Source: Sulfurospirillum sp. 1612
GTDB taxonomy: Bacteria > Campylobacterota > Campylobacteria > Campylobacterales > Sulfurospirillaceae
Assembly: GCF_036556685.1 (NCBI RefSeq)
Contig: NZ_CP140614.1
Coordinates: forward strand, 1,364,001 to 1,428,000
DNA: 64,000 nt
Direction of reading: 5' to 3'
Part shown: positions 1-64,000 of the stretch, piece by piece
Position numbering within the stretch: the first letter of the stretch is position 1
How the letters are laid out: the number at the start of each line of letters is the position of its first letter
Position numbers and translations under genes: made by a program
Notes under the pieces: model-generated
Databases searched by the model: none
Seen by the model: only the letters and a program-made list of their open reading frames with translations
What the model was told of the DNA's origin: nothing

Positions 1-50
1 TTTCTAAATTATGCGCACCCGTTATAATAAAGGGGTCAAAATAGTATATT

Positions 51-1160
51 ATGGTGATTCCTTATGCTTTTTTGGGTATATTAAGCAAAATTTATAATAA
101 TATGAGGATAGCATGCGTGTTTGATACAAAAAAATATGACGAATGGCTACAGGTTTCACGGGTTTTTCAAATTCGCTACGTTGCTATTTTGACAGCGCTT
201 TTATACTCTTTGGTTGCCATACTTGATAGCATAATTATCCCTTCAGAATACCAATCATTAGTCCATTTTGTTCACTTATGTATCCTCACGCCAATTTTAC
301 TATTGATTGCAAGTTTGTCTTTTTTTAAGAAATATTATAACACAATGATATATCTGCTTATTTTAGCTCCAGCAAGTGCAGCAATTGGAAATCTTCTCAT
401 TACATCACAGATTAATACACCCAATCTGTATTTACCCGAAATCTATCTATGTATATTTTGGATTTTCACCATTTCTGGGTTAAAACTTTTTCATGCTACT
501 ATCAGTGCGAGTATCGTCATCATGATATCTAGTTTCTCTTTTTTCTATTTAACGCACCAAGAATTTATCATGCACTTATTTTGGATTCTCTCCGCCACTT
601 CTTTTGGTTTTTTGGGAGCTTTTTTACTTGAACGTGCTAACAAAAAAAACTTTTTGCATACAAAAGCTCTTGCAAAGTCTGCACAAACTGACACACTCAC
701 CAAATTGTACAATCGTGCTAAATTTGATAATGTATTGTCTTATGAATTGCAACGCAACAGGCGACGCAATGATCCAATAGGCTTAGCGATGATTGATATT
801 GATTATTTCAAATCGGTTAATGACACTTTTGGTCATCATATTGGAGATATGTTTTTGATAGAAATTTCTCAACTCATCAAACACAACATCCGCGAGACAG
901 ATTTCTTGGCACGTTGGGGAGGTGAAGAGTTTGCATTGATTTGTGTCGAAACAGATATCGAGGGAATGAACACTTTGGTGGAAAATATTCGCATCGCGGT
1001 GGAACAGCATTCATTCCAAACAATCGGTAAAAAAACTATGAGTGCTGGAGTCAGTGTGTACCACGAAGGTGACACCAATACCAGCCTCACCGCACGTGCT
1101 GATCAAGCGCTCTATCTGGCAAAAAATAGCGGTAGAAACAATATAAAAATTCTCTCTTAA
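51..1160 (+). CDS. Membrane-bound GGDEF diguanylate cyclase
   Basis: Predicted to make the second messenger cyclic di-GMP from two GTP at the inner membrane. Residues about 40–195 form roughly six hydrophobic helices with no recognisable sensor domain; residues about 210–369 are a GGDEF domain. The active-site motif is GGEEF (290–294), an accepted active variant, and an inhibitory-site RxxD (RETD, 281–284) lies exactly five residues upstream, so product feedback is likely. A TATAAT box at 23–28 gives a short leader. The start is uncertain: ATG 51 has only a distant AAAGGGG, and in-frame ATG 102 or GTG 117 are alternatives that keep all helices. The gene stands alone, converging on the next gene with a 4-base gap. 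The signal it senses cannot be read from the sequence. Confidence 0.9.
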   Translation: MVIPYAFLGILSKIYNNMRIACVFDTKKYDEWLQVSRVFQIRYVAILTALLYSLVAILDSIIIPSEYQSLVHFVHLCILTPILLLIASLSFFKKYYNTMIYLLILAPASAAIGNLLITSQINTPNLYLPEIYLCIFWIFTISGLKLFHATISASIVIMISSFSFFYLTHQEFIMHLFWILSATSFGFLGAFLLERANKKNFLHTKALAKSAQTDTLTKLYNRAKFDNVLSYELQRNRRRNDPIGLAMIDIDYFKSVNDTFGHHIGDMFLIEISQLIKHNIRETDFLARWGGEEFALICVETDIEGMNTLVENIRIAVEQHSFQTIGKKTMSAGVSVYHEGDTNTSLTARADQALYLAKNSGRNNIKILS

Positions 1161-1164
1161 ACTT

Positions 1165-1464
1165 CTACATACTCTCTCTAGCGGCATTGCAGGCCTTGAT
1201 GATATTAGGAAGATTTTTTATTGTTGCAGCATGCCCATCAACAGCGCACTTATATGTTGTATATCTTTTATTGCAGATGACTTTATCATATTGGACTTGA
1301 CCGTTTTCTTTTTCAAAGACGATGGTTTCATAAACTTTAACATACGAATTTTGATTGAGCCATGCGTGTCTGACTTCCATCTTGATAGTAGAGACCAAAT
1401 AGCGTATGCCCTCCACTTCCACAACATCTTGCAATTTTAAATCAGGCTGTTCATTTGGGTTCAT
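1165..1464 (-). CDS. Small conserved-type hypothetical protein, 99 aa
   Basis: I do not recognise this protein. It is soluble, mixed in charge and has no signal peptide or membrane helix. Short beta-strand-like stretches alternate with charged residues (around 15–60), and two cysteines sit at about 64 and 73. The start is supported by GGATT seven to eight bases before ATG 1464. It lies between the convergent diguanylate cyclase and the azlCD pair, which run in the same direction as it does; about 70 bases separate it from azlD, so it may be last in that transcript. No function is proposed. Confidence 0.6.
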   Translation of the reverse strand: MNPNEQPDLKLQDVVEVEGIRYLVSTIKMEVRHAWLNQNSYVKVYETIVFEKENGQVQYDKVICNKRYTTYKCAVDGHAATIKNLPNIIKACNAARESM

Positions 1465-1532
1465 CGATAATCCTTTGTTTTATTTGAATCAATTATATAA
1501 CAAGCGTATGATATTTTAATGACCATTTCATA

Positions 1533-1859
1533 CTAAACGAAAATTTTTTGAACCAAAAACATATACACCAATGTCGCAGAAATAATACTCAAGAGAGCAT
1601 TGCTGTATTTTAAATGCATCACAACCGCAATAAAAACACCAATAATCTCAGGTACACCAAAAGGATAGAGTGCCCACTTGACATCTTTGAGTGCATAAAA
1701 CACCAAGATGACCATGATCATGATAGGCATATTCCATTCGATATAGCGTATGGTCGCAGAAGGAGGCTTATTTCCAAAAAATAAAAAAGGAGTAATCCGT
1801 GTGATATACGTCGCAATGGCTGCGATTGCAATGGCTGCGATTAAATATTCATGACTCAT
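1533..1859 (-). CDS. azlD: AzlD-family branched-chain amino-acid export subunit
   Basis: Small partner of the two-component AzlCD exporter family, whose characterised members export branched-chain amino acids or analogues. The 108-residue protein has about four hydrophobic helices and the typical AzlD N-terminal pattern with a TYITRITPFLFF segment near residues 18–29. Its start overlaps the end of azlC by 11 bases, showing translational coupling, and an AAGG lies upstream of ATG 1859. The substrate in this organism is inferred from the family only. Confidence 0.85.
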   Translation of the reverse strand: MSHEYLIAAIAIAAIATYITRITPFLFFGNKPPSATIRYIEWNMPIMIMVILVFYALKDVKWALYPFGVPEIIGVFIAVVMHLKYSNALLSIISATLVYMFLVQKIFV

Positions 1860-2523
1860 TTTCTAATGCCTTTTTAAACAGTATCAACGTAAACATCGCC
1901 AACCCTAAGGAGAGAATCAACATCTTATCGCTTGGGAATGTCAACATCCCAATAAAACCAATGGCAGCGGCTATCATGAAGGGTTTGTGTAGTTTACTTT
2001 TTTTGTATAAATCAATCGACAAAACCACAAAAAGCGCGGTGAGTGAAAATTCTAATCCTTTATAATTAAACGGCAGAATATTTCCTAACAAGGCACCAAT
2101 CACGCTCCCGATTACCCAATAGCTTTGATTTAATGCCGTGATGATCAAATAGATTCTTTCGCGCTCTTTTTCGCCCACATCCCGTGTCTTTAACAAAGCA
2201 AAGGTTTCATCTGTGAGCCCAAATATCAGGTAGTGCTTTTTCCAAGAAAAGTCTTTGAATACACTCACCATCGAAAGGCCATAAAACATATGGCGCAAGT
2301 TTAATAAAAACGTAGCAATACCCACTTCTAAAACCGTAGCTTGAGAAGCAAACAGTACTAATGCTAAAAATTGTGCACTTCCAGCAAAGATAAAAATTGA
2401 CATAAAAAAAGCATAATACCAAGGAATTAAAAGCTTTGAAAGCAAGAGTCCAAAGGCCATACCAAGGGGAACATAGCCCATCAATACCGGTATGGTTATC
2501 TTAAAAATCGAAAAAAACTTCAT
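1849..2523 (-). CDS. azlC: AzlC-family branched-chain amino-acid export permease
   Basis: Main membrane subunit of an AzlCD-type amino-acid exporter. The 224-residue protein is almost wholly hydrophobic with about seven helices. It carries the family motif region GYVPLGMAFGLL near residues 16–27 and the LLNLRHMFYGLS stretch near 93–104, typical of AzlC. It is coupled to azlD by an 11-base overlap. Upstream, in the same direction, are a tiny membrane protein and flgG with almost no spacing, so it may share the flagellar rod transcript. Confidence 0.88.
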   Translation of the reverse strand: MKFFSIFKITIPVLMGYVPLGMAFGLLLSKLLIPWYYAFFMSIFIFAGSAQFLALVLFASQATVLEVGIATFLLNLRHMFYGLSMVSVFKDFSWKKHYLIFGLTDETFALLKTRDVGEKERERIYLIITALNQSYWVIGSVIGALLGNILPFNYKGLEFSLTALFVVLSIDLYKKSKLHKPFMIAAAIGFIGMLTFPSDKMLILSLGLAMFTLILFKKALENES

Positions 2524-2527
2524 AGCT

Positions 2528-2698
2528 CTATTCTTTTATATATTTATCGATATAGTGATTGGTTTTGATTGATGTATTGACAGATTTTTCTATCTGCTTT
2601 GGCGCACGCAAATCTTTTGGTTTTGTATCGCTATAATAGATGCTATTAATCGCGACAATGGTCAAAATAATGATTAAAAAAGGCAACAATAAAAGCAT
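2528..2698 (-). CDS. Tiny single-helix membrane protein, 56 aa
   Basis: Unrecognised. A start at ATG 2698, four bases past the flgG stop codon, gives 56 residues: one strongly hydrophobic helix (2–18) and then a basic, hydrophilic tail of about 35 residues. The same frame runs upstream inside flgG, but those longer versions would overlap a real gene. No strong ribosome site is visible, so translation may be coupled to flgG. Its position between flgG and azlC, with 4-base gaps on both sides, suggests co-transcription. It could be a spurious frame, but the clean helix plus tail argues for a real small protein. Confidence 0.5.
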   Translation of the reverse strand: MLLLLPFLIIILTIVAINSIYYSDTKPKDLRAPKQIEKSVNTSIKTNHYIDKYIKE

Positions 2699-2702
2699 GG
2701 CA

Positions 2703-3491
2703 TTACCGTTTGAGTCCATTGACCGTTTGCAACATCTCGTCACTGGTCGTAATCGCTTTAGAATTGGCCTCATAGGCACGTTGTCCGGTAATGAGGTCGG
2801 TCATCTCTTCGACAAGTTGCACATTACTCATCTCGACAAATTGCTGTCTAATTTCACCCAAACCATTGAGCCCTGGGGTACTTGTAATAGCATCTCCTGA
2901 GGCTGTGGTATTGATATAATCGTTATTTCCCAAAGAGTGTAATCCAGCAGGATTGACAAAATTAGCCAGTTCAATTTGACCCACTTCAGACATTTGTGTT
3001 TGTCCTGCTTGCAGAACTGAAACCGTACCATCGGTTCCTATTGATATCTGCGTTGCATCTTGCGGAATAGTAATCTGAGGAAGCAATTGATAACCATCGC
3101 TATTGACCATATTACCATCAGCATCGAGTTTGAAAGAACCATTTCTCGTATACGCGGTGGTCCCATCTGGAAGTTCGACTTGAAAAAATCCTTGACCGGT
3201 GATAGCCATATCCAGTGAATTACCAGTCTCTTTAAAATTACCTTGAGTAAAGAGCTTCGATACAGCGGTAGGTCGCACACCCAGTCCTACTTCAATGCCC
3301 GTAGGCGATGTTGTCGTAGCGCTCGTAGATGTACCGGCATACTCCATCGTTTGATACATCAAATCGGCAAATTCAGCACGTTGTTTTTTATATCCGATGG
3401 TGTTGACATTGGCAATATTATTTGACGTGGTATCGATTTGTGTCTGCTGCGCAATCATCCCTGTGGCTGCTGTATAAAGTGATCGTAACAT
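2703..3491 (-). CDS. flgG: Flagellar distal rod protein FlgG
   Basis: Builds the distal rod that carries torque from the basal body to the hook; it is exported by the flagellar type III apparatus. The 262-residue length equals the family norm. The N-terminal rod signature (SNNIANVNTIGYKK, about 27–40) and the C-terminal conserved helix (VQLVEEMTDLITGQRAYEAN) are both intact, and there is no cleavable signal, as expected. AAGGAAATAAG lies just before ATG 3491. It sits 31 bases after the flgF-like gene and is probably driven by the sigma-54 promoter upstream of that gene. Confidence 0.95.
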   Translation of the reverse strand: MLRSLYTAATGMIAQQTQIDTTSNNIANVNTIGYKKQRAEFADLMYQTMEYAGTSTSATTTSPTGIEVGLGVRPTAVSKLFTQGNFKETGNSLDMAITGQGFFQVELPDGTTAYTRNGSFKLDADGNMVNSDGYQLLPQITIPQDATQISIGTDGTVSVLQAGQTQMSEVGQIELANFVNPAGLHSLGNNDYINTTASGDAITSTPGLNGLGEIRQQFVEMSNVQLVEEMTDLITGQRAYEANSKAITTSDEMLQTVNGLKR

Positions 3492-3522
3492 CTTATTTCC
3501 TTGTTGATTTATATTCTGTCAT

Positions 3523-4326
3523 TTACGCTGATACGGATGCTAACTTGTTGATGGCATCGGTATTTAAATCATTCATATGTGAATTCATAACTTTTTGATA
3601 CATCTCCACCATACGATTGGCCTCTATAAGATGCACCATTTCCGTGACCGGGTTCACATTGCTACTTTCTAAAAACCCTTGGGCAATGGCATCGGTATTT
3701 TCTGATTGTTTGATGGCATTGATATCAGGGAATTTATAGAGATTATTGCCCTCTTTTTGCAACCCTTTTATATCTTCTGTATCGGCAATATAAAGTTGTC
3801 CGATTGGATTTCCATTCGCATAAAGTATGCCACTTTGGTCTGCTGTAATTTGTGCATTTTGGGGAATACTAATCAATTGTGAATCTTGAAAATAATTTGA
3901 GGGTAATACCGGATACCCCTCTTTGGTTGTGAGATTCCCATTGCTATTAATCACAAAAGAACCATTTTGGGTTAATCGTGTTCCATTGGGTGTCTTTACC
4001 ATAAAGAAAAGTTTAGAATCTTTCAGAGCAAAATCCAAACTATTGCCGGTTCTTTTCATAGCACCTTGTGAAAACTTAGTGTATTGCTCAGAAATCTGAG
4101 GGACTGTATCAATACTTGAATTTAGAAATTTGGCGGCTTCTTTGGTGTTATCTGCGATGGGCATGTTATCTTGTGTTTCTTGAAAAATTCTCTTGAAATC
4201 TCCAATAATCACTTTATCCTTCTTAAATGCCGTCGTATTTAAATTAGCCAGATTATTTGATATCACATCTAATCTGTTAAACTGCGTCACCATCCCGCCG
4301 GTTGCGTCATAATATCCACTTTGCAT
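3523..4326 (-). CDS. flgF: Flagellar proximal rod protein, FlgF (FlgG2)-type
   Basis: Rod component related to FlgG; the epsilon-proteobacterial paralogue is called FlgF or FlgG2. The 267-residue protein starts with a variant rod signature (SNNLANLNTTAFKK, about 23–36) and ends with the conserved helix containing NPVTEMVHLIEANRMVEMYQ. The central D1-like region includes a GNSLDFALK stretch typical of FlgF/FlgG. The first gene of a flgF–flgG pair, it follows a near-perfect sigma-54 promoter, placing it in the middle class of flagellar genes. GGAT lies five bases before ATG 4326. Confidence 0.9.
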   Translation of the reverse strand: MQSGYYDATGGMVTQFNRLDVISNNLANLNTTAFKKDKVIIGDFKRIFQETQDNMPIADNTKEAAKFLNSSIDTVPQISEQYTKFSQGAMKRTGNSLDFALKDSKLFFMVKTPNGTRLTQNGSFVINSNGNLTTKEGYPVLPSNYFQDSQLISIPQNAQITADQSGILYANGNPIGQLYIADTEDIKGLQKEGNNLYKFPDINAIKQSENTDAIAQGFLESSNVNPVTEMVHLIEANRMVEMYQKVMNSHMNDLNTDAINKLASVSA

Positions 4327-4357
4327 AGCATATCCATTGTGTTAATTTACAGATATA

Positions 4358-4375
4358 AAGCAACAAATGTTCCAA
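4358..4375 (-). promoter_or_regulatory. Sigma-54 promoter for flgF–flgG
   Basis: On the minus strand the sequence reads TTGGAACATTTGTTGCTT, matching the epsilon-proteobacterial RpoN consensus TTGGAAC-N5-TTGCTT. The invariant GG and GC are ten bases apart. It ends about 30 bases before the flgF start and points into flgF. Confidence 0.88.
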
Positions 4376-4417
4376 CTTCGATTTTTTCTGATATTAATTT
4401 ACTTTTAAATAATTTTG

Positions 4418-4425
4418 GGTATAAT
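4418..4425 (+). promoter_or_regulatory. rpoD promoter, extended -10
   Basis: GGTATAAT (TATAAT at 4420–4425) follows a T/A-rich tract and lies about 40 bases before the rpoD start. It is back-to-back with the flgF sigma-54 site; the two core elements are about 45 bases apart. Confidence 0.7.
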
Positions 4426-4465
4426 CCTATCTTTAAACTCCAATATCTCAAAGGAGCTTCAGCTC

Positions 4466-6307
4466 ATGTCTACAAAAGAAATATACGATCGTATAGAAGA
4501 AATATTTAAAGAGAACGAGAAGGGTTATGTTGTTTATGAACAAGTCATGAATGTCTTTCCAAAGCAGCCAACTGCCTCAAGTGCTAAGAAGATTTTAGCC
4601 TTAGTTAAAAAATATCAAGTAGCACTCATTACCTCTGCCGAAATTGCAAAACTCCGAAATAGAGAAGAAGCCAAACGACGAGAAGAAGAGCGACAAAAAC
4701 TACAAGATGAAGCACTTGAAGATGAATTTGATCTTGCCAGCGAAAAAGAACTCTTAGAGTGGTCTCGAAGTGATAGCCCGGTACGTATGTATTTACGTGA
4801 AATGGGACAAATCTCTCTGTTAACTAAAGAAGAAGAGATTGATATTAGCAAGAAAATCGAATTTGGTGAGGATATCATCATCGATGCATTTTGTTCAGTA
4901 CCCTATCTCATCGATTTCATCCTTGATTATAGAGAAGCATTAATCAATCGCGAAAGAAGAGTAAAAGAACTCTTTAAAAGTTTTGAAGATGATAGTGATG
5001 ATGACGATGATGGTGATGATAATGGCGACGATGATCACAACAACAAAAAGCCAACAAAAAAAGACGACAGTCGAACCGGTAAAGTGTTAGAAAGCTTCAA
5101 AGCTTTGGAAAAAGCCAAAAAAGATTGGATGAAAACACTGCTAAAACCACTCGAAGATGATGCCGATGAAGAAGCACAAATGGCTTATGATCTCACCCTC
5201 GCGTACAAGAAAAAAGTCTTAAAAGAAAAATTAATGGAATTGGGACCAACGAGTAAGTTGATTAACGAGTTGGTACGTTCGATGGAAACGGCACTAAAAA
5301 GTGATACCGAATTTGAAAAAGAGTTAAAAAGACTCGAATACATGCTACCACTTTTCAATGAATCTCTGAGAAAAAATCATGAAAAAATTCTCAGTAAAAT
5401 CGTCAAAATGAGTAAAGAAGAAGTGACCGCAGAAGTGCCTGAAGCGACGATGGTCTCTACCTATATGAAAATCAAAAAATTGTTTCAAACCAAAGAAGCG
5501 AGTAAACAAGGATTTGATTTAGAAGAAGACAGACTCAAAGAGATTTTAGAACAAATCAAAAGAGGTAAAAAAATTGCCGATGGAGCAAAAACAAGAATGG
5601 CAAAATCAAACCTCAGATTGGTTGTCTCTATTGCCAAACGCTACACAAACCGTGGTTTGCCATTTCTTGATTTAATTCAAGAAGGTAACATTGGCTTGAT
5701 GAAAGCGGTTGATAAATTTGAGTACAAAAAAGGCTACAAATTTTCGACCTATGCCACATGGTGGATTCGTCAAGCGATTAGCCGTGCCATTGCAGATCAA
5801 GCTAGAACCATTAGAATTCCAATTCATATGATTGAGACTATTAATCGTATCAATAAAATCATACGAAAACACTTACAAGAAAATGGTAAAGAACCGGATG
5901 TTGATAAAATCGCAGCAGAAGTCGGTCTCAGCGTTGACAAGGTCAAAAATGTGATTAAAATCACCAAAGAGCCTATCTCACTCGAAGCACCTATTGGCAA
6001 TGAAGAAGATGGTAAGTTTGGAGATTTTGTTGAAGATAAAAGCAGTATCTCTCCGATGGAAAACATTTTAAAACACGATTTAAAAGATCAAATCGACGAT
6101 GTGTTAGAACAACTCAATGATAGAGAAAAAGCTGTCATTAGGATGCGATTTGGACTTATGTTTGACGAAAGTGATCGTACGCTTGAAGAAATCGGTAAAG
6201 AGTTAAGCGTCACGAGAGAACGTGTCAGACAGATAGAGAGTTCCGCCATCAAAAAACTCAAACATCCAAAAGTCGGTAGAAAGCTAAAGAATTACATTGA
6301 AAGCTAA
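4466..6307 (+). CDS. rpoD: Primary sigma factor RpoD (sigma-70)
   Basis: Directs RNA polymerase to housekeeping promoters. ATG 4466 is chosen over an earlier in-frame ATG (4415) because AAGGAG lies ten bases ahead of it and the -10 box at 4420 falls inside the longer frame; this gives 613 residues. Visible in order: region 1.1 (about 1–80), region 1.2 ([11 protein letters not shown], near 108–118), a non-conserved region, region 2 (380–445, with the [19 protein letters not shown] and [10 protein letters not shown] motifs), region 3, and region 4 with a helix-turn-helix ([17 protein letters not shown]) at about 580–600. The non-conserved region holds a striking aspartate-rich tract at about residues 175–190. 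The downstream PAS-like gene starts 13 bases after the stop. Confidence 0.97.
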
Positions 6308-6320
6308 TACGGAATTGGAA

Positions 6321-7022
6321 ATGACTTTTAACGAAGCATGGATTGAGTATGATTACAATCCTTTTATAACTTTTGACACGGATGAAAAGGTTAAGTCCTT
6401 GAACCAAGAAGCCCAATATCTCTTAGGTGAAGTCTCACCTAAGAAGATTTTTGAACTTGCAAAAACCTACGCCAGCATGTCTTATGGATTTAAAACCACC
6501 ATCTTAGACCTCAATTTTGGTCCTTATACGTTTTATGCTATCACCGTAGGATATTTGGATGAGAGTGAAATCGGCATCAAACTTTACAAAAAAGCAGCCA
6601 AGAAACTCTCATCAATCGACGAATATGGCGAAATTGTCAATCTCTATTCACTACTTGACCTTTGCATTAGTGCATCAAGTGCCAGTCGCAGTCACATCAA
6701 GCATACCAAAGTTTTTGATCCTACATTTCCGGAAATTCGTCTGAAGATTGAGGATTTTACGAGATTATTAAACAAAATCTATTCTTCTTACTTAGAATCT
6801 GATACCATTACGTCAAAATTGATGCTCAACACCGGGGAATACATCAAATTTGACAATAAAAAATATCCAATTTTTTCAATATATATCACCGGAGAACGAC
6901 GCGATAAAAAACTTGCATCAAATATAGAAGAGATTTCACAACAAGCAAACTCATTCGTACAATTTAAAGATAATACGACAATTTTAAGCTCTGCTTTAGT
7001 GTCGGGAGAAACCGGACAGTAA
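6321..7022 (+). CDS. Hypothetical protein with PAS-like N-terminus
   Basis: Unrecognised 233-residue soluble protein. Residues about 10–40 resemble the start of a PAS sensor fold (NPFITFDTDEKVKSLNQEA, then LLG), but no effector domain follows. The middle is helical and the last 60 residues look strand-rich. The start is ATG 6321, preceded by GGAATTGGAA; a TTG at 6297 inside rpoD is less likely. It follows rpoD by 13 bases, so the two are probably co-transcribed, which may hint at a signalling role, but nothing proves it. Its 3' end overlaps the convergent membrane-protein gene by 27 bases. Confidence 0.75.
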   Translation: MTFNEAWIEYDYNPFITFDTDEKVKSLNQEAQYLLGEVSPKKIFELAKTYASMSYGFKTTILDLNFGPYTFYAITVGYLDESEIGIKLYKKAAKKLSSIDEYGEIVNLYSLLDLCISASSASRSHIKHTKVFDPTFPEIRLKIEDFTRLLNKIYSSYLESDTITSKLMLNTGEYIKFDNKKYPIFSIYITGERRDKKLASNIEEISQQANSFVQFKDNTTILSSALVSGETGQ

Positions 7023-7502
7023 ACTTACCACAGGCACCACACTCAATCCTATAAAAAAAGGAACGGCTGCAAAAATATCATGACGTATCAAAAACAGTAT
7101 CATGATAAAGAGTACCCCATAAGCCAATGCCCTATAAAGGCTCAAAGCGCCGCTGATTCCACTCACTAAGCCAGAGATCATAGTTCTTAGTTTCGTCGGT
7201 TTTTTAGCGTCTTGAGCCTCTTGAATTGGCATCTTCTGTTCATCTTCTTCAAAAAGATTATAAGGGTCTTCAAGTTTATCATACGCATCGTTATCTTCGC
7301 CGTAATCTTTGGCGTCAATTTTCTTCTCAATCATGATTTTATAAGAAAAGAATGATGCAAAGGTAATCAGCATCGAACCGATAAATGCCAATTGGGTGTT
7401 AATCAGCCACCAGCCACCTGCAAAGAGAGATACGGCAATCAAAATAACATCGACAATGACATAAAGAAAAGAAAGCTTACGAATCGTCATCATCTTCGTC
7501 AT
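6996..7502 (-). CDS. Unknown membrane protein with acidic loop
   Basis: Unrecognised. Starting at ATG 7502 it has 168 residues: two helices (about 13–55), a long acidic cytosolic-type loop rich in Asp/Glu (65–95), then two helices (about 115–165). Several ATG codons cluster at 7490–7547 and no strong ribosome site separates them; the longest version would overlap the AtpZ/AtpI gene by 71 bases, so a shorter one is preferred. It is last in a hemL–AtpZ/I operon. The acidic loop mirrors the acidic C-terminus of its neighbour, so a heme or ATP-synthase link is conceivable, but this is inference. Confidence 0.7.
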   Translation of the reverse strand: MTKMMTIRKLSFLYVIVDVILIAVSLFAGGWWLINTQLAFIGSMLITFASFFSYKIMIEKKIDAKDYGEDNDAYDKLEDPYNLFEEDEQKMPIQEAQDAKKPTKLRTMISGLVSGISGALSLYRALAYGVLFIMILFLIRHDIFAAVPFFIGLSVVPVVSLLSGFSRH

Positions 7503-7773
7503 CATCGCTTTTTGTTTGTTTGTATCGTACGTCATCTTTGAGTTCATCCAAAGATTTCATCTGTTTTTTATACGCTTTATAAACATTAAGGATAGCTGCG
7601 CTAATTCCCCAAAATACACCCAACCATAAAAGCCATGTTTGATGGAAATAGTTTTTCATCAAAAGCCCTAATCCTACGCCGATTAAGACGGCAACCACCA
7701 TAGAGATGCCAAGCGATAATTGCTCTGCACCTTCTATGATAGGAGCAAACTTTGGTTTTTTCTTCTCACTCAT
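7477..7773 (-). CDS. AtpZ/AtpI-family small membrane protein
   Basis: Two-helix protein of 98 residues resembling AtpI/AtpZ, which assist assembly of, or cation supply to, F-type ATP synthase. Helices lie at about 22–40 and 47–65, with a glycine-rich first helix ([14 protein letters not shown]) typical of the family. The C-terminus is a run of Asp/Glu residues. It overlaps hemL by four bases (ATGA) and the next gene at its 3' end. It is not next to atp genes here, although atpB lies about 30 kb away. Confidence 0.75.
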
Positions 7774-9056
7774 TTAATCTCTTTAAAGACTGCTTTAGCC
7801 GCATCAAGTGTTTGCTCAACAATAGAGTCATTGATTTTGGTACAAATAAATCCCGTTTCAAATTGAGAACATGCAAAATAAAAACCACGCTCTAACATTC
7901 CTTGATGAAATTTTGCAAACATTTGGGTATCAGATTGTAATGCATCTGCGAAATTTTTCACTTCATGAGCATTAAAGAAAAACCCAAACATACTGCCGCG
8001 AACATTCACTTGCAAGTCAATACCCTCACCCTTTGCTGCTTCTTTTAATCCATCGGTTAATTTCTTTGCTAATCGACCAAATTCTGCGTAAATTTCAGGA
8101 TGTTCTAAAATTTTACTTACGGATGCAAGTCCCGCATTCATAGCCACAGGATTTCCACTAAGCGTTCCGGCTTGATAAATCGGACCATCTGGACTGAGTT
8201 CATTCATGATTTCTTCTCTTGAGCCAAAAGCACCCACAGGCATTCCCCCACCGATTACTTTACCATACGTCATGATATCAGGTTTCACCCCAACTAAACC
8301 GGTCGCACCTTTGAGTGATGCCCTAAATCCACTCATCACTTCATCAAAAATTAATAAAGCGCCATATTCATCACACAGAGCCCGTAATCCTTCCAAGAAA
8401 TCAACATCTGCGGGGACCAATCCCATATTACCAGCCACAGGCTCAATAATCACACAAGCCACGCCTTTAGAATTTTCAAAACATTGTTTGACACTTTCAA
8501 TATCATTATATTTAGCCAAGAGTGTGTGTTTTGTAATATCAGCAGGAACACCAGGAGAACTCGGAGTCCCAAATGTCACGGCGCCACTGCCAGCTTGGAC
8601 TAAGAGAGAATCACTATGTCCGTGATAACAGCCTTCAAATTTGATAATATCATCTCGGTGTGTATAGCCTCGAGCCAATCTGATTGCACTCATAACCGCT
8701 TCAGTACCGCTACTCACAAATCGTATTTTATCAATACCATCAAAAAGGTCACTGATTTTTTTTGCCAATACGGTTTCTACTTGTGTGGGAGCTCCAAAAC
8801 TCAAACCTTTTTTAACCGAATCAATCACTGCTTTTTCGATTGTAGCATCACAATGTCCAAAGATGAGTGGCCCCCAACTTTGTACGTAATCCACATAACG
8901 GTTGCCGTCAATATCAAAGAGATAAGCCTCTTCACCTCGCTCAATAAAAGGAGGCACGCCCCCAACACTTTTAAACGCGCGTACCGGTGAATCTACACCT
9001 CCGGGGATTACTTCTTGTGCTTTTTTGAATGCTTCATGACTTTGTTTTGTGTTCAT
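7770..9056 (-). CDS. hemL: Glutamate-1-semialdehyde 2,1-aminomutase HemL
   Basis: PLP enzyme that converts glutamate-1-semialdehyde to 5-aminolevulinate, the tetrapyrrole precursor of heme and sirohaem, by the C5 pathway. Its 428 residues match the family. Visible are the [11 protein letters not shown]-terminal signature, the [15 protein letters not shown] phosphate-binding stretch (about 120), the [10 protein letters not shown] aspartate motif (about 240) and the PLP lysine in [17 protein letters not shown] (about 265). GAAGGAAAT precedes ATG 9056, which overlaps the stop of the MetF-like gene (TAATG), so the two are coupled. Confidence 0.97.
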
Positions 9057-9994
9057 TATTTATTTCCTTCTTTATTGATTATATTAATGCTTTCTTTGAC
9101 TTCATCCAACAATTGTAAAGAGGCTTCAATTTCAACTTTTCGAATCGCTACGCTCTCTACATTACAACCTATTGGAATCCCTTTTTCTTTACCATATCGA
9201 TAAAGTGCCTCAAAATTCTCACGAGACAATCGTACCGATTCTTCGAGTATATCATCGGAATTTTTTAATTTTTCTTCTAAGACTACGGGAATATTGACAC
9301 CCAACCACTTCATAAATTCTAGTGTCTTGGTTGAACCACAAGGTGTCAATGTAAAGATAATTGGCACTAAAGGTTTGTGATGGAGGGTCGCATACTCCAG
9401 ATAATCATCTAAAAATTGCTTTGCTGCTGCGAGATTATAAACCGCTTGCGAGATAAAAAACTCACATCCCCTATCAATCTTAGAAAACACCCGCAAATGT
9501 TCATCGCCTTTGCTCATGTGACGCTCAGGAATCACGATTCCTCCTAAAATAAGATCTGGATTGATCTCTTTTTTGAGCGCATAAGCGTCTCGCATACTTA
9601 AATTTGTCTTGCTTTTTTGTGATGCCGCGCCGACAAAAACAGAGTAGAAATCTTGATTTTTTGTAGATTCCAACCAATGTGAAAATGCATCTTTTTTGTA
9701 TTTGCCCACCGCTTTATAAACGATAACTGGCACCCTGATGTCTTGAAGAAAATGTTCCTTATAATAAGAAGAATCAAGCGTTTCTACAAAAGGAAATGGC
9801 CTAATTTGCGAAGTTCTATCTGATTCATCTTGTATATCATACAAGACTAAAGCATCAATATCTAGCGCATTAATACGCTGAATATGTGTCGCAGCAATGG
9901 TGTGAATCTCTTCTGTTGTATGTTTCATTTTGGGTGGTGTAATACCATAGAGAAGAATACCATGTTTGCGTGAGCGAATTTTATCTTTTAGCAT
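9056..9994 (-). CDS. MetF-superfamily (methylenetetrahydrofolate reductase-like) protein
   Basis: Soluble 312-residue TIM-barrel-type protein resembling the 5,10-methylenetetrahydrofolate reductase superfamily. The resemblance rests on the [15 protein letters not shown] segment (about 43–57), the [10 protein letters not shown] strand (150–159), the [17 protein letters not shown] helix (about 185) and the late [16 protein letters not shown] region. Such proteins bind FAD and act in one-carbon metabolism, but it differs from canonical MetF and the true substrate is unclear. It may be a second, MetV-like or uncharacterised homologue. AGGAATTTTT precedes ATG 9994, and the stop overlaps the hemL start. 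Confidence 0.7.
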
Positions 9995-10067
9995 AAAAAT
10001 TCCTGAAGTCTAATTTGGATGATATTCTACAAGTATGTTGGTTAATAACTGATTAATGTGATAAGGA

Positions 10068-10093
10068 TGCCAACCACGATATCATGGTTGGCA
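10068..10093 (-). terminator. Hairpin terminator after acnB
   Basis: A perfect 9-base inverted repeat (TGCCAACCA / TGGTTGGCA) with an eight-base loop begins eight bases beyond the acnB stop codon. The U-tract is weak (CCTTATC), so Rho help or mRNA 3'-end protection is possible. Confidence 0.6.
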
Positions 10094-10100
10094 TTTGTGA

Positions 10101-12656
10101 TTAATCGACGAGTTCGTAATCTTCTATAAGATTAAAGTTCAAATATTTATATACTTGATCCGCTTTACCTTCGAGTTTTTTAGGTACGAGCTTCATATAC
10201 TCTTCCACACTTGGCAACCGACCCAAAAGGGCACATAATGCGGCAAGTTCTGCACTTCCTAAATAGACTTTAGCATCCATTCCCATTCGGTTGTCAAAGT
10301 TTCTTGTACTGGTTGAGAAAACGACTGCACCATCTTTAACACGCGCTTGATTTCCCATACAAAGAGAACAGCCTGGTATTTCGATTCTGGCACCCGCTGC
10401 TCCAAAAATTGAGTAATACCCCTCAGCAGTCAATTCCGCTTTGTCCATTTTTGTTGGCGGTGCAACCCAAAGTTTCGTCGGTACTTGACCTTCACCTCTT
10501 AGCACTTCCCCCAATGCTCGATAATGCCCAATATTGGTCATACAACTTCCGACAAACACTTCATCGATATGATGTGGTCTGCTAGGATCTGCCAAAATTT
10601 CACTTAAAGTAGCAACATCATCAGGATCATTAGGACATGCCAAAATTGGTTCGGTGACTTTATCCATATTGATTTCGATAACAGCCGCGTACTCAGCATC
10701 TGAATCGGCTTTTATCAAACTAGGATTTGCAATCCACTCTTTCATTTTACCGATACGTCGTTGCAATGTATCCGCATCACCATATCCTGCTTTGATCATT
10801 GAATCAAGTAAGGTAATATTGGATTTTAGATATTCAATCACCGGTTCTTCATTGAGTGCAACACAACAAGCAGCGGCACTTCTCTCAGCACTTGCATCAC
10901 TGAGTTCAAAGGCTTGTTCGGCTTTAAGATCAGGTAAGCCTTCGATTTCTAATACTTTACCGGCAAAGATATTTTTCTTGCCTTTTTTAGGTACGGTGAG
11001 TAATCCTTGCTTGATAGCAAAATAAGGGATTGCATTGACAAGGTCACGCAAGGTAATGCCCGGTTGGAGCGTACCACTAAAACGCACTAGTACAGATTCT
11101 GGCATATTCAGAGGCATACTTCCAGTCACCGCCGCAAACGCGACCAAACCACTTCCGGCAGGAAATGAAATCCCGATAGGAAATCTCGTATGGGAATCGC
11201 CACCGGTTCCGACTGTATCAGGAAGTACCATACGATTGAGCCATGAATGAATAACACCATCTCCGGCTTTAAGGCTCACACCGCCACGTGTTCGCATGAA
11301 ATCTGGTAGCGTATGTTGCATCTTGACATCTGATGGTTTAGGATACGCAGCAGTATGACAAAATGTCTGCAATACTAAATCTGCATTGAAGCCCAAAGCT
11401 GCGAGTTCTTTAATCTCATCTCGCGTCATTGGTCCGGTAGTATCTTGACTTCCCACAGTAGAAGTCATTGGCTCGACATACATACCCGGTCTTACACCTT
11501 TCATTCCACACGCTAAACCTACTATTTTTTGCGCTTGGGTATAGCCTTTGCCATTGTCTTTTGGTTGTTCTGGTTTTGCAAAAATCTCTTCAGGAGGCAA
11601 TCCCAATGAGGCTCTCGCTTTAGATGTCAATCCCCGTCCAATAATCAAAGGAATACGACCACCAGCGCGATATTCATCTGCTAAAGTATTTGGAGTGAGC
11701 TTAAAAGTAGAGACCACTTTACCATCTTTTTTAATCACCCCTTCCAATGGATAAACATCAATCAAATCTCCAGTTTCTAGCGCTTCAACATCTGCTTCTA
11801 TTGGTAAAGCGCCACTATCTTCTGCTGTGTTAAAAAAGATAGGTGCAATGGTTTTACCAATCACTAACCCGCCGGTTCTTTTGTTTGGAACATGAGGAAT
11901 ATCGCGTCCCATCCACCATTGCACTGAATTAATACCCGATTTTCTACTACTTCCCGTTCCCACAACATCACCGACATAAGCAACTTCATAACCTTTTGCT
12001 TGAAATTCTTTAATTTTTTCTAAAGATCCTGGCAATCTTTTGAGTAGCATGCATTGTGCATGAAGAGGAATATCACTTCTAGTAAATGCTTCACTAGCAG
12101 GAGAGAGATCATCGGTGTTGGTTTCACCTGGCACTTTTAAGACTGCAACCGTTATCTTTTCAGCGATAGCAGGTTTTTCATTGAACCATTCTGCATTTGC
12201 CCAAGATTCTAATACTTCTTTTGCAAATTTATTGGTTTTAGATAATTTTTCGACATCATTAAAAGAACTGTAGACAAGAATCGTATGCTTGAGTGCATCA
12301 CATGCAGCTTGTGCAATTTGGACATCACTATCTTCAAGCGCATCAACCAAAGGCTGTACGTTATAGCCTCCCATCATCGTGCCTAGGATTTCGACCGCTT
12401 TCTTAGGAGAAATAACATTACATGTTGTTTCTTTCTTGATAATCGCATTTAAGAATGCCGCTTTGACATAGGCCGCTTCATCGACACCAGGGCTTACTCG
12501 CTCTTGCAATAATTCTAAAAGGATTTCTTGATCGCCGGTTCCTTTTTTGAGCATTTCCACAATCATCGCTGTTTGCGTAGCATCCAAAGGAAGTGGAGGA
12601 ACGCCTAGGTTCGATCTCTCAAGAACATGTTGATTGTATACATCCAAATTGTCCAT
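10101..12656 (-). CDS. acnB: Aconitate hydratase B / 2-methylisocitrate dehydratase
   Basis: TCA-cycle enzyme that interconverts citrate and isocitrate through a 4Fe-4S cluster. The 851 residues give the AcnB domain order: a HEAT-like N-terminus (about 1–160), a swivel domain (about 165–380, with [18 protein letters not shown]) and the cluster-binding core. Cluster cysteines are visible in [12 protein letters not shown] and in [12 protein letters not shown] near 770, and [14 protein letters not shown] lies near 705. AAGGAG precedes ATG 12656. This fits the oxidative or reductive TCA cycle used by Campylobacterota. It is monocistronic, with its own promoter and hairpin. Confidence 0.97.
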
Positions 12657-12694
12657 ATCTTATTTCTCCTTGTATTCTTAATATAAGTATACGG

Positions 12695-12703
12695 ATTGTA
12701 GCA
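12695..12703 (-). promoter_or_regulatory. acnB promoter, extended -10
   Basis: The minus strand reads TGCTACAAT, a TGN-extended -10 element, about 40 bases before the acnB start. A/T-rich DNA lies upstream, as expected of Campylobacterota vegetative promoters. Confidence 0.6.
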
Positions 12704-12729
12704 CAAAGTTATTTAAAAATTATAAAAGA

Positions 12730-14868
12730 TTATAAAATTTCTCTCTGTCCTTTGGAGTTAACTGATGATAATATCCCAGTCGCTTCTAATTGCTCGACAA
12801 TTCTCGCCGCACGATTATAGCCGATTTGCAATCTTCTTTGAATATAACTGATAGAACATTTTTTTTCATTGATGACAATATTTTTCGCATCTTCAAAAAG
12901 TTCATCAATATCTTCATTGGCAATACTACTACCACTAAAATTGCTCTCTTCTTCTTTGAGAAAATTATCATCATATTCGACTTTACGCTGTTTTTTCAGA
13001 TATTCTACAACTCTTTCAATCTCTTCTTCACTGGCATAAGGGGCGTGGAGTCGTATGAGTCCTGAAGTCGATGGTGGCGTAAAAAGCATATCCCCACGCC
13101 CGAGTAAAGAGTCCGCACCACTCGCATCTAAAATCACTTTACTATCAATCTTTTGTCCCACTTTGAAACTAATACGTGAGGGAAGATTGGCTTTGATTAA
13201 TCCGGTAACAACATCCACCGAAGGGCGTTGTGTCGCAACCAGTAGATGAATGCCACTAGCACGTGCCATTTGTGCCAGTCGTGAAATATAAAATTCAACC
13301 TCTTTACCACTGGTCATCATCAAATCTGCCAATTCATCAATAATTACCACAATATAAGGCAGTGGTGCCCCACCATGCTTTTTGACTTTTTCATTATAAT
13401 TTTCGATGTTTTTAGTGCGCGATTGGGTGAGAATTTTATAACGTCTCTCCATCTCATTGACCATATTAGAGAGTGCGACTATGGCATGTTTTGGTTTGGT
13501 GATGACGGGAGTGAGAAGATGGGGAATGTCATTGTATATCGAAAATTCCAACATCTTAGGATCAATCATGAGGAGTTTCAGGGTATCAGGAGAATTTCTA
13601 TATAACAAAGAGAGTAGCATGGCATTAATCCCCACACTTTTTCCGCTCCCTGTCGTACCGGCGATTAATAGATGCGGGAGTTTTTTGAGATCGGTCACAA
13701 AAGGATTGCCCACAATATCCTTACCCAATGCAATCGTCAAAGGGGAAGATGATTTTTTGAAGATATCACTTTCTAAAATTTCTTTGAGATAAATGGTCTC
13801 GATGCTCTTATTGGGCACTTCGATACCGACAACATCTTTACCAGGGATAGGCGCTTGGATACGGATGGTTTTGGCTTTTAATGCCATCGCCAAATCATCT
13901 TGTAGTGTTAAAATTTTTGACACTTTGATGTGCGGAGCGGGTTTGAATTCAAATGTAGTCACCACAGGACCTGAGTAGGTCCTCACCACATCGCCATCAA
14001 TCTTAAATCGTTTGAGTTTATCGAGCAAATTTGAGATTTTTTGGTCAATTTCACTTTCATTAATATGGTGATTTCTCTTTGGAGGATTGGCTAAAAACCG
14101 CAACGAAGGCAATTCATAATTTTTAGGCTTATCTACCCTGCCCTTTTCAATTTCATCTAATAATTTTTTGTTCTCTTCTACTTCATTTAATATTTCGGAT
14201 TTTTTCACGATTGACGGTGACGCAGTGGTAGATGTATCGGGTGTCGTTTCACTCTCCGTTTGTGCTAAGTCATCATGAGAGGTTTGTCTCTCTTCGCTCA
14301 CTTCTTCTTTTGTTTGCTTCTTTTCATTGGCTTCTTGGCTCTCGTGGACTTCTTTGTTCTCATGGACTTCTTGCACTTCAAAATATTGAGAATCATCATC
14401 TTGTTCTGCTTCACTATCACTATCATGATCTTTTTTTAGTGATAACAGTATCTCATCAAATCTCAAATCAAATAACATCACCACGCTCAAAGCAGTAATC
14501 GCAATGATACAAATCCAAACACCAGCAATACCAATATATGCGATAATAGACTGCGTGATAGAGTACCCAATATAACCATTGCCATCAATCACAACAGATT
14601 GAATCATTAAGAGTGCCAAAAATAGAAGGATTGAAGCTAAATAAATCTCTATTCTACGCGTATCAAAGACAGAATTTTTATAGATAAAATATGCTAAAAC
14701 GATAAATAAAAACGGATAAACATAAGACAAATAACCAAATAATTTATAATTCTCACCCCCCAATGCAGCACCATATAAGCCGACGATTGATGTATCACCA
14801 AGTACCGTGGAGAGCCCTAAAAAAACCAAAAATGCAGTCGTTACTATGAAGATAGTTTCTTTTAAAAT
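12730..14868 (-). CDS. ftsK: DNA translocase FtsK, with putative ATT start
   Basis: Septum-anchored motor that pumps chromosome ends into daughter cells and activates dimer resolution. It has four N-terminal membrane helices, an acidic Gln/Glu-rich linker, an alpha/beta motor domain with Walker A (GTTGSGKS, about 404) and Walker B (VVIIDELADL), and a C-terminal winged-helix gamma domain that reads KOPS-like sites. The first ATG/GTG/TTG in frame is TTG 14829, which would cut off half of helix 1. An ATT at 14868 lies exactly six bases after AAAGGA and restores the helix, giving 712 residues; an in-frame stop lies at 14890–14892. The ATT start is inference. The promoter TATAAT is at 14900–14905. 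Confidence 0.93.
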   Translation of the reverse strand: MLKETIFIVTTAFLVFLGLSTVLGDTSIVGLYGAALGGENYKLFGYLSYVYPFLFIVLAYFIYKNSVFDTRRIEIYLASILLFLALLMIQSVVIDGNGYIGYSITQSIIAYIGIAGVWICIIAITALSVVMLFDLRFDEILLSLKKDHDSDSEAEQDDDSQYFEVQEVHENKEVHESQEANEKKQTKEEVSEERQTSHDDLAQTESETTPDTSTTASPSIVKKSEILNEVEENKKLLDEIEKGRVDKPKNYELPSLRFLANPPKRNHHINESEIDQKISNLLDKLKRFKIDGDVVRTYSGPVVTTFEFKPAPHIKVSKILTLQDDLAMALKAKTIRIQAPIPGKDVVGIEVPNKSIETIYLKEILESDIFKKSSSPLTIALGKDIVGNPFVTDLKKLPHLLIAGTTGSGKSVGINAMLLSLLYRNSPDTLKLLMIDPKMLEFSIYNDIPHLLTPVITKPKHAIVALSNMVNEMERRYKILTQSRTKNIENYNEKVKKHGGAPLPYIVVIIDELADLMMTSGKEVEFYISRLAQMARASGIHLLVATQRPSVDVVTGLIKANLPSRISFKVGQKIDSKVILDASGADSLLGRGDMLFTPPSTSGLIRLHAPYASEEEIERVVEYLKKQRKVEYDDNFLKEEESNFSGSSIANEDIDELFEDAKNIVINEKKCSISYIQRRLQIGYNRAARIVEQLEATGILSSVNSKGQREIL

Positions 14869-14899
14869 ATTGTATCCTTTACATATTAATCAGAAAGGT

Positions 14900-14908
14900 A
14901 TTATAGCA
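14900..14908 (-). promoter_or_regulatory. ftsK promoter, extended -10
   Basis: The minus strand reads TGCTATAAT. Transcription would start near 14893, leaving a leader of about 25 bases that contains AAAGGA just before the proposed ATT start and no ATG in the ftsK frame. Confidence 0.65.
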
Positions 14909-14921
14909 AATATTGCTGGAT

Positions 14922-16916
14922 TTACATATAATTCAATAAGGACATAGAATTTATTTTGGCCACAGTAGAGAGCATGGCTTGGTAATTATTACTAATTTGA
15001 GTAAAGTTCATGTAAGCCTCCGCAATATCAACATCAGCTATTGAACTTTTTACTTTTGTGACATTGAGACTGAGGAAACTCGCCCGCTCATTAGCACTTT
15101 GTAAGGCATTGGAATAGGTCCCGATTTTAGTATGCATTTTGTCCACATGGTCACTGATATGATCAAGTTGTAACATTGCATTTTGAATACCGGTATTGCG
15201 AGGGTCTGATGCCGTGGAATCCATAGTGAAATTACCCTCTCTCACAGCGGCAATCATCGCATCAAGTTGTTGAAACATACTGACATTCGGTTCATCGACA
15301 GTAATTGCATCATTGGCCATGAACGTCATAGCTGGAGCGGTTGTACCATCAAAGTTATTGGCATCACTATCATACATCGTAAAATCAATTTTGGATGCTG
15401 AGTTATTATTGTCTTTGATTTGCATCTTGCCTTGATTATCAAGTGTCACACTGACACTTTGTTGTGCACTTGCGACTGCGGTGTTATAATCTGTCGCGGT
15501 ATTGCTTGTCGGCAATGTATTTGATGTCACCATACTCACGACATCGTTGAGTTGTTGGTAGGTCACTTCATCTGCAGGCGTTGCATTACCATTGGCATCA
15601 AAGAGTGTGTAATTGGTCGTGCCGCCATCGAGTGAAAAAGTTGAACCTGTTGAGCTGAGATCAACTTGTACATTAAAAGATGTACCATTGATATTAGTAC
15701 CTGTTAATAGAAACTGTTTTCCATCAAGTGAAGCAGAGCCTGCTACGTCTGAGAGTTTTGTCGAAGCCGTGGCATAATCGCCAGTAGATTTGACAAATTG
15801 CGAGACATTAGCACTCAATTGATCCCCATCTTTTTCAAATCCTCGAATGGAGTAGTTAGAAGCATCACTCAACGCGGTATCAGAACTAGAAAAATTGCTC
15901 TTTAAAAAAGAGATGATTTCTACATTTGGCTGAGATGAGAGATTATCAATATCATTTTGATCGGCTCCCCCTGTATTTCCCGCCCCTGCACTCCTATCGA
16001 TAGCACCAAAGAGGTTCATTTGAAGCAAGGTATTGCCTTTTTGTAAATCTTTGACTTCGATTTGACCATAATCATTCATACTAACATTGACAATCTCATT
16101 ATCGGTTGTGTTGCCATAAGCCGTGCCAATTTTATCTAAGAGATCTGAGACTTTTGATGTCGTACTGACTTCAAATTTCGTATTAAAAGTCTCGCCATCT
16201 GGCTTTCTTCCTGAGAGATAAAATACAGGTGTTCCATTAGTAGTGGCATCGCCACCCACCATATCTTGGATACTATCGCTTGATTGTAGCGCCACTTGCT
16301 CTGCACTATTAGCTTCAGTCGTTTGATTGTACATCTTCACATTGGTAGAGACTATTTTGGAATAATCACTATCTTTGCCTAAAAAAAGAGATTGTCCATC
16401 TATGTTATAAGGCAACTTTACTTCTGAGCCTATCACGGCATTTAAATCATTGCCATTACCATTGTATGTGCCATCAGTGCTAATTGGCTTTACATTAAGT
16501 GCTGAGCCTGAAAATAAAAACTGCCCATTAATCGAGGTATTCGCGATACTGACCATACTATCACGTAGCGATTGTAAATCATTGGCAATTGCATTCAAGC
16601 TAGTTGTTGAATTCACGCTACTGGCTGCTTTGATAAGTTTGGTTTTAAACTGTGTCAGCGCATCTGTCATCTGATTCATCGACGCATCTGTATTATTGGC
16701 AAAAGTTTGCGCTTTTGAACTGCTATCTTGAACTTGTTGCAAAGTAGAGAGTTCACTATCTAATCGCATCGTTTCTGAGTAAATGCCACTATCTTGATAA
16801 CTGTCTTGAATCTTTGTCCCTGAAGAGATTTGATTGTTGACATCATATAAGTTTTTCATGCTATTTTGATAGTTTGCCACCGTATTTAAATAAAAAAGTG
16901 AATTTGTAATCCTCAT
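14922..16916 (-). CDS. flgL: Flagellar hook–filament junction protein FlgL (HAP3)
   Basis: Joins hook to filament together with FlgK. Start ATG 16916 is chosen because AGGAG lies seven bases ahead; an earlier in-frame ATG would add ten residues that read through this ribosome site. The 664-residue product has flagellin-like termini: an N-terminal helix (residues 1–130, with NSLFYLNTVANYQNSMKNL) and a C-terminal helix ending FTQISNNYQAMLSTVAKINSMSLLNYM-like, here split by motif. The centre (about 180–560) is a long Ser/Thr/Asp/Asn-rich variable region, making it over twice the enterobacterial length, as is usual for Campylobacterota. A sigma-28 site lies upstream. Confidence 0.93.
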   Translation of the reverse strand: MRITNSLFYLNTVANYQNSMKNLYDVNNQISSGTKIQDSYQDSGIYSETMRLDSELSTLQQVQDSSSKAQTFANNTDASMNQMTDALTQFKTKLIKAASSVNSTTSLNAIANDLQSLRDSMVSIANTSINGQFLFSGSALNVKPISTDGTYNGNGNDLNAVIGSEVKLPYNIDGQSLFLGKDSDYSKIVSTNVKMYNQTTEANSAEQVALQSSDSIQDMVGGDATTNGTPVFYLSGRKPDGETFNTKFEVSTTSKVSDLLDKIGTAYGNTTDNEIVNVSMNDYGQIEVKDLQKGNTLLQMNLFGAIDRSAGAGNTGGADQNDIDNLSSQPNVEIISFLKSNFSSSDTALSDASNYSIRGFEKDGDQLSANVSQFVKSTGDYATASTKLSDVAGSASLDGKQFLLTGTNINGTSFNVQVDLSSTGSTFSLDGGTTNYTLFDANGNATPADEVTYQQLNDVVSMVTSNTLPTSNTATDYNTAVASAQQSVSVTLDNQGKMQIKDNNNSASKIDFTMYDSDANNFDGTTAPAMTFMANDAITVDEPNVSMFQQLDAMIAAVREGNFTMDSTASDPRNTGIQNAMLQLDHISDHVDKMHTKIGTYSNALQSANERASFLSLNVTKVKSSIADVDIAEAYMNFTQISNNYQAMLSTVAKINSMSLLNYM

Positions 16917-16977
16917 CAATATCTCCTCATAATCTACAATGCCCATATATAAGCAAAAAAGGTTCCTTGTGACTCAA

Positions 16978-17004
16978 ATATCGGTTTTTTTATGATTTTG
17001 TTTA
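16978..17004 (-). promoter_or_regulatory. Sigma-28 promoter for flgL
   Basis: The minus strand reads TAAACAAA-N11-ACCGATAT, close to the FliA consensus TAAAGTTT-N11-GCCGATAA with the correct spacer. It ends about 60 bases before the flgL start. Confidence 0.65.
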
Positions 17005-17021
17005 ATTTTTAATAAAAATTG

Positions 17022-17050
17022 TTGTTTTTTTTAAAAAAAAATTGTACAAT
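17022..17050 (+). promoter_or_regulatory. Promoter of the HU gene
   Basis: TTGTTT and TACAAT are separated by a 17-base spacer made of a T-tract followed by an A-tract, a strongly curved arrangement. It lies 33 bases before the HU start. Confidence 0.6.
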
Positions 17051-17083
17051 GCCTAAATTACATTATTTCTAAAGGATTGTAGA

Positions 17084-17362
17084 ATGAAAAAAGCAGAATT
17101 TGTACAAGCTGTTTCAGAAAAAGCGGAGCTTTCAAAAAAAGACACTCAAAAAGTTCTTGATGCGGCCATAGAAGCGATAGAAGAAGCATTGGTTGCAGGT
17201 AAGAATGTGAGTTTTATTGGTTTTGGTACTTTTAGTACTGCAAAAAGAGCAGCAAGAAAAGCAAGAGTTCCTGGAACTGACAAAGTTGTCGATGTCGCAG
17301 CAACTACTGCAGTAAAATTCAAAGTGGGTAAAAAACTTAAAGATTCAGTAGCAAAATCTTAA
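17084..17362 (+). CDS. hup: Histone-like DNA-binding protein HU
   Basis: Small basic nucleoid protein that bends DNA as a dimer. The 92 residues match HU size. The conserved FIGFGTFSTAKRAARKAR segment (about 46–63) and the beta-arm around VPGTDKVV mark the HU/IHF family, and the arm lacks features specific to IHF. Strong hairpin and U-tract sequences follow the stop. AAAGGATTGTAGA precedes ATG 17084. Confidence 0.95.
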   Translation: MKKAEFVQAVSEKAELSKKDTQKVLDAAIEAIEEALVAGKNVSFIGFGTFSTAKRAARKARVPGTDKVVDVAATTAVKFKVGKKLKDSVAKS

Positions 17363-17374
17363 TAATTCAAATAT

Positions 17375-17419
17375 AAAAGCTTAAAGAGGTGATATAAAGA
17401 CTCTTTAAGCTTTTTTTTT
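17375..17419 (+). terminator. Intrinsic terminator after the HU gene
   Basis: An AAGCTTAAAGAG / CTCTTTAAGCTT stem with a 12-base loop is followed by a run of T. It starts about 12 bases after the HU stop codon and isolates HU from the downstream tRNA gene. Confidence 0.9.
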
Positions 17420-17443
17420 GTAATATTCCATTCTCTTTTAGGT

Positions 17444-17529
17444 GCCTGAGTGGTGAAACTGGTAGACGCGCTAGACTCAAAATCTTGTGAGCTTTGCTCG
17501 TGCCGGTTCGAGTCCGGCCTCAGGTACCA
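17444..17529 (+). tRNA. tRNA-Leu(CAA)
   Basis: 86 bases including an encoded CCA. The acceptor stem GCCTGAG pairs with CTCAGGT (first pair G·U). The D arm (TGGTGAAACTGGTAGACGCG), the long class II variable arm (TGAGCTTTGCTCG) and the T arm (CCGGTTCGAGTCCGG) are all present. The anticodon loop CTCAAAA gives CAA, reading UUG leucine codons. The anticodon stem CTAGA/TCTTG has a U·U mismatch at its second pair. Confidence 0.95.
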
Positions 17530-17598
17530 TCTTATTTTAGACTCAAAAACTATTTTAAAATCGCATTTTCTTGTTTACTCTGTATTTCGTCTTTTTTA

Positions 17599-17946
17599 TC
17601 ATGATTTATCTCGTTCATTTGCACAGGTGACACAAATCGTTGATTCTGGCATGACGCAAAGTCTCTCATAGGGTATCTCTTCCTCACAAATTGTACACAA
17701 TCCATAATCCTCATGATCGATTTTATCCAAGGTAAATTGGATTTTTTTTAGGCGAATCCTCGCTTTTGCTAAAATGGACTCATTGATGCTTTTTTCTTGC
17801 ATCGCATCCAATCTGGTTAAACGCCCCAAAGAACAATCCGGTGCGATGGGTTGGGTCTTTTCTTCCAACTCTTTTATCTCTTCTGTAATATCCTTATATA
17901 ATTGCGTTACAATGGTTTTGAGCGTATCTTTTTGTACAGATGTCAT
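17599..17946 (-). CDS. DksA/TraR-type C4 zinc-finger protein
   Basis: Probable transcription factor that acts through the RNA polymerase secondary channel, possibly with ppGpp. Starting at ATG 17946 it has 115 residues: an N-terminal coiled coil (about 1–75) and a zinc finger CTIC-x17-CVTC at about 82–104, matching the DksA spacing. The longer frame (to 18039) has no ribosome site; AAAGG lies 12 bases before 17946. Acidic residues that would sit at the coiled-coil tip are hard to assign by eye, so DksA versus another TraR-type protein is not settled. It is divergent from the GNAT–nitrilase gene. Confidence 0.85.
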   Translation of the reverse strand: MTSVQKDTLKTIVTQLYKDITEEIKELEEKTQPIAPDCSLGRLTRLDAMQEKSINESILAKARIRLKKIQFTLDKIDHEDYGLCTICEEEIPYERLCVMPESTICVTCANERDKS

Positions 17947-18044
17947 AAAATATAGTAGCCTTTCTATTAATGTATCATGATAATTATAACCAATTGATTT
18001 TAAATAGAGTTTTTTTATACTGTTAAAAGAATTTTTCAATCAGC

Positions 18045-19682
18045 ATGGATACAAAATTTTCACATATTCCCACTTCAAAATTAAACAAATCCGCTATAAT
18101 ATTACATAAATATGGGGAGAAAATTTTCTCCAAGAAATCTATGGGAGACTCATTGGAAACACAACTAAGAGAAAATATAGAGTTAACTTTTATCAGTCTT
18201 GATGATTATGAAGAGATCAAAGAGGCGATGATTGAATCTTATGGTATGCTCCCTGAGGCATATTGGAGAAAAGATCAAATCCAAACGCTCATATCCAAAT
18301 TTCATGATGGACAAATCGTCATCAAAGTAGATGGTGAGTTGGCAGGATGTGCCTTTTCTATCATCGTCAATCATGATACATTTTCAAATCATCACACATA
18401 CAAAGAGATTACGGGAAATTTTACGTTTAATACGCACAATAAAAACGGCAATATTCTCTATGGCATTGATGTATTTGTCCGTCCAAAATTTAGAGGATTG
18501 CGTCTGGGAAGACGTCTTTATGATTATCGAAAAGAACTCTGTGAAAATCTCAATCTCAAAAGTATTGCTTTTGGAGGACGGATTCCCAACTATCACAAAT
18601 ACGAATCAGAACTCTCACCAAAACAATATATAGAAAAAGTAAAAAGAAAAGAGATTCATGACCCCGTGCTCAACTTTCAAATCTCCAACGATTTCCACCC
18701 CTCAAAAATCTTGAAAAATTATCTTGAGGGTGATACCGAATCTGGAGAGTTTGCGGTCTTGCTGGAGTGGGACAATATCTACTACGAAAAGCCGAGTAAA
18801 CTCACCCAAACCAAGAAAAAAATCGTCCGACTTGGCTTGATTCAATGGCAGATGCGCCCCTATAAAAATTTGGAAGAATTACTACAACAAGCTGAATACT
18901 TTATCGATACAGTTTCGGGGTATCGTTCAGATTTCGCTCTTTTTCCTGAGTTTTTTAATGCCCCTTTGATGGCGGAGAATAATCATCTCAAAGAGCCTGA
19001 AGCCATACGTAAACTTGCAGAACACACGCATGATATTGTCCAAAAATTCTCCGATTTTGCCATCTCTTACAATATCAATATTATCGCTGGCAGTATGCCT
19101 GAAATTCAAGAAGGTCACCTCTACAACGTCGGGTATTTGTGCCGTCGGGATGGTACAATCGACCGGTATGAGAAGATCCATGTCACTCCGGATGAAGAAA
19201 AAGTATGGGGCATGCAAGGCGGTAATCATATCAGTACTTTCGATACTGACTGTGGCAAGATTGGTATCCTGATCTGTTATGATTCAGAGTTTCCTGAACT
19301 CAGTCGTTTGCTTGCAGATGAGGGGATGGATATCCTCTTTGTCCCTTTTCTCACAGACACGCAAAATGGCTACTCAAGAGTGCGTTATTGTTCTCAAACT
19401 CGAGCCATAGAAAATGAGTGCTATGTCGCAATTGCCGGGAGCGTTGGCAATCTCCCCAATGTGCACAATATGGATATGCAATTTGCTCAATCTATGGTCT
19501 TTACTCCCTGTGATTTTGCTTTTCCGACCAATGGTATCAAAGCAGAAGCAACGCCAAATACGGAGATGGTTTTGATTGCTGATGTGGATATTGACCTTTT
19601 GAGAGAATTACATGAATTTGGCAGTGTGAAAAATCTCAAAGACAGAAGAACAGATATTTTTGAACTCAAAAAAATAAAATGA
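18045..19682 (+). CDS. GNAT acetyltransferase–nitrilase superfamily fusion protein
   Basis: Two-domain enzyme of 545 residues. The N-terminal half (about 45–190) is a GNAT fold with the acetyl-CoA loop RGLRLGRRL near 150. The C-terminal half (about 265–530) is a carbon–nitrogen hydrolase with the full Glu-Lys-Cys triad: E in FPEFF (near 301), K in YEKIH (near 375) and C in LICYDSEFPE (near 410). Nitrilase-family members hydrolyse amides or nitriles; this fusion type is known in other bacteria but its substrate is not. No clear ribosome site precedes ATG 18045, and ATG 18141 would keep both domains. It appears to be monocistronic. Confidence 0.9.
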   Translation: MDTKFSHIPTSKLNKSAIILHKYGEKIFSKKSMGDSLETQLRENIELTFISLDDYEEIKEAMIESYGMLPEAYWRKDQIQTLISKFHDGQIVIKVDGELAGCAFSIIVNHDTFSNHHTYKEITGNFTFNTHNKNGNILYGIDVFVRPKFRGLRLGRRLYDYRKELCENLNLKSIAFGGRIPNYHKYESELSPKQYIEKVKRKEIHDPVLNFQISNDFHPSKILKNYLEGDTESGEFAVLLEWDNIYYEKPSKLTQTKKKIVRLGLIQWQMRPYKNLEELLQQAEYFIDTVSGYRSDFALFPEFFNAPLMAENNHLKEPEAIRKLAEHTHDIVQKFSDFAISYNINIIAGSMPEIQEGHLYNVGYLCRRDGTIDRYEKIHVTPDEEKVWGMQGGNHISTFDTDCGKIGILICYDSEFPELSRLLADEGMDILFVPFLTDTQNGYSRVRYCSQTRAIENECYVAIAGSVGNLPNVHNMDMQFAQSMVFTPCDFAFPTNGIKAEATPNTEMVLIADVDIDLLRELHEFGSVKNLKDRRTDIFELKKIK

Positions 19683-19730
19683 TTAAATAAAAATGTCATT
19701 TCCCCTACAAAATACACTCTTAACACAAGC

Positions 19731-19760
19731 TTGAAACGGCCTAAAACAGGGTCGTTTCAA
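19731..19760. repeat. Inverted repeat, possible weak terminator
   Basis: TTGAAACGGCC pairs with GGGTCGTTTCAA around a short loop, about 50 bases after the nitrilase-fusion stop. A T-rich stretch follows some 15 bases later, not immediately, so termination is only possible. Confidence 0.4.
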
Positions 19761-19908
19761 CAGATTGGTATCTCTTTTTTGTGACAAAGCCCACATACTT
19801 GCATAACAAAATATAATCCAAGTCATAGTAAAAATATCACAAAATTAATACAAATCTAATCAACTCTTTGCCATAATGCAAGGTATTTTAAAACGAATGG
19901 GAGACATT

Positions 19909-20700
19909 ATGTTAAAAAAAGTAACGTTGGTGGCACTAGGCCTTGTCCTATCTGCTACAATGTCCTTGCAAGCAAAAGAACAAAAAGTATTAAACGTCGG
20001 TATGGAGTTAGCATATCCTCCTTTTGAAATGAGTACCAAAGATGGTAAGCCAAGTGGCGTGAGCGTTGATCTTGCCAAAGCAATCGGAAAATCACTCGGC
20101 AGAAAAGTTGTCATCAAAAATATCGCATGGGATGGTTTGATTCCTTCACTCAAAACCAAAAAAATCGATATGATTATCTCATCCATGTCAATTACCAAAC
20201 AGCGAGAGAAAGTCATCAGCTTTTCTATCCCTTATGCTCAAGCAGACCTTGCAATCTTGACCAATCCAACTTCGGGTGTCAAAAGTGTCGAAGATCTCAA
20301 TCAAGCCGGTAAAGTTGTCGCTGTCAAAAAAGGTACGACGGGCAATATGTATGCAATCAAGTACTTGAAAAAAGCAAAAATCTTGCTCTTTGACAAAGAA
20401 AATACTGCGGTACTAGAAGTCATCCAAAAAAGAGCAGATGCCTTTATTTATGATCAACTCACCATCTATAGAGAGTGGGAAAAACACAAGAAAACAACCG
20501 TAGCCCTACTCAAACCCATCTCGAAAAATCATGGTTATTGGGGTGTGGCGATGCGTAAAAACGATAAAGAGCTCAAAGCTAAAGTTGATGCCTTTATCAC
20601 ACAAGCCAAAAAAGATGGTACTTTTGACAAACTCGCCAACAAATACCTAAAAAATGCAAAAGAAAAATTTACAGAACTTAATATACCGTTTTTCTTTTAG
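19909..20700 (+). CDS. Amino-acid ABC transporter substrate-binding protein
   Basis: Periplasmic family-3 binding protein (263 residues from ATG 19909, chosen because GGGAG lies five bases ahead). Residues 1–22 form a signal peptide ending SLQA. The mature part shows the family pattern: GMELAYPPFEMSTKDGKPSG near 32–51, GFDLAKAIG-like SVDLAKAIG, the IISSMSITKQREKVISFSIPY hinge (about 85–105) and a VKKGTTGN loop. It probably binds polar amino acids, but the specificity is not readable. It is followed by a permease 8 bases later; no ATPase gene is adjacent. Confidence 0.92.
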   Translation: MLKKVTLVALGLVLSATMSLQAKEQKVLNVGMELAYPPFEMSTKDGKPSGVSVDLAKAIGKSLGRKVVIKNIAWDGLIPSLKTKKIDMIISSMSITKQREKVISFSIPYAQADLAILTNPTSGVKSVEDLNQAGKVVAVKKGTTGNMYAIKYLKKAKILLFDKENTAVLEVIQKRADAFIYDQLTIYREWEKHKKTTVALLKPISKNHGYWGVAMRKNDKELKAKVDAFITQAKKDGTFDKLANKYLKNAKEKFTELNIPFFF

Positions 20701-20708
20701 GAGTCATC

Positions 20709-21500
20709 ATTAAACTTATAGATTTTTTTATACAAAAAAATGATTTTCAAGAAGAGGAAAACCTAAAAGTCAAGGTTTACCTCTTCAATTTTTTCTTTTT
20801 AGCCATCATCATGATACTCTTTTTTTATCTCATGTTTAGCTATACACAATATGATTTTAATTGGTCTAATATCTACGAATACAAGCAAAAATTTATCAGT
20901 GGTTTCTTGACTACGATTTATATATCGTTTTTTGCGCTTATCTTGAGTTTCTTTATCGGACTCTTTTTTGCATACGGTCAAAATTCGAAAATTATCCTCT
21001 TGCGATTTTTCTCCAGATTCTATGTCGAAGTCATCAGAGGTACGCCTCTATTGGTTCAAATTTTGATATTTTTTTATGTGTTTGCTGCCAATATAGGATT
21101 GGATAATCGCTATATCGCGGGCACCTTGATCTTGGCAATTTTTTCAGGAGCCTACATCAGTGAAATCATCAGAGCGGGAATCTTTAGTATCCAAAAAGAG
21201 CAATACGAGACCTCATTATCACTTGGTTTTACAATATTTCAGACCTATAGATACATCATCTTTCCGCAAGCGTATAAGCGTATCATTCCACCGCTGACTG
21301 GGCAATTTGCATCGATTATCAAGGACTCTTCGCTACTCTCAATCATATCTGTGAACGAGTTCACCATGAATGCGCAAGAAGTCAATGCCTATACCTTCTC
21401 AACCTTAGAGAGTTATATCCCACTTGCCATTGGATACTTGCTATTGACCTATCCTATCTCATTGTATGCGCGACACTTAGAAAAAAAGATGAAGGATTAG
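20709..21500 (+). CDS. Amino-acid ABC transporter permease, putative ATT start
   Basis: HisM/GlnP-type permease, 263 residues if started at ATT 20709. Helices fall at about 28–46, 63–85, 100–140, 200–220 and 235–255, and the EAA loop that contacts the ATPase includes GFTIFQTYRYIIFPQA. The first in-frame ATG (20811) lies in the middle of helix 1 with no ribosome site. Upstream, TAGGAG overlaps the stop codon of the binding-protein gene, and ATT 20709 follows AGGA by six bases. No ATG, GTG or TTG exists between them in frame. The ATT start is therefore inferred. The 3' end overlaps the fliP stop by four bases. Confidence 0.9.
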   Translation: MKLIDFFIQKNDFQEEENLKVKVYLFNFFFLAIIMILFFYLMFSYTQYDFNWSNIYEYKQKFISGFLTTIYISFFALILSFFIGLFFAYGQNSKIILLRFFSRFYVEVIRGTPLLVQILIFFYVFAANIGLDNRYIAGTLILAIFSGAYISEIIRAGIFSIQKEQYETSLSLGFTIFQTYRYIIFPQAYKRIIPPLTGQFASIIKDSSLLSIISVNEFTMNAQEVNAYTFSTLESYIPLAIGYLLLTYPISLYARHLEKKMKD

Positions 21501-22231
21501 TGGAAGCTTTTAACTAAGCTTCCTATCAGTAGATTCCAACCATCCACCAACACGAAGATTAAAAGCTTAAATGGCAAAGAAATCATGACAGGTGGGAGCA
21601 TCATCATCCCCATACTCATCAAAATCGAACTCACTACCATATCGATAACCAAAAATGGCAAGTAGAGTAAAAATCCAATCTCAAATGCGGTTTTGAGTTC
21701 ACTAATCATAAATGCCGGTACGGCGATAGTAAGAGGAATATCTTCAATATTTTTTGGATTCTCTAATTTGCGGATTCTAAAGAAAAGTGCCAAATCTTTT
21801 TCTCTTGTATTACGCACCATAAAAGCTTTAAAAGGCTTCGCAGCACGCTCAAATGCAACCTGATAGCCTATCTGTTTGGCAAGGTAGGGTTTGATGGCTT
21901 CATTATAAGATTTTGTAGCGACTGGTTGCATGATGAAAAATGTCAACACTAAAGCCAACGAAACCAAGATATTGCTGGGTGGCATTTGTTGGGTACCCAG
22001 TGCTTGTCGCAGGAAAGAAAAAACGATGATAAGTCGCAAAAAACTTGTCATGACAAATAAAATCGAAGGAGCCAAGACCAAAATCGTCAATAACACCAGC
22101 AGATTTAGACTGCTGACGAGTTGTTCTGGCGTATTAGGAGCACTGAGTGAGAGATTCACAGTCGGTATCGTATCGGCACCAAAGAGAACACTAGCAGAGA
22201 ATAATAAAATGATAAAGATATATTTTTTCAC
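21497..22231 (-). CDS. fliP: Flagellar export gate protein FliP
   Basis: Core membrane subunit of the flagellar type III export gate. The 244-residue protein has a cleavable N-terminal signal (about 1–19, ending LFGAD), unusual for an export-gate protein but normal for FliP. Four helices follow, with the family signatures SFLRLIIVFSFLRQALGTQQ (about 65–84) and, late, MVVSSILMSMGMMMLPPVMISLPFK-type sequence near 205–230. It starts at GTG 22231, overlapping the motB/pomB stop by one base. Third gene of a pomA–pomB–fliP operon. Confidence 0.95.
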   Translation of the reverse strand: MKKYIFIILLFSASVLFGADTIPTVNLSLSAPNTPEQLVSSLNLLVLLTILVLAPSILFVMTSFLRLIIVFSFLRQALGTQQMPPSNILVSLALVLTFFIMQPVATKSYNEAIKPYLAKQIGYQVAFERAAKPFKAFMVRNTREKDLALFFRIRKLENPKNIEDIPLTIAVPAFMISELKTAFEIGFLLYLPFLVIDMVVSSILMSMGMMMLPPVMISLPFKLLIFVLVDGWNLLIGSLVKSFH

Positions 22232-23016
22232 TATTTACTTTGCTGATTCATATCTAAGATACTTTTTTGGGCGATACTTTTATCTGTATTGCCAACTGTA
22301 AAAAAGCTCAATTCAACGCGTCGATTTTTGGTTCTACCCTCTTCTGTCGTATTTGAGGCTATAGGGTCATATTGTGCTTTTCCTGATGCCATCAATCGCT
22401 TTGGTGATACATTATCTTTGATTAACTCTTTGACCACACTCACGCCTCGTGCGCTTGATAAATCCCAATTATCTCGGAAGGCACTTTGCACATCAGGAGC
22501 GGTATTGTCAGTGTATCCAATCACATTAATATGTAAATCTTTAGGTAATTTTTCGATAATCAGTGAGATACGTTTCAAAAAGAGGATAGCATCTTCATTT
22601 TCAATTACAGCCGATCCTGGTTTAAACAACAAAGCACCCGGAAGTCTGATGACAAATCCTTTTTGAGACTCTTCAAGTACCACTTGTGGAGAACCGGTTG
22701 CTTTTAACATTTGATTGACTTCTAAAATCGTTTTTTCTATATTTGACTTAGCACTGCTTGGAGTCTGTTTTTCATTGCGAATAAGCGAGGTTTGTTGTTG
22801 TCGTTCGCGACTGATTTCAGTCTTGGTGCCACCTTCAAGAACACTCAAAGCTCCAGCCAAAGAGCCAATTGCCTCTTGAACTTTTTTGGCATCCATCGTA
22901 GACATCGAGAGGAGTAACACAAAAAAACATAATAGTAAGGACATCAAATCGCCAAATGCAGCAAGCCAAGCAGGCAAACATTTTGGACAATCACATGGTT
23001 TGGCTTTTTTCCTCAT
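22231..23016 (-). CDS. pomB: Flagellar stator subunit, PomB-type MotB
   Basis: Stator anchor of 261 residues with one N-terminal helix (about 17–40) and a C-terminal OmpA-like peptidoglycan-binding domain (about 120–240). The segment LPAWLAAFGDLMSLLLCFFV carries the ion-conducting aspartate at residue 23. This segment and the Cys-rich start (CDCPKC), followed by SMSTMD, resemble sodium-type PomB of Vibrio more than Campylobacter MotB, as far as I recall those sequences. The OmpA motif (NVIGYTDN, then SSARGVSVVKEL) is intact. GGGAAATTT precedes ATG 23016. Confidence 0.9.
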   Translation of the reverse strand: MRKKAKPCDCPKCLPAWLAAFGDLMSLLLCFFVLLLSMSTMDAKKVQEAIGSLAGALSVLEGGTKTEISRERQQQTSLIRNEKQTPSSAKSNIEKTILEVNQMLKATGSPQVVLEESQKGFVIRLPGALLFKPGSAVIENEDAILFLKRISLIIEKLPKDLHINVIGYTDNTAPDVQSAFRDNWDLSSARGVSVVKELIKDNVSPKRLMASGKAQYDPIASNTTEEGRTKNRRVELSFFTVGNTDKSIAQKSILDMNQQSK

Positions 23017-23024
23017 AAATTTCC

Positions 23025-23789
23025 CTAATTAAATTGACTTTCTCGCTCTTTTGGAGGGAGAAATGACAATAATTTTCCTTCTAATGTTCTTGGATTATCA
23101 CCCGATTGTATCGCCATAATCCCTTCTATAATCAATGTTTTGACCAGAATTTCATCACTATCTCGCACTTGTAGGATATTGGCGATTGGAGCACCGATGA
23201 TATTTCCAATCATCGCACCATAAAGTGTCGTAATCAACGCCACCGCCATCGAAGGTCCGATTGCTGATGGGTCTGACATATTTAAAAGCATGGCAACCAA
23301 TCCTATCAGCGTCCCAATCATCCCCATGGCTCCTGAGAATCCACCCATTTGCGCAAATATCTGAGCATTAGCTTTGTGACGTTCGCTGGATTGTTCCATA
23401 TCCACTTCCAAGAGTTCACGGATGGTATCAGGTTCATTACCATCAACGGCCATAGAAAGCCCTTTTTTCAAAAATTCATTCTCTTCGTTGTTGGCATCAT
23501 TTTCCAATGACAAAATACCATCACGTCGTGCTTTTGTGGAGTATTCTATCATTTTTTTAATCAATTCAGGCGTATCAATTTGTGGAGGTTTCACCGCAAT
23601 CATAAAATACTTGGCGAGATTTTTCATCTGTTCCATCTTGAAGCCCACCAAAAGGACACCTGTCGTACCGCCAAAAACAATCAAAAGAGACGGTATATCA
23701 ATATAAGGACCAAGACCTACACCCATAGCCATAGCGCCCAAAAGCAACGATAACGTCAGAACCAAACCGACAATTGTTCCCAAGTCCAT
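23025..23789 (-). CDS. pomA: Flagellar stator subunit, PomA-type MotA
   Basis: Ion-channel subunit of the flagellar motor. It has 254 residues, very close to Vibrio PomA, four helices (about 4–22, 30–50, 150–170 and 182–205) and a large cytosolic loop (about 60–145) with charged residues for rotor contact (RRDGILSLEND region). The start MDLGTIVGLVLTL and the IDIPSLLIVFGGT segment are typical of PomA/MotA of the LafT–PomA branch. It precedes pomB by eight bases. AAAGG lies upstream of ATG 23789, and a candidate sigma-28 site lies at 23859–23885. Confidence 0.9.
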   Translation of the reverse strand: MDLGTIVGLVLTLSLLLGAMAMGVGLGPYIDIPSLLIVFGGTTGVLLVGFKMEQMKNLAKYFMIAVKPPQIDTPELIKKMIEYSTKARRDGILSLENDANNEENEFLKKGLSMAVDGNEPDTIRELLEVDMEQSSERHKANAQIFAQMGGFSGAMGMIGTLIGLVAMLLNMSDPSAIGPSMAVALITTLYGAMIGNIIGAPIANILQVRDSDEILVKTLIIEGIMAIQSGDNPRTLEGKLLSFLPPKERESQFN

Positions 23790-23858
23790 AAATTATAACC
23801 TTTCGTTTAATTTGCATATTTTAAATTTATTTGTGTTAAAAGATGATTAAATCTTTTT

Positions 23859-23885
23859 TTATCGCTATCTTTAGCCCATTTAAAA
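23859..23885 (-). promoter_or_regulatory. Candidate sigma-28 promoter for pomA–pomB–fliP
   Basis: The minus strand reads TTTTAAAT-N11-AGCGATAA. Spacer and -10 fit the FliA consensus, but the -35 is imperfect in this A/T-rich gap, so confidence is limited. Confidence 0.4.
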
Positions 23886-23893
23886 CAAATTTC

Positions 23894-23902
23894 TGTTAGA
23901 AT
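23894..23902 (+). promoter_or_regulatory. glmU operon promoter, extended -10
   Basis: TGTTAGAAT is a TGN-extended -10 element about 40 bases before glmU. It lies back-to-back with the pomA promoter region. Confidence 0.5.
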
Positions 23903-23940
23903 ATCGGACATTTAAATTTATTTTTTAGGAGCATGATTTC

Positions 23941-25236
23941 ATGAATATCTCTATTGCCATTATGGCCGCTGGTTTTGGAACCAGGATGAAATCAAAAACA
24001 CCCAAAGTTTTACATAAAATCAGTGGATTTGAAATATTATACTATATTATTAAAGAAGCTCAAAAAGTCTCTGATGATATCACGGTCATTTTGTATCATG
24101 AGGCCAATCAAATACAGCAAAAGATGGATGAATATTTTACCAATATCAACTACATCATTCAAAACCATGATCAATTTCCAGGAACGGGTGGTGCGATTAT
24201 GGATGTACATCCAAAATATGAAAAACTCTTGGTACTCAACGGCGATATGCCCCTTTTGGAGGCCAAGGATATGCTCTTGTTTGCACAAGAGGAAGCCCCA
24301 GTCATTATGAGCAGTTTTTGCGCTAAAGATGCGAGTGGTTATGGTCGTGTGATTAAAGACAACACAAATCTTGTCGAAAAAATTGTCGAAGAAAAAGATG
24401 CCAACGAACAAGAGAAGAAAATCAAAGACGTTAATGCCGGTGTCTATCTGTTTGATAGTGACTTTTTGCAAACAAATCTGCCAAAACTCACCAACGATAA
24501 CCAACAAAACGAGTATTACATCACCGATCTCATCAAAATCGCCAACGACCAACTTATCCCAGTCAAGGCCATTGATGTTGATGAAGAGACCTTTATGGGA
24601 GTCAATTCTAAATATCACCTTGCTTTAGCAGAAACTTGTATGCAAGCACGCATTAAGAAGAGATTTATGGAAGCTGGTGTTATCATGAGATTGCCAGAGA
24701 CGATTTATATCGAAGCAGAAGTACAAATTTCAGGAGAGAGTGTGATTGAAAATGGGGTGAGTTTACTGGGTCACAGTAACATTATCGATTCGATTGTCAA
24801 GACCAATAGTGTCGTAGAAGATTCCACACTTGAGGACTCAGACATCGGCCCGATGGCACGAATACGACCGGGCTCTTATCTCTTTAAAACCCATATCGGC
24901 AACTTTGTTGAAGTCAAAAAATCAACACTCAAAGGAGTCAAAGCCGGACATCTTAGCTATTTGGGTGATAGTAGCATTGATGAGGGCACGAATATTGGAT
25001 GTGGCACGATTACGTGCAATTACGATGGCAAGAGCAAATTTAAAACTATCATCGGAAAGAACGTTTTTATCGGAAGTGACACACAACTGGTCGCACCCGT
25101 AACCATAGAAGATGATGTCATGATAGCCGCAGGAACAACGGTGACCAAAAATGTCAAGCAGGGAAGCCTCGCGATTAATCGACATCCTCTAAAAATCATC
25201 GACAACTTTTTTTATAAATTTTTTGGCAAAAAATAA
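23941..25236 (+). CDS. glmU: Bifunctional GlmU (UDP-GlcNAc synthesis)
   Basis: Acetylates glucosamine-1-phosphate and then couples it to UTP, giving UDP-N-acetylglucosamine for peptidoglycan and LPS. The 431 residues hold an N-terminal nucleotidyltransferase (AAGFGTRMKSKTPKVLH at 9–25; NGDMPLL near 100) and a left-handed beta-helix acetyltransferase (about 230–425, with the GTNIGCGTITCNYDGKSKFKT region near 355–375). TTAGGAG precedes ATG 23941. First gene of a seven-gene operon that extends to truA, a cluster also seen in Campylobacter. Confidence 0.96.
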   Translation: MNISIAIMAAGFGTRMKSKTPKVLHKISGFEILYYIIKEAQKVSDDITVILYHEANQIQQKMDEYFTNINYIIQNHDQFPGTGGAIMDVHPKYEKLLVLNGDMPLLEAKDMLLFAQEEAPVIMSSFCAKDASGYGRVIKDNTNLVEKIVEEKDANEQEKKIKDVNAGVYLFDSDFLQTNLPKLTNDNQQNEYYITDLIKIANDQLIPVKAIDVDEETFMGVNSKYHLALAETCMQARIKKRFMEAGVIMRLPETIYIEAEVQISGESVIENGVSLLGHSNIIDSIVKTNSVVEDSTLEDSDIGPMARIRPGSYLFKTHIGNFVEVKKSTLKGVKAGHLSYLGDSSIDEGTNIGCGTITCNYDGKSKFKTIIGKNVFIGSDTQLVAPVTIEDDVMIAAGTTVTKNVKQGSLAINRHPLKIIDNFFYKFFGKK

Positions 25237-26429
25237 TGGAAAATATACTCAAAAACAAGAACATTCTCGTCGGTGTTACCGGTAGTGTCGCGGTTTATAA
25301 AACTCTTGAATTGATTCGATTGTTTATCAAATCAGGTGCCAAAGTGAGGGTTTTGATGAGTGAAGAGTCCAAGCGATTTATCACACCACTCATGTTTGAG
25401 GCCATCTCCCAAAACCAAGTCATGCATACTGAGACGGAAAGTTGGGCCAATGATAACAATCACATCCATATAGGCAAATGGTCTGATATTTTTGTAGTAG
25501 CGCCAATGTCTGCCAATAGCATCAATAAAATTGCCCATGGGATTTCTGATAATCTTTTGGTTCAAACCCTACTGGCTTATGAGAAGCAAATCTTTATAGC
25601 ACCGGCTGCTAATACCCATATGATTTTGCACCCTAGCACACAAGAATCACTCAAAAAACTCAAAAGTTATGGCTATAAAATCATCGAGCCACAAGATAAA
25701 TTACTCGCGTGCAATGATAAAGGCATCGGTGCGATGGCTGAGCCACAAGAGATTTATTGGAGGATTTGTGCCCATCTTCTCAAAGATGATTTTTGGAAGG
25801 GCAAAGAAGTTCTCATTACAGGAGGCGGCACCAAAGAGAAAATCGACCAAGTCAGATATATTAGCAATTTTTCCAGTGGCAAAATGGCAAAAGCCCTCGC
25901 TACTTGGGCTTATCTACTCGGAGCTCATGTCACATATATTGGTACCGATGAGACGAGTGATCTTCCTCATGAAATCACAACATACCACGCCCCAAGTTCA
26001 CAAGAACTTCAAAAAGCTATCCAAAAGAATCTCAAAAATGGTAGCTTTCTTTTTATGGTCGCAGCCGTCAGCGATTATGTGTGTGAGCATGTTCATGAGG
26101 GAAAATTGAAAAAAGAGACATTAGGAGAAAAAACCACCCTCTCTCTTGTCAAAAATATCGATATTTTACAGAGTCTAGACAAAAAAAATATTACGACTAT
26201 TGGATTCAAAGCGGAACTTGATGCCTCCAATGCACTCAAAAATGCCCAAAGAATGCTCAAAGAAAAACATCTTGATGCCGTTTGTCTCAACGTATTAGGC
26301 ACCCATAATAATTTTGGAAGCGAAAAAAATGCCATCACATTAATCACAAAATCACAAGAGACACAAATAGCATTTAATACAAAATCACACGTAGCATTTG
26401 AAATTTTTAGAGAGCTCAAAACTATATGA
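25236..26429 (+). CDS. coaBC: Bifunctional CoaBC (coenzyme A synthesis)
   Basis: Two successive steps of CoA synthesis: CTP-dependent coupling of cysteine to phosphopantothenate (C-terminal CoaB), then FMN-dependent decarboxylation (N-terminal CoaC). Visible in the 397 residues: GVTGSVAVYK flavin-binding start, a catalytic His in NHIHIGKW (about 75), APAANTHM (about 125), the LACNDKGIGAMAEP cysteine motif (about 155–168), and CoaB starting near 185 with TGGGTKEKIDQVRYISNFSSGKMA. The start overlaps the glmU stop (TAATG). Confidence 0.95.
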   Translation: MENILKNKNILVGVTGSVAVYKTLELIRLFIKSGAKVRVLMSEESKRFITPLMFEAISQNQVMHTETESWANDNNHIHIGKWSDIFVVAPMSANSINKIAHGISDNLLVQTLLAYEKQIFIAPAANTHMILHPSTQESLKKLKSYGYKIIEPQDKLLACNDKGIGAMAEPQEIYWRICAHLLKDDFWKGKEVLITGGGTKEKIDQVRYISNFSSGKMAKALATWAYLLGAHVTYIGTDETSDLPHEITTYHAPSSQELQKAIQKNLKNGSFLFMVAAVSDYVCEHVHEGKLKKETLGEKTTLSLVKNIDILQSLDKKNITTIGFKAELDASNALKNAQRMLKEKHLDAVCLNVLGTHNNFGSEKNAITLITKSQETQIAFNTKSHVAFEIFRELKTI

Positions 26430-27160
26430 TTCGCCAAATCAAACGTGTTGCCAAGATTTCCCAACAATCTTCTTACTCCAAAATCACGTTTAATACTAAT
26501 CTACCGCTTTCTATCACTGTTTTGGAAAAACTCTACCAAAACCAATACAAATTGCAGGTAGGCAAACAGGAATTAAAAGCAAGAAGCAATCGGACACTCA
26601 GTGTCAATAAACAGTATTGGGGTATTTTAGAAGAGAATAAAGAAGCGATTTTAAATCTCTCTCATCTGGTTCAAAAACCAGAGATTTATAACTCAAATTC
26701 TGCATTTTTAGATATCGAATTTGACTTATTTGCACAACTCTTAGAAGAGGACCCGACTCCCATACAAACGCTCAAAAAACAGATGGTAGAAAAAATGCTC
26801 GATGCTACAACATCAAAAGAAGAATTTTTAACACTCACCTATATGTTACTTGCACAAAACCAAGGAATTTTTCATTTTCCTATTTTTTTGGAAGGGAAAA
26901 AAATACTGTTGCAATTTGAAAAACAAGACCTTCATACGACGGTATTTTATCTCGCATTTGAAAATTTAGGACCTATTCGTGGTATCATACGTGAGAATGG
27001 TAAAATACTCGATATTTCATTTGAGGTAATGTTTGATAAAAGTTATCAATTGTTACAAAAAGAACTAAAACAAAACGATTTACACATCACAGTGACACGC
27101 ACAGATATGATGGTGCCACTCTTTAATCCTAGTGACGTTTTGTTAGATGTAAAAGGTTAA
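26426..27160 (+). CDS. Unknown protein with FliK-like C-terminal domain
   Basis: A 244-residue protein without signal peptide or helix. The C-terminal third (about 165–225; YLAFENLGPIRGIIRENGKI then FDKSYQLLQKELKQ) resembles the hook-length-control (FliK/Flg_hook) domain fold, in which two short strands are followed by a long helix. The N-terminal part is charged and Gln/Lys-rich, and much shorter than in classical FliK, so a molecular-ruler role is uncertain. It overlaps coaBC by four bases (ATGA) and ends two bases before uppS. Campylobacter has an uncharacterised gene at the equivalent place, as I recall. Confidence 0.7.
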   Translation: MIRQIKRVAKISQQSSYSKITFNTNLPLSITVLEKLYQNQYKLQVGKQELKARSNRTLSVNKQYWGILEENKEAILNLSHLVQKPEIYNSNSAFLDIEFDLFAQLLEEDPTPIQTLKKQMVEKMLDATTSKEEFLTLTYMLLAQNQGIFHFPIFLEGKKILLQFEKQDLHTTVFYLAFENLGPIRGIIRENGKILDISFEVMFDKSYQLLQKELKQNDLHITVTRTDMMVPLFNPSDVLLDVKG

Positions 27161-27162
27161 TC

Positions 27163-27834
27163 ATGAATACTCTAAAACACTTGGCTATTATCATGGATGG
27201 CAATGGCAGATGGGCGAAAGAACGAGGCAAAATTCGTTCTTTTGGACACGTAGCAGGAGCTAAAAAACTCGTAGAAATCACCAAACATGCTTCACGAATA
27301 GGCATAGAGTATTTGACCTTATACTCCTTTAGTACCGAAAATTGGAAACGAGAAAAAGTTGAAGTAGATTTTCTCATGAAGTTGATTGAAAAATTTTTAA
27401 AGCAAGAGCTCAAAAATCTTATGGATAACAATATTAGATTCAAAGTCATTGGCGATATGAGCAAAACATCAAAAAGCCTACAAAAACGTGTCAATCTCAC
27501 TATAGAAAAAACAAAAAACAATACCGGCTTGACTCAAATTTTGGCCATCAACTATGGAGCGAGAGATGAGATTGTACGCGCCATCAACAGCATCAAAAAA
27601 GAAAAAATCACAGAAGAAGATATTCAAAATGCCCTCGATACGCATACCCTCCCCGATGTTGATCTCATGATTCGAACCGGTGGAGAACAACGCCTGTCAA
27701 ACTTTTTATTATGGCAAAGTGCTTATGCAGAATTAATCTTCACAGATACATACTGGCCAGCTTTTTCAACACAAGAACTCGACATCATGATAGAAAAATA
27801 TCAAAAAATACAGCGAAGATTTGGAGGCATTTAG
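27163..27834 (+). CDS. uppS: Undecaprenyl diphosphate synthase UppS
   Basis: Cis-prenyltransferase that makes the C55 lipid carrier for cell-wall and surface-glycan synthesis. The 223 residues carry IIMDGNGRWAKERG (9–22, with catalytic Asp), the FSTENWKR motif (about 65–72) and the C-terminal RTGGEQRLSNFLLWQSAYAE region, all diagnostic. AAAAGG precedes ATG 27163. It lies directly between the FliK-like gene and the prepilin peptidase gene, with zero to two bases between stops and starts. Confidence 0.96.
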   Translation: MNTLKHLAIIMDGNGRWAKERGKIRSFGHVAGAKKLVEITKHASRIGIEYLTLYSFSTENWKREKVEVDFLMKLIEKFLKQELKNLMDNNIRFKVIGDMSKTSKSLQKRVNLTIEKTKNNTGLTQILAINYGARDEIVRAINSIKKEKITEEDIQNALDTHTLPDVDLMIRTGGEQRLSNFLLWQSAYAELIFTDTYWPAFSTQELDIMIEKYQKIQRRFGGI

Positions 27835-28563
27835 ATGGAGATTGTATTATTCACCCTGCTTGGTTTGGCTATTGGGTCATTTTTAAATGTTGTCATTCTT
27901 AGAGTTCCTGAGAATCAAAGCATTTCATTTCCATCGTCACACTGCCCCAAATGTAAAACAAAGCTAAAATTCTATCACAATATCCCCGTCATTTCGTGGA
28001 TTGCACTTAGAGGTAAATGTGCATTTTGTCATGAGAAGATTTCTTTTCAATATCCTTTGGTAGAATTAATAACCGCGATGATTTTCATCATCGCCTATCT
28101 CAAATATGAAAATATCACACAGGGATTGATTTTGGGCTTATTGTTTGCCCTCTTATTAGCACTGAGTGTCATCGATTTACGGTACAAAGCGGTGCCAGAT
28201 ATCTTGAGCTTTCCTGCTTTGTTTGTTGCTTTTTTTGCTAGAAGTATTCCTGAGAGTTTTTATGATGCACTGCTTTTTGCAGGAGGATTTTCATTGCTGC
28301 GTATGATAATATCATGGATAATTAAAAAAGAGGCTATGGGTGAAGCTGATATTATTATCGCCGGTGTTATTGGCGGTGTTTTAGGAGTTCAATTAGGATT
28401 AGGGGCGATTTATATTGCGGCGGTGATAGCTTTGCCAGCTTTTCTTTTGGTCGGTAAAAAAGGATTTCAACTCCCTTTTATCCCCTTTTTAACGTTAGGA
28501 TTATATATCACATGGGTTTTTGATACCCAAATTGCAGCATTGATGGGAAAAATTTATGGCTAG
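27835..28563 (+). CDS. Prepilin peptidase (A24 family)
   Basis: Membrane aspartyl protease and methylase that trims type IV pilin or pseudopilin leaders. The 242 residues include the N-terminal methylase domain with two CxxC pairs (CPKC near 38–41, CAFC near 63–66), about seven helices, and two catalytic aspartates: one in SVIDLRYKAVPD (about 118) and one in GEAD (about 170), a variant of the usual GxGD. GGAGG precedes ATG 27835. No pilin genes occur in the window. Confidence 0.92.
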   Translation: MEIVLFTLLGLAIGSFLNVVILRVPENQSISFPSSHCPKCKTKLKFYHNIPVISWIALRGKCAFCHEKISFQYPLVELITAMIFIIAYLKYENITQGLILGLLFALLLALSVIDLRYKAVPDILSFPALFVAFFARSIPESFYDALLFAGGFSLLRMIISWIIKKEAMGEADIIIAGVIGGVLGVQLGLGAIYIAAVIALPAFLLVGKKGFQLPFIPFLTLGLYITWVFDTQIAALMGKIYG

Positions 28564-29581
28564 AGTCAATCATTATCTATTGAAAAATTTCATGGAGGTA
28601 TTTAGTACCCTCTTTTTTATACTTTTTTTTGTTGCATCTATCATCTTTTTTATCAACATCGCCAATGTCACGTCTGTCATCAAAATGAACTTTATCGAAC
28701 TTTTTACGATGTATGTCTATCTTATACCCAAGTTACTCATCTATACGATTCCCATCACGTTTTTTGTAGCGCTGTGCCTGACATTATTTAATCTATCAAA
28801 AGAAAATGAACTGATTATTTTATTTAGTTTGGGATATTCTCCCAAGCGAATGTCACGATTTTTTACTACCTTGGCGTTCCTGTTTTCACTGCTTTTGGTT
28901 GTGAATATTGTGGTTTTGGTCCCGCTGTCTAATCAACTTAACAATAACTTCCTCGAATACAAAAAAGCAAAAGCAAAATTTAATATTCAAGAGAGTAAAT
29001 TCGGTCAAAAATTTTCTGATTGGCTTGTCTATATCAGTAAAGCAAAAAAGAATCAATCCTATGAAGATATCGCACTCTACAAAGTCGGTACGAACACTGA
29101 GGCGACACGATTAATTTTGTCACAACAAGCCTCTATCAAAAACGAAGAGGGCTCATTGAGGCTCATATTAAATGATGGTAAAGCATTTGAATTTCATAAA
29201 GATAAAATACAACAAATTAATTTTAAAAAAATGCATATGAATTCAACACCCAATGAAGATATTGGCTACATGCAGACTATCTATACCTATTGGACGCTCG
29301 CCTTTAAGGATAAAAAACGTGCTTATGATTTTGCCTTTTTTATGCTTATTGCACTATTTCCACTTAGTACCGTATGGCTTGCCATGGGCATCTCTGTAGT
29401 CGTTTCAAGATATGCTAGTGCTAAAATATATTGGTATCAATTTTTGTCAATACTCATCTATTTTTCTTTGGCTGTCATCGTTGCCAAGATTAACCCTTTT
29501 GGAGCTATTTTTGCGATTTTCTTGGTCTCATTGATAGCCTCTTATGCAATCTATAAAAGAAATGTTCTCTCAAGGTTCTAA
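28556..29581 (+). CDS. LptF/LptG-family LPS export permease
   Basis: Inner-membrane permease subunit of the Lpt machine that extracts lipopolysaccharide and moves it across the periplasm. The 341 residues have two groups of three helices (about 12–115 and 265–335) flanking a periplasmic beta-jellyroll-type domain (about 130–255). The cytosolic coupling region SKENELIILFSLGYSPKRM (about 82–100) is the typical ABC-contact segment. LptF versus LptG cannot be told by eye. It overlaps the peptidase gene by eight bases. Confidence 0.9.
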   Translation: MARVNHYLLKNFMEVFSTLFFILFFVASIIFFINIANVTSVIKMNFIELFTMYVYLIPKLLIYTIPITFFVALCLTLFNLSKENELIILFSLGYSPKRMSRFFTTLAFLFSLLLVVNIVVLVPLSNQLNNNFLEYKKAKAKFNIQESKFGQKFSDWLVYISKAKKNQSYEDIALYKVGTNTEATRLILSQQASIKNEEGSLRLILNDGKAFEFHKDKIQQINFKKMHMNSTPNEDIGYMQTIYTYWTLAFKDKKRAYDFAFFMLIALFPLSTVWLAMGISVVVSRYASAKIYWYQFLSILIYFSLAVIVAKINPFGAIFAIFLVSLIASYAIYKRNVLSRF

Positions 29582-29583
29582 AA

Positions 29584-30315
29584 ATGCAAAGGATAAAGCT
29601 TACACTCTGCTATGATGGCGCAAAATTCTTTGGTTCACAAACTCAAAATAACAATAAAATGCCGACCATTATGGGTAGCTTACAAGATGCTTTTTCACTA
29701 CTAGGTATCACCAGTCATTTGCAAGCAAGTGGTAGAACCGATCGAAACGTCCATGCCCTGCATCAAGTGTGTCATATTGATATTCCACTCTATTTTAAGG
29801 ATTTGATGAAATTAAAAAAATCACTGAACAAACTCGTAAAGCCTTATATTTACATTGAAAAGATTGAACATGTCTCAGCTGATTTTCATGCAAGATTTAG
29901 CGCAAAAATGCGCCTTTATCGCTATATCATTTCTCATAATCAATACAATCCCACACAAGCAGATTATGTTTTATTTCTTCCAAAGCTTGATGCTTCAAGC
30001 ATGCATCATAATGCTCAATATTTTGTAGGAACTCATGATTTTGGATATTTCAAAAAAAAAGGAACCCCCACCAAGACAGATATTCGCACTATCTATAAAG
30101 CAGGGGCTTATGCCTATCGTAATCATACGATTATTTACTTTTTGGGAAGTAGTTTTTTGAGAACACAAGTACGATTTATGTGTGATTTTCTACTCAAAAT
30201 AGAACAACAAAGTGCCACTCAAGAAGATTTGCGCAAACAAATCAATCAAGACGCACGCATCAACATGACACCCGCCCCGGCACAGGGGCTCTATCTGTGC
30301 AGGATTTTTTATTAA
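29584..30315 (+). CDS. truA: tRNA pseudouridine(38–40) synthase TruA
   Basis: Isomerises uridines 38–40 in the anticodon stem of many tRNAs. The catalytic Asp is in LQASGRTDRNVHAL (about 45–55). The RFSAKMRLYRYII segment (about 105–117) and the late FLRTQVRFMCDFLL helix also fit the family. The length, 243 residues, is normal. It closes the glmU operon. Its TAA stop overlaps, by four bases, the stop codon of the convergent glycosyltransferase gene. Confidence 0.95.
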   Translation: MQRIKLTLCYDGAKFFGSQTQNNNKMPTIMGSLQDAFSLLGITSHLQASGRTDRNVHALHQVCHIDIPLYFKDLMKLKKSLNKLVKPYIYIEKIEHVSADFHARFSAKMRLYRYIISHNQYNPTQADYVLFLPKLDASSMHHNAQYFVGTHDFGYFKKKGTPTKTDIRTIYKAGAYAYRNHTIIYFLGSSFLRTQVRFMCDFLLKIEQQSATQEDLRKQINQDARINMTPAPAQGLYLCRIFY

Positions 30316-31766
30316 AAACTAGAAAAAAGTGTGTGCCTTTGACTCTGATAAATCAACTTATACTGTTGAAATGGTTTTTGATGTTGAAGTAGCTCACCCT
30401 TTTGTCCTATGACAAAATATTTCTCTTTTGGGTGCGAGATAGCTATCTTCTTGAGGGCATCTAATGTCGTAATATGGATGTTTTTATTCATATAATAAAT
30501 CTCTGAAAATTCTTTATGATTTAAAAAATAGACCGGCTCACCATTTTTGGCAAGATTTTTATATTTTTGAATCAAAAACTTTTCTGTTTTTAACTTTGGT
30601 GCCACATTCATCACATAAAATGTTCCCAGAAATCCCAGCACCGGAATCAAAAGAGCCCCTGCTAAAAATAATTTTAATGCACCTTTAGTGCGCGAGATAT
30701 CGATACTACGATAATACAGGGCAAACAAAATACCAAGAGCCGGAAAACCATACAAGACATAGGTTTCTGTAATATTAGCCGACATCGTGAAAAATAACAT
30801 CGGAAATAGCATCCAAATCAGATAAAAAGAGAGTGTTTCAGATCGGAGAGCCTGAAGCATTAGGCTTCGTTTTTCACCGTTAAAAAGATTTTTTAAGACC
30901 AAAATAATCCCAGCTAATCCCCAAGGCAATGAACAATACAGCCACATGAACCAAATCGTTCCAAGCGGTTTGAAATGAGCATGACCATATTTGTCACCCT
31001 TCCATCCCGAATCAAGAAAACGATCAAAATGCTCCCCAATGATAAAATAATCTAAAAATCCCGGTGTTTTATTTTCAGCAATCACATACCAAGGCACGGC
31101 GATAATCAGCATGATAATCGTCCCGCTAATCCAAGGAAAGAGTGATAGCGTTCGGATGCGTTTTTTAAATGAAAACAAAATCCAAATAAAAAGTGTCCCG
31201 CCCACTAGTACGATAGCAAGAGGGCCCTTGGCCAATAATCCAATACCCAAGCCAATAAAAAAGAGATAATTCCAATACTTCTTATGTCCTTTTAGTACCA
31301 TGATAAAAGAGGCATAAGAGAGCGTTGTCGCAAAGGTAAGATAAGGGTCTAGTAATACGACACCGGAGAGTGCATAGACTAAAAGTGAGCTAAAATAGAT
31401 AATAATAGCCCAAAGTGCAGTGATTTTGTCTTGAAGCACGACAAGCATCTTGTAAATAATCCACGCGGTTGCTAGTGTCACGAGCAATGAGGGAATTCGT
31501 GGCACAATATCGTGGATTCCAAAAAGATCATAAGAGAGTGCTTGAAACCAAAATGAGAGTGGCGGCTTGCCCCAATAAGGAATCCCATAATCAAAATAAG
31601 GGGTAATCCAATCATTGGTCTTTGACATAATGAGCGCAATATTGGCATATCGTGCTTCTGTGGTATCGGTGAGTGGTAATACTACCATCAACAAAATACG
31701 AGAGGAGACAATACTCCAAAACAGAATAACTAAATTTCGAATATATCTATCATTGGTTTTTTGCAT
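30312..31766 (-). CDS. GT39-family glycosyltransferase, ArnT/PMT-like
   Basis: Polytopic membrane enzyme of 484 residues, with about 11 helices in the first 380 and a small C-terminal globular part. The first periplasmic loop carries the family motif DTTEARYANIAL (about 35–46), holding the catalytic acidic residues. A YWGKPPLSFW stretch follows near 65–74. Such enzymes move a sugar from undecaprenyl phosphate to lipid A, protein or glycan. ArnT is the closest match, but no arn genes are nearby, so the sugar and acceptor are unknown. Confidence 0.88.
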   Translation of the reverse strand: MQKTNDRYIRNLVILFWSIVSSRILLMVVLPLTDTTEARYANIALIMSKTNDWITPYFDYGIPYWGKPPLSFWFQALSYDLFGIHDIVPRIPSLLVTLATAWIIYKMLVVLQDKITALWAIIIYFSSLLVYALSGVVLLDPYLTFATTLSYASFIMVLKGHKKYWNYLFFIGLGIGLLAKGPLAIVLVGGTLFIWILFSFKKRIRTLSLFPWISGTIIMLIIAVPWYVIAENKTPGFLDYFIIGEHFDRFLDSGWKGDKYGHAHFKPLGTIWFMWLYCSLPWGLAGIILVLKNLFNGEKRSLMLQALRSETLSFYLIWMLFPMLFFTMSANITETYVLYGFPALGILFALYYRSIDISRTKGALKLFLAGALLIPVLGFLGTFYVMNVAPKLKTEKFLIQKYKNLAKNGEPVYFLNHKEFSEIYYMNKNIHITTLDALKKIAISHPKEKYFVIGQKGELLQHQKPFQQYKLIYQSQRHTLFSSF

Positions 31767-31797
31767 TGATTATCTTTTTTTAAATTTTTTGGAATTG

Positions 31798-31819
31798 ATT
31801 GTATAAAAACTTATACAAT
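31798..31819. repeat. AT-rich hairpin downstream of the pyrC-like gene
   Basis: ATTGTATAA / TTATACAAT form a 9-base stem around AAAC, 23 bases past the pyrC-like stop. There is no U-tract directly after it on the minus strand, so it is a weak terminator at best. It could instead mark the promoter region of the glycosyltransferase gene. Confidence 0.4.
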
Positions 31820-31841
31820 ATTTTATAAACAAACAAACGTA

Positions 31842-33056
31842 TTATGCGACGAAAACATTCGTAATCTTACCGTACAATGTTTCATTGTTATAAATTGAAA
31901 ATTCATTCTTCATGATACTTTTTTTGTTGGCATCAAATAAGAACATATCAGCATCATATCCGACTTTTATCTTACCTTTTTTCTCAAAATTAAGCACTTT
32001 TGCAGGATTTTCTGAGCACATACGAATCAAATCACACATCGGCAATCCCTCTTGTTTGACGAGGTAAGTATACGCCAGTGAAAAGAACTCTTCAATCGAA
32101 CCCATACCAAAATCAGCATCACAAAATGCAACGTCTTTGTATAGGACAGATTTGGGCGCATGAGAAGAGGTCAAGATATCAATCGTCCCTTTTTTAGCCT
32201 CTTTTACAAGTCGTACACGTTCTTCTTCTTCTCGCAATGGTGGTAAAATCTTGGCATACGTATTAAATCCATCACAACTGGTATCATTTTTGATGAGATG
32301 ATGGATGGAGACTTCACTATACATTTGAGTTGCGTACTTTTTGACATTTTGAACAATCTCAAGTGAGCGCTGGGTGGAGAGTGTTTGAAATACAATAGGA
32401 GCATGCTGTTCGATAGAGAGTTCCGCGATTTTAGCCACTTCGACCGTTTCTGAGGATTTTGAAATCCCCGATAAGCCAAGTTTGGACGAGATGGCACCTT
32501 CATTCATGATACCAACATCATCAAGGTCAGGTTCATAACAGAAACAAAACAACGGTTTTTCTTTCATATGGGCGTATTGCATCCCGCGTTTGATAATATT
32601 GGAATTCAAACTAGAGAGGCCATATATCGCTGTGGCGCCATTATTTAAAAGTGTCGCAATATTATTCAGTTTATCATTTTTTTCGTTGGTTAAAGGGGCC
32701 GTGACTTTTAGATTGATGATAGTATTATCAAAAGTTGAATTCAAAAAATCCAGCAACGTAGAACTATCCAATCGAGGCGTAAAATCAGACATAATCACCG
32801 CGGTTGTCACGCCACCTTTTCTGGCACTATTGACCAACTTTTCCAAATTAGATTTACTCAAGATATTGTTTGCTAATCTGACATTTAAATCAATTAAACC
32901 CGGCAAAAGATACGCACCTTTTACATCGAGGATATCCCAACCATCTGTTTCTTGGATATAATCTTGAATCTTTAAGATGGTTCTATCATCACTCAAGATA
33001 TCTTTTTTGACAAAACCATCATCTTCTATAATCATCGCATTTTTTATTAATCGCAT
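31842..33056 (-). CDS. Dihydroorotase-like protein lacking catalytic residues
   Basis: A 404-residue amidohydrolase-fold protein of the type I dihydroorotase (PyrC) family. The usual metal-binding HxH after PGLID is replaced by NVR (LIDLNVRLANN, about 54–64). The usual His of the second ligand motif is absent from the LFCFCYEPD segment, and the usual DHAP motif reads SSHAPK, losing the catalytic Asp. By analogy with Pseudomonas PyrC', it is probably a structural partner for aspartate transcarbamoylase rather than an enzyme. No pyrB lies in the window. TTGGAG precedes ATG 33056; gpsA is three bases upstream. Confidence 0.88.
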   Translation of the reverse strand: MRLIKNAMIIEDDGFVKKDILSDDRTILKIQDYIQETDGWDILDVKGAYLLPGLIDLNVRLANNILSKSNLEKLVNSARKGGVTTAVIMSDFTPRLDSSTLLDFLNSTFDNTIINLKVTAPLTNEKNDKLNNIATLLNNGATAIYGLSSLNSNIIKRGMQYAHMKEKPLFCFCYEPDLDDVGIMNEGAISSKLGLSGISKSSETVEVAKIAELSIEQHAPIVFQTLSTQRSLEIVQNVKKYATQMYSEVSIHHLIKNDTSCDGFNTYAKILPPLREEEERVRLVKEAKKGTIDILTSSHAPKSVLYKDVAFCDADFGMGSIEEFFSLAYTYLVKQEGLPMCDLIRMCSENPAKVLNFEKKGKIKVGYDADMFLFDANKKSIMKNEFSIYNNETLYGKITNVFVA

Positions 33057-33059
33057 TGT

Positions 33060-33944
33060 TTACTCCAATAAATCTCTCAAACTTAAATTTGGGTTTTTGC
33101 CCTGTATAATTTTTTGTACCTCACTGGCGATTGGCGTATAAATATCGTGTTTCACACTCAGTTGCATGATAGCCTCTGTTGTGAAAACACCCTCAGCCAC
33201 CTCGCCTATTTCATTGAGGATATCCTCCATTTTTTTCTCATGAGCCAATCCTAAGCCAACTCTATAATTTCTAGAGAGTTCACTCGAAGCGGTCAAGAAT
33301 AAATCCCCTGCTCCACTGAGCCCTAAGAATGTCGCATCTTTGGCACCAAAAAATCGTCCAAATCGAGCCATCTCGACTAAACCTCGTGAGATCAAACTCG
33401 CTCTTGCATTATTACCCAGTTGCAACCCCGAACAAATACCACTGGCGATGGCAATCACGTTTTTGTAAGCACCACATACTTCAGCACCGATAATATCATC
33501 GCTAATATAGGTCTTCATGAAATTTGGGAAAAAATCAGCAAAGGTTTTAGCAAGCGCTGCATTACTTGAATTAATCACAACCGCAGTCGGTAAAGATTGC
33601 ATAACTTCAGAAGCAAATGATGGACCTGATAAAAATGCAAGATTTTCTGTGGGAACAAATTCTGTAAAAATTTCATTCAAAAATTCCCCACTATTTTGTT
33701 CAATTCCTTTGGCCACTACCAAAATCTTCTGTCCTTGAAATGTGAAGTTTTCTCGCAACCAACCTCGCACGACTTGAGTAGGAATCGCAATGATAAGATA
33801 ATCACTCTCAAGCGCTTCTTCCAACGTGACAAAATCCTTCATCTCTCTTTTTCGTCTTGATGCTATCTGACATGAGGATTTTTGCGACAATGCAAAATGC
33901 AATGCACTTCCCCATTTCCCCGCACCTATTACTGCTATACTCAT
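33060..33944 (-). CDS. gpsA: Glycerol-3-phosphate dehydrogenase GpsA
   Basis: NAD(P)-dependent enzyme that reduces dihydroxyacetone phosphate to glycerol-3-phosphate for phospholipids. The nucleotide motif VIGAGKWGSAL lies at 4–14. VVAKGIEQNSG near 100, the catalytic Lys in CGAYKNVIAIASG (about 185) and the GLSGAGDLFLT region near 240 all fit GpsA. At 294 residues it is slightly short. AGGTGC precedes ATG 33944, which overlaps the RCK gene by four bases. Confidence 0.95.
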   Translation of the reverse strand: MSIAVIGAGKWGSALHFALSQKSSCQIASRRKREMKDFVTLEEALESDYLIIAIPTQVVRGWLRENFTFQGQKILVVAKGIEQNSGEFLNEIFTEFVPTENLAFLSGPSFASEVMQSLPTAVVINSSNAALAKTFADFFPNFMKTYISDDIIGAEVCGAYKNVIAIASGICSGLQLGNNARASLISRGLVEMARFGRFFGAKDATFLGLSGAGDLFLTASSELSRNYRVGLGLAHEKKMEDILNEIGEVAEGVFTTEAIMQLSVKHDIYTPIASEVQKIIQGKNPNLSLRDLLE

Positions 33945-34633
33945 ACTGCACCTATCTTTATTCTAAATTTTTTTATGTTTTCTTTACTACCGAGCAATAA
34001 CAACACATCATCATGATGAATCTTGTGTGTAGCCTTTTGGGAATGAAAGATAAACGCTCCTTTTAAAGAGTGGTCTAATATACCCAAAAAAATCAGATTT
34101 GATTCTTCAAAAATTTTGAGGTCCTTAAAAGAGGCTCCATCAAAAATAGAACCTTTTAATACCTCAAATTCACTCATTGCTAACTTATTTTTAAGCAAAG
34201 AAAATCGGTTTAAAACCTTGGATATTTTGGGTTTATCGATAATTCTGAAAGCTTTCATAGCCCCCACACTATGTGGACTAATCGTACGATTAGCACCGGC
34301 TAAAAGCATCTTCTTGCTATCTTGTTCTTTTTTTATTAGTGTCAATATCTTGAGATTTTTATCAAGATTACGGGCTGAGAGTGTCACAAACAAATTCATA
34401 CTATCATTATCGCTAGTACAAAATAAAATCGCTACATCCTTGCCAATACCTATCATCTCTAGTGATTGATCATCGCTGACATTACTGTGCCAGGCATCAT
34501 ACCCCGCTTTTTTGGCCTCATGAACCAAAAGCGCATCATCATCGATAATCTGAAACTCGTATTCATCCTCTTGTAACAGTTTTGCAATCTCTCGTCCTGT
34601 CTTGGTATATCCAAAAATGACTGCTTTTTTCAT
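33941..34633 (-). CDS. RCK (TrkA-N/TrkA-C) domain protein
   Basis: A 230-residue cytosolic regulator with a Rossmann-like TrkA-N half (about 1–130) and a TrkA-C half (about 145–225). In potassium systems such proteins gate channels by binding NAD(H), ATP or cyclic dinucleotides. The nucleotide loop reads GYTKTG, missing the middle glycine of GxGxxG, so ligand binding may differ. It overlaps both the upstream channel gene and downstream gpsA by four bases each, so it is probably a partner of that channel. Confidence 0.85.
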   Translation of the reverse strand: MKKAVIFGYTKTGREIAKLLQEDEYEFQIIDDDALLVHEAKKAGYDAWHSNVSDDQSLEMIGIGKDVAILFCTSDNDSMNLFVTLSARNLDKNLKILTLIKKEQDSKKMLLAGANRTISPHSVGAMKAFRIIDKPKISKVLNRFSLLKNKLAMSEFEVLKGSIFDGASFKDLKIFEESNLIFLGILDHSLKGAFIFHSQKATHKIHHDDVLLLLGSKENIKKFRIKIGAV

Positions 34634-36183
34634 GCCAACTGCCTTGTGATTTCAGTGCGGATTTTATTAATATGAGTCTCATCTCCCATCACAATCAAAA
34701 TATCTTTGACTCCCAATCGATAGTCCTCTTTTGAGGGATTAAATATAAAGTTGTGTAAATCACCCTCTTTTAAGACTGCTATTGGAATAATATCTAAATC
34801 TTGCATACCTAAATCTGAAATACTTTTGCCCACAAAGTGACTCCCCTCTAAGATATCAATTTCATCCAGAGTCATCCCCTCTTTTCTCAGTAAAATATTG
34901 TCGATGGTATCAAATTTAACACAATTACCAATATACTCCACCCCCACCTCGGCCACGGTCTCATAAGGGAAGATGACATGATCTGCCTTGGCTATCTTGA
35001 ATTTTTTTATGTTTTCATAGCTATTGGAGCGCACAATCACTTCTATTGCATTTCGCTCTGCCTTGATAGTCAACAAAATGGAGAGATTCAGCGCATCATT
35101 TTCTGTTGAAATAACGACTTTTTCGACATCATTGTTGAAGATAATAGTATCGATGGTATCATAATTTGACGCATCGGCTTGCATGTACAAATAGCCTAAA
35201 TTTTTTGCTTCTTGAATCTTCTCTTTATCATGATCTACGACGATGAATTCTTTTTGGGTACGCTTTAATTCTTCTGCTAATACTTGCCCCATCCTTCCAA
35301 ATCCAATCACCACAATCAAATCAGATAATTTTTGTGCCTTTGCTAAAAACTTGTTTTCTCGCACGATTTCTATCTTTTCAGAGAGTGCATTGGTCACGAT
35401 TGAAGTCGCTAATACGAGTATTAAAAATCCCCCACTAATCAAAAACACTGTCACGATTTTTCCACTCAAGGTCACCGGTGTAATATCCCCATAGCCTACC
35501 GTAGATATCGTCGTCATAGCCCAATAGACAGCATCTAAATAAGAGTTTATATTGGGATTATTCCCTACTCCTTCAAATACATAAATAATGGTAGAGGAGA
35601 CCAATACCGCAAAAAGACCCATTAAAAATAAAAACTTAAATTCAAAATTTTTATCATGCAAAATACTAAAAAATGCATTGAAACTTTTGGTGTATCGGAA
35701 CATTTTCAACAAGCGAAAAATCAAAAAAACACGTAAAATTCGCAGAGGCCTAAACATCGGCAATATCGCCAGTAAATCGATGATGGACATCGGAGAGATG
35801 ATGTATTGAACTTTTTTTTGAATTATCATTTTCAAGATAGCCAAAACAGAGGGATTTCGGTTGTAATCAAGCATCTTTTTATGATAAAGAATCACCATCT
35901 TTCGCAAATCAGAACTAATCCAAAATCTACCAAGCCATTCAAAGATAAAAACGCTAATCGCGACATTTTCAACGACCTCAAAGTGGTATGGTATGTGGTG
36001 TCCAATATCATAAATCAGCATCCCCACAGTAGAAAAAACCAAGATGATAATCAAAGCATCAAAATAGGGTTTGATTCGTGATCTTGGATTTTCTAATACA
36101 TCATAAACAAATCTTTTGGCATTTTCATAACTTGAACTCGAATTTAAAAAATATGCAAAAGTTATAAAAAGCCTTGCGAGCAT
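34630..36183 (-). CDS. Voltage-sensor-type potassium channel with RCK domain
   Basis: A 517-residue ion channel. Residues about 45–175 look like a voltage-sensor domain, with an S4-like arginine ladder (RPLRILRVFLIFRLLKMFRY near 145–165). The pore has the K+ selectivity filter TVGYGD (about 235–240). Residues about 290–515 form a TrkA-N/TrkA-C RCK module with an intact GFGRMG loop. It likely mediates regulated potassium flux across the inner membrane. AGGTAGCTAA precedes ATG 36183, right after gatB. Confidence 0.92.
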   Translation of the reverse strand: MLARLFITFAYFLNSSSSYENAKRFVYDVLENPRSRIKPYFDALIIILVFSTVGMLIYDIGHHIPYHFEVVENVAISVFIFEWLGRFWISSDLRKMVILYHKKMLDYNRNPSVLAILKMIIQKKVQYIISPMSIIDLLAILPMFRPLRILRVFLIFRLLKMFRYTKSFNAFFSILHDKNFEFKFLFLMGLFAVLVSSTIIYVFEGVGNNPNINSYLDAVYWAMTTISTVGYGDITPVTLSGKIVTVFLISGGFLILVLATSIVTNALSEKIEIVRENKFLAKAQKLSDLIVVIGFGRMGQVLAEELKRTQKEFIVVDHDKEKIQEAKNLGYLYMQADASNYDTIDTIIFNNDVEKVVISTENDALNLSILLTIKAERNAIEVIVRSNSYENIKKFKIAKADHVIFPYETVAEVGVEYIGNCVKFDTIDNILLRKEGMTLDEIDILEGSHFVGKSISDLGMQDLDIIPIAVLKEGDLHNFIFNPSKEDYRLGVKDILIVMGDETHINKIRTEITRQLA

Positions 36184-37614
36184 TTAGCTACCTAGTTTTT
36201 GGGCAAGTAATGCATTGACTTTCGCAGGATTTGCAGTACCTTTGCTCGCTTTCATCACCTGCCCGACAAAAAATCCGAACAGTTTAGCTTTACCACTTTT
36301 GTATTGTTCCACTTTATCTTCATTTGCTGCTAATATCGTATCAATTAACTCTAAAATAGCACCATCATCACTGACTTGTTTGAGGCCCAGTTTATCAATC
36401 GCATCATCAACACTTACCTCTTCATCTTCTAAAATAAAGTCCAACACTTCTTTGGCTGCTTTACCACTAATCGTAGCATCTTGGATTCTCTTTACGAGAG
36501 TCGCGAGCTTTGGAGCATCTACAGGGCAGTTTTGCAAACTCATGCCATTATTTAAACGACCTTGTAACTCAACACTGAGCCACGTTACACTTGTTTTAGC
36601 ATCAGCACCCAAAGAGAGCATTGTCTCAAAATATTTCGCCATTTCCACACTGCTTGTAATCACTTGTGCGTCGTACGGTTTGATACCAAAATCATTGACC
36701 AAGCGCAACTTCTTTGCATCAGGTAATTCAGGGATTTTGCGGCACTCTTCTAGCATCTCATCGGGAATGATCACCGGCAGAAGGTCAGGATCTGGGAAGT
36801 AGCGATATTCGGCACTATCTTCTTTACCACGCATACTTCGGGTCTCGTCTTTATCGATATCATACAGCCGTGTCTCTTGAACCACTTCTTGTTCATAAAT
36901 ACCATCTTCCCACGCACTCACTTGGCGCTCGATTTCATAGTGAATCGCTTTTTGTATGAATTTAAAAGAGTTAAGATTTTTAATTTCTGCTCGTGTATAA
37001 AGTTTTTCTTCGCCTTTTGGTCGGATAGAGATATTAACATCACAACGGAAACTTCCCTCTTGCATATTGGCATCACTAATATCAAGATATCTCACGATGG
37101 AGTGAAGTTTTTTGAGATATTTGATGGCTTCATCAGCACTTCTCATATCTGGTTCACTGACGATTTCTAAAAGTGGGGTACCGGCACGATTTAAATCCAC
37201 ATGACTCGTAGCACCCATGTGGTTGTTTTTGCCCGCATCTTCTTCAAGATGGGCACGCGTCACACCGATGCGCTTGGTTGTACCATCATCCATATCAATC
37301 AAAATTTCACCGCCTTCGACGATTGGAATCTCAAATTGACTGATTTGATACCCTTTTGGAAGATCCGGATAAAAATAATTTTTTCTGTTAAATATGGATT
37401 TTTGATGCACCGTAGCATTGATAGCCGTACCAAATGCAATGGCTTTTTTCACCGCTTCTTTATTCAGTACGGGGAGTGCTCCAGGGAGTGCCAGACAAAC
37501 AGGGCACACATGAGTATTGGGTTCGTCTCCAAAACTGGTTGGACAATTACAAAAGATTTTCGTTTTTGTATTTAATTGCGTATGTACTTCTAAACCGATA
37601 ATAACTTCAAACAT
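36184..37614 (-). CDS. gatB: Asp-tRNA(Asn)/Glu-tRNA(Gln) amidotransferase subunit B
   Basis: Kinase and tRNA-binding subunit of GatCAB, which converts misacylated Glu-tRNA(Gln) or Asp-tRNA(Asn). The start [20 protein letters not shown] (3–22) is the family hallmark; the zinc-type cysteines ([16 protein letters not shown]) and the [16 protein letters not shown] segment follow. The C-terminal YqeY-like tail (about 330–476) is complete. At 476 residues it is full length. AAAGG lies upstream of ATG 37614. Confidence 0.97.
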
Positions 37615-37670
37615 CTATAAAACCTTTAATTTTTATAGACTTATTTTAACATTAATTTCTTTTAAATTCT

Positions 37671-37979
37671 CTAAACTTTGGTATTGCTCTCTTGGAGTTC
37701 GACTAATTTTTCCAATAATTTCGTCTGTTTTTTTACTTCTCGGAGTTTGTCAAATTGGATTTGTATCAATTCAAAAAGAACAACAAAAAAGAAACCAACC
37801 AATGAGCCAAGAAAAGCACCAAAGATTGCGATTAAAAGACCAAGATGATAGAAGTTTGTAAAAAGTGTGAAAGCGCCTACTACGACAAGGGCCCAAGCGG
37901 CACCTTGTAGTAGGCTCAGTAGTTTTTCAAAAAATGATTGTCGTTGCATCAATTCTGGCGTTATATTAGTGGTCTTCAC
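37671..37979 (-). CDS. Unknown two-helix membrane protein, 102 aa
   Basis: Unrecognised. Two hydrophobic helices (about 24–45 and 47–70) with a glycine-rich turn are followed by an amphipathic or coiled-coil C-terminus (about 72–100). It starts at GTG 37979, overlapping the end of atpB by 14 bases; ATG 37949 is an alternative. No strong ribosome site is visible for either, so coupling to atpB is likely. Its place after the F0 subunit a gene hints at an ATP-synthase accessory role, but no motif supports this. Confidence 0.7.
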
Positions 37980-38643
37980 TAATCAAAACAGCACCCGCAA
38001 GATAGACATAGGTCAAAATCATGAAGATAAACGTCTGCAATATGGCAGAGAACACCAACAAGGCATAAGCAGGAAGTGGTGCAATCCATGGTGCTAACAT
38101 CAAGATAACAGCCAAAAATAAATCATCACCTTTGATATTTCCAAATAATCGAAATGAAAGTGAGATGATTCGTGATAAATGTGAGACGATTTCGATTGGG
38201 AACATTAAAGGGGCTAAAATTTTCAAAGGTCCCATAAAATGGCCAAAATAATGGATAAATCCATTAACCCTTAAGCCTTCAAAATTATAATATACAAATA
38301 CAATAAGTGCCAAGGCAATCGTCATATTTAAGTTACCAGATGGTGACTCAAATCCTGGGATTATACCCATAACATTGGCGAAGAATATCATCAAACCCAG
38401 TGTTCCGACCAATGGAAGATATTTTCTTGAAAGGTCTTCTCCTATGACATCTTTACCCATGGATAGTATGCCTTCTAGATAAGCTTCCATGACATTTTGG
38501 GCGCCTCTTGGAACTAATTGCAACGAACTCGTAGCAAGCTTAGCAATCACCAAGACTATAACCGCAACGAGAAGCATGTGAGATACAAAAAGATAACTGT
38601 ATCCATGATCTACAAGGCCTAAGAATGTAAATGGTTCATTCAT
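37966..38643 (-). CDS. atpB: ATP synthase F0 subunit a
   Basis: Membrane subunit that forms the proton half-channels next to the c-ring. The 225 residues include about five to six helices and the essential arginine helix [18 protein letters not shown] (about 155–172). No sodium-type ligand set is obvious by eye. AAGGAAG precedes ATG 38643. As in other Campylobacterota, atpB stands apart from the remaining atp genes. Confidence 0.96.
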
Positions 38644-38706
38644 TACGCGACTTCCTTTTAAATATTTTTACAGATTTTATCCAAAATTGATTTAATAATT
38701 GATTAA

Positions 38707-39456
38707 CTAGAGTAAATTTTCTTGACCCAGACGATACAATGCAAAATCAAACCGTACCGGATCACGTGGATCGAGTGCTTTCAAAGCATTTGTCAATTCA
38801 AGTACGGCTTTAAAATCATACGTCTTTCTCTGGATTAAGCCTAGCTTTTTTCCGACATTAAACGTATGCGTATCCAAAGGAATCAAGAGGTCTTTTGTAT
38901 CCACATGCGACCACAATCCAAGATCTAACGCATCCTTTCGCACCATCCATCTTAAAAACATATGCCATCTTTTATAAGGGGCTGATGGGGTTTTCTTGGG
39001 TATTTTTCCAATCAAAAATTCATAACCGCGTGAACGGTAAGGATTAGTAGAATAAAGGGCATCAATGAGCATAAAAATACCATCCATCACATCATGCTTT
39101 TGCTTGTATCCTTGCATAAAAATTGATTCAAGCGATGTACTTTGCTTGAGTTTTTGCAAGGTCAAAAAAATTTCTTGCGTATCCTGAGTCGTTTGAAAAC
39201 GATAATAATGATGTGTTATAGTCGTTTGGATGGCTTGTGCATCATGATCTAACAATGAGAAATCCAACGTCTTGAGAAATTTCACAATCATCATGGCATT
39301 TCCATAAGAGTACATTGCACAAATTAACGCGATATATTCATCCCTATAAGGAGCAGCAACCAATAGAGGATCTGGTTTTTGATCGTGAATCTCTTTCTTA
39401 TTGTCGCGTTTTGCGGCTTCTGAGAGCAGTAGGTCAAAAACACTTTTTTTAGACAC
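38707..39456 (-). CDS. TIGR02757/DUF2400 family protein
   Basis: A 249-residue soluble protein matching the TIGR02757 family (DUF2400), by the RDEYIALICAMYSYGNAMMI region (about 35–55), the YRFQTTQD segment (about 88) and the late PLDTHTFNVGKKLGL region (about 193–207). The arrangement recalls helix-hairpin-helix DNA glycosylases, but activity has not been shown to my knowledge. It starts at GTG 39456, with AGAGATATT ahead, overlapping the OppC-type gene by eight bases. Confidence 0.88.
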   Translation of the reverse strand: MSKKSVFDLLLSEAAKRDNKKEIHDQKPDPLLVAAPYRDEYIALICAMYSYGNAMMIVKFLKTLDFSLLDHDAQAIQTTITHHYYRFQTTQDTQEIFLTLQKLKQSTSLESIFMQGYKQKHDVMDGIFMLIDALYSTNPYRSRGYEFLIGKIPKKTPSAPYKRWHMFLRWMVRKDALDLGLWSHVDTKDLLIPLDTHTFNVGKKLGLIQRKTYDFKAVLELTNALKALDPRDPVRFDFALYRLGQENLL

Positions 39457-40258
39457 TTAATATCTCTTTTTCATTGGTTTTACTTTGCAGAAAATCGGAG
39501 ATATTAATCAATGAAAATGTCACCAAGAAAATCATAAAACCCGGAAAAAAGCTAAGCCACCACGCGATATCAATCACCTCTTTACCTTCACTGATAATGG
39601 TTCCCCAGCTGATTTGCGGTGGATTGATACCAATACCCAAAAAGCTCAGTCCACTTTCTGCCAAAATCGAGCCACTCACTCCAAAGGTAAAACTAATCAA
39701 AAAGATAGGGGCAATCAAAGGCAAATAGTATTTTATAATAATTTTAAGTGGATGTACCTTTGCTATCTTCAATATCTTAATAAAAGGCATATGAGAAATC
39801 GCAAAACTTTCACTACGTATCATCCGTGCCATCCCCATCCAACCGGTCACAGAGATGACAATGATGAGTACCAAAATAGAAGCATTGACATAACTCACCA
39901 GCGCCAAAAGGAGAAAAAACGTAGGAAAAGTCAAGAAAAGATCTATCATGATCACGATGCCTTTGTCCACGGTGCCTTTAAAATATCCCGCACTAATTCC
40001 TATCATGACGCCAACAAAACTAGCAATCAAGGCACTAAAAACACCAATACTAAGAGAGACCCTACCCCCTTGCATCAAACGAGCGAGCAAATCTCTACCG
40101 AGCCTATCGGTACCGCACCAATGCTCCCATGATGGACTGAGTAAAATCGCATGATAATCAAAATCATACGGCGATACTCGATAAAAATAAGGCAATATAA
40201 ATGAAAAGACAAATACAAAAACAATCGTAAAAGTACTCAGAAGTGGTATGCGTTTCAA
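39449..40258 (-). CDS. Orphan OppC/DppC-type ABC permease
   Basis: A 269-residue peptide or nickel-type ABC permease with an N-terminal helix, a periplasmic loop ending HWCGTDRLGRDLLARLMQGG (about 47–66), then five helices. The EAA loop lies at about 150–170, and SGLSFLGIGINPPQISWGT (near 215) is a strong family signature. It starts at TTG 40258 with AGGA five bases ahead. No partner permease, ATPase or binding protein is adjacent, so the remaining subunits must lie elsewhere. It follows flgK by 15 bases. Confidence 0.9.
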   Translation of the reverse strand: MKRIPLLSTFTIVFVFVFSFILPYFYRVSPYDFDYHAILLSPSWEHWCGTDRLGRDLLARLMQGGRVSLSIGVFSALIASFVGVMIGISAGYFKGTVDKGIVIMIDLFLTFPTFFLLLALVSYVNASILVLIIVISVTGWMGMARMIRSESFAISHMPFIKILKIAKVHPLKIIIKYYLPLIAPIFLISFTFGVSGSILAESGLSFLGIGINPPQISWGTIISEGKEVIDIAWWLSFFPGFMIFLVTFSLINISDFLQSKTNEKEILSV

Positions 40259-40272
40259 TGGAGTCCTAGCAA

Positions 40273-42123
40273 TTATGTTTTGATACCCAATAGGGTTGTC
40301 AACATTTGATCAATCGTCGTAATCACTTTCGCATTGGCGCCATAAGCAGCTTGAAATTTAATCAAATTGGTCAATTCCTGATCAGTACTAACCCCACTGA
40401 TGGATTGAAATTCTGTCTGTACCGTCTGAAACAGTGCATTAGAAGTATCCACATTATTGCCTGCTTGTTCACCATCACTTGCAATCTCCGTGGTAATGGC
40501 TCCATAATAACCAGAGAGTTGTTCTTGTGTGATTGTATTATTTGAACCATAAAAGTTAACATTATCATATTGTAATTGCACCATGGCATTGGCCACATCA
40601 TTATTACCATCAATTGGGGCTTTATACCCTTGTACTGAGGCGGGATTCTCTTCATAAACATCATTCACTTTGATATCTTTGGCATTGGTACCGCTAAAGA
40701 ATTGATTGATTCCTATGGTTCCGGGGAAATTTGTCCCATTGTCTTCGATTGATATTTTATAAGCCCCAGAGACATTGCTACTGGTTGGGGTGAGAGAAAA
40801 GGTAGAGCCATTATATTGTGCTGTAAATTTACTGTTGATATCATTGGTATTATTGTTATCATGATTGTTATCTGTTGGAGCATTGATTTGTTTGACAATA
40901 CTATCACTGATGCTATTATCATCCATCGTCGTTGTGCCATCGATGGTGATGGTTTTCCTACCTACTTCTGTACCGGCATTATCATACATCACCACATCAA
41001 AAGATCCGGTGTTGATATGTTTATCGGTGTTGACCAGTATCGTATTGGCATCTAAATTCTCTTGCGCAGGAGTGGTCATACTTGTGCTCGCACTTTGTGC
41101 ATAGATAGTATTGGTTTGTGTTATCAGTGTATTGGCAAAGCTATCTAGTTTATCAATATAATCTTGCAACACACCATCACTCGGGAATCCGCCTTGTGAA
41201 GTCGTGTCAAAAGTTCGTCCTCTAATATCGAGAATCGCGCCCAATTTCCCACCTGAAATCTTATCCGTAAGGTTCGCTTTTGTTCCATCTTGGGAGACAC
41301 TATAAACAGAGTAATAATTACTTTGATTACTCACATTTTCAGCTACCAATGGACGAAAAGTCGGGCCATCAACGAAAGAATTGCCCGCAATATTGATATT
41401 ATAATCATTGCCTTGGTCTGTCGCATTGCTATCAATAATATTTTGCGTTGAGACATTGCCTTTAAACACTGCAATATCCAAAAGTTTTGATAGATTAAGC
41501 TCAAGATTGTCTCTTTGGTCTCTTAAATCATTAGCATTATTGCCACTCACGCTCTCCGCGGTTGCAATGCTTTTGTTCAAATCAGCAATCTGTTGCCCTA
41601 ATGTATTGATTTCATTAATATTTGCTTTTACCTGATCATTCAAAGAGTCTTGTAATGTTCGTAATTGATCGCGTGTGTTAGAAATATTGGCAGAAAGTGT
41701 CACGGCACTTTGAACCAGCGAAACTTTTTGAGAAGCATCACTCGCATTTGTCGTCACATCATTCCACGCATTAAAATAATTGCTTAAATCTTGTGAAATA
41801 CCCGAGCCTTGCAAATCCGGAAAATAGCCCGCTATCTCTTCGAGTGTTTGTTGGGAATATTGATTGTAAGAGAGTTGGTTGGAAGAATCTTTGAGCCTTT
41901 GATACACAAATTCATCATGAATTCTCTCAATAGAGGTGACTGTGACTCCCGTGCCAACACTTCCTGGTGAAACACTCAAAGGCGTGGAGGCAGATGTGAC
42001 AATTCTCTGTCTGGTATAGTAATCATTATTGGCATTGGAGATATTTTGTCCCGTTACCGAAGTGGCAAGTTCTGAGGCACTAAGTCCGGAATATCCTGTA
42101 TTTAGTGTACTAAAAAGACTCAT
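40273..42123 (-). CDS. flgK: Flagellar hook-associated protein FlgK (HAP1)
   Basis: First hook–filament junction protein. The 616 residues have the conserved N-terminus (STLNTGYSGLSASELATSV at 5–23; GQNISNANNDYYTRQRI near 25–41) and a C-terminal helix (SNALFQTVQTEFQSISGVST then NLIKFQAAYGANAKVI), with a large Ser/Thr/Asn/Asp-rich middle. The last flagellar gene of the flgM–flgN–flgK group, it overlaps flgN by one base. Expected to be sigma-28 dependent through the promoter upstream of flgM. Confidence 0.95.
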   Translation of the reverse strand: MSLFSTLNTGYSGLSASELATSVTGQNISNANNDYYTRQRIVTSASTPLSVSPGSVGTGVTVTSIERIHDEFVYQRLKDSSNQLSYNQYSQQTLEEIAGYFPDLQGSGISQDLSNYFNAWNDVTTNASDASQKVSLVQSAVTLSANISNTRDQLRTLQDSLNDQVKANINEINTLGQQIADLNKSIATAESVSGNNANDLRDQRDNLELNLSKLLDIAVFKGNVSTQNIIDSNATDQGNDYNINIAGNSFVDGPTFRPLVAENVSNQSNYYSVYSVSQDGTKANLTDKISGGKLGAILDIRGRTFDTTSQGGFPSDGVLQDYIDKLDSFANTLITQTNTIYAQSASTSMTTPAQENLDANTILVNTDKHINTGSFDVVMYDNAGTEVGRKTITIDGTTTMDDNSISDSIVKQINAPTDNNHDNNNTNDINSKFTAQYNGSTFSLTPTSSNVSGAYKISIEDNGTNFPGTIGINQFFSGTNAKDIKVNDVYEENPASVQGYKAPIDGNNDVANAMVQLQYDNVNFYGSNNTITQEQLSGYYGAITTEIASDGEQAGNNVDTSNALFQTVQTEFQSISGVSTDQELTNLIKFQAAYGANAKVITTIDQMLTTLLGIKT

Positions 42124-42551
42124 TATGCTCTCACTTTCAACAAGGTTGCCGGCGTACGATTGGCTTTTTTGTAACCTTCGAGTTCGCGCGGAAAGATTTT
42201 ATCTAACAATGTATTATAAAATTCACTCACTATCACAACAAATTTAGCATACTGTTTATTGACACTCTTTAGCTCTGTCAATTTGATTTTCATTTCATTA
42301 AGTAGCGTTTTTTGTTCTTCATTTAAGATTGATTCTAAATCCATACCTTTGTTGTTTGAAACCATTTTAATGAGTTCATTATCTAACAAAGATTTTTTAT
42401 TTTCAAACGCTTTTACTAAATCATTTTTGATTTTTGTTCTCTCAAAAACAAGCTCATGATTGGCTTCTTTGATATCTTCGATATCTTTTTTTGTCAAGTC
42501 AATCAAATGATCAATATCATCTAGAGAACTTTTAAGATAGTGTAGCAACAT
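42123..42551 (-). CDS. flgN: FlgN-type export chaperone
   Basis: A 142-residue, almost entirely helical, highly charged protein with long amphipathic helices (about 5–60 and 70–120). Gene position between flgM and flgK and the size match FlgN, which guards FlgK and FlgL before export. Primary sequence identity to FlgN families is low, so the call rests largely on context. AAAAGGATTTAT precedes ATG 42551. Confidence 0.75.
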   Translation of the reverse strand: MLLHYLKSSLDDIDHLIDLTKKDIEDIKEANHELVFERTKIKNDLVKAFENKKSLLDNELIKMVSNNKGMDLESILNEEQKTLLNEMKIKLTELKSVNKQYAKFVVIVSEFYNTLLDKIFPRELEGYKKANRTPATLLKVRA

Positions 42552-42569
42552 ATAAATCCTTTTACAAGG

Positions 42570-42767
42570 CTAAATAAGTTCCTCAAAGACAGATTGTGCA
42601 GTTTTTTGAATATCCACGTGATACGTACCGTTTTTAATCTGCTCTTTTATAGAGTCGACTTTATTTAACACTTTGTTTTCTTTTACTTGGGCTGTGCCCT
42701 TTTTCTCTTGAGAATTTTGTGTATTCTGCAAGATCGCCGTATTGGTGGCGTTTATATTTGAAATCAT
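42570..42767 (-). CDS. flgM: Anti-sigma-28 factor FlgM
   Basis: A 65-residue inhibitor of FliA (sigma-28), exported once the hook is complete to release late gene expression. The N-terminal half is low-complexity and disordered (Asn/Gln/Thr-rich); the C-terminal half (KVDSIKEQIKNGTYHVD, then TAQSVFEELI, about 36–65) matches the sigma-binding helices. AGGGG precedes ATG 42767. Its own sigma-28 promoter at 42817–42843 implies a negative feedback loop. A small stem (GTATCTTTAGATAC) sits in its leader. Confidence 0.88.
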   Translation of the reverse strand: MISNINATNTAILQNTQNSQEKKGTAQVKENKVLNKVDSIKEQIKNGTYHVDIQKTAQSVFEELI

Positions 42768-42816
42768 CTTGAACCCCTTTAGTATCTAAAGATACATACT
42801 ATTCTTCTTTAATACT

Positions 42817-42843
42817 ATATCGTCACATCATGATAAAACTTAA
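42817..42843 (-). promoter_or_regulatory. Sigma-28 promoter for flgM–flgN–flgK
   Basis: The minus strand reads TTAAGTTT-N11-GACGATAT, a close FliA match with the correct spacing. It overlaps the last codons of flgJ by four bases, so flgM can be read both from this site and by read-through from the sigma-54 promoter of flgI. Confidence 0.75.
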
Positions 42844-43133
42844 CCTTTTTGTTTGAGAAAATTAAATAGGATTTGACTCAATCCAAATTTTCCTCCCATG
42901 GATTCACTAATAGCATCATTATACATCGAATGATAAATACCATCTCCAGCACTTTTTCCAAAGAGTGGATTGTCATTTTTCATCGACACATCCAAAACTT
43001 TTTTGATAAAAAAAGCTTCAAATTTATCCGTTTGCTCTTTGAGTTTCACATCATTTTCCTTGGATAAATCAGATGCAATGTTCACTTTACCGATGTAAGA
43101 TTTGGCAATACTATTATCAATTGTGTTTGTCAT
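42840..43133 (-). CDS. flgJ: FlgJ-type rod-binding protein
   Basis: A 97-residue protein equal to the N-terminal rod-scaffolding half of FlgJ (DKFEAFFIKKVLDVSM at about 36–51; GKSAGDGIYHSMYNDAISESM near 59–79). The muramidase domain found in enterobacterial FlgJ is absent, as is normal in Campylobacterota. GGAG precedes ATG 43133, which overlaps the flgI stop by one base. Confidence 0.88.
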   Translation of the reverse strand: MTNTIDNSIAKSYIGKVNIASDLSKENDVKLKEQTDKFEAFFIKKVLDVSMKNDNPLFGKSAGDGIYHSMYNDAISESMGGKFGLSQILFNFLKQKG

Positions 43134-44191
43134 TATATAATCTCCAATTTCGCATTGATGGCACCGGCTCGTTTGATATTTTCGATAATCGATATAATAT
43201 CCTTCGGTGTCGCTCCTAGCTTGTGCAAAGCTCTGGTGATGTTAGCAATCGTGATATCCTTTTCTTTCATGTTGAGTTCATTTTGATTGACTGCGATTTT
43301 AACACCATCCCCTAGATTCACTTGTTCTTTACCTTTTGGCATCACTTTTCTTGGCTCAATTTTGATGGTAATATCACCGTGTGTGATGATAATAGGTGAC
43401 ACATGGATACCAATGCCACTGACGACGGTGCCTGTGCGTTCATCGATGACAATTTTCTCCTCTTTTTCATATTTCACATTCACATTTTCCATCTTGGCTA
43501 GAAATGCTACCATAGAAAGATTATCTGGTTTTTTTAATCGAATAGTACGAGGATCTATCGCTGTTGCGACGTTTTGTTCAAAATAAGTGTTTAATGTTTT
43601 TTCTATTGTTATGGCGGTATTAAAGTCTGAATGTTTCAAACTCAAATCAGCAAATTTTTTATCATACAAATCATACGCGACATCGCGTTCAACAATCGCA
43701 CCATTAAAAATCGTGCCGTTGGTAGCATGATTGACCTGTCCTTTGCTCCTTTTTGGATTCATTCCCCCAATCGTAATGGAGCCTTGTGCTAACGCATAAA
43801 TCTTCCCATCGACCCCTTTTAAAGCGGTGAGTAAAAGCGTCCCACCTTGAAGCGATTTGGCATCTCCAATTGAAGAGATGACAACGTCCATCTTGTCCCC
43901 TTGTCTCGCAAAGGCACCCAATTTTGTCGTTACAATAACCGCCGCAACATTTTTGGATTTGATATCAGAGGAAGAAATTTTGACATTCACCGTCTGCAAA
44001 AGATTGGCCAATGAACGCAGTGTGAATTTAGATGACGTGCCATCGCCCGTTCCATTGAGCCCGACAACTAAGCCGTATCCGATGAGTTGGTTTTCTCTCA
44101 CACCAATGATATTAGCAATATTTTTAATCTTCTCCGCTTGCAAAAAAGAGAGGTTTGATAATATAAGACACAATAGTATGAAGCGCTTCAT
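43133..44191 (-). CDS. flgI: Flagellar P-ring protein FlgI
   Basis: Forms the periplasmic P-ring bushing around the rod. Start ATG 44191 is six bases after AAAGG; an ATG two codons upstream is too close to that site. The 352 residues start with a signal peptide (1–19, ending FLQA). Signatures include NQLIGYGLVVGLNGTGDGT (about 32–50) and, late, NITRALHKLGATPKDIISI. Preceded by a perfect sigma-54 promoter, so it is a middle-class flagellar gene, heading flgI–flgJ–flgM–flgN–flgK. Confidence 0.95.
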   Translation of the reverse strand: MKRFILLCLILSNLSFLQAEKIKNIANIIGVRENQLIGYGLVVGLNGTGDGTSSKFTLRSLANLLQTVNVKISSSDIKSKNVAAVIVTTKLGAFARQGDKMDVVISSIGDAKSLQGGTLLLTALKGVDGKIYALAQGSITIGGMNPKRSKGQVNHATNGTIFNGAIVERDVAYDLYDKKFADLSLKHSDFNTAITIEKTLNTYFEQNVATAIDPRTIRLKKPDNLSMVAFLAKMENVNVKYEKEEKIVIDERTGTVVSGIGIHVSPIIITHGDITIKIEPRKVMPKGKEQVNLGDGVKIAVNQNELNMKEKDITIANITRALHKLGATPKDIISIIENIKRAGAINAKLEII

Positions 44192-44221
44192 TGTCATCCT
44201 TTGGTTTAATTACCAAAGATA

Positions 44222-44239
44222 AAGCAATTTATGTTCCAA
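44222..44239 (-). promoter_or_regulatory. Sigma-54 promoter for flgI–flgJ
   Basis: The minus strand reads TTGGAACATAAATTGCTT, matching TTGGAAC-N5-TTGCTT exactly. It lies about 30 bases before flgI and just after the histidine kinase stop codon. Confidence 0.9.
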
Positions 44240-44244
44240 AAAAC

Positions 44245-45627
44245 TCAAGAGAGCAAAGGTTGTAAATCAAAGGAAAATTTAGAGCCCTTCGCTGGTGTAC
44301 TTTCAATTTTGAGTTTGCATCGATGAATTTTCAAAATATATTCAACAATATACAATCCTACGCCGATGGAATTATCCCATTTTAGCGATTCAACACGATA
44401 AAATCTTTTGGTGATATTTTGTACATCTTGAGGCTCAATCCCAATGCCTGAATCAATCACTTCCAACGTGTTATTTTCGGTTCGCACCACGACATCGCCT
44501 TCAGAATATTTGAGCGCATTTTCGATCAAATTCGTCAAAACATTTTCAATCATCACGCGATCTGCTTGAATTTTAATCTCGTCTACGGCGACGATAATAG
44601 TCCGATCTTTGTATTTTTGAATCAGCATATCCTTGACATCTTGGACAATCACAGCGAGATTAAACTCTGTTAATTCTGGTGTTATCGTGTCATTTTCAAA
44701 TTTGATTGCCATAGACAATCGATTAATCATCATGGATATTTTATGGGCATTATTGATGACTTTATCCAAAAATTTATCGCGAATACCCAGACTCAAATTA
44801 TGGTCATCTTTGACACTTTGAGCATAGCCAATCACAGCAGCTATTGGATTTTTAAATTCATGACTAATCGCAGAGATGATATCGCTCTGTTTTTTACTCA
44901 AGGCTTTGAGATTTTTGGCATATTTTGTTTTTTGTTTTTCCCGTTTTTCTAATTTTTTGGATACTTTAGTAATCTGTTTGGCTATGGTATTAAATTCACT
45001 ACAACACTTACTCTCATCAAATTCAAGTTCATATTTTTTATTTAGCATATTTTCCAAACTCTTCATAATCGCCACCAGGTCTTTTTTGATTTTGCGATTA
45101 ATCCGCACAGAAATCCAAATTGAAAAAAGCATCGAGAGTGAAAAAAGTCCAATAGCACCAAACCAGAATTTGAGAAATTTACTTTTGATATTGTTGAGGG
45201 GAAATGCCATACGAATAAAATAGTCTTGATATTTTTTGGCCACATAGAGCATATTGGTATCAATACTCTCAGAATAGCGCACACTCTCGCCAAACTCCTG
45301 CTTGAGTGCTTGTTGGATTTCAGGTCGGTGGAGGTGATTTTCCATCCCTTTGATGTTGCGATCACTCTCATCAAGCACATCACCTTTTAAATCAACAATC
45401 GTCACCCTCACCGAGGTTTTTGAGCGAATCGCCACCAAGCGTTTTTGTGAATCTTTAATATCATGAGTGGATACAATAAACTGATTAATCATGTTTTGAA
45501 GCATCATTTTATGGTTGCTAATCTCTATCTTTTCTAGCAAGAAATACCCCACCAAAGAGACCACAAAAATCGTCCCAAAAAAGAGTAGAAAATAGTTACG
45601 AAAATAGAGCTGATTTAACCTCAACAA
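44245..45627 (-). CDS. PhoR-like sensor histidine kinase of the pst operon
   Basis: Membrane kinase of 460 residues: helix 1 (about 11–30), a periplasmic sensor (about 32–150), helix 2 (about 155–175), a coiled-coil linker, and a HisKA/HATPase core. Motifs: H-box ISAISHEFKNPIAA (about 255–268), N-box NVLTNLIENALKYS (about 360), G1 VIDSGIGIEP and G2 GVGLYIVEYIL. It starts at TTG 45627 with AGGG ahead and overlaps the regulator by seven bases. Probably senses phosphate status with PhoU/Pst, like PhoR or the Campylobacter PhosS. Confidence 0.88.
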   Translation of the reverse strand: MLRLNQLYFRNYFLLFFGTIFVVSLVGYFLLEKIEISNHKMMLQNMINQFIVSTHDIKDSQKRLVAIRSKTSVRVTIVDLKGDVLDESDRNIKGMENHLHRPEIQQALKQEFGESVRYSESIDTNMLYVAKKYQDYFIRMAFPLNNIKSKFLKFWFGAIGLFSLSMLFSIWISVRINRKIKKDLVAIMKSLENMLNKKYELEFDESKCCSEFNTIAKQITKVSKKLEKREKQKTKYAKNLKALSKKQSDIISAISHEFKNPIAAVIGYAQSVKDDHNLSLGIRDKFLDKVINNAHKISMMINRLSMAIKFENDTITPELTEFNLAVIVQDVKDMLIQKYKDRTIIVAVDEIKIQADRVMIENVLTNLIENALKYSEGDVVVRTENNTLEVIDSGIGIEPQDVQNITKRFYRVESLKWDNSIGVGLYIVEYILKIHRCKLKIESTPAKGSKFSFDLQPLLS

Positions 45628-46295
45628 AATTTGTACCCTACCCCTCTAATCGCGTTAATATAACCCTTTTTGTTCTCTTTATCGATTCGATTTTTTAAAC
45701 GGTTCACAGTCACATTGACGGTTTTATCTTGTTTTAGATACGTATCACGCCACACATCTTCTAATAATCTGTTACGATCTAGCACAATGTTTTTATTATT
45801 GATAAAGTAGAGTAAAAGATCAAACTCCAATTTGCTCAAAGCTACCAATTCTTCGGCTACAAATACTTCTCTTTTATCAATATCAAGTACAATATCTTTG
45901 TAAGCCAGCTTGCCACTTTCAACATAGGATTTTGTTCTTCTTAAAATCGCTTTGATGCGCAAAATCAGCTCATTAATATTGTAAGGCTTTGTGACATAAT
46001 CATCTCCCCCTCGCAAAAATCCCTCTTCAATCTCTTTATCACTATCTTTGGCGCTTACAAAAATTGCAGGAATTTTATAGCCATTTTTTCGTAAGTATTT
46101 GACAAATTCACTCCCCTCCACGCCAGGAAGATTGCGATCGACAATCATCAAATCAGCCGATTCTTCTAACAAAAAATCTTCCACTTTTTTGGTAGATAAA
46201 AAACCGACAACACGAAAGCCTGCTTTTGATAGATGATACTCTAAAAGCTCTAGCAAATCCTCTTCATCTTCAATAATAATAATTTGTGCACTCAT
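45621..46295 (-). CDS. PhoB-like OmpR-family response regulator
   Basis: A 224-residue regulator. The receiver (1–120) has the acidic pocket IIEDEEDLLELLEYH (5–19), the phosphorylated Asp in LMIVDRNLPG (about 53) and the Lys in DDYVTKPYN (about 101). The winged-helix DNA-binding half (about 130–224) ends GYINAIRGVGYKF, typical of OmpR/PhoB. It lies between phoU and the kinase, with overlaps at both ends. The likely target is the repeat-containing promoter of pstS at 50604–50637. Confidence 0.92.
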   Translation of the reverse strand: MSAQIIIIEDEEDLLELLEYHLSKAGFRVVGFLSTKKVEDFLLEESADLMIVDRNLPGVEGSEFVKYLRKNGYKIPAIFVSAKDSDKEIEEGFLRGGDDYVTKPYNINELILRIKAILRRTKSYVESGKLAYKDIVLDIDKREVFVAEELVALSKLEFDLLLYFINNKNIVLDRNRLLEDVWRDTYLKQDKTVNVTVNRLKNRIDKENKKGYINAIRGVGYKFC

Positions 46296-46960
46296 TATAG
46301 TTTTATCTTTCCGCCCTTAATCGCAAAATAGGATAATTTGACGATATTTAAGCTTCTATCAGAAATCCTCTCAAACTTTCGCATACTCTTCAAAAAGGCA
46401 AAAAATGCTTCTGCTTTTTCAGGCTCTAAATAGACTTTTTGAATCACCGATTGTTCTAAAACAGAGAGGATATCATCACATTTGCTCTCTTCCACATTAA
46501 CATTGCGATACAAGCCCTCTAGCTCCTCTTCAGAATCTGCCACGATAGATGCCACTGCCGCCTGCAATGATTTTGCAGCACTTTGCATATAAGCTTGGGT
46601 ATCTTCTTTGATATCTTCGATAAAAAACTCTGCAATAATTTGCACTTTGGTATTTTTAGCACACGCTCGAATATAATCAGAAATCCGTGTTAGTTCACTG
46701 GCAATCTTCAAGTGTGCAATCACCACTCTCAAATCACGTGCTTCTGGAGAAAAAAGTGCCAATGTTTTGATAATTTCATTGTCAATTTTACTATTTCTAT
46801 CATGAGCGTTTTTGAGTATATTACGTGCTTCATCTGCTTTGATTTCATCGCCATCACGAAAACTCTCCAGCAACAAATCATAAGCTTGGATAACATCATG
46901 ACCTAAATCAAGGACCCTCTTTTTAGATTTATCTAAAATTTCTTTATAATTCTCTAACAT
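46295..46960 (-). CDS. phoU: Phosphate signalling protein PhoU
   Basis: Negative regulator linking the Pst transporter to the kinase and limiting phosphate toxicity. The 221 all-helical residues give two three-helix PhoU repeats (about 5–105 and 115–215), with acidic metal-binding-type clusters (DEARN near 39; ERISDRSLNIVKL near 193). The start overlaps the pstB stop by one base, and the stop overlaps the regulator start. Confidence 0.9.
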   Translation of the reverse strand: MLENYKEILDKSKKRVLDLGHDVIQAYDLLLESFRDGDEIKADEARNILKNAHDRNSKIDNEIIKTLALFSPEARDLRVVIAHLKIASELTRISDYIRACAKNTKVQIIAEFFIEDIKEDTQAYMQSAAKSLQAAVASIVADSEEELEGLYRNVNVEESKCDDILSVLEQSVIQKVYLEPEKAEAFFAFLKSMRKFERISDRSLNIVKLSYFAIKGGKIKL

Positions 46961-47751
46961 TATCCAAACCTTCCTGTCACGTAATCTTCTGTCAACTTTT
47001 CTTGAGGATTGAGAAAAATTTTATCGGTTTTATTATACTCAATTAACTTCCCAATGTACATAAAAGCCGTATAATCACTCAATCGACTGGCTTGTTGCAT
47101 ATTGTGCGTCACAATAACAATCGAAATATCTTTTTTTAACTCTGAGACCAACTCCTCAATCGCCCCGGTAGAGATAGGATCAAGCGCGCTCGTTGGCTCA
47201 TCTAAGAGTAAGACTTCTGGCTTAAGTGCCACGGCTCTTGCGATACACAAGCGTTGTTGTTGTCCCCCACTCAAGCCCATGGCACTCTCTTTGAGTCTAT
47301 CTTTGACTTCCTCCCAAATGGCTGAGCCTTTGAGTGCATTAGTAACTTTCTCTTCAAGTAGTGTTTTATCCTTTAATCCCGATAGTTTCAATCCATAAGC
47401 AACATTATCAAAGATACTCATCGGAAAAGGCGTTGGCTTTTGAAAAATCATCCCTACTCTTTGGCGCAGTTGAATAAAATCATTCTCTTTTTTGATATCC
47501 AAAATGTTTTCAAATGTATCATTCTCATTATTCAATAGATTAATGTCACCTTGGTATTCATGTCCAGGGTAGAGATCATGAATACGGTTAAGCGCTCTGA
47601 GAAGTGTTGATTTACCACAACCACTCGGTCCAATGAGTGCGGTTACTTTGTTCTTATGAATGGGCAGATTTATCGACATCAATGAGGCTTTTTCTGCACC
47701 TGCATAACGAAACGAAAAATCTTTGATATTCATAATCAATTCTTTTGCCAT
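46960..47751 (-). CDS. pstB: Phosphate ABC transporter ATPase PstB
   Basis: ATPase of the high-affinity phosphate importer. The 263 residues show Walker [10 protein letters not shown] (about 37–45), the Q-loop [18 protein letters not shown] that is specific to PstB, the signature [14 protein letters not shown] (about 157–170), Walker [12 protein letters not shown] and the H-loop VTHNMQQA. It follows pstA by two bases. Confidence 0.96.
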
Positions 47752-47753
47752 AT

Positions 47754-48560
47754 TTATCCTTTTTCTCTTGTAAAAAATCTGCCGACAATATTAATAAACA
47801 ACACAATCATCGTCAAAATAAATGATGCCGCCCATGCTAAATCTCTTGCTTTATCTGTCGGAAAATTTGCAAGATTATAGATACTCACACTTAAAGAAGG
47901 AAAGGCATTGCTAAGATCTGTTGTCCAAAAACTGTTGGTACCGGAAGTAAAAAGAAGGGGCGCGGTTTCACCGATAATTCTGGCAAATCCCAGCAAAATA
48001 CCGGTCATCAAACCAACCTTTGCGGCTTTTAAAACAATATCTAAAATCACTTGATGTTTTCCACCACCGAGTGCAATGCCAGCTTCTCTGAGCTCTTTTG
48101 GCACTAATGAGAGCATATTATCAGTCGTACTCACCACGATGGGAATCAACATAATAGTCAAAGCAATCGCACCAGCCCAACCGTTGATACTGCCAAAAGG
48201 GACGACCACAATCACAAAAACAAAAGAACCAATAATAATAGAAGGCGCACTCATCATGATATCGCTTAAATCTCTAATGATATTAGCATACCTTCCCTGT
48301 CCATACTCACGCAAATAAATCCCTGCCATCAATCCCAAAGGTACGCCAATCACGGTCGCAATTGTCGCCATTAAAAATTGTCCAAAGATGAGATTTTTCA
48401 ATCCACCATCCACAAGGTCATGCAGAAACAATGAAAAATGAAGCGAATTCACCCCTTTTAAAAATAAGGTGATGAGAATCCATGCTAAAAAGGCTAACCC
48501 CGTAATCGCTGATAAAATCGAAAGCAATAAAGCGATTTTATTAATCATCAAGCGTTTCAT
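47754..48560 (-). CDS. pstA: Phosphate ABC transporter permease PstA
   Basis: Six-helix permease of 268 residues. Typical PstA features are the [16 protein letters not shown] loop (about 72–87), [12 protein letters not shown] (about 105) and the EAA loop [20 protein letters not shown] (about 155–175). AAGGAG precedes ATG 48560, which overlaps pstC by four bases. Confidence 0.95.
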
Positions 48561-49558
48561 CTGTGTCTCCTTAAAAAATAAAATTTAGCAATACCGATAA
48601 TGATGAAACTAAACACAAACAAAATAAATGCAAGATAAAAAAGCGCACTCATCATATCCCCACTCGCTTCACCAAAGTTGTTAGCTAAAACAACCGGAAT
48701 CGATATGGTAGGACTTGTTAGTGAATTTGGTACCTTAAAAACACTCCCTATCAAAAAGGCTACTGCCATCGTCTCACCCAAGGCACGACCGAGAGAGAGA
48801 ATAATTGAGCCAATGATGCCAACTTTTGCGTACGGAAAAATAATATCTTTGACCACTTCAAATTTGGTAGCACCCAAAGAGTACGCTGACTCTTTTAAGA
48901 CACTAGGCGTCGTATTCATCGCATCTCTAGTGATTGCGGCCATAAAAGGAAGTATCATGATCCCCAGCACCAAACCCGCTGTCAAGATGGAGATTTGATA
49001 GCCACCAAATATTTTTTGTACAATAGGCGCAAAATAAAAAAGTCCCCACATTCCATAGATAATACTAGGAATGGCTGCAAGCAATTCAATCGCTAAGCCC
49101 ACAGGTTTGATGAGAAATTTCGGTGCTATTTCAGATAAAAATATTGCTATACCCATAGCAATCGGCATCGCAAACGCCATCGCAATAAGCGTTGAGAGAA
49201 TCGTTCCTACAATCGGAACAAAACCGCCATAGATGGTCTTTGTAATTGTAGGAGACATTTGATTTGTAGGGTCAATACTTTGATCTGAGATAGGTAAGAT
49301 GGGAGTCTCTTCATCAGCAAAGAGATTAGAATCAGCATCACTATTATCTGGCGATGTTGCGATGGGTTGCATCACTGGTTTGCTAGATGTTACCTCAACC
49401 GTTTTTCCCCAACTACTATCAACCAAAAAATGCCAGCCATATGCTTGCATCGCAGGTTTTGCAGAGATAAACAACATCACAAAAATTGAGACTAAAAGTA
49501 CCAAAATAAGGGTCGCGCTCAAAAACGAGACCCTTTTAAAAATATATTCTTTGTTCAC
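48557..49558 (-). CDS. pstC: Phosphate ABC transporter permease PstC
   Basis: Six-helix permease of 333 residues partnering PstA. Signatures: ELLAAIPSIIYGMWGLF (about 160–176) and the EAA region LKESAYSLGATKFEVVKDI (about 220–238). An unusual Ser/Pro/Asp-rich insert of about 60 residues (near 45–105) sits in the first periplasmic loop; the helices around it are intact. It starts at GTG 49558, with GGAG ten bases ahead. Confidence 0.95.
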   Translation of the reverse strand: MNKEYIFKRVSFLSATLILVLLVSIFVMLFISAKPAMQAYGWHFLVDSSWGKTVEVTSSKPVMQPIATSPDNSDADSNLFADEETPILPISDQSIDPTNQMSPTITKTIYGGFVPIVGTILSTLIAMAFAMPIAMGIAIFLSEIAPKFLIKPVGLAIELLAAIPSIIYGMWGLFYFAPIVQKIFGGYQISILTAGLVLGIMILPFMAAITRDAMNTTPSVLKESAYSLGATKFEVVKDIIFPYAKVGIIGSIILSLGRALGETMAVAFLIGSVFKVPNSLTSPTISIPVVLANNFGEASGDMMSALFYLAFILFVFSFIIIGIAKFYFLRRHR

Positions 49559-49560
49559 GA

Positions 49561-50568
49561 TTAGTAAACTCCGTTATCTTTCCAATATCCTTTGATTTTA
49601 TCCGTAACACTTTTTGGAAGAGGCACATAATACAAATCTTTTGCTATTTTGGCACCATGGTCATAAGCCCAAGCATAAAAAGCAGTAATCTCTTTGTTAG
49701 CGTTGGTTTTCTCTTTTGGCATGATGATAAAAGGACACGCTACCAATGGATAAGAATCTTTGCCTCTTGGATAACCAATGACAGTATAAAAACCTTTTTT
49801 AGGGTCAAAATCCGCACCGGCTGCTGCGGCTTGGAATGTTTTCATCTCAGGTTTGACGAAGTATCCGTCTCTATTTTCAACAACTGCAACTTTTGCGTTA
49901 GATTCAATCGCATAGGCATATTCGATATAACCGATTGAATAAGGAGTTTGTTTGATGATAGAGCTCACGCCTGGATTTCCTTTTCCACCGATATTTTTAC
50001 ATTGCCAATTGATGGTTTTTTTCACACCAAAGTTTTTTCTCCAATCGGTACTAACACTGGCTAAAAAGTAAGTAAAGTTCCACGTCGTACCAGAAGCATC
50101 AGATCGTCTTGCAAAAATAATCTCTTTATGGGGAAGTTTAATCATTGGATTGAGTGCACTAAGCATTGGATTATCCCAATATTTGACTTTGCCCTCAGCA
50201 ATAGCCACGATAGCTTTGCCACTAAGCTTTAGAGCTTCACTCTTCACACCCGGTAGATTGTATGCCATAACCGTAGCACCCACGACTGCAGGGAATTGCA
50301 ACATTTTGTCTTTTGCTTGTGCTTTGGGTGTCAATGGGGCATCAGTACCACCAAAGTCAACCAATCGTGACGTGGCATCTTTGATTCCTTTTCCACTACC
50401 GCCGCCATTGTATTGTACTTTTTTACCGGTTGCTTTAAAGTACGCCTTCGCCCACGCTTGATTGATAGGAAGGACAAAACTAGAGCCATCTCCCTTTACC
50501 ATATCTCCTGCCATTAAAGAGGCTGCACATAAGGCACCACCAAGAATTGCCGCAGTAAACTTTTTCAT
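49561..50568 (-). CDS. pstS: Phosphate-binding protein PstS
   Basis: Periplasmic phosphate receptor of 335 residues with a signal peptide (1–20, ending SLMAG). Phosphate-binding loops are visible: GDGSSFVLP (about 26–34), a YNGGGSGKGIKD loop (about 54–65), DFGGTDAPL (about 72–80) and ARRSDASGTTWNF (about 153–165). AAGGAG precedes ATG 50568. First gene of pstSCAB–phoU–regulator–kinase, all seven closely packed. Confidence 0.96.
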   Translation of the reverse strand: MKKFTAAILGGALCAASLMAGDMVKGDGSSFVLPINQAWAKAYFKATGKKVQYNGGGSGKGIKDATSRLVDFGGTDAPLTPKAQAKDKMLQFPAVVGATVMAYNLPGVKSEALKLSGKAIVAIAEGKVKYWDNPMLSALNPMIKLPHKEIIFARRSDASGTTWNFTYFLASVSTDWRKNFGVKKTINWQCKNIGGKGNPGVSSIIKQTPYSIGYIEYAYAIESNAKVAVVENRDGYFVKPEMKTFQAAAAGADFDPKKGFYTVIGYPRGKDSYPLVACPFIIMPKEKTNANKEITAFYAWAYDHGAKIAKDLYYVPLPKSVTDKIKGYWKDNGVY

Positions 50569-50603
50569 TACATATTCTCCTTGAAATTTTAAATTCGTTG
50601 AGA

Positions 50604-50637
50604 ATTATAATGAAGTTCGATAACAAAACGGTTACAA
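50604..50637 (-). promoter_or_regulatory. pst operon promoter with Pho-box-like repeats
   Basis: The minus strand has TATAAT (plus 50604–50609). Just upstream are two 11-base half-similar direct repeats, TTGTAACCGTT and TTGTTATCGAA (plus 50616–50637). The 11-base period and position at -35 fit binding of a PhoB-type activator; this is inferred, not matched to a proven box. Confidence 0.6.
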
Positions 50638-50640
50638 CCT

Positions 50641-51216
50641 CTAGCGATAATATGAGAGAGAGCTTTTTCCGAATTTTTTGGTTTTTTGTAGTGTGAAAGA
50701 GGCGATATGTTCTGGCATTTTCAAGGCACTCATATGCTCGATAGTAATCAAGGCTGCTTTAGCGGGAGGAATCTTCTGGATGAGTTGATAGACTTTTTCA
50801 TAGACATCTTCCATACCATCACGAATCGAAAAGGGAGGATCAAAATAGAAAAAACTTTTTGAATCAATCTCGCCTAAGAGGGTTTCAAAATACTCAAAGC
50901 TGTCTGCCTTTTTACAAATAGCATGGTTTTTATCAATCTGTGAGCAATTAAAACGCAAAATCTCAAACGCTGTGGCATTTTTCTCTATGAAATAGGCTTT
51001 TTTCGCTCCCATACTCAACGCTTCTAGGCCCATAGAGCCACTTCCTCCAAAAACCTCAACAAAGATTTGATCGCGTATCTCAAATTGGATGGTATCAAAA
51101 AAGGAGCCTTTGAGAATTGATTTGGTACTGCGAGTAGTACCAATGGCAGGGATTTTTATCTTTTTCCCTTTATAAAGACCTGCCCGAATAGTAGTATAAA
51201 TCTCTTTATTTTTCAT
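50641..51216 (-). CDS. rsmD: 16S rRNA (guanine966-N2)-methyltransferase RsmD
   Basis: Methylates G966 of 16S rRNA using SAM. The 191 residues carry the N-terminal RAGLYKGKKIKIP pattern (about 11–23), the SAM loop EVFGGSGSMGLEALSMGA (about 54–71) and the catalytic FYFDPPF motif (about 119–125). It overlaps the preceding 118-residue gene by 11 bases and has no ribosome site of its own, so it is translationally coupled. Confidence 0.93.
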   Translation of the reverse strand: MKNKEIYTTIRAGLYKGKKIKIPAIGTTRSTKSILKGSFFDTIQFEIRDQIFVEVFGGSGSMGLEALSMGAKKAYFIEKNATAFEILRFNCSQIDKNHAICKKADSFEYFETLLGEIDSKSFFYFDPPFSIRDGMEDVYEKVYQLIQKIPPAKAALITIEHMSALKMPEHIASFTLQKTKKFGKSSLSYYR

Positions 51217-51562
51217 AATGTTGCGCTATAATTGAAATCAAATCATTACGAAATTTTGTCGTAATCTCGTCAATTTTGTCCTTTAAATCATCTTCAGGAA
51301 CTCTAGGCTCTTCTTTTGAAGCAGCAAGATTTAATATATTTGTATTATAAAATTTTTCGAGTGCTATAATCAAAGAAGATTCCGAAAAAGGCATCCCAAG
51401 ATGGGCATCATGATGGGCGATAATAAATTGTGGTTTATCCAACTCAAGCTGCTTATCTGTGATGACAAAATCACATTTTTTGTATGTCGTGATTTTGTTT
51501 TTCAAAAACAATTCCAAAGATTTTGAGAGCAGTAAAGACTGACACATGAGCGCAATTTTCAT
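51206..51562 (-). CDS. Hypothetical protein upstream of rsmD, 118 aa
   Basis: Unrecognised. The N-terminal 85 residues alternate strands and helices, with an AHHDAH stretch near 49–54, and loosely resemble a receiver-like or Rossmann-like fold without a phospho-acceptor motif. The C-terminal 35 residues are a charged helix. AGGTTATTCT precedes ATG 51562. It is coupled to rsmD. No function is proposed. Confidence 0.7.
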   Translation of the reverse strand: MKIALMCQSLLLSKSLELFLKNKITTYKKCDFVITDKQLELDKPQFIIAHHDAHLGMPFSESSLIIALEKFYNTNILNLAASKEEPRVPEDDLKDKIDEITTKFRNDLISIIAQHYEK

Positions 51563-51623
51563 AGAATAACCTACATTTATATAATTTTGGTTACGATTTT
51601 ATCATATAAAGATAAAAAGCATA

Positions 51624-51650
51624 TAAATTAAAAAACATTCGCGCCGATAT
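51624..51650 (+). promoter_or_regulatory. Sigma-28 promoter for flaG–fliD–fliS
   Basis: TAAATTAA-N11-GCCGATAT matches the FliA consensus, with the correct 11-base spacer. It ends 30 bases before flaG. Confidence 0.85.
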
Positions 51651-51680
51651 ACTTTATAGATTTTAGTAAAGGAGTCAGGT

Positions 51681-52034
51681 ATGGATATCTTTAATGTCGC
51701 CAGCAAACCCGTTTCGCAGACTGCATCACAGACGACTAGTACACAATCAGTGACTAATAAAACAAGTGATGTGGCTCCCGTGCAACAAAAACAAATGAGT
51801 ACCGATCAAGTCAATACCAAGATAGACAGTACGGTTAAGGAGCTAAATCAGCATATGGACGCGCTTAATACCAATGTCACATTTGGATATAATGACAAAA
51901 TCAACAGCATGTTTGTTGATGTTATGGAAAAAAGTACCGGTAAACTGATTAGAAAAATACCATCCGAAGAAGCCATGCATCTTTCTGAAAAAATGAAAGA
52001 AATTGTTGGTATGATATTTGACAAAAAAGGATAA
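51681..52034 (+). CDS. flaG: FlaG family flagellar protein
   Basis: A 117-residue protein that influences filament length in Campylobacter and other bacteria. The N-terminal half is Ser/Thr/Gln-rich and disordered; the C-terminal half (about 58–115) is the FlaG domain (LNTNVTFGYNDKINSMFVDV, then STGKLIRKIPSEEAM). AAAGGAG precedes ATG 51681. It is first in a sigma-28 operon with fliD and fliS. Confidence 0.9.
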   Translation: MDIFNVASKPVSQTASQTTSTQSVTNKTSDVAPVQQKQMSTDQVNTKIDSTVKELNQHMDALNTNVTFGYNDKINSMFVDVMEKSTGKLIRKIPSEEAMHLSEKMKEIVGMIFDKKG

Positions 52035-52037
52035 ACA

Positions 52038-53414
52038 ATGGCAACATCTTCATTGAGTTCTCTTGGAATTGGAAGTAGTGGTGTCCTTAGTAGTGATGTA
52101 CTCGATCAATTACGATCTGTTGATGAGAAAGCCATCATTACACCTATAACAGACAAAATTACTGCCAATCAAACAAAAACAACTGATTTAGCAAAATTGA
52201 CGACATTAGTAGCCACACTCAAATCAAATACGAGTGCCTTAGCATCAGAATCAACATATTTTAAAAATACTGTCACAACATCATCAGACAATGCTACCGT
52301 CACAGCAGAAGATGGCGTATCTGCACAAGATTTTTCACTCAATGTAACAAAAATTGCAAAACCAGACATCTACCAAAGCGACTCTTTTAGCAGCGAAAAC
52401 AGCACCTTTACCAGCGCCGATGACACCCTTAATTTTAATATTGATGGAAAAGATTATAGTGTGGATGTCACCGCTAGTATGACTATTAATGATTTAAAAA
52501 ATAAAATTTATGATGCAACCGATGGAAAAATTATTGCCTCCACCCTCAATGTTGGAGGAGATACTCCTTACAGATTGACATTTAAATCAGCCAATACCGG
52601 AACAGACAATGCCATCACCATCACCTCTACGGGTTCGGCTGCATCAGATTTAGGTTTAGACACTGCTGCAAATCATATTCAAACAGCCACTAATGCAGAG
52701 TTTACTTACAATAACATCAATATCACGCGACAAACAAATACCGTAGATGATCTTATCGTAGGAGTCACTATCAATATCAATCATACGGGAGAATCAAATG
52801 TCTCCATTACACAAGATACTGATTCAATTGTTAGTAATATTAGTGATTTTGTAGACAATTACAACACATTAATCAGTAGCCTAACAAGTAGTACAGGCTA
52901 TGATTCTTCTACTCAAACCGCAGGCGTTTTTCAAGGGACCAGTGAAATTAGAGATTTAAAATCTGCATTAAGTAGACAACTTTTTGAAGTCAATTCTGAT
53001 GGTAAAAGTTTGTCCGATTATGGCGTCACCCTCAATAGTGCTGGCACCTTAGAGTTTGATCAAACCGCACTAGAAGATAAAATAAAAGAAAACAGTTCTG
53101 ATGTTGAAGATTTCTTTAGAGGCACAGGCACAAGCGGTACGGGATATTTTACTGATTTCAATTCATTATTAGACACCTATACCAATACATCAACAGGTAT
53201 CTTAACCGGCCTGGATACTCAATATTCAACACAAGCAACATCGCTGAGTGAAGAGAAAGAAAAAGCCACCGCATCACTCGATAGTAAATATGATGCACTG
53301 ACCTCAAAATTTATTGCTTATGATGCCGTCATTTCAAATCTCAACTCATCATTTCAGTCATTAAGTATGCAAATTGATGCATTATCAAATAATAGTTCAA
53401 GTACAAGTAGTTAG
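52038..53414 (+). CDS. fliD: Filament cap protein FliD (HAP2)
   Basis: Caps the growing filament and folds flagellin at the tip. The 458 residues show the FliD N-terminal coil (LSSDVLDQLRSVDEKAIITP, about 16–35), a Thr/Ser/Asp-rich central part and a C-terminal coiled coil (FIAYDAVISNLNSSFQSLSMQIDAL, described here in part). AAAGGATAAAC precedes ATG 52038, three bases after flaG. Confidence 0.94.
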   Translation: MATSSLSSLGIGSSGVLSSDVLDQLRSVDEKAIITPITDKITANQTKTTDLAKLTTLVATLKSNTSALASESTYFKNTVTTSSDNATVTAEDGVSAQDFSLNVTKIAKPDIYQSDSFSSENSTFTSADDTLNFNIDGKDYSVDVTASMTINDLKNKIYDATDGKIIASTLNVGGDTPYRLTFKSANTGTDNAITITSTGSAASDLGLDTAANHIQTATNAEFTYNNINITRQTNTVDDLIVGVTININHTGESNVSITQDTDSIVSNISDFVDNYNTLISSLTSSTGYDSSTQTAGVFQGTSEIRDLKSALSRQLFEVNSDGKSLSDYGVTLNSAGTLEFDQTALEDKIKENSSDVEDFFRGTGTSGTGYFTDFNSLLDTYTNTSTGILTGLDTQYSTQATSLSEEKEKATASLDSKYDALTSKFIAYDAVISNLNSSFQSLSMQIDALSNNSSSTSS

Positions 53415-53426
53415 AAAGGAAACATT

Positions 53427-53807
53427 ATGAGTCAAAACGCCGCATACGCTGCATATTCACAAAATAATCTCGCCATAGAGTCACCTGAAAAGTTAATCAC
53501 TATGCTTTATGAGGGGATTTTAAAATTTGCTTCTCATGCTAAACGTGCCATCGAACATCACGATTTAGAAAAAAAATCCTACTGGATTAATAGAAGTGTG
53601 GCGATTTATATAGAATTGCTCAATGCTTTGGACTACAAAGAGGGCAATGTCGCGCATTATCTGAGTGGTCTTTATGTGCATCAAATCAAAATGCTCTCAG
53701 AAGCTAATATCGAAAATGATACGAATAAAATCGATACAGTGTTACACGTCACCAAAGAGTTACTAGCTGCATGGGAGGAAGAGACGAGATATGCCATGGC
53801 TCAATAA
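53427..53807 (+). CDS. fliS: Flagellin export chaperone FliS
   Basis: A 126-residue four-helix chaperone that holds flagellin before export. The start AYAAYSQNNLAIESPEKLI (about 6–24) with LITMLYEGILKFAS is diagnostic. AAAGGAAAC precedes ATG 53427. It is overlapped by 17 bases by the next small gene. Confidence 0.94.
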   Translation: MSQNAAYAAYSQNNLAIESPEKLITMLYEGILKFASHAKRAIEHHDLEKKSYWINRSVAIYIELLNALDYKEGNVAHYLSGLYVHQIKMLSEANIENDTNKIDTVLHVTKELLAAWEEETRYAMAQ

Positions 53808-54009
53808 ACTGAAAATTGCTGTCATTGAAGAAAATATAGAAAATATTAATGCACTCACAACCACCATTCCAAACTTTGACAGCTTAGATAAAGCCCAAGA
53901 GGCTTTATCCCTTCTTCAAACTGCAATCTCACTTGTTAAGAGAGAACAACATAAGATTGCCCTCAATATGGATAAAATCCGAAAAACAAAAGAATACTTA
54001 AAAAATTAA
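53791..54009 (+). CDS. Small helical protein, FliT-like position
   Basis: A 72-residue, charged, helical protein directly after fliS, where many bacteria have fliT (the FliD chaperone). Two helices are visible (about 3–30 and 35–70) with a basic C-terminus (KIRKTKEYLKN). Sequence alone does not prove FliT. The start ATG 53791 lies within fliS and a GGAGGAAGAG tract precedes it, indicating coupling. Confidence 0.7.
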   Translation: MPWLNKLKIAVIEENIENINALTTTIPNFDSLDKAQEALSLLQTAISLVKREQHKIALNMDKIRKTKEYLKN

Positions 54010-54096
54010 TATTGCTAACAAAAGTATATTTTTTATTTTGAAAAATATGCTAAAATTGGAACATATAAAAAATAAAAAACAATCAAAGGAATATTG

Positions 54097-55116
54097 ATGA
54101 ATTACAGGTATATTGGGAAAAGTGGCTTGAGAGTGAGTCCAATTTGTCTTGGAACGATGACATTTGGTAGCTTTTGTGATAAAAAAGAATCTTTTAAAAT
54201 CATGGATAAAGCTTATGAGCGAGGTATTAACTTTTTTGATACAGCAGAGCTCTATCCAGTGCCTGCTTCTAGCAAATACAATGGTCGCACTGAAGAATTT
54301 ATCGGTGAATGGATGAAAGACAAACCCAGAGACTCGATTATCCTCGCATCAAAAGTAGCAGGAGCATCCAATGGATGGTTTGTACCACCAATCCGCCATG
54401 GTCTCACTGCTGTTGATCGATTTCATATTACCAAAGCATTAGATGAGAGTCTCAAACGATTACAAACAGATTATCTAGACCTCTACCAAGTTCATTGGCC
54501 GGATATGACGGTACCAATAGAAGAGACGTTAGAAGTTTTAGACGAATTTGTAAAAGCAGGAAAAATACGCTATATCGGAACGTCTAACGACACCGCTTAT
54601 GGCCTAACAAAAGCGAATGAAGTGGCAAAATTCAAAAATTTAGCACGCTATCAATCTATCCAAAATAACTTTTCAATTCTCAATCAAAGATTTTTAGATG
54701 AGTTAGCGCAAGTCTGTCAAAAAGAATCCATCTCTTTATTGCCATATTCTCCATTAGCAGGGGGCGTTTTAACAGGAAAATATAATCAAAAATTTATGCC
54801 TCAAGACGCACGATTTGCAAAATACCTCAACAATCCAAATCCACGCGTTCAAGCACAAGCTGCACGATTTGTCAATGATAAAACCTTGGCTTCGGTAGAA
54901 AAATATCTACAAATAGCCAAAGAATTCGACGTCAATCTTACCACACTAGCCACAGCATGGAGTATGCATTTTGATTTTATTGCCTCTACGATTATTGGGG
55001 TTACGGATGAGACACAACTTGATGTTATTTTCGATGCCTTTGATTATACAATTTCACCAGAATTGATGCAAAAGCTCGATGCTGTTCATAAGGAAATTTT
55101 GTATCCAATGGGTTAG
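54097..55116 (+). CDS. Aldo/keto reductase
   Basis: NADPH-dependent oxidoreductase with a TIM barrel, 339 residues. The catalytic tetrad is visible: Asp and Tyr in FFDTAELYP (about 47–55), Lys in ILASKVAG (about 86) and His in LYQVHWPD (about 129). The NADP-binding LPYSPLAGGVLTGKY stretch lies near 220. It resembles the Tas/YghZ-type branch. The start ATG 54097 is six bases after AAAGGA. Its stop overlaps the convergent 115-residue gene by four bases. Confidence 0.93.
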   Translation: MNYRYIGKSGLRVSPICLGTMTFGSFCDKKESFKIMDKAYERGINFFDTAELYPVPASSKYNGRTEEFIGEWMKDKPRDSIILASKVAGASNGWFVPPIRHGLTAVDRFHITKALDESLKRLQTDYLDLYQVHWPDMTVPIEETLEVLDEFVKAGKIRYIGTSNDTAYGLTKANEVAKFKNLARYQSIQNNFSILNQRFLDELAQVCQKESISLLPYSPLAGGVLTGKYNQKFMPQDARFAKYLNNPNPRVQAQAARFVNDKTLASVEKYLQIAKEFDVNLTTLATAWSMHFDFIASTIIGVTDETQLDVIFDAFDYTISPELMQKLDAVHKEILYPMG

Positions 55117-55460
55117 CGGTACATCTTCCAATTTGACAATTCAAACAAGTCCGGTGTCGCAGACACTTTTGTGAAACCGGCACTTGTTAAGTAACTCAAT
55201 CTCCCTTGAGAGAGACATACCACAAAACGCTCTTCAAAAACAGCATAATTTCTACCGCTAAGATAAGAAAAAAGCTCAGGAAAAGAGGTAGGCTCCACAT
55301 AACACTCCTCAGTCACACGACACGCAATGACATCTTTGAGTATCTCCAAAAACATCTCATTTTTTGCCACCCACGACGGGAGCGACCAACTCTGTTCTGG
55401 ATAACTAAAATTCCCAAATAAATCTGAAGTTTTTAATTTTGTTCTTTTATTAGCATTCAT
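55113..55460 (-). CDS. Hypothetical protein, 115 aa
   Basis: Unrecognised soluble protein. Short, with two cysteines (about 47 and 53) and a Trp-rich N-terminal third (WSLPSWVAKNEMFLEIL near 25–41). GAGAAG precedes ATG 55460. It lies convergent to the reductase gene and divergent from the DMT transporter. No function is proposed. Confidence 0.6.
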   Translation of the reverse strand: MNANKRTKLKTSDLFGNFSYPEQSWSLPSWVAKNEMFLEILKDVIACRVTEECYVEPTSFPELFSYLSGRNYAVFEERFVVCLSQGRLSYLTSAGFTKVSATPDLFELSNWKMYR

Positions 55461-55487
55461 AATCTTCTCTTTTTGTCATTTCAGTGA

Positions 55488-55493
55488 TATAAT
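55488..55493 (+). promoter_or_regulatory. -10 box for the DMT transporter operon
   Basis: TATAAT lies 22 bases before AAAGGA and about 34 bases before the proposed ATA start. It is separated from the divergent 115-residue gene by 28 bases. Confidence 0.55.
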
Positions 55494-55521
55494 ATCTTTT
55501 TTTAAAAATAAAGGATTTATT

Positions 55522-56412
55522 ATACCAGTTTTTTTTCTATTAATATTATGCGTTTTATTTTGGTCGGGCAATTTTGTCATTGGTAGGTTTGTTCACTCAG
55601 ATATCGACCCCTTGCAGTTAGCATTTTTTAGGTGGCTTGGAGCCGCTGTGTTTATGTTGCCCGTCATCATTGTCAAATTTGGTAAAATCACCAAAGTGAT
55701 TAAAGAGCATTTTCTCATACTCACCCTCCTCTCGTGGCTTGGTATCACAGCATTTAATACCTTATTGTATGTCGGATTGCAATATACCACAGCAACCAAT
55801 GCGCTTTTGATTAACTCTTTTATTCCTATTCTCATTTTGGTCTTTTCTTTTTTTATTCTCAAAATTCGCATCAGTCCAAAACAGTTTACAGGGATTCTTA
55901 TCTCCACCTTAGGCGTTATCTTCCTAGTACTTCGAGGTCAAATATCTACACTGAGCACGTTAGAACTCAATCAAGGAGATATTTGGATTATTGTCTCCTC
56001 CTTAACATGGGCACTCTACTCAGTACTTGTCAAATTTAAACCCAAAGAATTAAATGATCTTGAATTTTTTACTACCATTGTATTTGTAGGTCTCTTTTGG
56101 CTCTTTCTTATCTACAAATTCATGGGATATAGTGTCAATGAGGATATGGCAAAAGTTTATGCACACCCTTGGGTCTTTGTTTATGTCTCCTTTTTTACCT
56201 CCGTACTATCTTTTTACTTTTGGCATCAAGGTATCCATCATATCGGAGCGAATAAAACCGGTCAATTTACCCATCTCATGCCGCTATTTGGTTCAATTTT
56301 GGCTTATTTATTTTTAGGAGAAAAACTCCATCTTTACCATATTTTTGGGGCGTTACTTATCGCAACAGGCATTTACCTCTCTTTGTTTAGCAAACGAAAA
56401 GGGATTATTTGA
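55522..56412 (+). CDS. EamA/DMT-family transporter 1, putative ATA start
   Basis: Ten-helix metabolite exporter of the drug/metabolite superfamily, with two EamA repeats (about 5–140 and 155–290). The first ATG/GTG/TTG in frame (TTG 55612) would delete helix 1 and part of its loop. Upstream, AAAGGA (55510–55515) is followed after six bases by ATA 55522, with ATT 55519 next to it; no ordinary start codon lies between. The segment that is regained (VFFLLILCVLFWSGNFVIGR) is the typical first EamA helix. About 296 residues, the normal size. The substrate is unknown. Overlaps the next gene by four bases. Confidence 0.88.
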   Translation: MPVFFLLILCVLFWSGNFVIGRFVHSDIDPLQLAFFRWLGAAVFMLPVIIVKFGKITKVIKEHFLILTLLSWLGITAFNTLLYVGLQYTTATNALLINSFIPILILVFSFFILKIRISPKQFTGILISTLGVIFLVLRGQISTLSTLELNQGDIWIIVSSLTWALYSVLVKFKPKELNDLEFFTTIVFVGLFWLFLIYKFMGYSVNEDMAKVYAHPWVFVYVSFFTSVLSFYFWHQGIHHIGANKTGQFTHLMPLFGSILAYLFLGEKLHLYHIFGALLIATGIYLSLFSKRKGII

Positions 56413-57269
56413 AATATACCGGTTTCCTGCTCGTTCTCTTTTCGAGTATCTGCTTTGGGGTGATGCCAATCTTTGCAACTTTTGCCTATCAAACAGGCCT
56501 CAGCGTGTCGGTTGTTTTGTTGTTTCGATTTCTGCTTGCAGCCATTTTATTGAATCTTTATGTTCTGATAAAAGGATACAAATATCCAACAGGAAAAACA
56601 CTCATCATTCTTATCATGATGGGCGGGGTAGGATATGCCACGCAATCTTTTTTATATTTCACAGCTTTGACACTCATTGGCTCCTCTCTCACCGCGATTT
56701 TACTCTATCTTTATCCTGCTATTGTGTTGCTGCTATCCATATTTTTACTCAACACAAAAATCAAGAAGATTGAGATTATCGCACTCATTTTAGCGATGAT
56801 TGGAGCGCTACTTGTTATTGGAATCAAATTTGAACAGATGAATTACATCGGCATTTTATTTGGTATCGGTGCTGCTTTTGTCTATTCGATTTATATATTA
56901 GCCGGCTCAAAAGTCATGCAGGGTATTCATGCCCTCGTCGGTGCTACGGTCATCATCAGTAGTGCCTCTGTGGTTTATTTGCTATTTACCCTCTCAGCTC
57001 ATGCAACGATGCCGGCAACAACACAACAATGGACCTGGGTATTTGCGATTGCCATGGTCTCAGGAATCTTAGCAATCGTGACTTTTTTCTCTGGCATGAA
57101 AATCGTCGGTCCCGTCAAAGCTTCTATGATTTCAACATTTGAACCGGTAGTGACAGTGTACCTTTCTTATTTACTTTTACATGATACAATCACCCGCTAC
57201 CAAATCTTAGGAGCTATTTTAATTATTACAGCCGCTATTTTAATTTCTAAGGAGGGAAACCATGAGTAA
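56409..57269 (+). CDS. EamA/DMT-family transporter 2
   Basis: Second ten-helix transporter (286 residues), a paralogue or partner of the first. Starts with helix 1 (about 3–24, FSSICFGVMPIFATFAY) and shows two EamA repeats. It starts at TTG 56409 (AAGGG ahead) overlapping the first by four bases, so the two may form a pair; most EamA proteins act alone. Substrate unknown. The methyltransferase gene follows with an eight-base overlap. Confidence 0.9.
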   Translation: MKYTGFLLVLFSSICFGVMPIFATFAYQTGLSVSVVLLFRFLLAAILLNLYVLIKGYKYPTGKTLIILIMMGGVGYATQSFLYFTALTLIGSSLTAILLYLYPAIVLLLSIFLLNTKIKKIEIIALILAMIGALLVIGIKFEQMNYIGILFGIGAAFVYSIYILAGSKVMQGIHALVGATVIISSASVVYLLFTLSAHATMPATTQQWTWVFAIAMVSGILAIVTFFSGMKIVGPVKASMISTFEPVVTVYLSYLLLHDTITRYQILGAILIITAAILISKEGNHE

Positions 57270-57987
57270 ATGGGATGAAAAAGCAAAATATTACACACGC
57301 TATACACCGGGTAATGATAGGTTTGAAGCAAAAGTTTTGGATACGTTAGCACAATCAAAAATTGATATCACTAACAAAAAAATCATAGATATTGGTTGTG
57401 GTACGGGGGTTTATACCTTACGCATTGCAGCACACGCTGCTCACGTTGATGCCCTTGATTCTTCACAAGGAATGCTTGAAGTTTTGCGCCAAGATGCTCA
57501 AAAATTACACCTTAATAATATTACAATCTTGCCAGAACCCTGGCGTACATTCTTGGTGAGTCCCAATAGTTATGACTTGGCACTTTGTACGATGTCACCC
57601 GCACTCGATGAGCCTCAAGATTTTATGAAGATGACACAATGTGCAAAGACAAAAGTCTATCTCGGTTGGGCAGGACGTAGGTCTTCACAAATCCTAGAGG
57701 CACTCTTTCAAGCGCATCAAGCCACCTATAGCCATCCCAATGGTGCCGGAAAACTCGCCACGTGGCTAGAAGAACAAAAGATTGCGTACACGTGTATCCC
57801 CTTTGATGAAAATCGCGAAACAATCAAAGATTTTGATACAGCATTTCAAAGTTTCATCTGGCATCTTGAAGTCCGAGGTGTTACTCCTGATAAGCAGAAG
57901 GTAAAGACCGTATTAGAACAATTCTGCGATAGTGATGGCAATGTGACAGAAAAAATGATGAATAAGATGAATTTGATTCTATGGTAA
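57262..57987 (+). CDS. SAM-dependent class I methyltransferase
   Basis: A 241-residue methyltransferase. Motif I IIDIGCGTGVYTLRI (about 39–53) binds SAM; the acidic residue after strand 2 is in VDALDSSQG (about 67–75) and motif IV is LALCTMSPALDEP (about 110). The substrate is not readable; UbiE-like small-molecule enzymes share this pattern. GGAGGGAAACC precedes ATG 57262. It lies in a compact operon with two transporters and mutY. Confidence 0.88.
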   Translation: MSKWDEKAKYYTRYTPGNDRFEAKVLDTLAQSKIDITNKKIIDIGCGTGVYTLRIAAHAAHVDALDSSQGMLEVLRQDAQKLHLNNITILPEPWRTFLVSPNSYDLALCTMSPALDEPQDFMKMTQCAKTKVYLGWAGRRSSQILEALFQAHQATYSHPNGAGKLATWLEEQKIAYTCIPFDENRETIKDFDTAFQSFIWHLEVRGVTPDKQKVKTVLEQFCDSDGNVTEKMMNKMNLILW

Positions 57988-58382
57988 ATAAACCCTGTCC
58001 GTGTGGAAGTCATATCAAATATAAAAAATGCTGTCGCCCTTTTCATGAGGGTAAAGTCGCAAAAGATGCTTTGACGCTGATGAAATCACGCTACAGTGCT
58101 TATGCAAACCACCATTATAAATATATCATGAGCACCACACACCAAGATCATGATGATAGCAAAAAAGATCCAAAAATCTGGCAAGCAGAGATTGAGGATT
58201 TTTGTGCGCACACGCAATTTCAAAAATTACAAATTTTAGAATTTATCGAGGGGCAAACGGAGGCTTATGTGACCTTTAGAGCATCCTTGTTATCAGACAG
58301 TAACGATGTCTCCTTCACAGAGAAAAGTCGATTTCTCAAAGAAAACAATCGTTGGTATTATGTCTCTGGTGACATCCTCTGA
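57981..58382 (+). CDS. YchJ-family SEC-C motif protein
   Basis: A 133-residue protein with an N-terminal zinc-binding SEC-C motif (CPCGSHIKYKKCC, 5–17), followed by a YchJ/NTF2-like domain (RSYSAYANH-like MKSRYSAYANHHYKYIMSTTH region near 34–54). These proteins are widespread; function is not settled. The start overlaps the methyltransferase by seven bases, without its own ribosome site. Confidence 0.88.
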   Translation: MVNKPCPCGSHIKYKKCCRPFHEGKVAKDALTLMKSRYSAYANHHYKYIMSTTHQDHDDSKKDPKIWQAEIEDFCAHTQFQKLQILEFIEGQTEAYVTFRASLLSDSNDVSFTEKSRFLKENNRWYYVSGDIL

Positions 58383-58386
58383 TACT

Positions 58387-59355
58387 ATGAGCTCCTCACT
58401 CCATCAGAACATTCAACTGTGGTATCACCAATACGGTAGAGTTGATTTGCCTTGGCGAAAAACGCGTGATCCTTACAGAATTTGGGTGAGTGAAATCATG
58501 CTACAACAAACACAGGTCAAGACCGTATTGGAGCGATTTTATTTCCCTTTTTTAGAGGCATTTCCCACTTTCAAATCTCTCGCTCAAGCGCCATTGGATG
58601 CGGTGCTAAAACAATGGGAGGGATTGGGATATTATACAAGAGCGCACCATCTTCATAAAGCAGCACGACAATTAGGAGAGACTTTTCCAAAAAGTGTTGA
58701 GGAGCTCGTCGCTTTACCGGGTATTGGTCCAAGTACGGCTCATGCCATTTGCGCTTTTGCCTACGAGACACCCGTGCCTATTTTAGATGCCAATATCAAA
58801 CGGATATTGTACCGCTTTTATGGCCTAAAATCAGCTACGCCAAAGCAACTATGGCATTATGCCTATGAACTTTTGGATTCGCATCATCCCTATGAATACA
58901 ATCAAGCGATGATGGATATTGGCAGTATGTTGTGCCAATCAAAACAGACCCATTGCGATGCATGTCCCTTACAATCTCACTGTCTTGGCACTCAAACCAA
59001 TCCTCTGGATTTCCCACCAATGAAACAGAAAAAAGAAGTTCCCATCCGTCAACGCCATATTGTCATTTATGAGCATGACAAACAGCTCGCACTCATCCAA
59101 AGAAAGAGTCGTTTTTTACACGGATTGTGGGGTTTTTATGAGTATGAAACAGTCTATCATGAGGGTCAGTGTCTTGGTAAAATCATCCAAAAATATAGCC
59201 ATTTTCACCTGCATGCAACCGTCTATCTTTCTCATAAAAAAATCCATCATGATAGGTGGTTTCTAGAAGAAGAGCTCCAGACACTCGCACTCAGTAGCGC
59301 AGATTCTAAGGTGCTAAAACTCTATTTGAAACACCTTGCGTCAAAGGGTTGCTAG
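58387..59355 (+). CDS. mutY: A/G-specific adenine DNA glycosylase MutY
   Basis: Removes adenine mispaired with 8-oxoguanine. The 322 residues include LPWR (about 20), the catalytic Glu in SEIMLQQTQV (about 35–44), helix-hairpin-helix LPGIGPSTA (about 110–118), catalytic Asp in ILDANIKR (about 137) and a 4Fe-4S cluster C-x6-C-x2-C-x5-C (about 182–198). A C-terminal NUDIX-like 8-oxoG recognition domain follows. ATG 58387 is four bases after the SEC-C stop; the longer frame overlaps that gene. The stop overlaps the convergent thioredoxin gene by four bases. Confidence 0.94.
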   Translation: MSSSLHQNIQLWYHQYGRVDLPWRKTRDPYRIWVSEIMLQQTQVKTVLERFYFPFLEAFPTFKSLAQAPLDAVLKQWEGLGYYTRAHHLHKAARQLGETFPKSVEELVALPGIGPSTAHAICAFAYETPVPILDANIKRILYRFYGLKSATPKQLWHYAYELLDSHHPYEYNQAMMDIGSMLCQSKQTHCDACPLQSHCLGTQTNPLDFPPMKQKKEVPIRQRHIVIYEHDKQLALIQRKSRFLHGLWGFYEYETVYHEGQCLGKIIQKYSHFHLHATVYLSHKKIHHDRWFLEEELQTLALSSADSKVLKLYLKHLASKGC

Positions 59356-59672
59356 GACATCATGATAGTATAAGGACGTTCTATCTCTCGCATGACTTCA
59401 TCAACGCTCATATTACGAGATTTTCTCAGAAATTCTTTTCCATCTAGATAAATCAAGACCGTCGGTACGGTAAAGACGCCAAACTGTGGGGCAATCTCTT
59501 CAGTGATGGACACATCGACACTCTCAACAACAAAAGCTGGAAAATGTTCATCTAATGCTTGCACTAACTTTGGTTTCAGCACATGGCAGACATTACAAGT
59601 TGGTGCAGAAAAGTAGACCATAACAGCGGGATTTGTGGCAATAGTATTGTTTATATTTTCAATGGTTTGCAT
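59352..59672 (-). CDS. Thioredoxin-family protein
   Basis: A 106-residue thioredoxin fold with active site CNVC (APTCNVCHVLKP, about 28–31), differing from the classical CGPC, and the cis-proline loop VFTVPTVLIY (about 72–81). It probably reduces cytosolic disulfides, or acts as a general thiol-disulfide protein; no signal peptide is present. ATG 59672 is preferred over a TTG 30 bases upstream. No ribosome site is visible and a strong TATAAT lies only six bases before the ATG, suggesting a leaderless mRNA. Confidence 0.88.
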   Translation of the reverse strand: MQTIENINNTIATNPAVMVYFSAPTCNVCHVLKPKLVQALDEHFPAFVVESVDVSITEEIAPQFGVFTVPTVLIYLDGKEFLRKSRNMSVDEVMREIERPYTIMMS

Positions 59673-59678
59673 GGCGTG

Positions 59679-59707
59679 ATTATAGTATAATCGCCCACAC
59701 AATGCAA
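59679..59707 (-). promoter_or_regulatory. Thioredoxin gene promoter
   Basis: The minus strand reads TTGCAT-N17-TATAAT, followed by six bases and the ATG. Transcription would begin at or next to the start codon. Confidence 0.6.
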
Positions 59708-59747
59708 TAGTATTGTTCTGATTTTATTCTAGAAGATTGAGAGAGGA

Positions 59748-59772
59748 GTGCATGAGGCAAAGCCCCATACAC
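59748..59772 (-). terminator. Hairpin terminator after proX
   Basis: On the minus strand GTGTATGGGGC pairs with GCCTCATGCAC (two G·U pairs) around a TTT loop, seven bases beyond the proX stop. A pyrimidine-rich tail (TCCTCTCTC) follows instead of a pure U-run. Confidence 0.5.
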
Positions 59773-59778
59773 ACATTA

Positions 59779-60750
59779 TTATTTCGCTGCTTTTGCTTCT
59801 TGTATCCATTTGTCAAAAGTTGCTTGATGTTGTTTGATCCACATTTTCGCATGGCGTTGCATATCGGCATCTTTATCTTGTCCCTTTGTGATGAGTAAAT
59901 TTTCACTACTGACATCATTGACACTCAATTTCATGATAGAAAAAAGTTTTGCGACATCAGGATGCTTGGTCTCAATACTTTTATTGGCCACGATTTTTTG
60001 GTTGTTAATGCTAAAGCCAAAATCCATTCCATTTGGAAGTTTGGTACTTTTGACAATAGGATGAGCAGAGTGTGTTACTTGCAACCAAGTCACATCTTTA
60101 CCCGGAACTAAAACACCACTAACCCAATACGGTGTCCAAGTATAATATAAAATTGGCTTGCCTTTTTTGTATCGTGTGATGGCATCTGCTATAATCGCAG
60201 AATATTGTCCTTGATTGTGAGTGACGGTTTTATCAAGACCATATGCTTTTAATTGATAGTTGATGACTTTTTCACATCCCCAACCAGGATTACATCCTGC
60301 AAGGTCTGCTTTACCATCTCCATTTGCATCAAAAAGCTTTGCAATTTTTGGGTCTTTGAGCTGATTGATATATTTGATATGATATTTGTCTGCAGTCTTT
60401 TTATCAATGAGATAACCTTGAGCGGAATTGGCGATATAAACCCCTTTACTAAAAAGTTTTTTGTCTCCGCCTGCCTTTTCAACCATAGCATCATGTAAAG
60501 GTCTCCAGCTATCTGCTAGGAAATAGATATCATTACTCTTGCTATTTTGAGCTATCGTCTCATATCCTACCGCATATGCGACTTCTTGAATCGGTTCTAC
60601 TTGATATCCCAATGCTTTAAGCGCATCGATAACGATATAAGTTTGAAAACTTTCTCCTGCGATGGAGCTTTTTAAAGGCACCACTTTAACACCGGCATAC
60701 AAACTGCCTGTTAAAAAAATTAAAACAAAACTCAATAAAATTTTCTTCAT
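59779..60750 (-). CDS. proX: Glycine betaine-binding protein ProX
   Basis: Periplasmic OpuAC-type binding protein, 323 residues, with a signal peptide (1–19, ending LYAG). Tryptophans that could cage the trimethylammonium group are visible in [11 protein letters not shown] (about 78–88), NPGWGCEKV (about 154) and TWTPYW (about 204). TAAGGAG precedes ATG 60750. It is the last gene of proV–proW–proX, with a four-base overlap to proW. Confidence 0.93.
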
Positions 60751-61745
60751 TTACTACTCCTTAAATTATAGATAAGTCCAACCGGACCTCTTTCATACCA
60801 TTTACTCTTGTCTTTTTTGTCTTTCTTACCCATTTGTTGGGTGAGTCGGTCTAATACAATCGCTAATAAAACGATGCCCAAGCCACCAACTGCTGCCAGA
60901 CCAATATCAAGTCTGCCGATACCTCTTAGCACCATTTGTCCCAAACCTCCAACGGCAATCATCGAAGCAATGACCACCATAGAGAGTGAGAGCATCAAGG
61001 TTTGATTAATACCTGCCATAATTGTAGGCATGGCCACAGGTAACTGGACTTTAAACAACATTTGAGTGCCACTAGCACCAAAAGATCGTGATGCTTCAAT
61101 CAAATCCGCAGGTACTTGCCTAATACCCAAATTGGTCAAACGAATCAAAGGAGGCAAGGCGAAAATAATCGTCACAATGACACCTGGAACGTTGCCGATA
61201 CCAAATAACATGACAATAGGGATCAGATATACAAATGCTGGCGTGGTCTGCATCGCATCCAAAATAGGCCTCAATATATTATCAAATCGATCACTTTTGG
61301 CACTGAGAATCCCAAGAGGAAGCCCTAAGAGCATTGAGAAGATAACCGAAGTCAATACCAAGGCTAATGTAATCATAGATTGTTCCCAAACCCCTATAAA
61401 TCCAAGTGCAAGAAATGATAATAAGGTCAAAAATGCCATCTTTTTTGATGACACTTGCCATGCTAAAAGTGCAAAGAAGAGGACAATAATAAAGGGATTG
61501 ACGTGTAATAAAAAGTTCTGTACGCCGAGTAATATAGTCTCCACTGGTACTTTTGCTAATTGAAAAAAATCTCGAAAGTTACCGACTACCCATGATAATG
61601 ATGAATCTACCCATTTGTCCAAAGGAAGCACCATATCTTTAAAAGGATGCGAAATATCAAAATGATAGGCCGCTTTTTGTGACGCTTGCCCCCAATCCAT
61701 CGTTGAATTTTGCTCTACAGCTGTACCCCAAGGATTACTACTCAT
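60747..61745 (-). CDS. proW: Glycine betaine ABC permease ProW
   Basis: Permease of 332 residues with a hydrophilic N-terminal tail of about 75 residues and six to seven helices. The EAA loop is [22 protein letters not shown] (described in part; about 218–238). The segments [14 protein letters not shown] and [21 protein letters not shown]-type sequence are typical of ProW. GGATATATAA precedes ATG 61745, overlapping proV by eight bases. Confidence 0.94.
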
Positions 61746-62940
61746 TTATATATCCTTCATCAAAAGTTTCAAGCAAAATGCTTTTGGAGATAGAGCCTTT
61801 ATATTTGCCATCTTCACCCACTACTGCAATTGGATTTTTATGAGAGGCGACCACACTAATAATGTCACTAATAGGGGTATTCTCCAAAATGGTTTCTTGC
61901 TCGATAATGGCATCATAAATCGTTCCTCCGAGTTTTTGTTGTTTACTCAAAGAAGCCATCGTCAAACATCCAAGATATTTATTATTTTTTTCAACAAAAA
62001 AACCAAAATCTCTGTCATAATCACTCATATATTGCATCGCTGATTTTATCCCACTTCCCTCTTTTTTGACAATCGTTAGATTTGATTTTCTTGCGATATG
62101 TGAAGCACTCAGCACTGAGGTAACATTGACCCCCTTAAAAAATGATTTGACATAATCGTTGGCCGGATTACTAATAATCTCTTCGGGCGTTCCGATTTGA
62201 GCAATATTGGCATTTTCCATAATAGCAATACGATCTCCAATACGAATCGCTTCGTCAAGATCATGAGAGATAAAGACAATCGTGCGTTCTTGTTCATTTT
62301 GCAAATTTAAAAGTTCATCTTGCATTTCGGTTCTGATCAAAGGATCAAGTGCTGAAAATGCTTCATCCATGAGCAAGATATCAGGATCATTTGCAAGCGC
62401 TCGAGCAAGTCCCACGCGTTGTTGCATCCCGCCGCTGAGTTCATCAGGATAGACATCACCATAATTTTCTAACCCAACTTGTTTCAATGCGGCATTGGCT
62501 TTTTCATAACGTTCAGATTTAGAAACTCCGCTCAAATCGAGTCCAAATGCCGTATTATCGAGAATATTTAAGTGTGGCATCAATGCAAAAGATTGAAAGA
62601 CCATAGAGATTTTGTTTCTGCGTATATTTTGCAACTTCTTATCACTGAGATTTGTGACTTCAATATCATCGATAAAAATTTGTCCGCTTGTTGGTTCAAT
62701 CAACCTATTTAAAAGTCGTACCAGAGTAGATTTGCCAGAGCCAGATAATCCCATAATGACAAAAATTTCACCTTTGTACACTTCAAATTCAGCATTCTGA
62801 ACACCTATTGTCATTCCAGTTTTTCTAAATATTTCCTCTTTGTTTTGACCTTTATGTACCATTTTCATCGCTTGTTTTGGATTATCTCCAAAAACTTTAT
62901 AAAGGTTTTTTACGACGAGTTTTTTTTCTCTTTCTTCGAT
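61738..62940 (-). CDS. proV: Glycine betaine ABC ATPase ProV, putative ATC start
   Basis: ATPase of the osmoprotectant importer. The first ATG in frame (62868) lies inside the conserved ProV N-terminus. The sequence upstream translates to [17 protein letters not shown], the usual ProV start, and ATC 62940 lies six bases after AAAGGA. No ATG/GTG/TTG intervenes and a stop occurs at 62959–62961. This gives 400 residues, like E. coli ProV: Walker [10 protein letters not shown] (about 65–73), signature [14 protein letters not shown], Walker [14 protein letters not shown], and two C-terminal CBS-type domains (about 280–395) for ionic-strength sensing. The ATC start is inference. Confidence 0.93.
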
Positions 62941-63014
62941 ATTTTTTCCTTTTATGTGTTATTATTTGACAAAAATATTGTAAAATTATTACATGTTTTA
63001 TGTCGTTTATATTC

Positions 63015-63020
63015 ATTATA
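63015..63020 (-). promoter_or_regulatory. proVWX -10 box
   Basis: The minus strand reads TATAAT about 75 bases before the proposed proV start, leaving a leader of roughly 70 bases. ACATAAAACATGT, an imperfect inverted repeat in the leader (plus 62991–63003), could be an operator. Confidence 0.5.
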
Positions 63021-63069
63021 CTTGTTTAAGCATAAATTTTTATTAAAAATTTTTTGTTTATTATTACGG

Positions 63070-63075
63070 TATAAT
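63070..63075 (+). promoter_or_regulatory. merR-type gene -10 box
   Basis: TATAAT lies 24 bases before the GTG start of the regulator. The proVWX and regulator -10 boxes are divergent and about 50 bases apart. Confidence 0.55.
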
Positions 63076-63099
63076 GAGAAAATTTTAAAGGAACAACAC

Positions 63100-63441
63100 G
63101 TGGCACTATTAGACAACGATAAGAATATATTACCTATTAGTAGTATTGCAGAAATTTTAGCAACTAAGCCAAGAACACTGAAAATGTATGAAGAAAAAGG
63201 TCTATTGCCACAAGAGCGTCGACAGATCAAAAAACTTTATTCCATCAATGACATTAAATTGATTGCATTTGTACACTATCTTGCTAGTGTGAAAAAAATT
63301 AATGCGCATGGTATCAAATTTATATTAGACATGCTCTATAACAACATCGATGAACAAAACCGACAAGATTTTATCAATAAAGTAGAACTGGAAATGGAGA
63401 AGATATCTGGCAATGACGTCAAAGATATCGAAACGATGTAA
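63100..63441 (+). CDS. MerR-family transcriptional regulator
   Basis: A 113-residue DNA-binding protein. GTG 63100 is chosen because AAAGGA lies seven bases ahead and the TATAAT at 63070 falls inside the longer frame. The winged helix-turn-helix (about 14–60) shows SIAEILATKPRTLKMYEEKGLLP, here cited in part; this is the MerR/HspR signature. A short dimerisation helix follows, and no effector-binding domain or metal-binding cysteines are present. Divergent from proVWX, so control of betaine uptake is plausible but unproven. Confidence 0.85.
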   Translation: MALLDNDKNILPISSIAEILATKPRTLKMYEEKGLLPQERRQIKKLYSINDIKLIAFVHYLASVKKINAHGIKFILDMLYNNIDEQNRQDFINKVELEMEKISGNDVKDIETM

Positions 63442-63461
63442 CAAAAAGTAATCAAAAAGGC

Positions 63462-63795
63462 ACGACGATAAGCCGGGTTTTGTCGCGGGTGATTATTTAT
63501 CTACTTACTATCTTGCAATAGCACTCTAGCGAATGGTATTATCATGAGACGAAACCAATCCATTCTTGCTGCAGGTTGGGTTTACATAGCAATCTAGATT
63601 ACTCTAGACTCTGGTGAGCTCTTACCTCGCCGTTTCACCTTTGCCATACCTTTTTCAAAGTATGGTAGTTTACTTTCTGTTGCACTATCCCTTGGGTTAC
63701 CCCAGTCGTCCGTTAGACGAAACCCTGTCTCAAAGCAGCCCGGACTTTCCTCTTGAATCAAAAATCCAAGCAATCACCTGTCGTACCTTTAAGGA
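63462..63795 (-). ncRNA. rnpB: RNase P RNA (rnpB), bacterial type A
   Basis: Catalytic RNA of ribonuclease P, which matures tRNA 5' ends. On the minus strand the 5' conserved region GAGGAAAGTCCGGGCTGC (plus 63735–63752) and the 3' conserved region GACAAAACCCGGCTTATC (plus 63467–63484) are both present. CR II/III-type bases (GGGATAGTGCAACAGAAAG near plus 63676–63694) lie between. A TATAAT at plus 63800–63805 fixes the 5' end near 63793–63795. T-runs beyond 63462 probably end it. The boundaries are estimates. Confidence 0.94.
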
Positions 63796-63799
63796 CGAG

Positions 63800-63805
63800 A
63801 TTATA
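63800..63805 (-). promoter_or_regulatory. rnpB -10 box
   Basis: TATAAT on the minus strand begins one base past the truD stop codon, so the upstream promoter elements must lie within the end of truD. Confidence 0.65.
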
Positions 63806-64000
63806 TCATAATTTGTGTGTTAATTCTTCGAGTACCACTGTCGCATAAGAACCTTTAGGCAAACTAAAGTGGATTTCGAGCCAATTTTCTTCTTCTTTAT
63901 AGCGCGATTCTACATCGGTTAAAAATATCCAAGCAAAACGCCGTGAACCATTCATCTGTTTTAAGTACGCTTCTGCCTCACCGTAAATCTTATCATCCAA
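63806..64000 (-). CDS. truD: TruD tRNA pseudouridine(13) synthase, C-terminal part
   Basis: Only the last 64 codons are in the window; the gene continues past 64000. The ending SLPKGSYATVVLEEL is the typical TruD C-terminus, and the EGSRRP-like NGSRRFAWIF segment also fits. TruD modifies U13 of tRNA-Glu. The stop codon abuts the rnpB promoter. Confidence 0.82.
   Translation of the reverse strand: MDDKIYGEAEAYLKQMNGSRRFAWIFLTDVESRYKEEENWLEIHFSLPKGSYATVVLEELTHKL

Follow-up and report, generated by a model that had tools for sequence, protein, structure and literature searches.

An EamA transporter frame that lacks a standard start at its 5' end

The window, by which we mean the whole 64,000-nucleotide stretch analyzed here, is part of the 2,377,931-base, one-contig genome of Sulfurospirillum sp. 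1612. It contains two consecutive EamA transporter genes (Table 1), and it is the start of the first of them that concerns us. The open frame of this gene spans positions 55405 to 56412, its upstream bound being the stop before 55405. Reading the frame from that stop, we found no ATG, GTG, or TTG up to TTG 55612, which is thus the first standard in-frame start and is followed by GTG 55648. The original prediction proposed that a near-cognate codon preceded by a Shine-Dalgarno (SD) sequence restores the first EamA helix, and the AAAGGA, ATT, and ATA on which it relied are indeed placed as claimed, all in the EamA frame. The stretch from ATA to TTG translates as IPVFFLLILCVLFWSGNFVIGRFVHSDIDP, a hydrophobic helix with W-S-G-N at its end, which confirms the claimed first helix and its turn. 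Upstream, a TATAAT hexamer with TGN in front lies 28 nt 5' of ATA 55522.

The product belongs to the EamA family (PF00892), since the protein read from ATA 55522 scores 157.5 bits against a gathering cut-off of 28.2 and matches in two EamA stretches; read from TTG 55612, it scores 134.2 bits. Its scores with the NCBIfam TIGR00950 and YddG models are below cut-off, and a sequence-profile search for a solved structure gave none at E 0.01. The gene is unusual in its start codon only.

Table 1. Positions of the EamA gene, its start-region elements, and other genes with AUH starts (window coordinates unless another contig is named)
Feature	Position	Strand	Remarks
EamA/DMT transporter CDS	55522..56412	+	296 residues; two EamA stretches (Pfam, 157.5 bits)
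TATAAT, extended -10 type promoter element (TGA TATAAT)	55488..55493	+	Consensus match only
AAAGGA, Shine-Dalgarno sequence	55510..55515	+	AAAGGA/AAAGG/GGAGG in all 8 non-AUG orthologues
ATT, alternative (less likely) start	55519..55521	+	3 nt past SD
ATA, most likely start codon	55522..55524	+	6 nt past SD; shares column with ATG of orthologues
First hydrophobic (transmembrane) segment	55528..55584	+	Hydropathy, residues 3-21; pN/pS 0.205; lost with TTG 55612 start
W-S-G-N turn codons	55561..55572	+	W, S, and N invariant in 16/16 aligned orthologues
TTG, first standard in-frame start codon	55612..55614	+	Rejected as start
Second EamA transporter	56409..57269	+	TTG start overlaps first gene's stop (TTGA)
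FtsK	12730..14868	-	AUU start at 14868, AAAGGA TACAAT ATT (6 nt)
Amino-acid ABC permease (GlnP-like)	20709..21500	+	AUU start at 20709, found by scan
ProV	61738..62940	-	AUC start at 62940, AAAGGA AAAAAT ATC (6 nt)
DsbD_2 membrane protein	G000 C1:2065847-2066536 (L242:5847-6536)	-	AUA start; 400-kb sample

The start column and the reading of the first helix

At E 1e-50, an EamA match was found in 33 of the 44 Sulfurospirillaceae genomes searched, and the start column was read in 27 of these, leaving aside G007 (cut by a contig end), G044 (ATG), and G003, G004, G005, and G009, whose genes are 39-40% identical and all have ATG. The column holds ATG in 20 genes, ATA in five, ATC in one, and TTG in one. 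The ATA group consists of the window gene, L002, L003, L004, and L005, each of which reads TTT ATT ATA behind AAAGGA or GGAGG, so that the arrangement seen in the window, an SD sequence without any standard start, is shared by four more genomes, among them S. arcachonense DSM 9755 (L067, the same as L004). Related non-AUG forms occur in three further genomes: L040, whose start sequence is identical to that of L066 from S. arcachonense SZUA-1415, reads GAT ACT ATC, and TCT ATC GTA is found in L065 and L079, which are 67% and 70% identical and came to light when named genomes were scanned. A recurrence of this extent is more than chance would give. In none of the eight non-AUG orthologues does the frame contain ATG, GTG, or TTG upstream of the start column as far back as the preceding stop, which lies 7 codons up in L003, 6 codons up in L004, and 52 codons up in L063 (L005's contig). 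Downstream, six of the eight lack a standard codon before codon 31. The other two have one early in the helix, a TTG at codon 7 in L061 and a GTG at codon 11 in L063 (with the ATT column numbered 0), which counts against a near-cognate start. TATAAT is found 19-41 nt 5' of the start column in seven of the eight. The original prediction had named an ATG elsewhere in relatives as evidence against it; an ATG is found, yet it stands in the very column of ATA 55522. Of note, no stop interrupts the EamA frame of L040 ahead of the ATG of a methyltransferase-like gene downstream, and the frame continues open as far as the contig end; this may reflect a fusion, read-through, or an assembly error.

Whether the codons before TTG 55612 are translated at all was assessed from their substitution pattern. 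Over eight sequences, pN/pS was 0.205 for codons 2-30, 0.346 for codons 31-59, and 0.268 for codons 60-120, and the low value for codons 2-30 identifies the part before TTG 55612 as coding. In addition, W14, S15, N17, G21, R22, and P30 are invariant in 16/16 aligned orthologues. A protein of nine helices that begins at TTG 55612, the outcome that would have contradicted the original prediction, has in its favor that this codon is the earliest standard in-frame start and that its column holds ATG in L065 and L079. With the TTG of the window itself, a standard start is present in this column in three of the eight non-AUG orthologues and absent from it in the other five; relatives with ATG encode the first helix, and the EamA score falls by 23 bits when the protein is read from TTG. 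We reject this start on the grounds of purifying selection, the invariant residues, and the five orthologues without a standard start in that column, and regard a nine-helix protein as extremely improbable. The alignment of the orthologues' ATG with ATA, the pN/pS, and the EamA score together support a near-cognate start that restores the first helix.

Two codons could provide that start. In a survey of SD sequences covering 53 window genes of 68 ORFs (two of which, 20811 and 61738, were later given other starts), 33 genes had an SD-like match, and the spacing, in the register of AAAGGA, was 5-10 nt in 27 of them, 16-18 nt in four, -1 nt in one, and 3 nt in one. The single gene with a 3-nt spacing starts with TTG 54094 and has an ATG at 6 nt; in this ORF (54094-55116), ATG 54097 directly follows TTG 54094 at the proper SD distance and is the likelier start. 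ATA 55522, 6 nt behind AAAGGA, has a normal spacing, and the -10 element also lies at a usual distance. Translation from AUU 55519, one codon earlier, with AUA as the second codon, is an alternative that we consider rather unlikely, even though conservation of ATT matches that of ATA in the five ATT-ATA sequences. These five orthologues carry the two codons unchanged in their DNA, in which a single codon is kept in 0/9 invariant Ile columns elsewhere and in 22/134 degenerate invariant columns. The ATC-GTA of L065 and L079, where only the first codon is a plausible start, casts some doubt on ATA and speaks for the ATT column, and E. coli infC likewise starts with AUU. Against AUU 55519 stand its distance of only 3 nt from the SD sequence, compared with 5-10 nt in 27 of the 33 window genes, and L040, which has ACT at the ATT column and ATC at the start column. 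Furthermore, in L256 (DsbD_2), L275 (permease), and L202 (FtsK), an ATT precedes another near-cognate codon and the aligned start is the second. Taken together, the SD spacing, the alignment with the ATG of relatives, and the ATC of L040 favor ATA over ATT, and AUA 55522 is most likely the codon at which translation would begin.

Two other explanations remain to be weighed against a start at AUA 55522. Runs of T and A flank the start region and might suggest that initiation lies farther upstream, or that it occurs out of frame with a later frameshift. If transcription starts some 7 nt downstream of the -10 element, the TATAAT present in seven of the eight sequences would leave a leader of roughly 12-34 nt, the in-frame stops of L004 and L003 oppose an upstream start, and the out-of-frame ATG 55548 ends at a TAG after 12 codons; we hold this explanation to be very unlikely. 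A pseudogene or a sequencing error in the window would be in keeping with the very poor performance of AUA as a start (PMC13009471). Yet the frame is intact, the low pN/pS opposes both, and independent genomes, including the S. arcachonense DSM 9755 record, share the arrangement. The orthologues led us to reject this explanation, to which we give almost no credence, and an error of sequencing, against which the original prediction had asked for a check, is thereby made unlikely.

The phylogenetic tree comprised 49 rows (L001, L061-L109, and L130, with L070 and L078 omitted because they lack a readable motif), the remaining loci of the named-genome scan lying outside it. All eight non-AUG rows fall within one nine-row clade, whose support of 93/83 is short of the starred level, and the ninth row, L064, has ATG. 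The non-AUG state is thus conserved in 8/9 clade rows, two of the eight being ATC-GTA, and the ATG of L064 indicates that AUG is tolerated there. The tree requires at least two start-codon changes, the simplest reading of which would be that the weak start arose once and ATG was regained once. L064 and its neighbors L068, L069, and L075 (ATG, TTG, and ATG) lack AAAGGA, as would be expected if start codon and SD strength were traded against each other, an impression drawn from these four sequences.

Near-cognate starts in other genes of the genome

We designate AUU, AUC, and AUA collectively as AUH. Long 5' extensions in the window, together with a scan of the window and of a 400-kb genome sample, revealed AUH starts kept by orthologues in ftsK, in genes for a DsbD_2 membrane protein and an amino-acid ABC permease, in ygjP, and in proV of the same genome (proteins are named from Pfam/NCBIfam matches). 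The start column of FtsK was read in 24 of 30 loci, the other six stopping short of the N-terminus, and holds AUH in 22 of the 24 rows (ATT in 16, ATC in 4, and ATA in 2), which come from several families of the order. The remaining two are a row with ATG one codon on and a misaligned row with ATT two codons before; among less clear rows, four have ATG or TTG 2-5 codons upstream and one has TTG 18 codons upstream. For the DsbD_2 protein, all 24 loci were read (ATA in 12, ATC in 3, ATT in 2, and ATG in 7), with AUH in 16/16 Sulfurospirillaceae rows, which represent 16 of 44 genomes of the family, and, outside the family, all of the ATG rows plus one ATC row. An in-frame stop lies 1-5 codons upstream in 15 of the 16 family rows, and the family row L259 has TTG two codons up. 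The 13/13 permease loci show ATC (6), ATT (3), or an ATT or ATC one codon earlier (4), with an ATG two codons up in row L276. All five ProV loci were read; the codon is ATC in the gene itself and ATG in one other, and in the remaining three, where it stands one codon ahead of the aligned column, it is ATA, ATT, and ATT. The YgjP-like protein of the 400-kb sample starts with ATT; 13 of its 18 loci were read (ATT in 7, all in the genus, ATG in 3, and others in 3), and an eighth genus row, L298, has ATT too. AUA is a very poor start, and the original prediction, which held the EamA gene to be the most unusual of four cases on this account, was right in part, since AUA, AUU, and AUC interchange at the FtsK and DsbD_2 start columns and AUA and AUC do so at that of EamA. 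In G032, from another family of the order, an ORF at L334:10883 (-), which we take to be TatD-like from its DTHCHLD motif, has an ATT start candidate behind AAAGG.

In 464 kb with 406 ORFs of 110 codons or more, six AUH genes are supported by orthologues, or about 1.5%, four of the six coming from a window chosen because such cases had been noticed there. A codon-neutral scan for SD sequences found matches in front of 9/192 AUH codons and 11/1707 others in the window plus sample of G000 (p 5.7e-5, the window being preselected) and, marginally, 4/165 against 9/1427 in the G000 sample alone (p 0.038). The same scan was not significant in samples of other Campylobacterota (p 0.44 in G011, 0.08 in G032, and 0.73 in G027) or of E. 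coli (p 0.2). Three of the nine AUH matches were judged spurious (the one near 43193 (-) in the window, L227, and L231), and E. coli infC, which lies inside the scanned sample, was absent from the E. coli matches. Our case therefore rests on the orthologues and not on the scan, and, given the preselected window and the weak scans, we claim a conserved set of genes rather than a genome-wide rate. A search of the open-licence PMC literature for AUH starts in Campylobacterota found none among the papers listed.

Gene finders that accept only ATG, GTG, and TTG would lose the first helix of EamA and shorten FtsK and others, with the consequence that N-termini and regulation are misread. The exchange of AUA, AUC, and AUU without AUG, as in DsbD_2 of 16/16 family genomes, provides natural evidence that weak initiation is selected.

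Proposed role of the weak start and comparison with known cases

From the sequence comparisons, we consider it probable that the gene encodes an ordinary EamA transporter translated from AUA 55522, that its weak codon is under selection, and that it is a member of the AUH set. Our working model is that pairing of the AAAGGA with the ribosome would place the 30S subunit, that the first two bases of AUA would pair with fMet-tRNA, and that IF3 would test the third base and reject most such complexes. The output of EamA would therefore be low, about one-tenth of that from AUG if the figures from Staphylococcus aureus carry over. Selection may keep the weak codon for low expression or for a response to IF3 or to the growth state, and the EamA gene would then belong with ftsK, DsbD_2, the ABC permease, ygjP, and proV in the set with AUH starts. 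Katoh and Suga report that IF3 requires Watson-Crick pairing at codon positions one and two, and that at position three it is more tolerant yet excludes weak pairs (PMC10158994). The replacements that we observed, AUA, AUC, and AUU, fit this rule, as does the expectation that they should be weak.

We rejected a loss of IF3 in the clade, since an IF3 match was found in 26/26 genomes searched, and likewise an AUH start shared by infC, whose first possible start is TTG in 20/20 loci of the order (L141-L160). Throughout its length, the IF3 of the window's genome aligns with the E. coli protein, and, with the TTG of infC, this would give no sign of a lost discrimination. More tentatively, AUH starts could form a regular and old minority class that Sulfurospirillaceae and related Campylobacterales keep in certain defined genes and that acts as a translational regulon through IF3 or the state of the ribosome, a broader reading that we find possible but would not yet favor. 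It includes the proposal that one AUH codon gives way to another more easily than to AUG. If true, such a regulon would be invisible to annotation restricted to ATG, GTG, and TTG, and the AUH genes offer a ready set in which to examine control by IF3 beyond its infC feedback loop. AUA and AUU starts are known elsewhere; what makes our observations worth following up is the conserved set in Campylobacterota.

The protein itself resembles other EamA/DMT transporters (PF00892), which have two EamA stretches and a full first helix, as here. The classic example of IF3-sensitive initiation is E. coli infC; its AUU, which we read in the sequence, is a near-cognate start, as is that of the EamA gene, and the infC of Sulfurospirillum's order, with TTG as the first possible start, is unlike it in this respect. 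Another AUU start, that of E. coli pcnB, appears in the reference list of PMC13009471. In that study, natural starts of the same kind are described in S. aureus, namely, AUA in ccpN, infC, and citZ and AUU in cvfC1, with an extended SD sequence in infC, cvfC1, and ccpN (PMC13009471). The ccpN start is shared by S. aureus and Bacillus subtilis, and the cvfC1 start is conserved among staphylococci; reporter output was below that of AUG for cvfC1, ccpN, and citZ. In poor medium, AUA and AUU starts reached about 10% of the output from AUG, and in rich medium ccpN reached up to 30% (PMC13009471). The S. aureus cases differ from ours in their genes, in their phylum, and in resting on ribosome profiling and reporters rather than on sequence, and the EamA gene is set apart from them by the exchange of AUA, AUC, and ATG within its start column.
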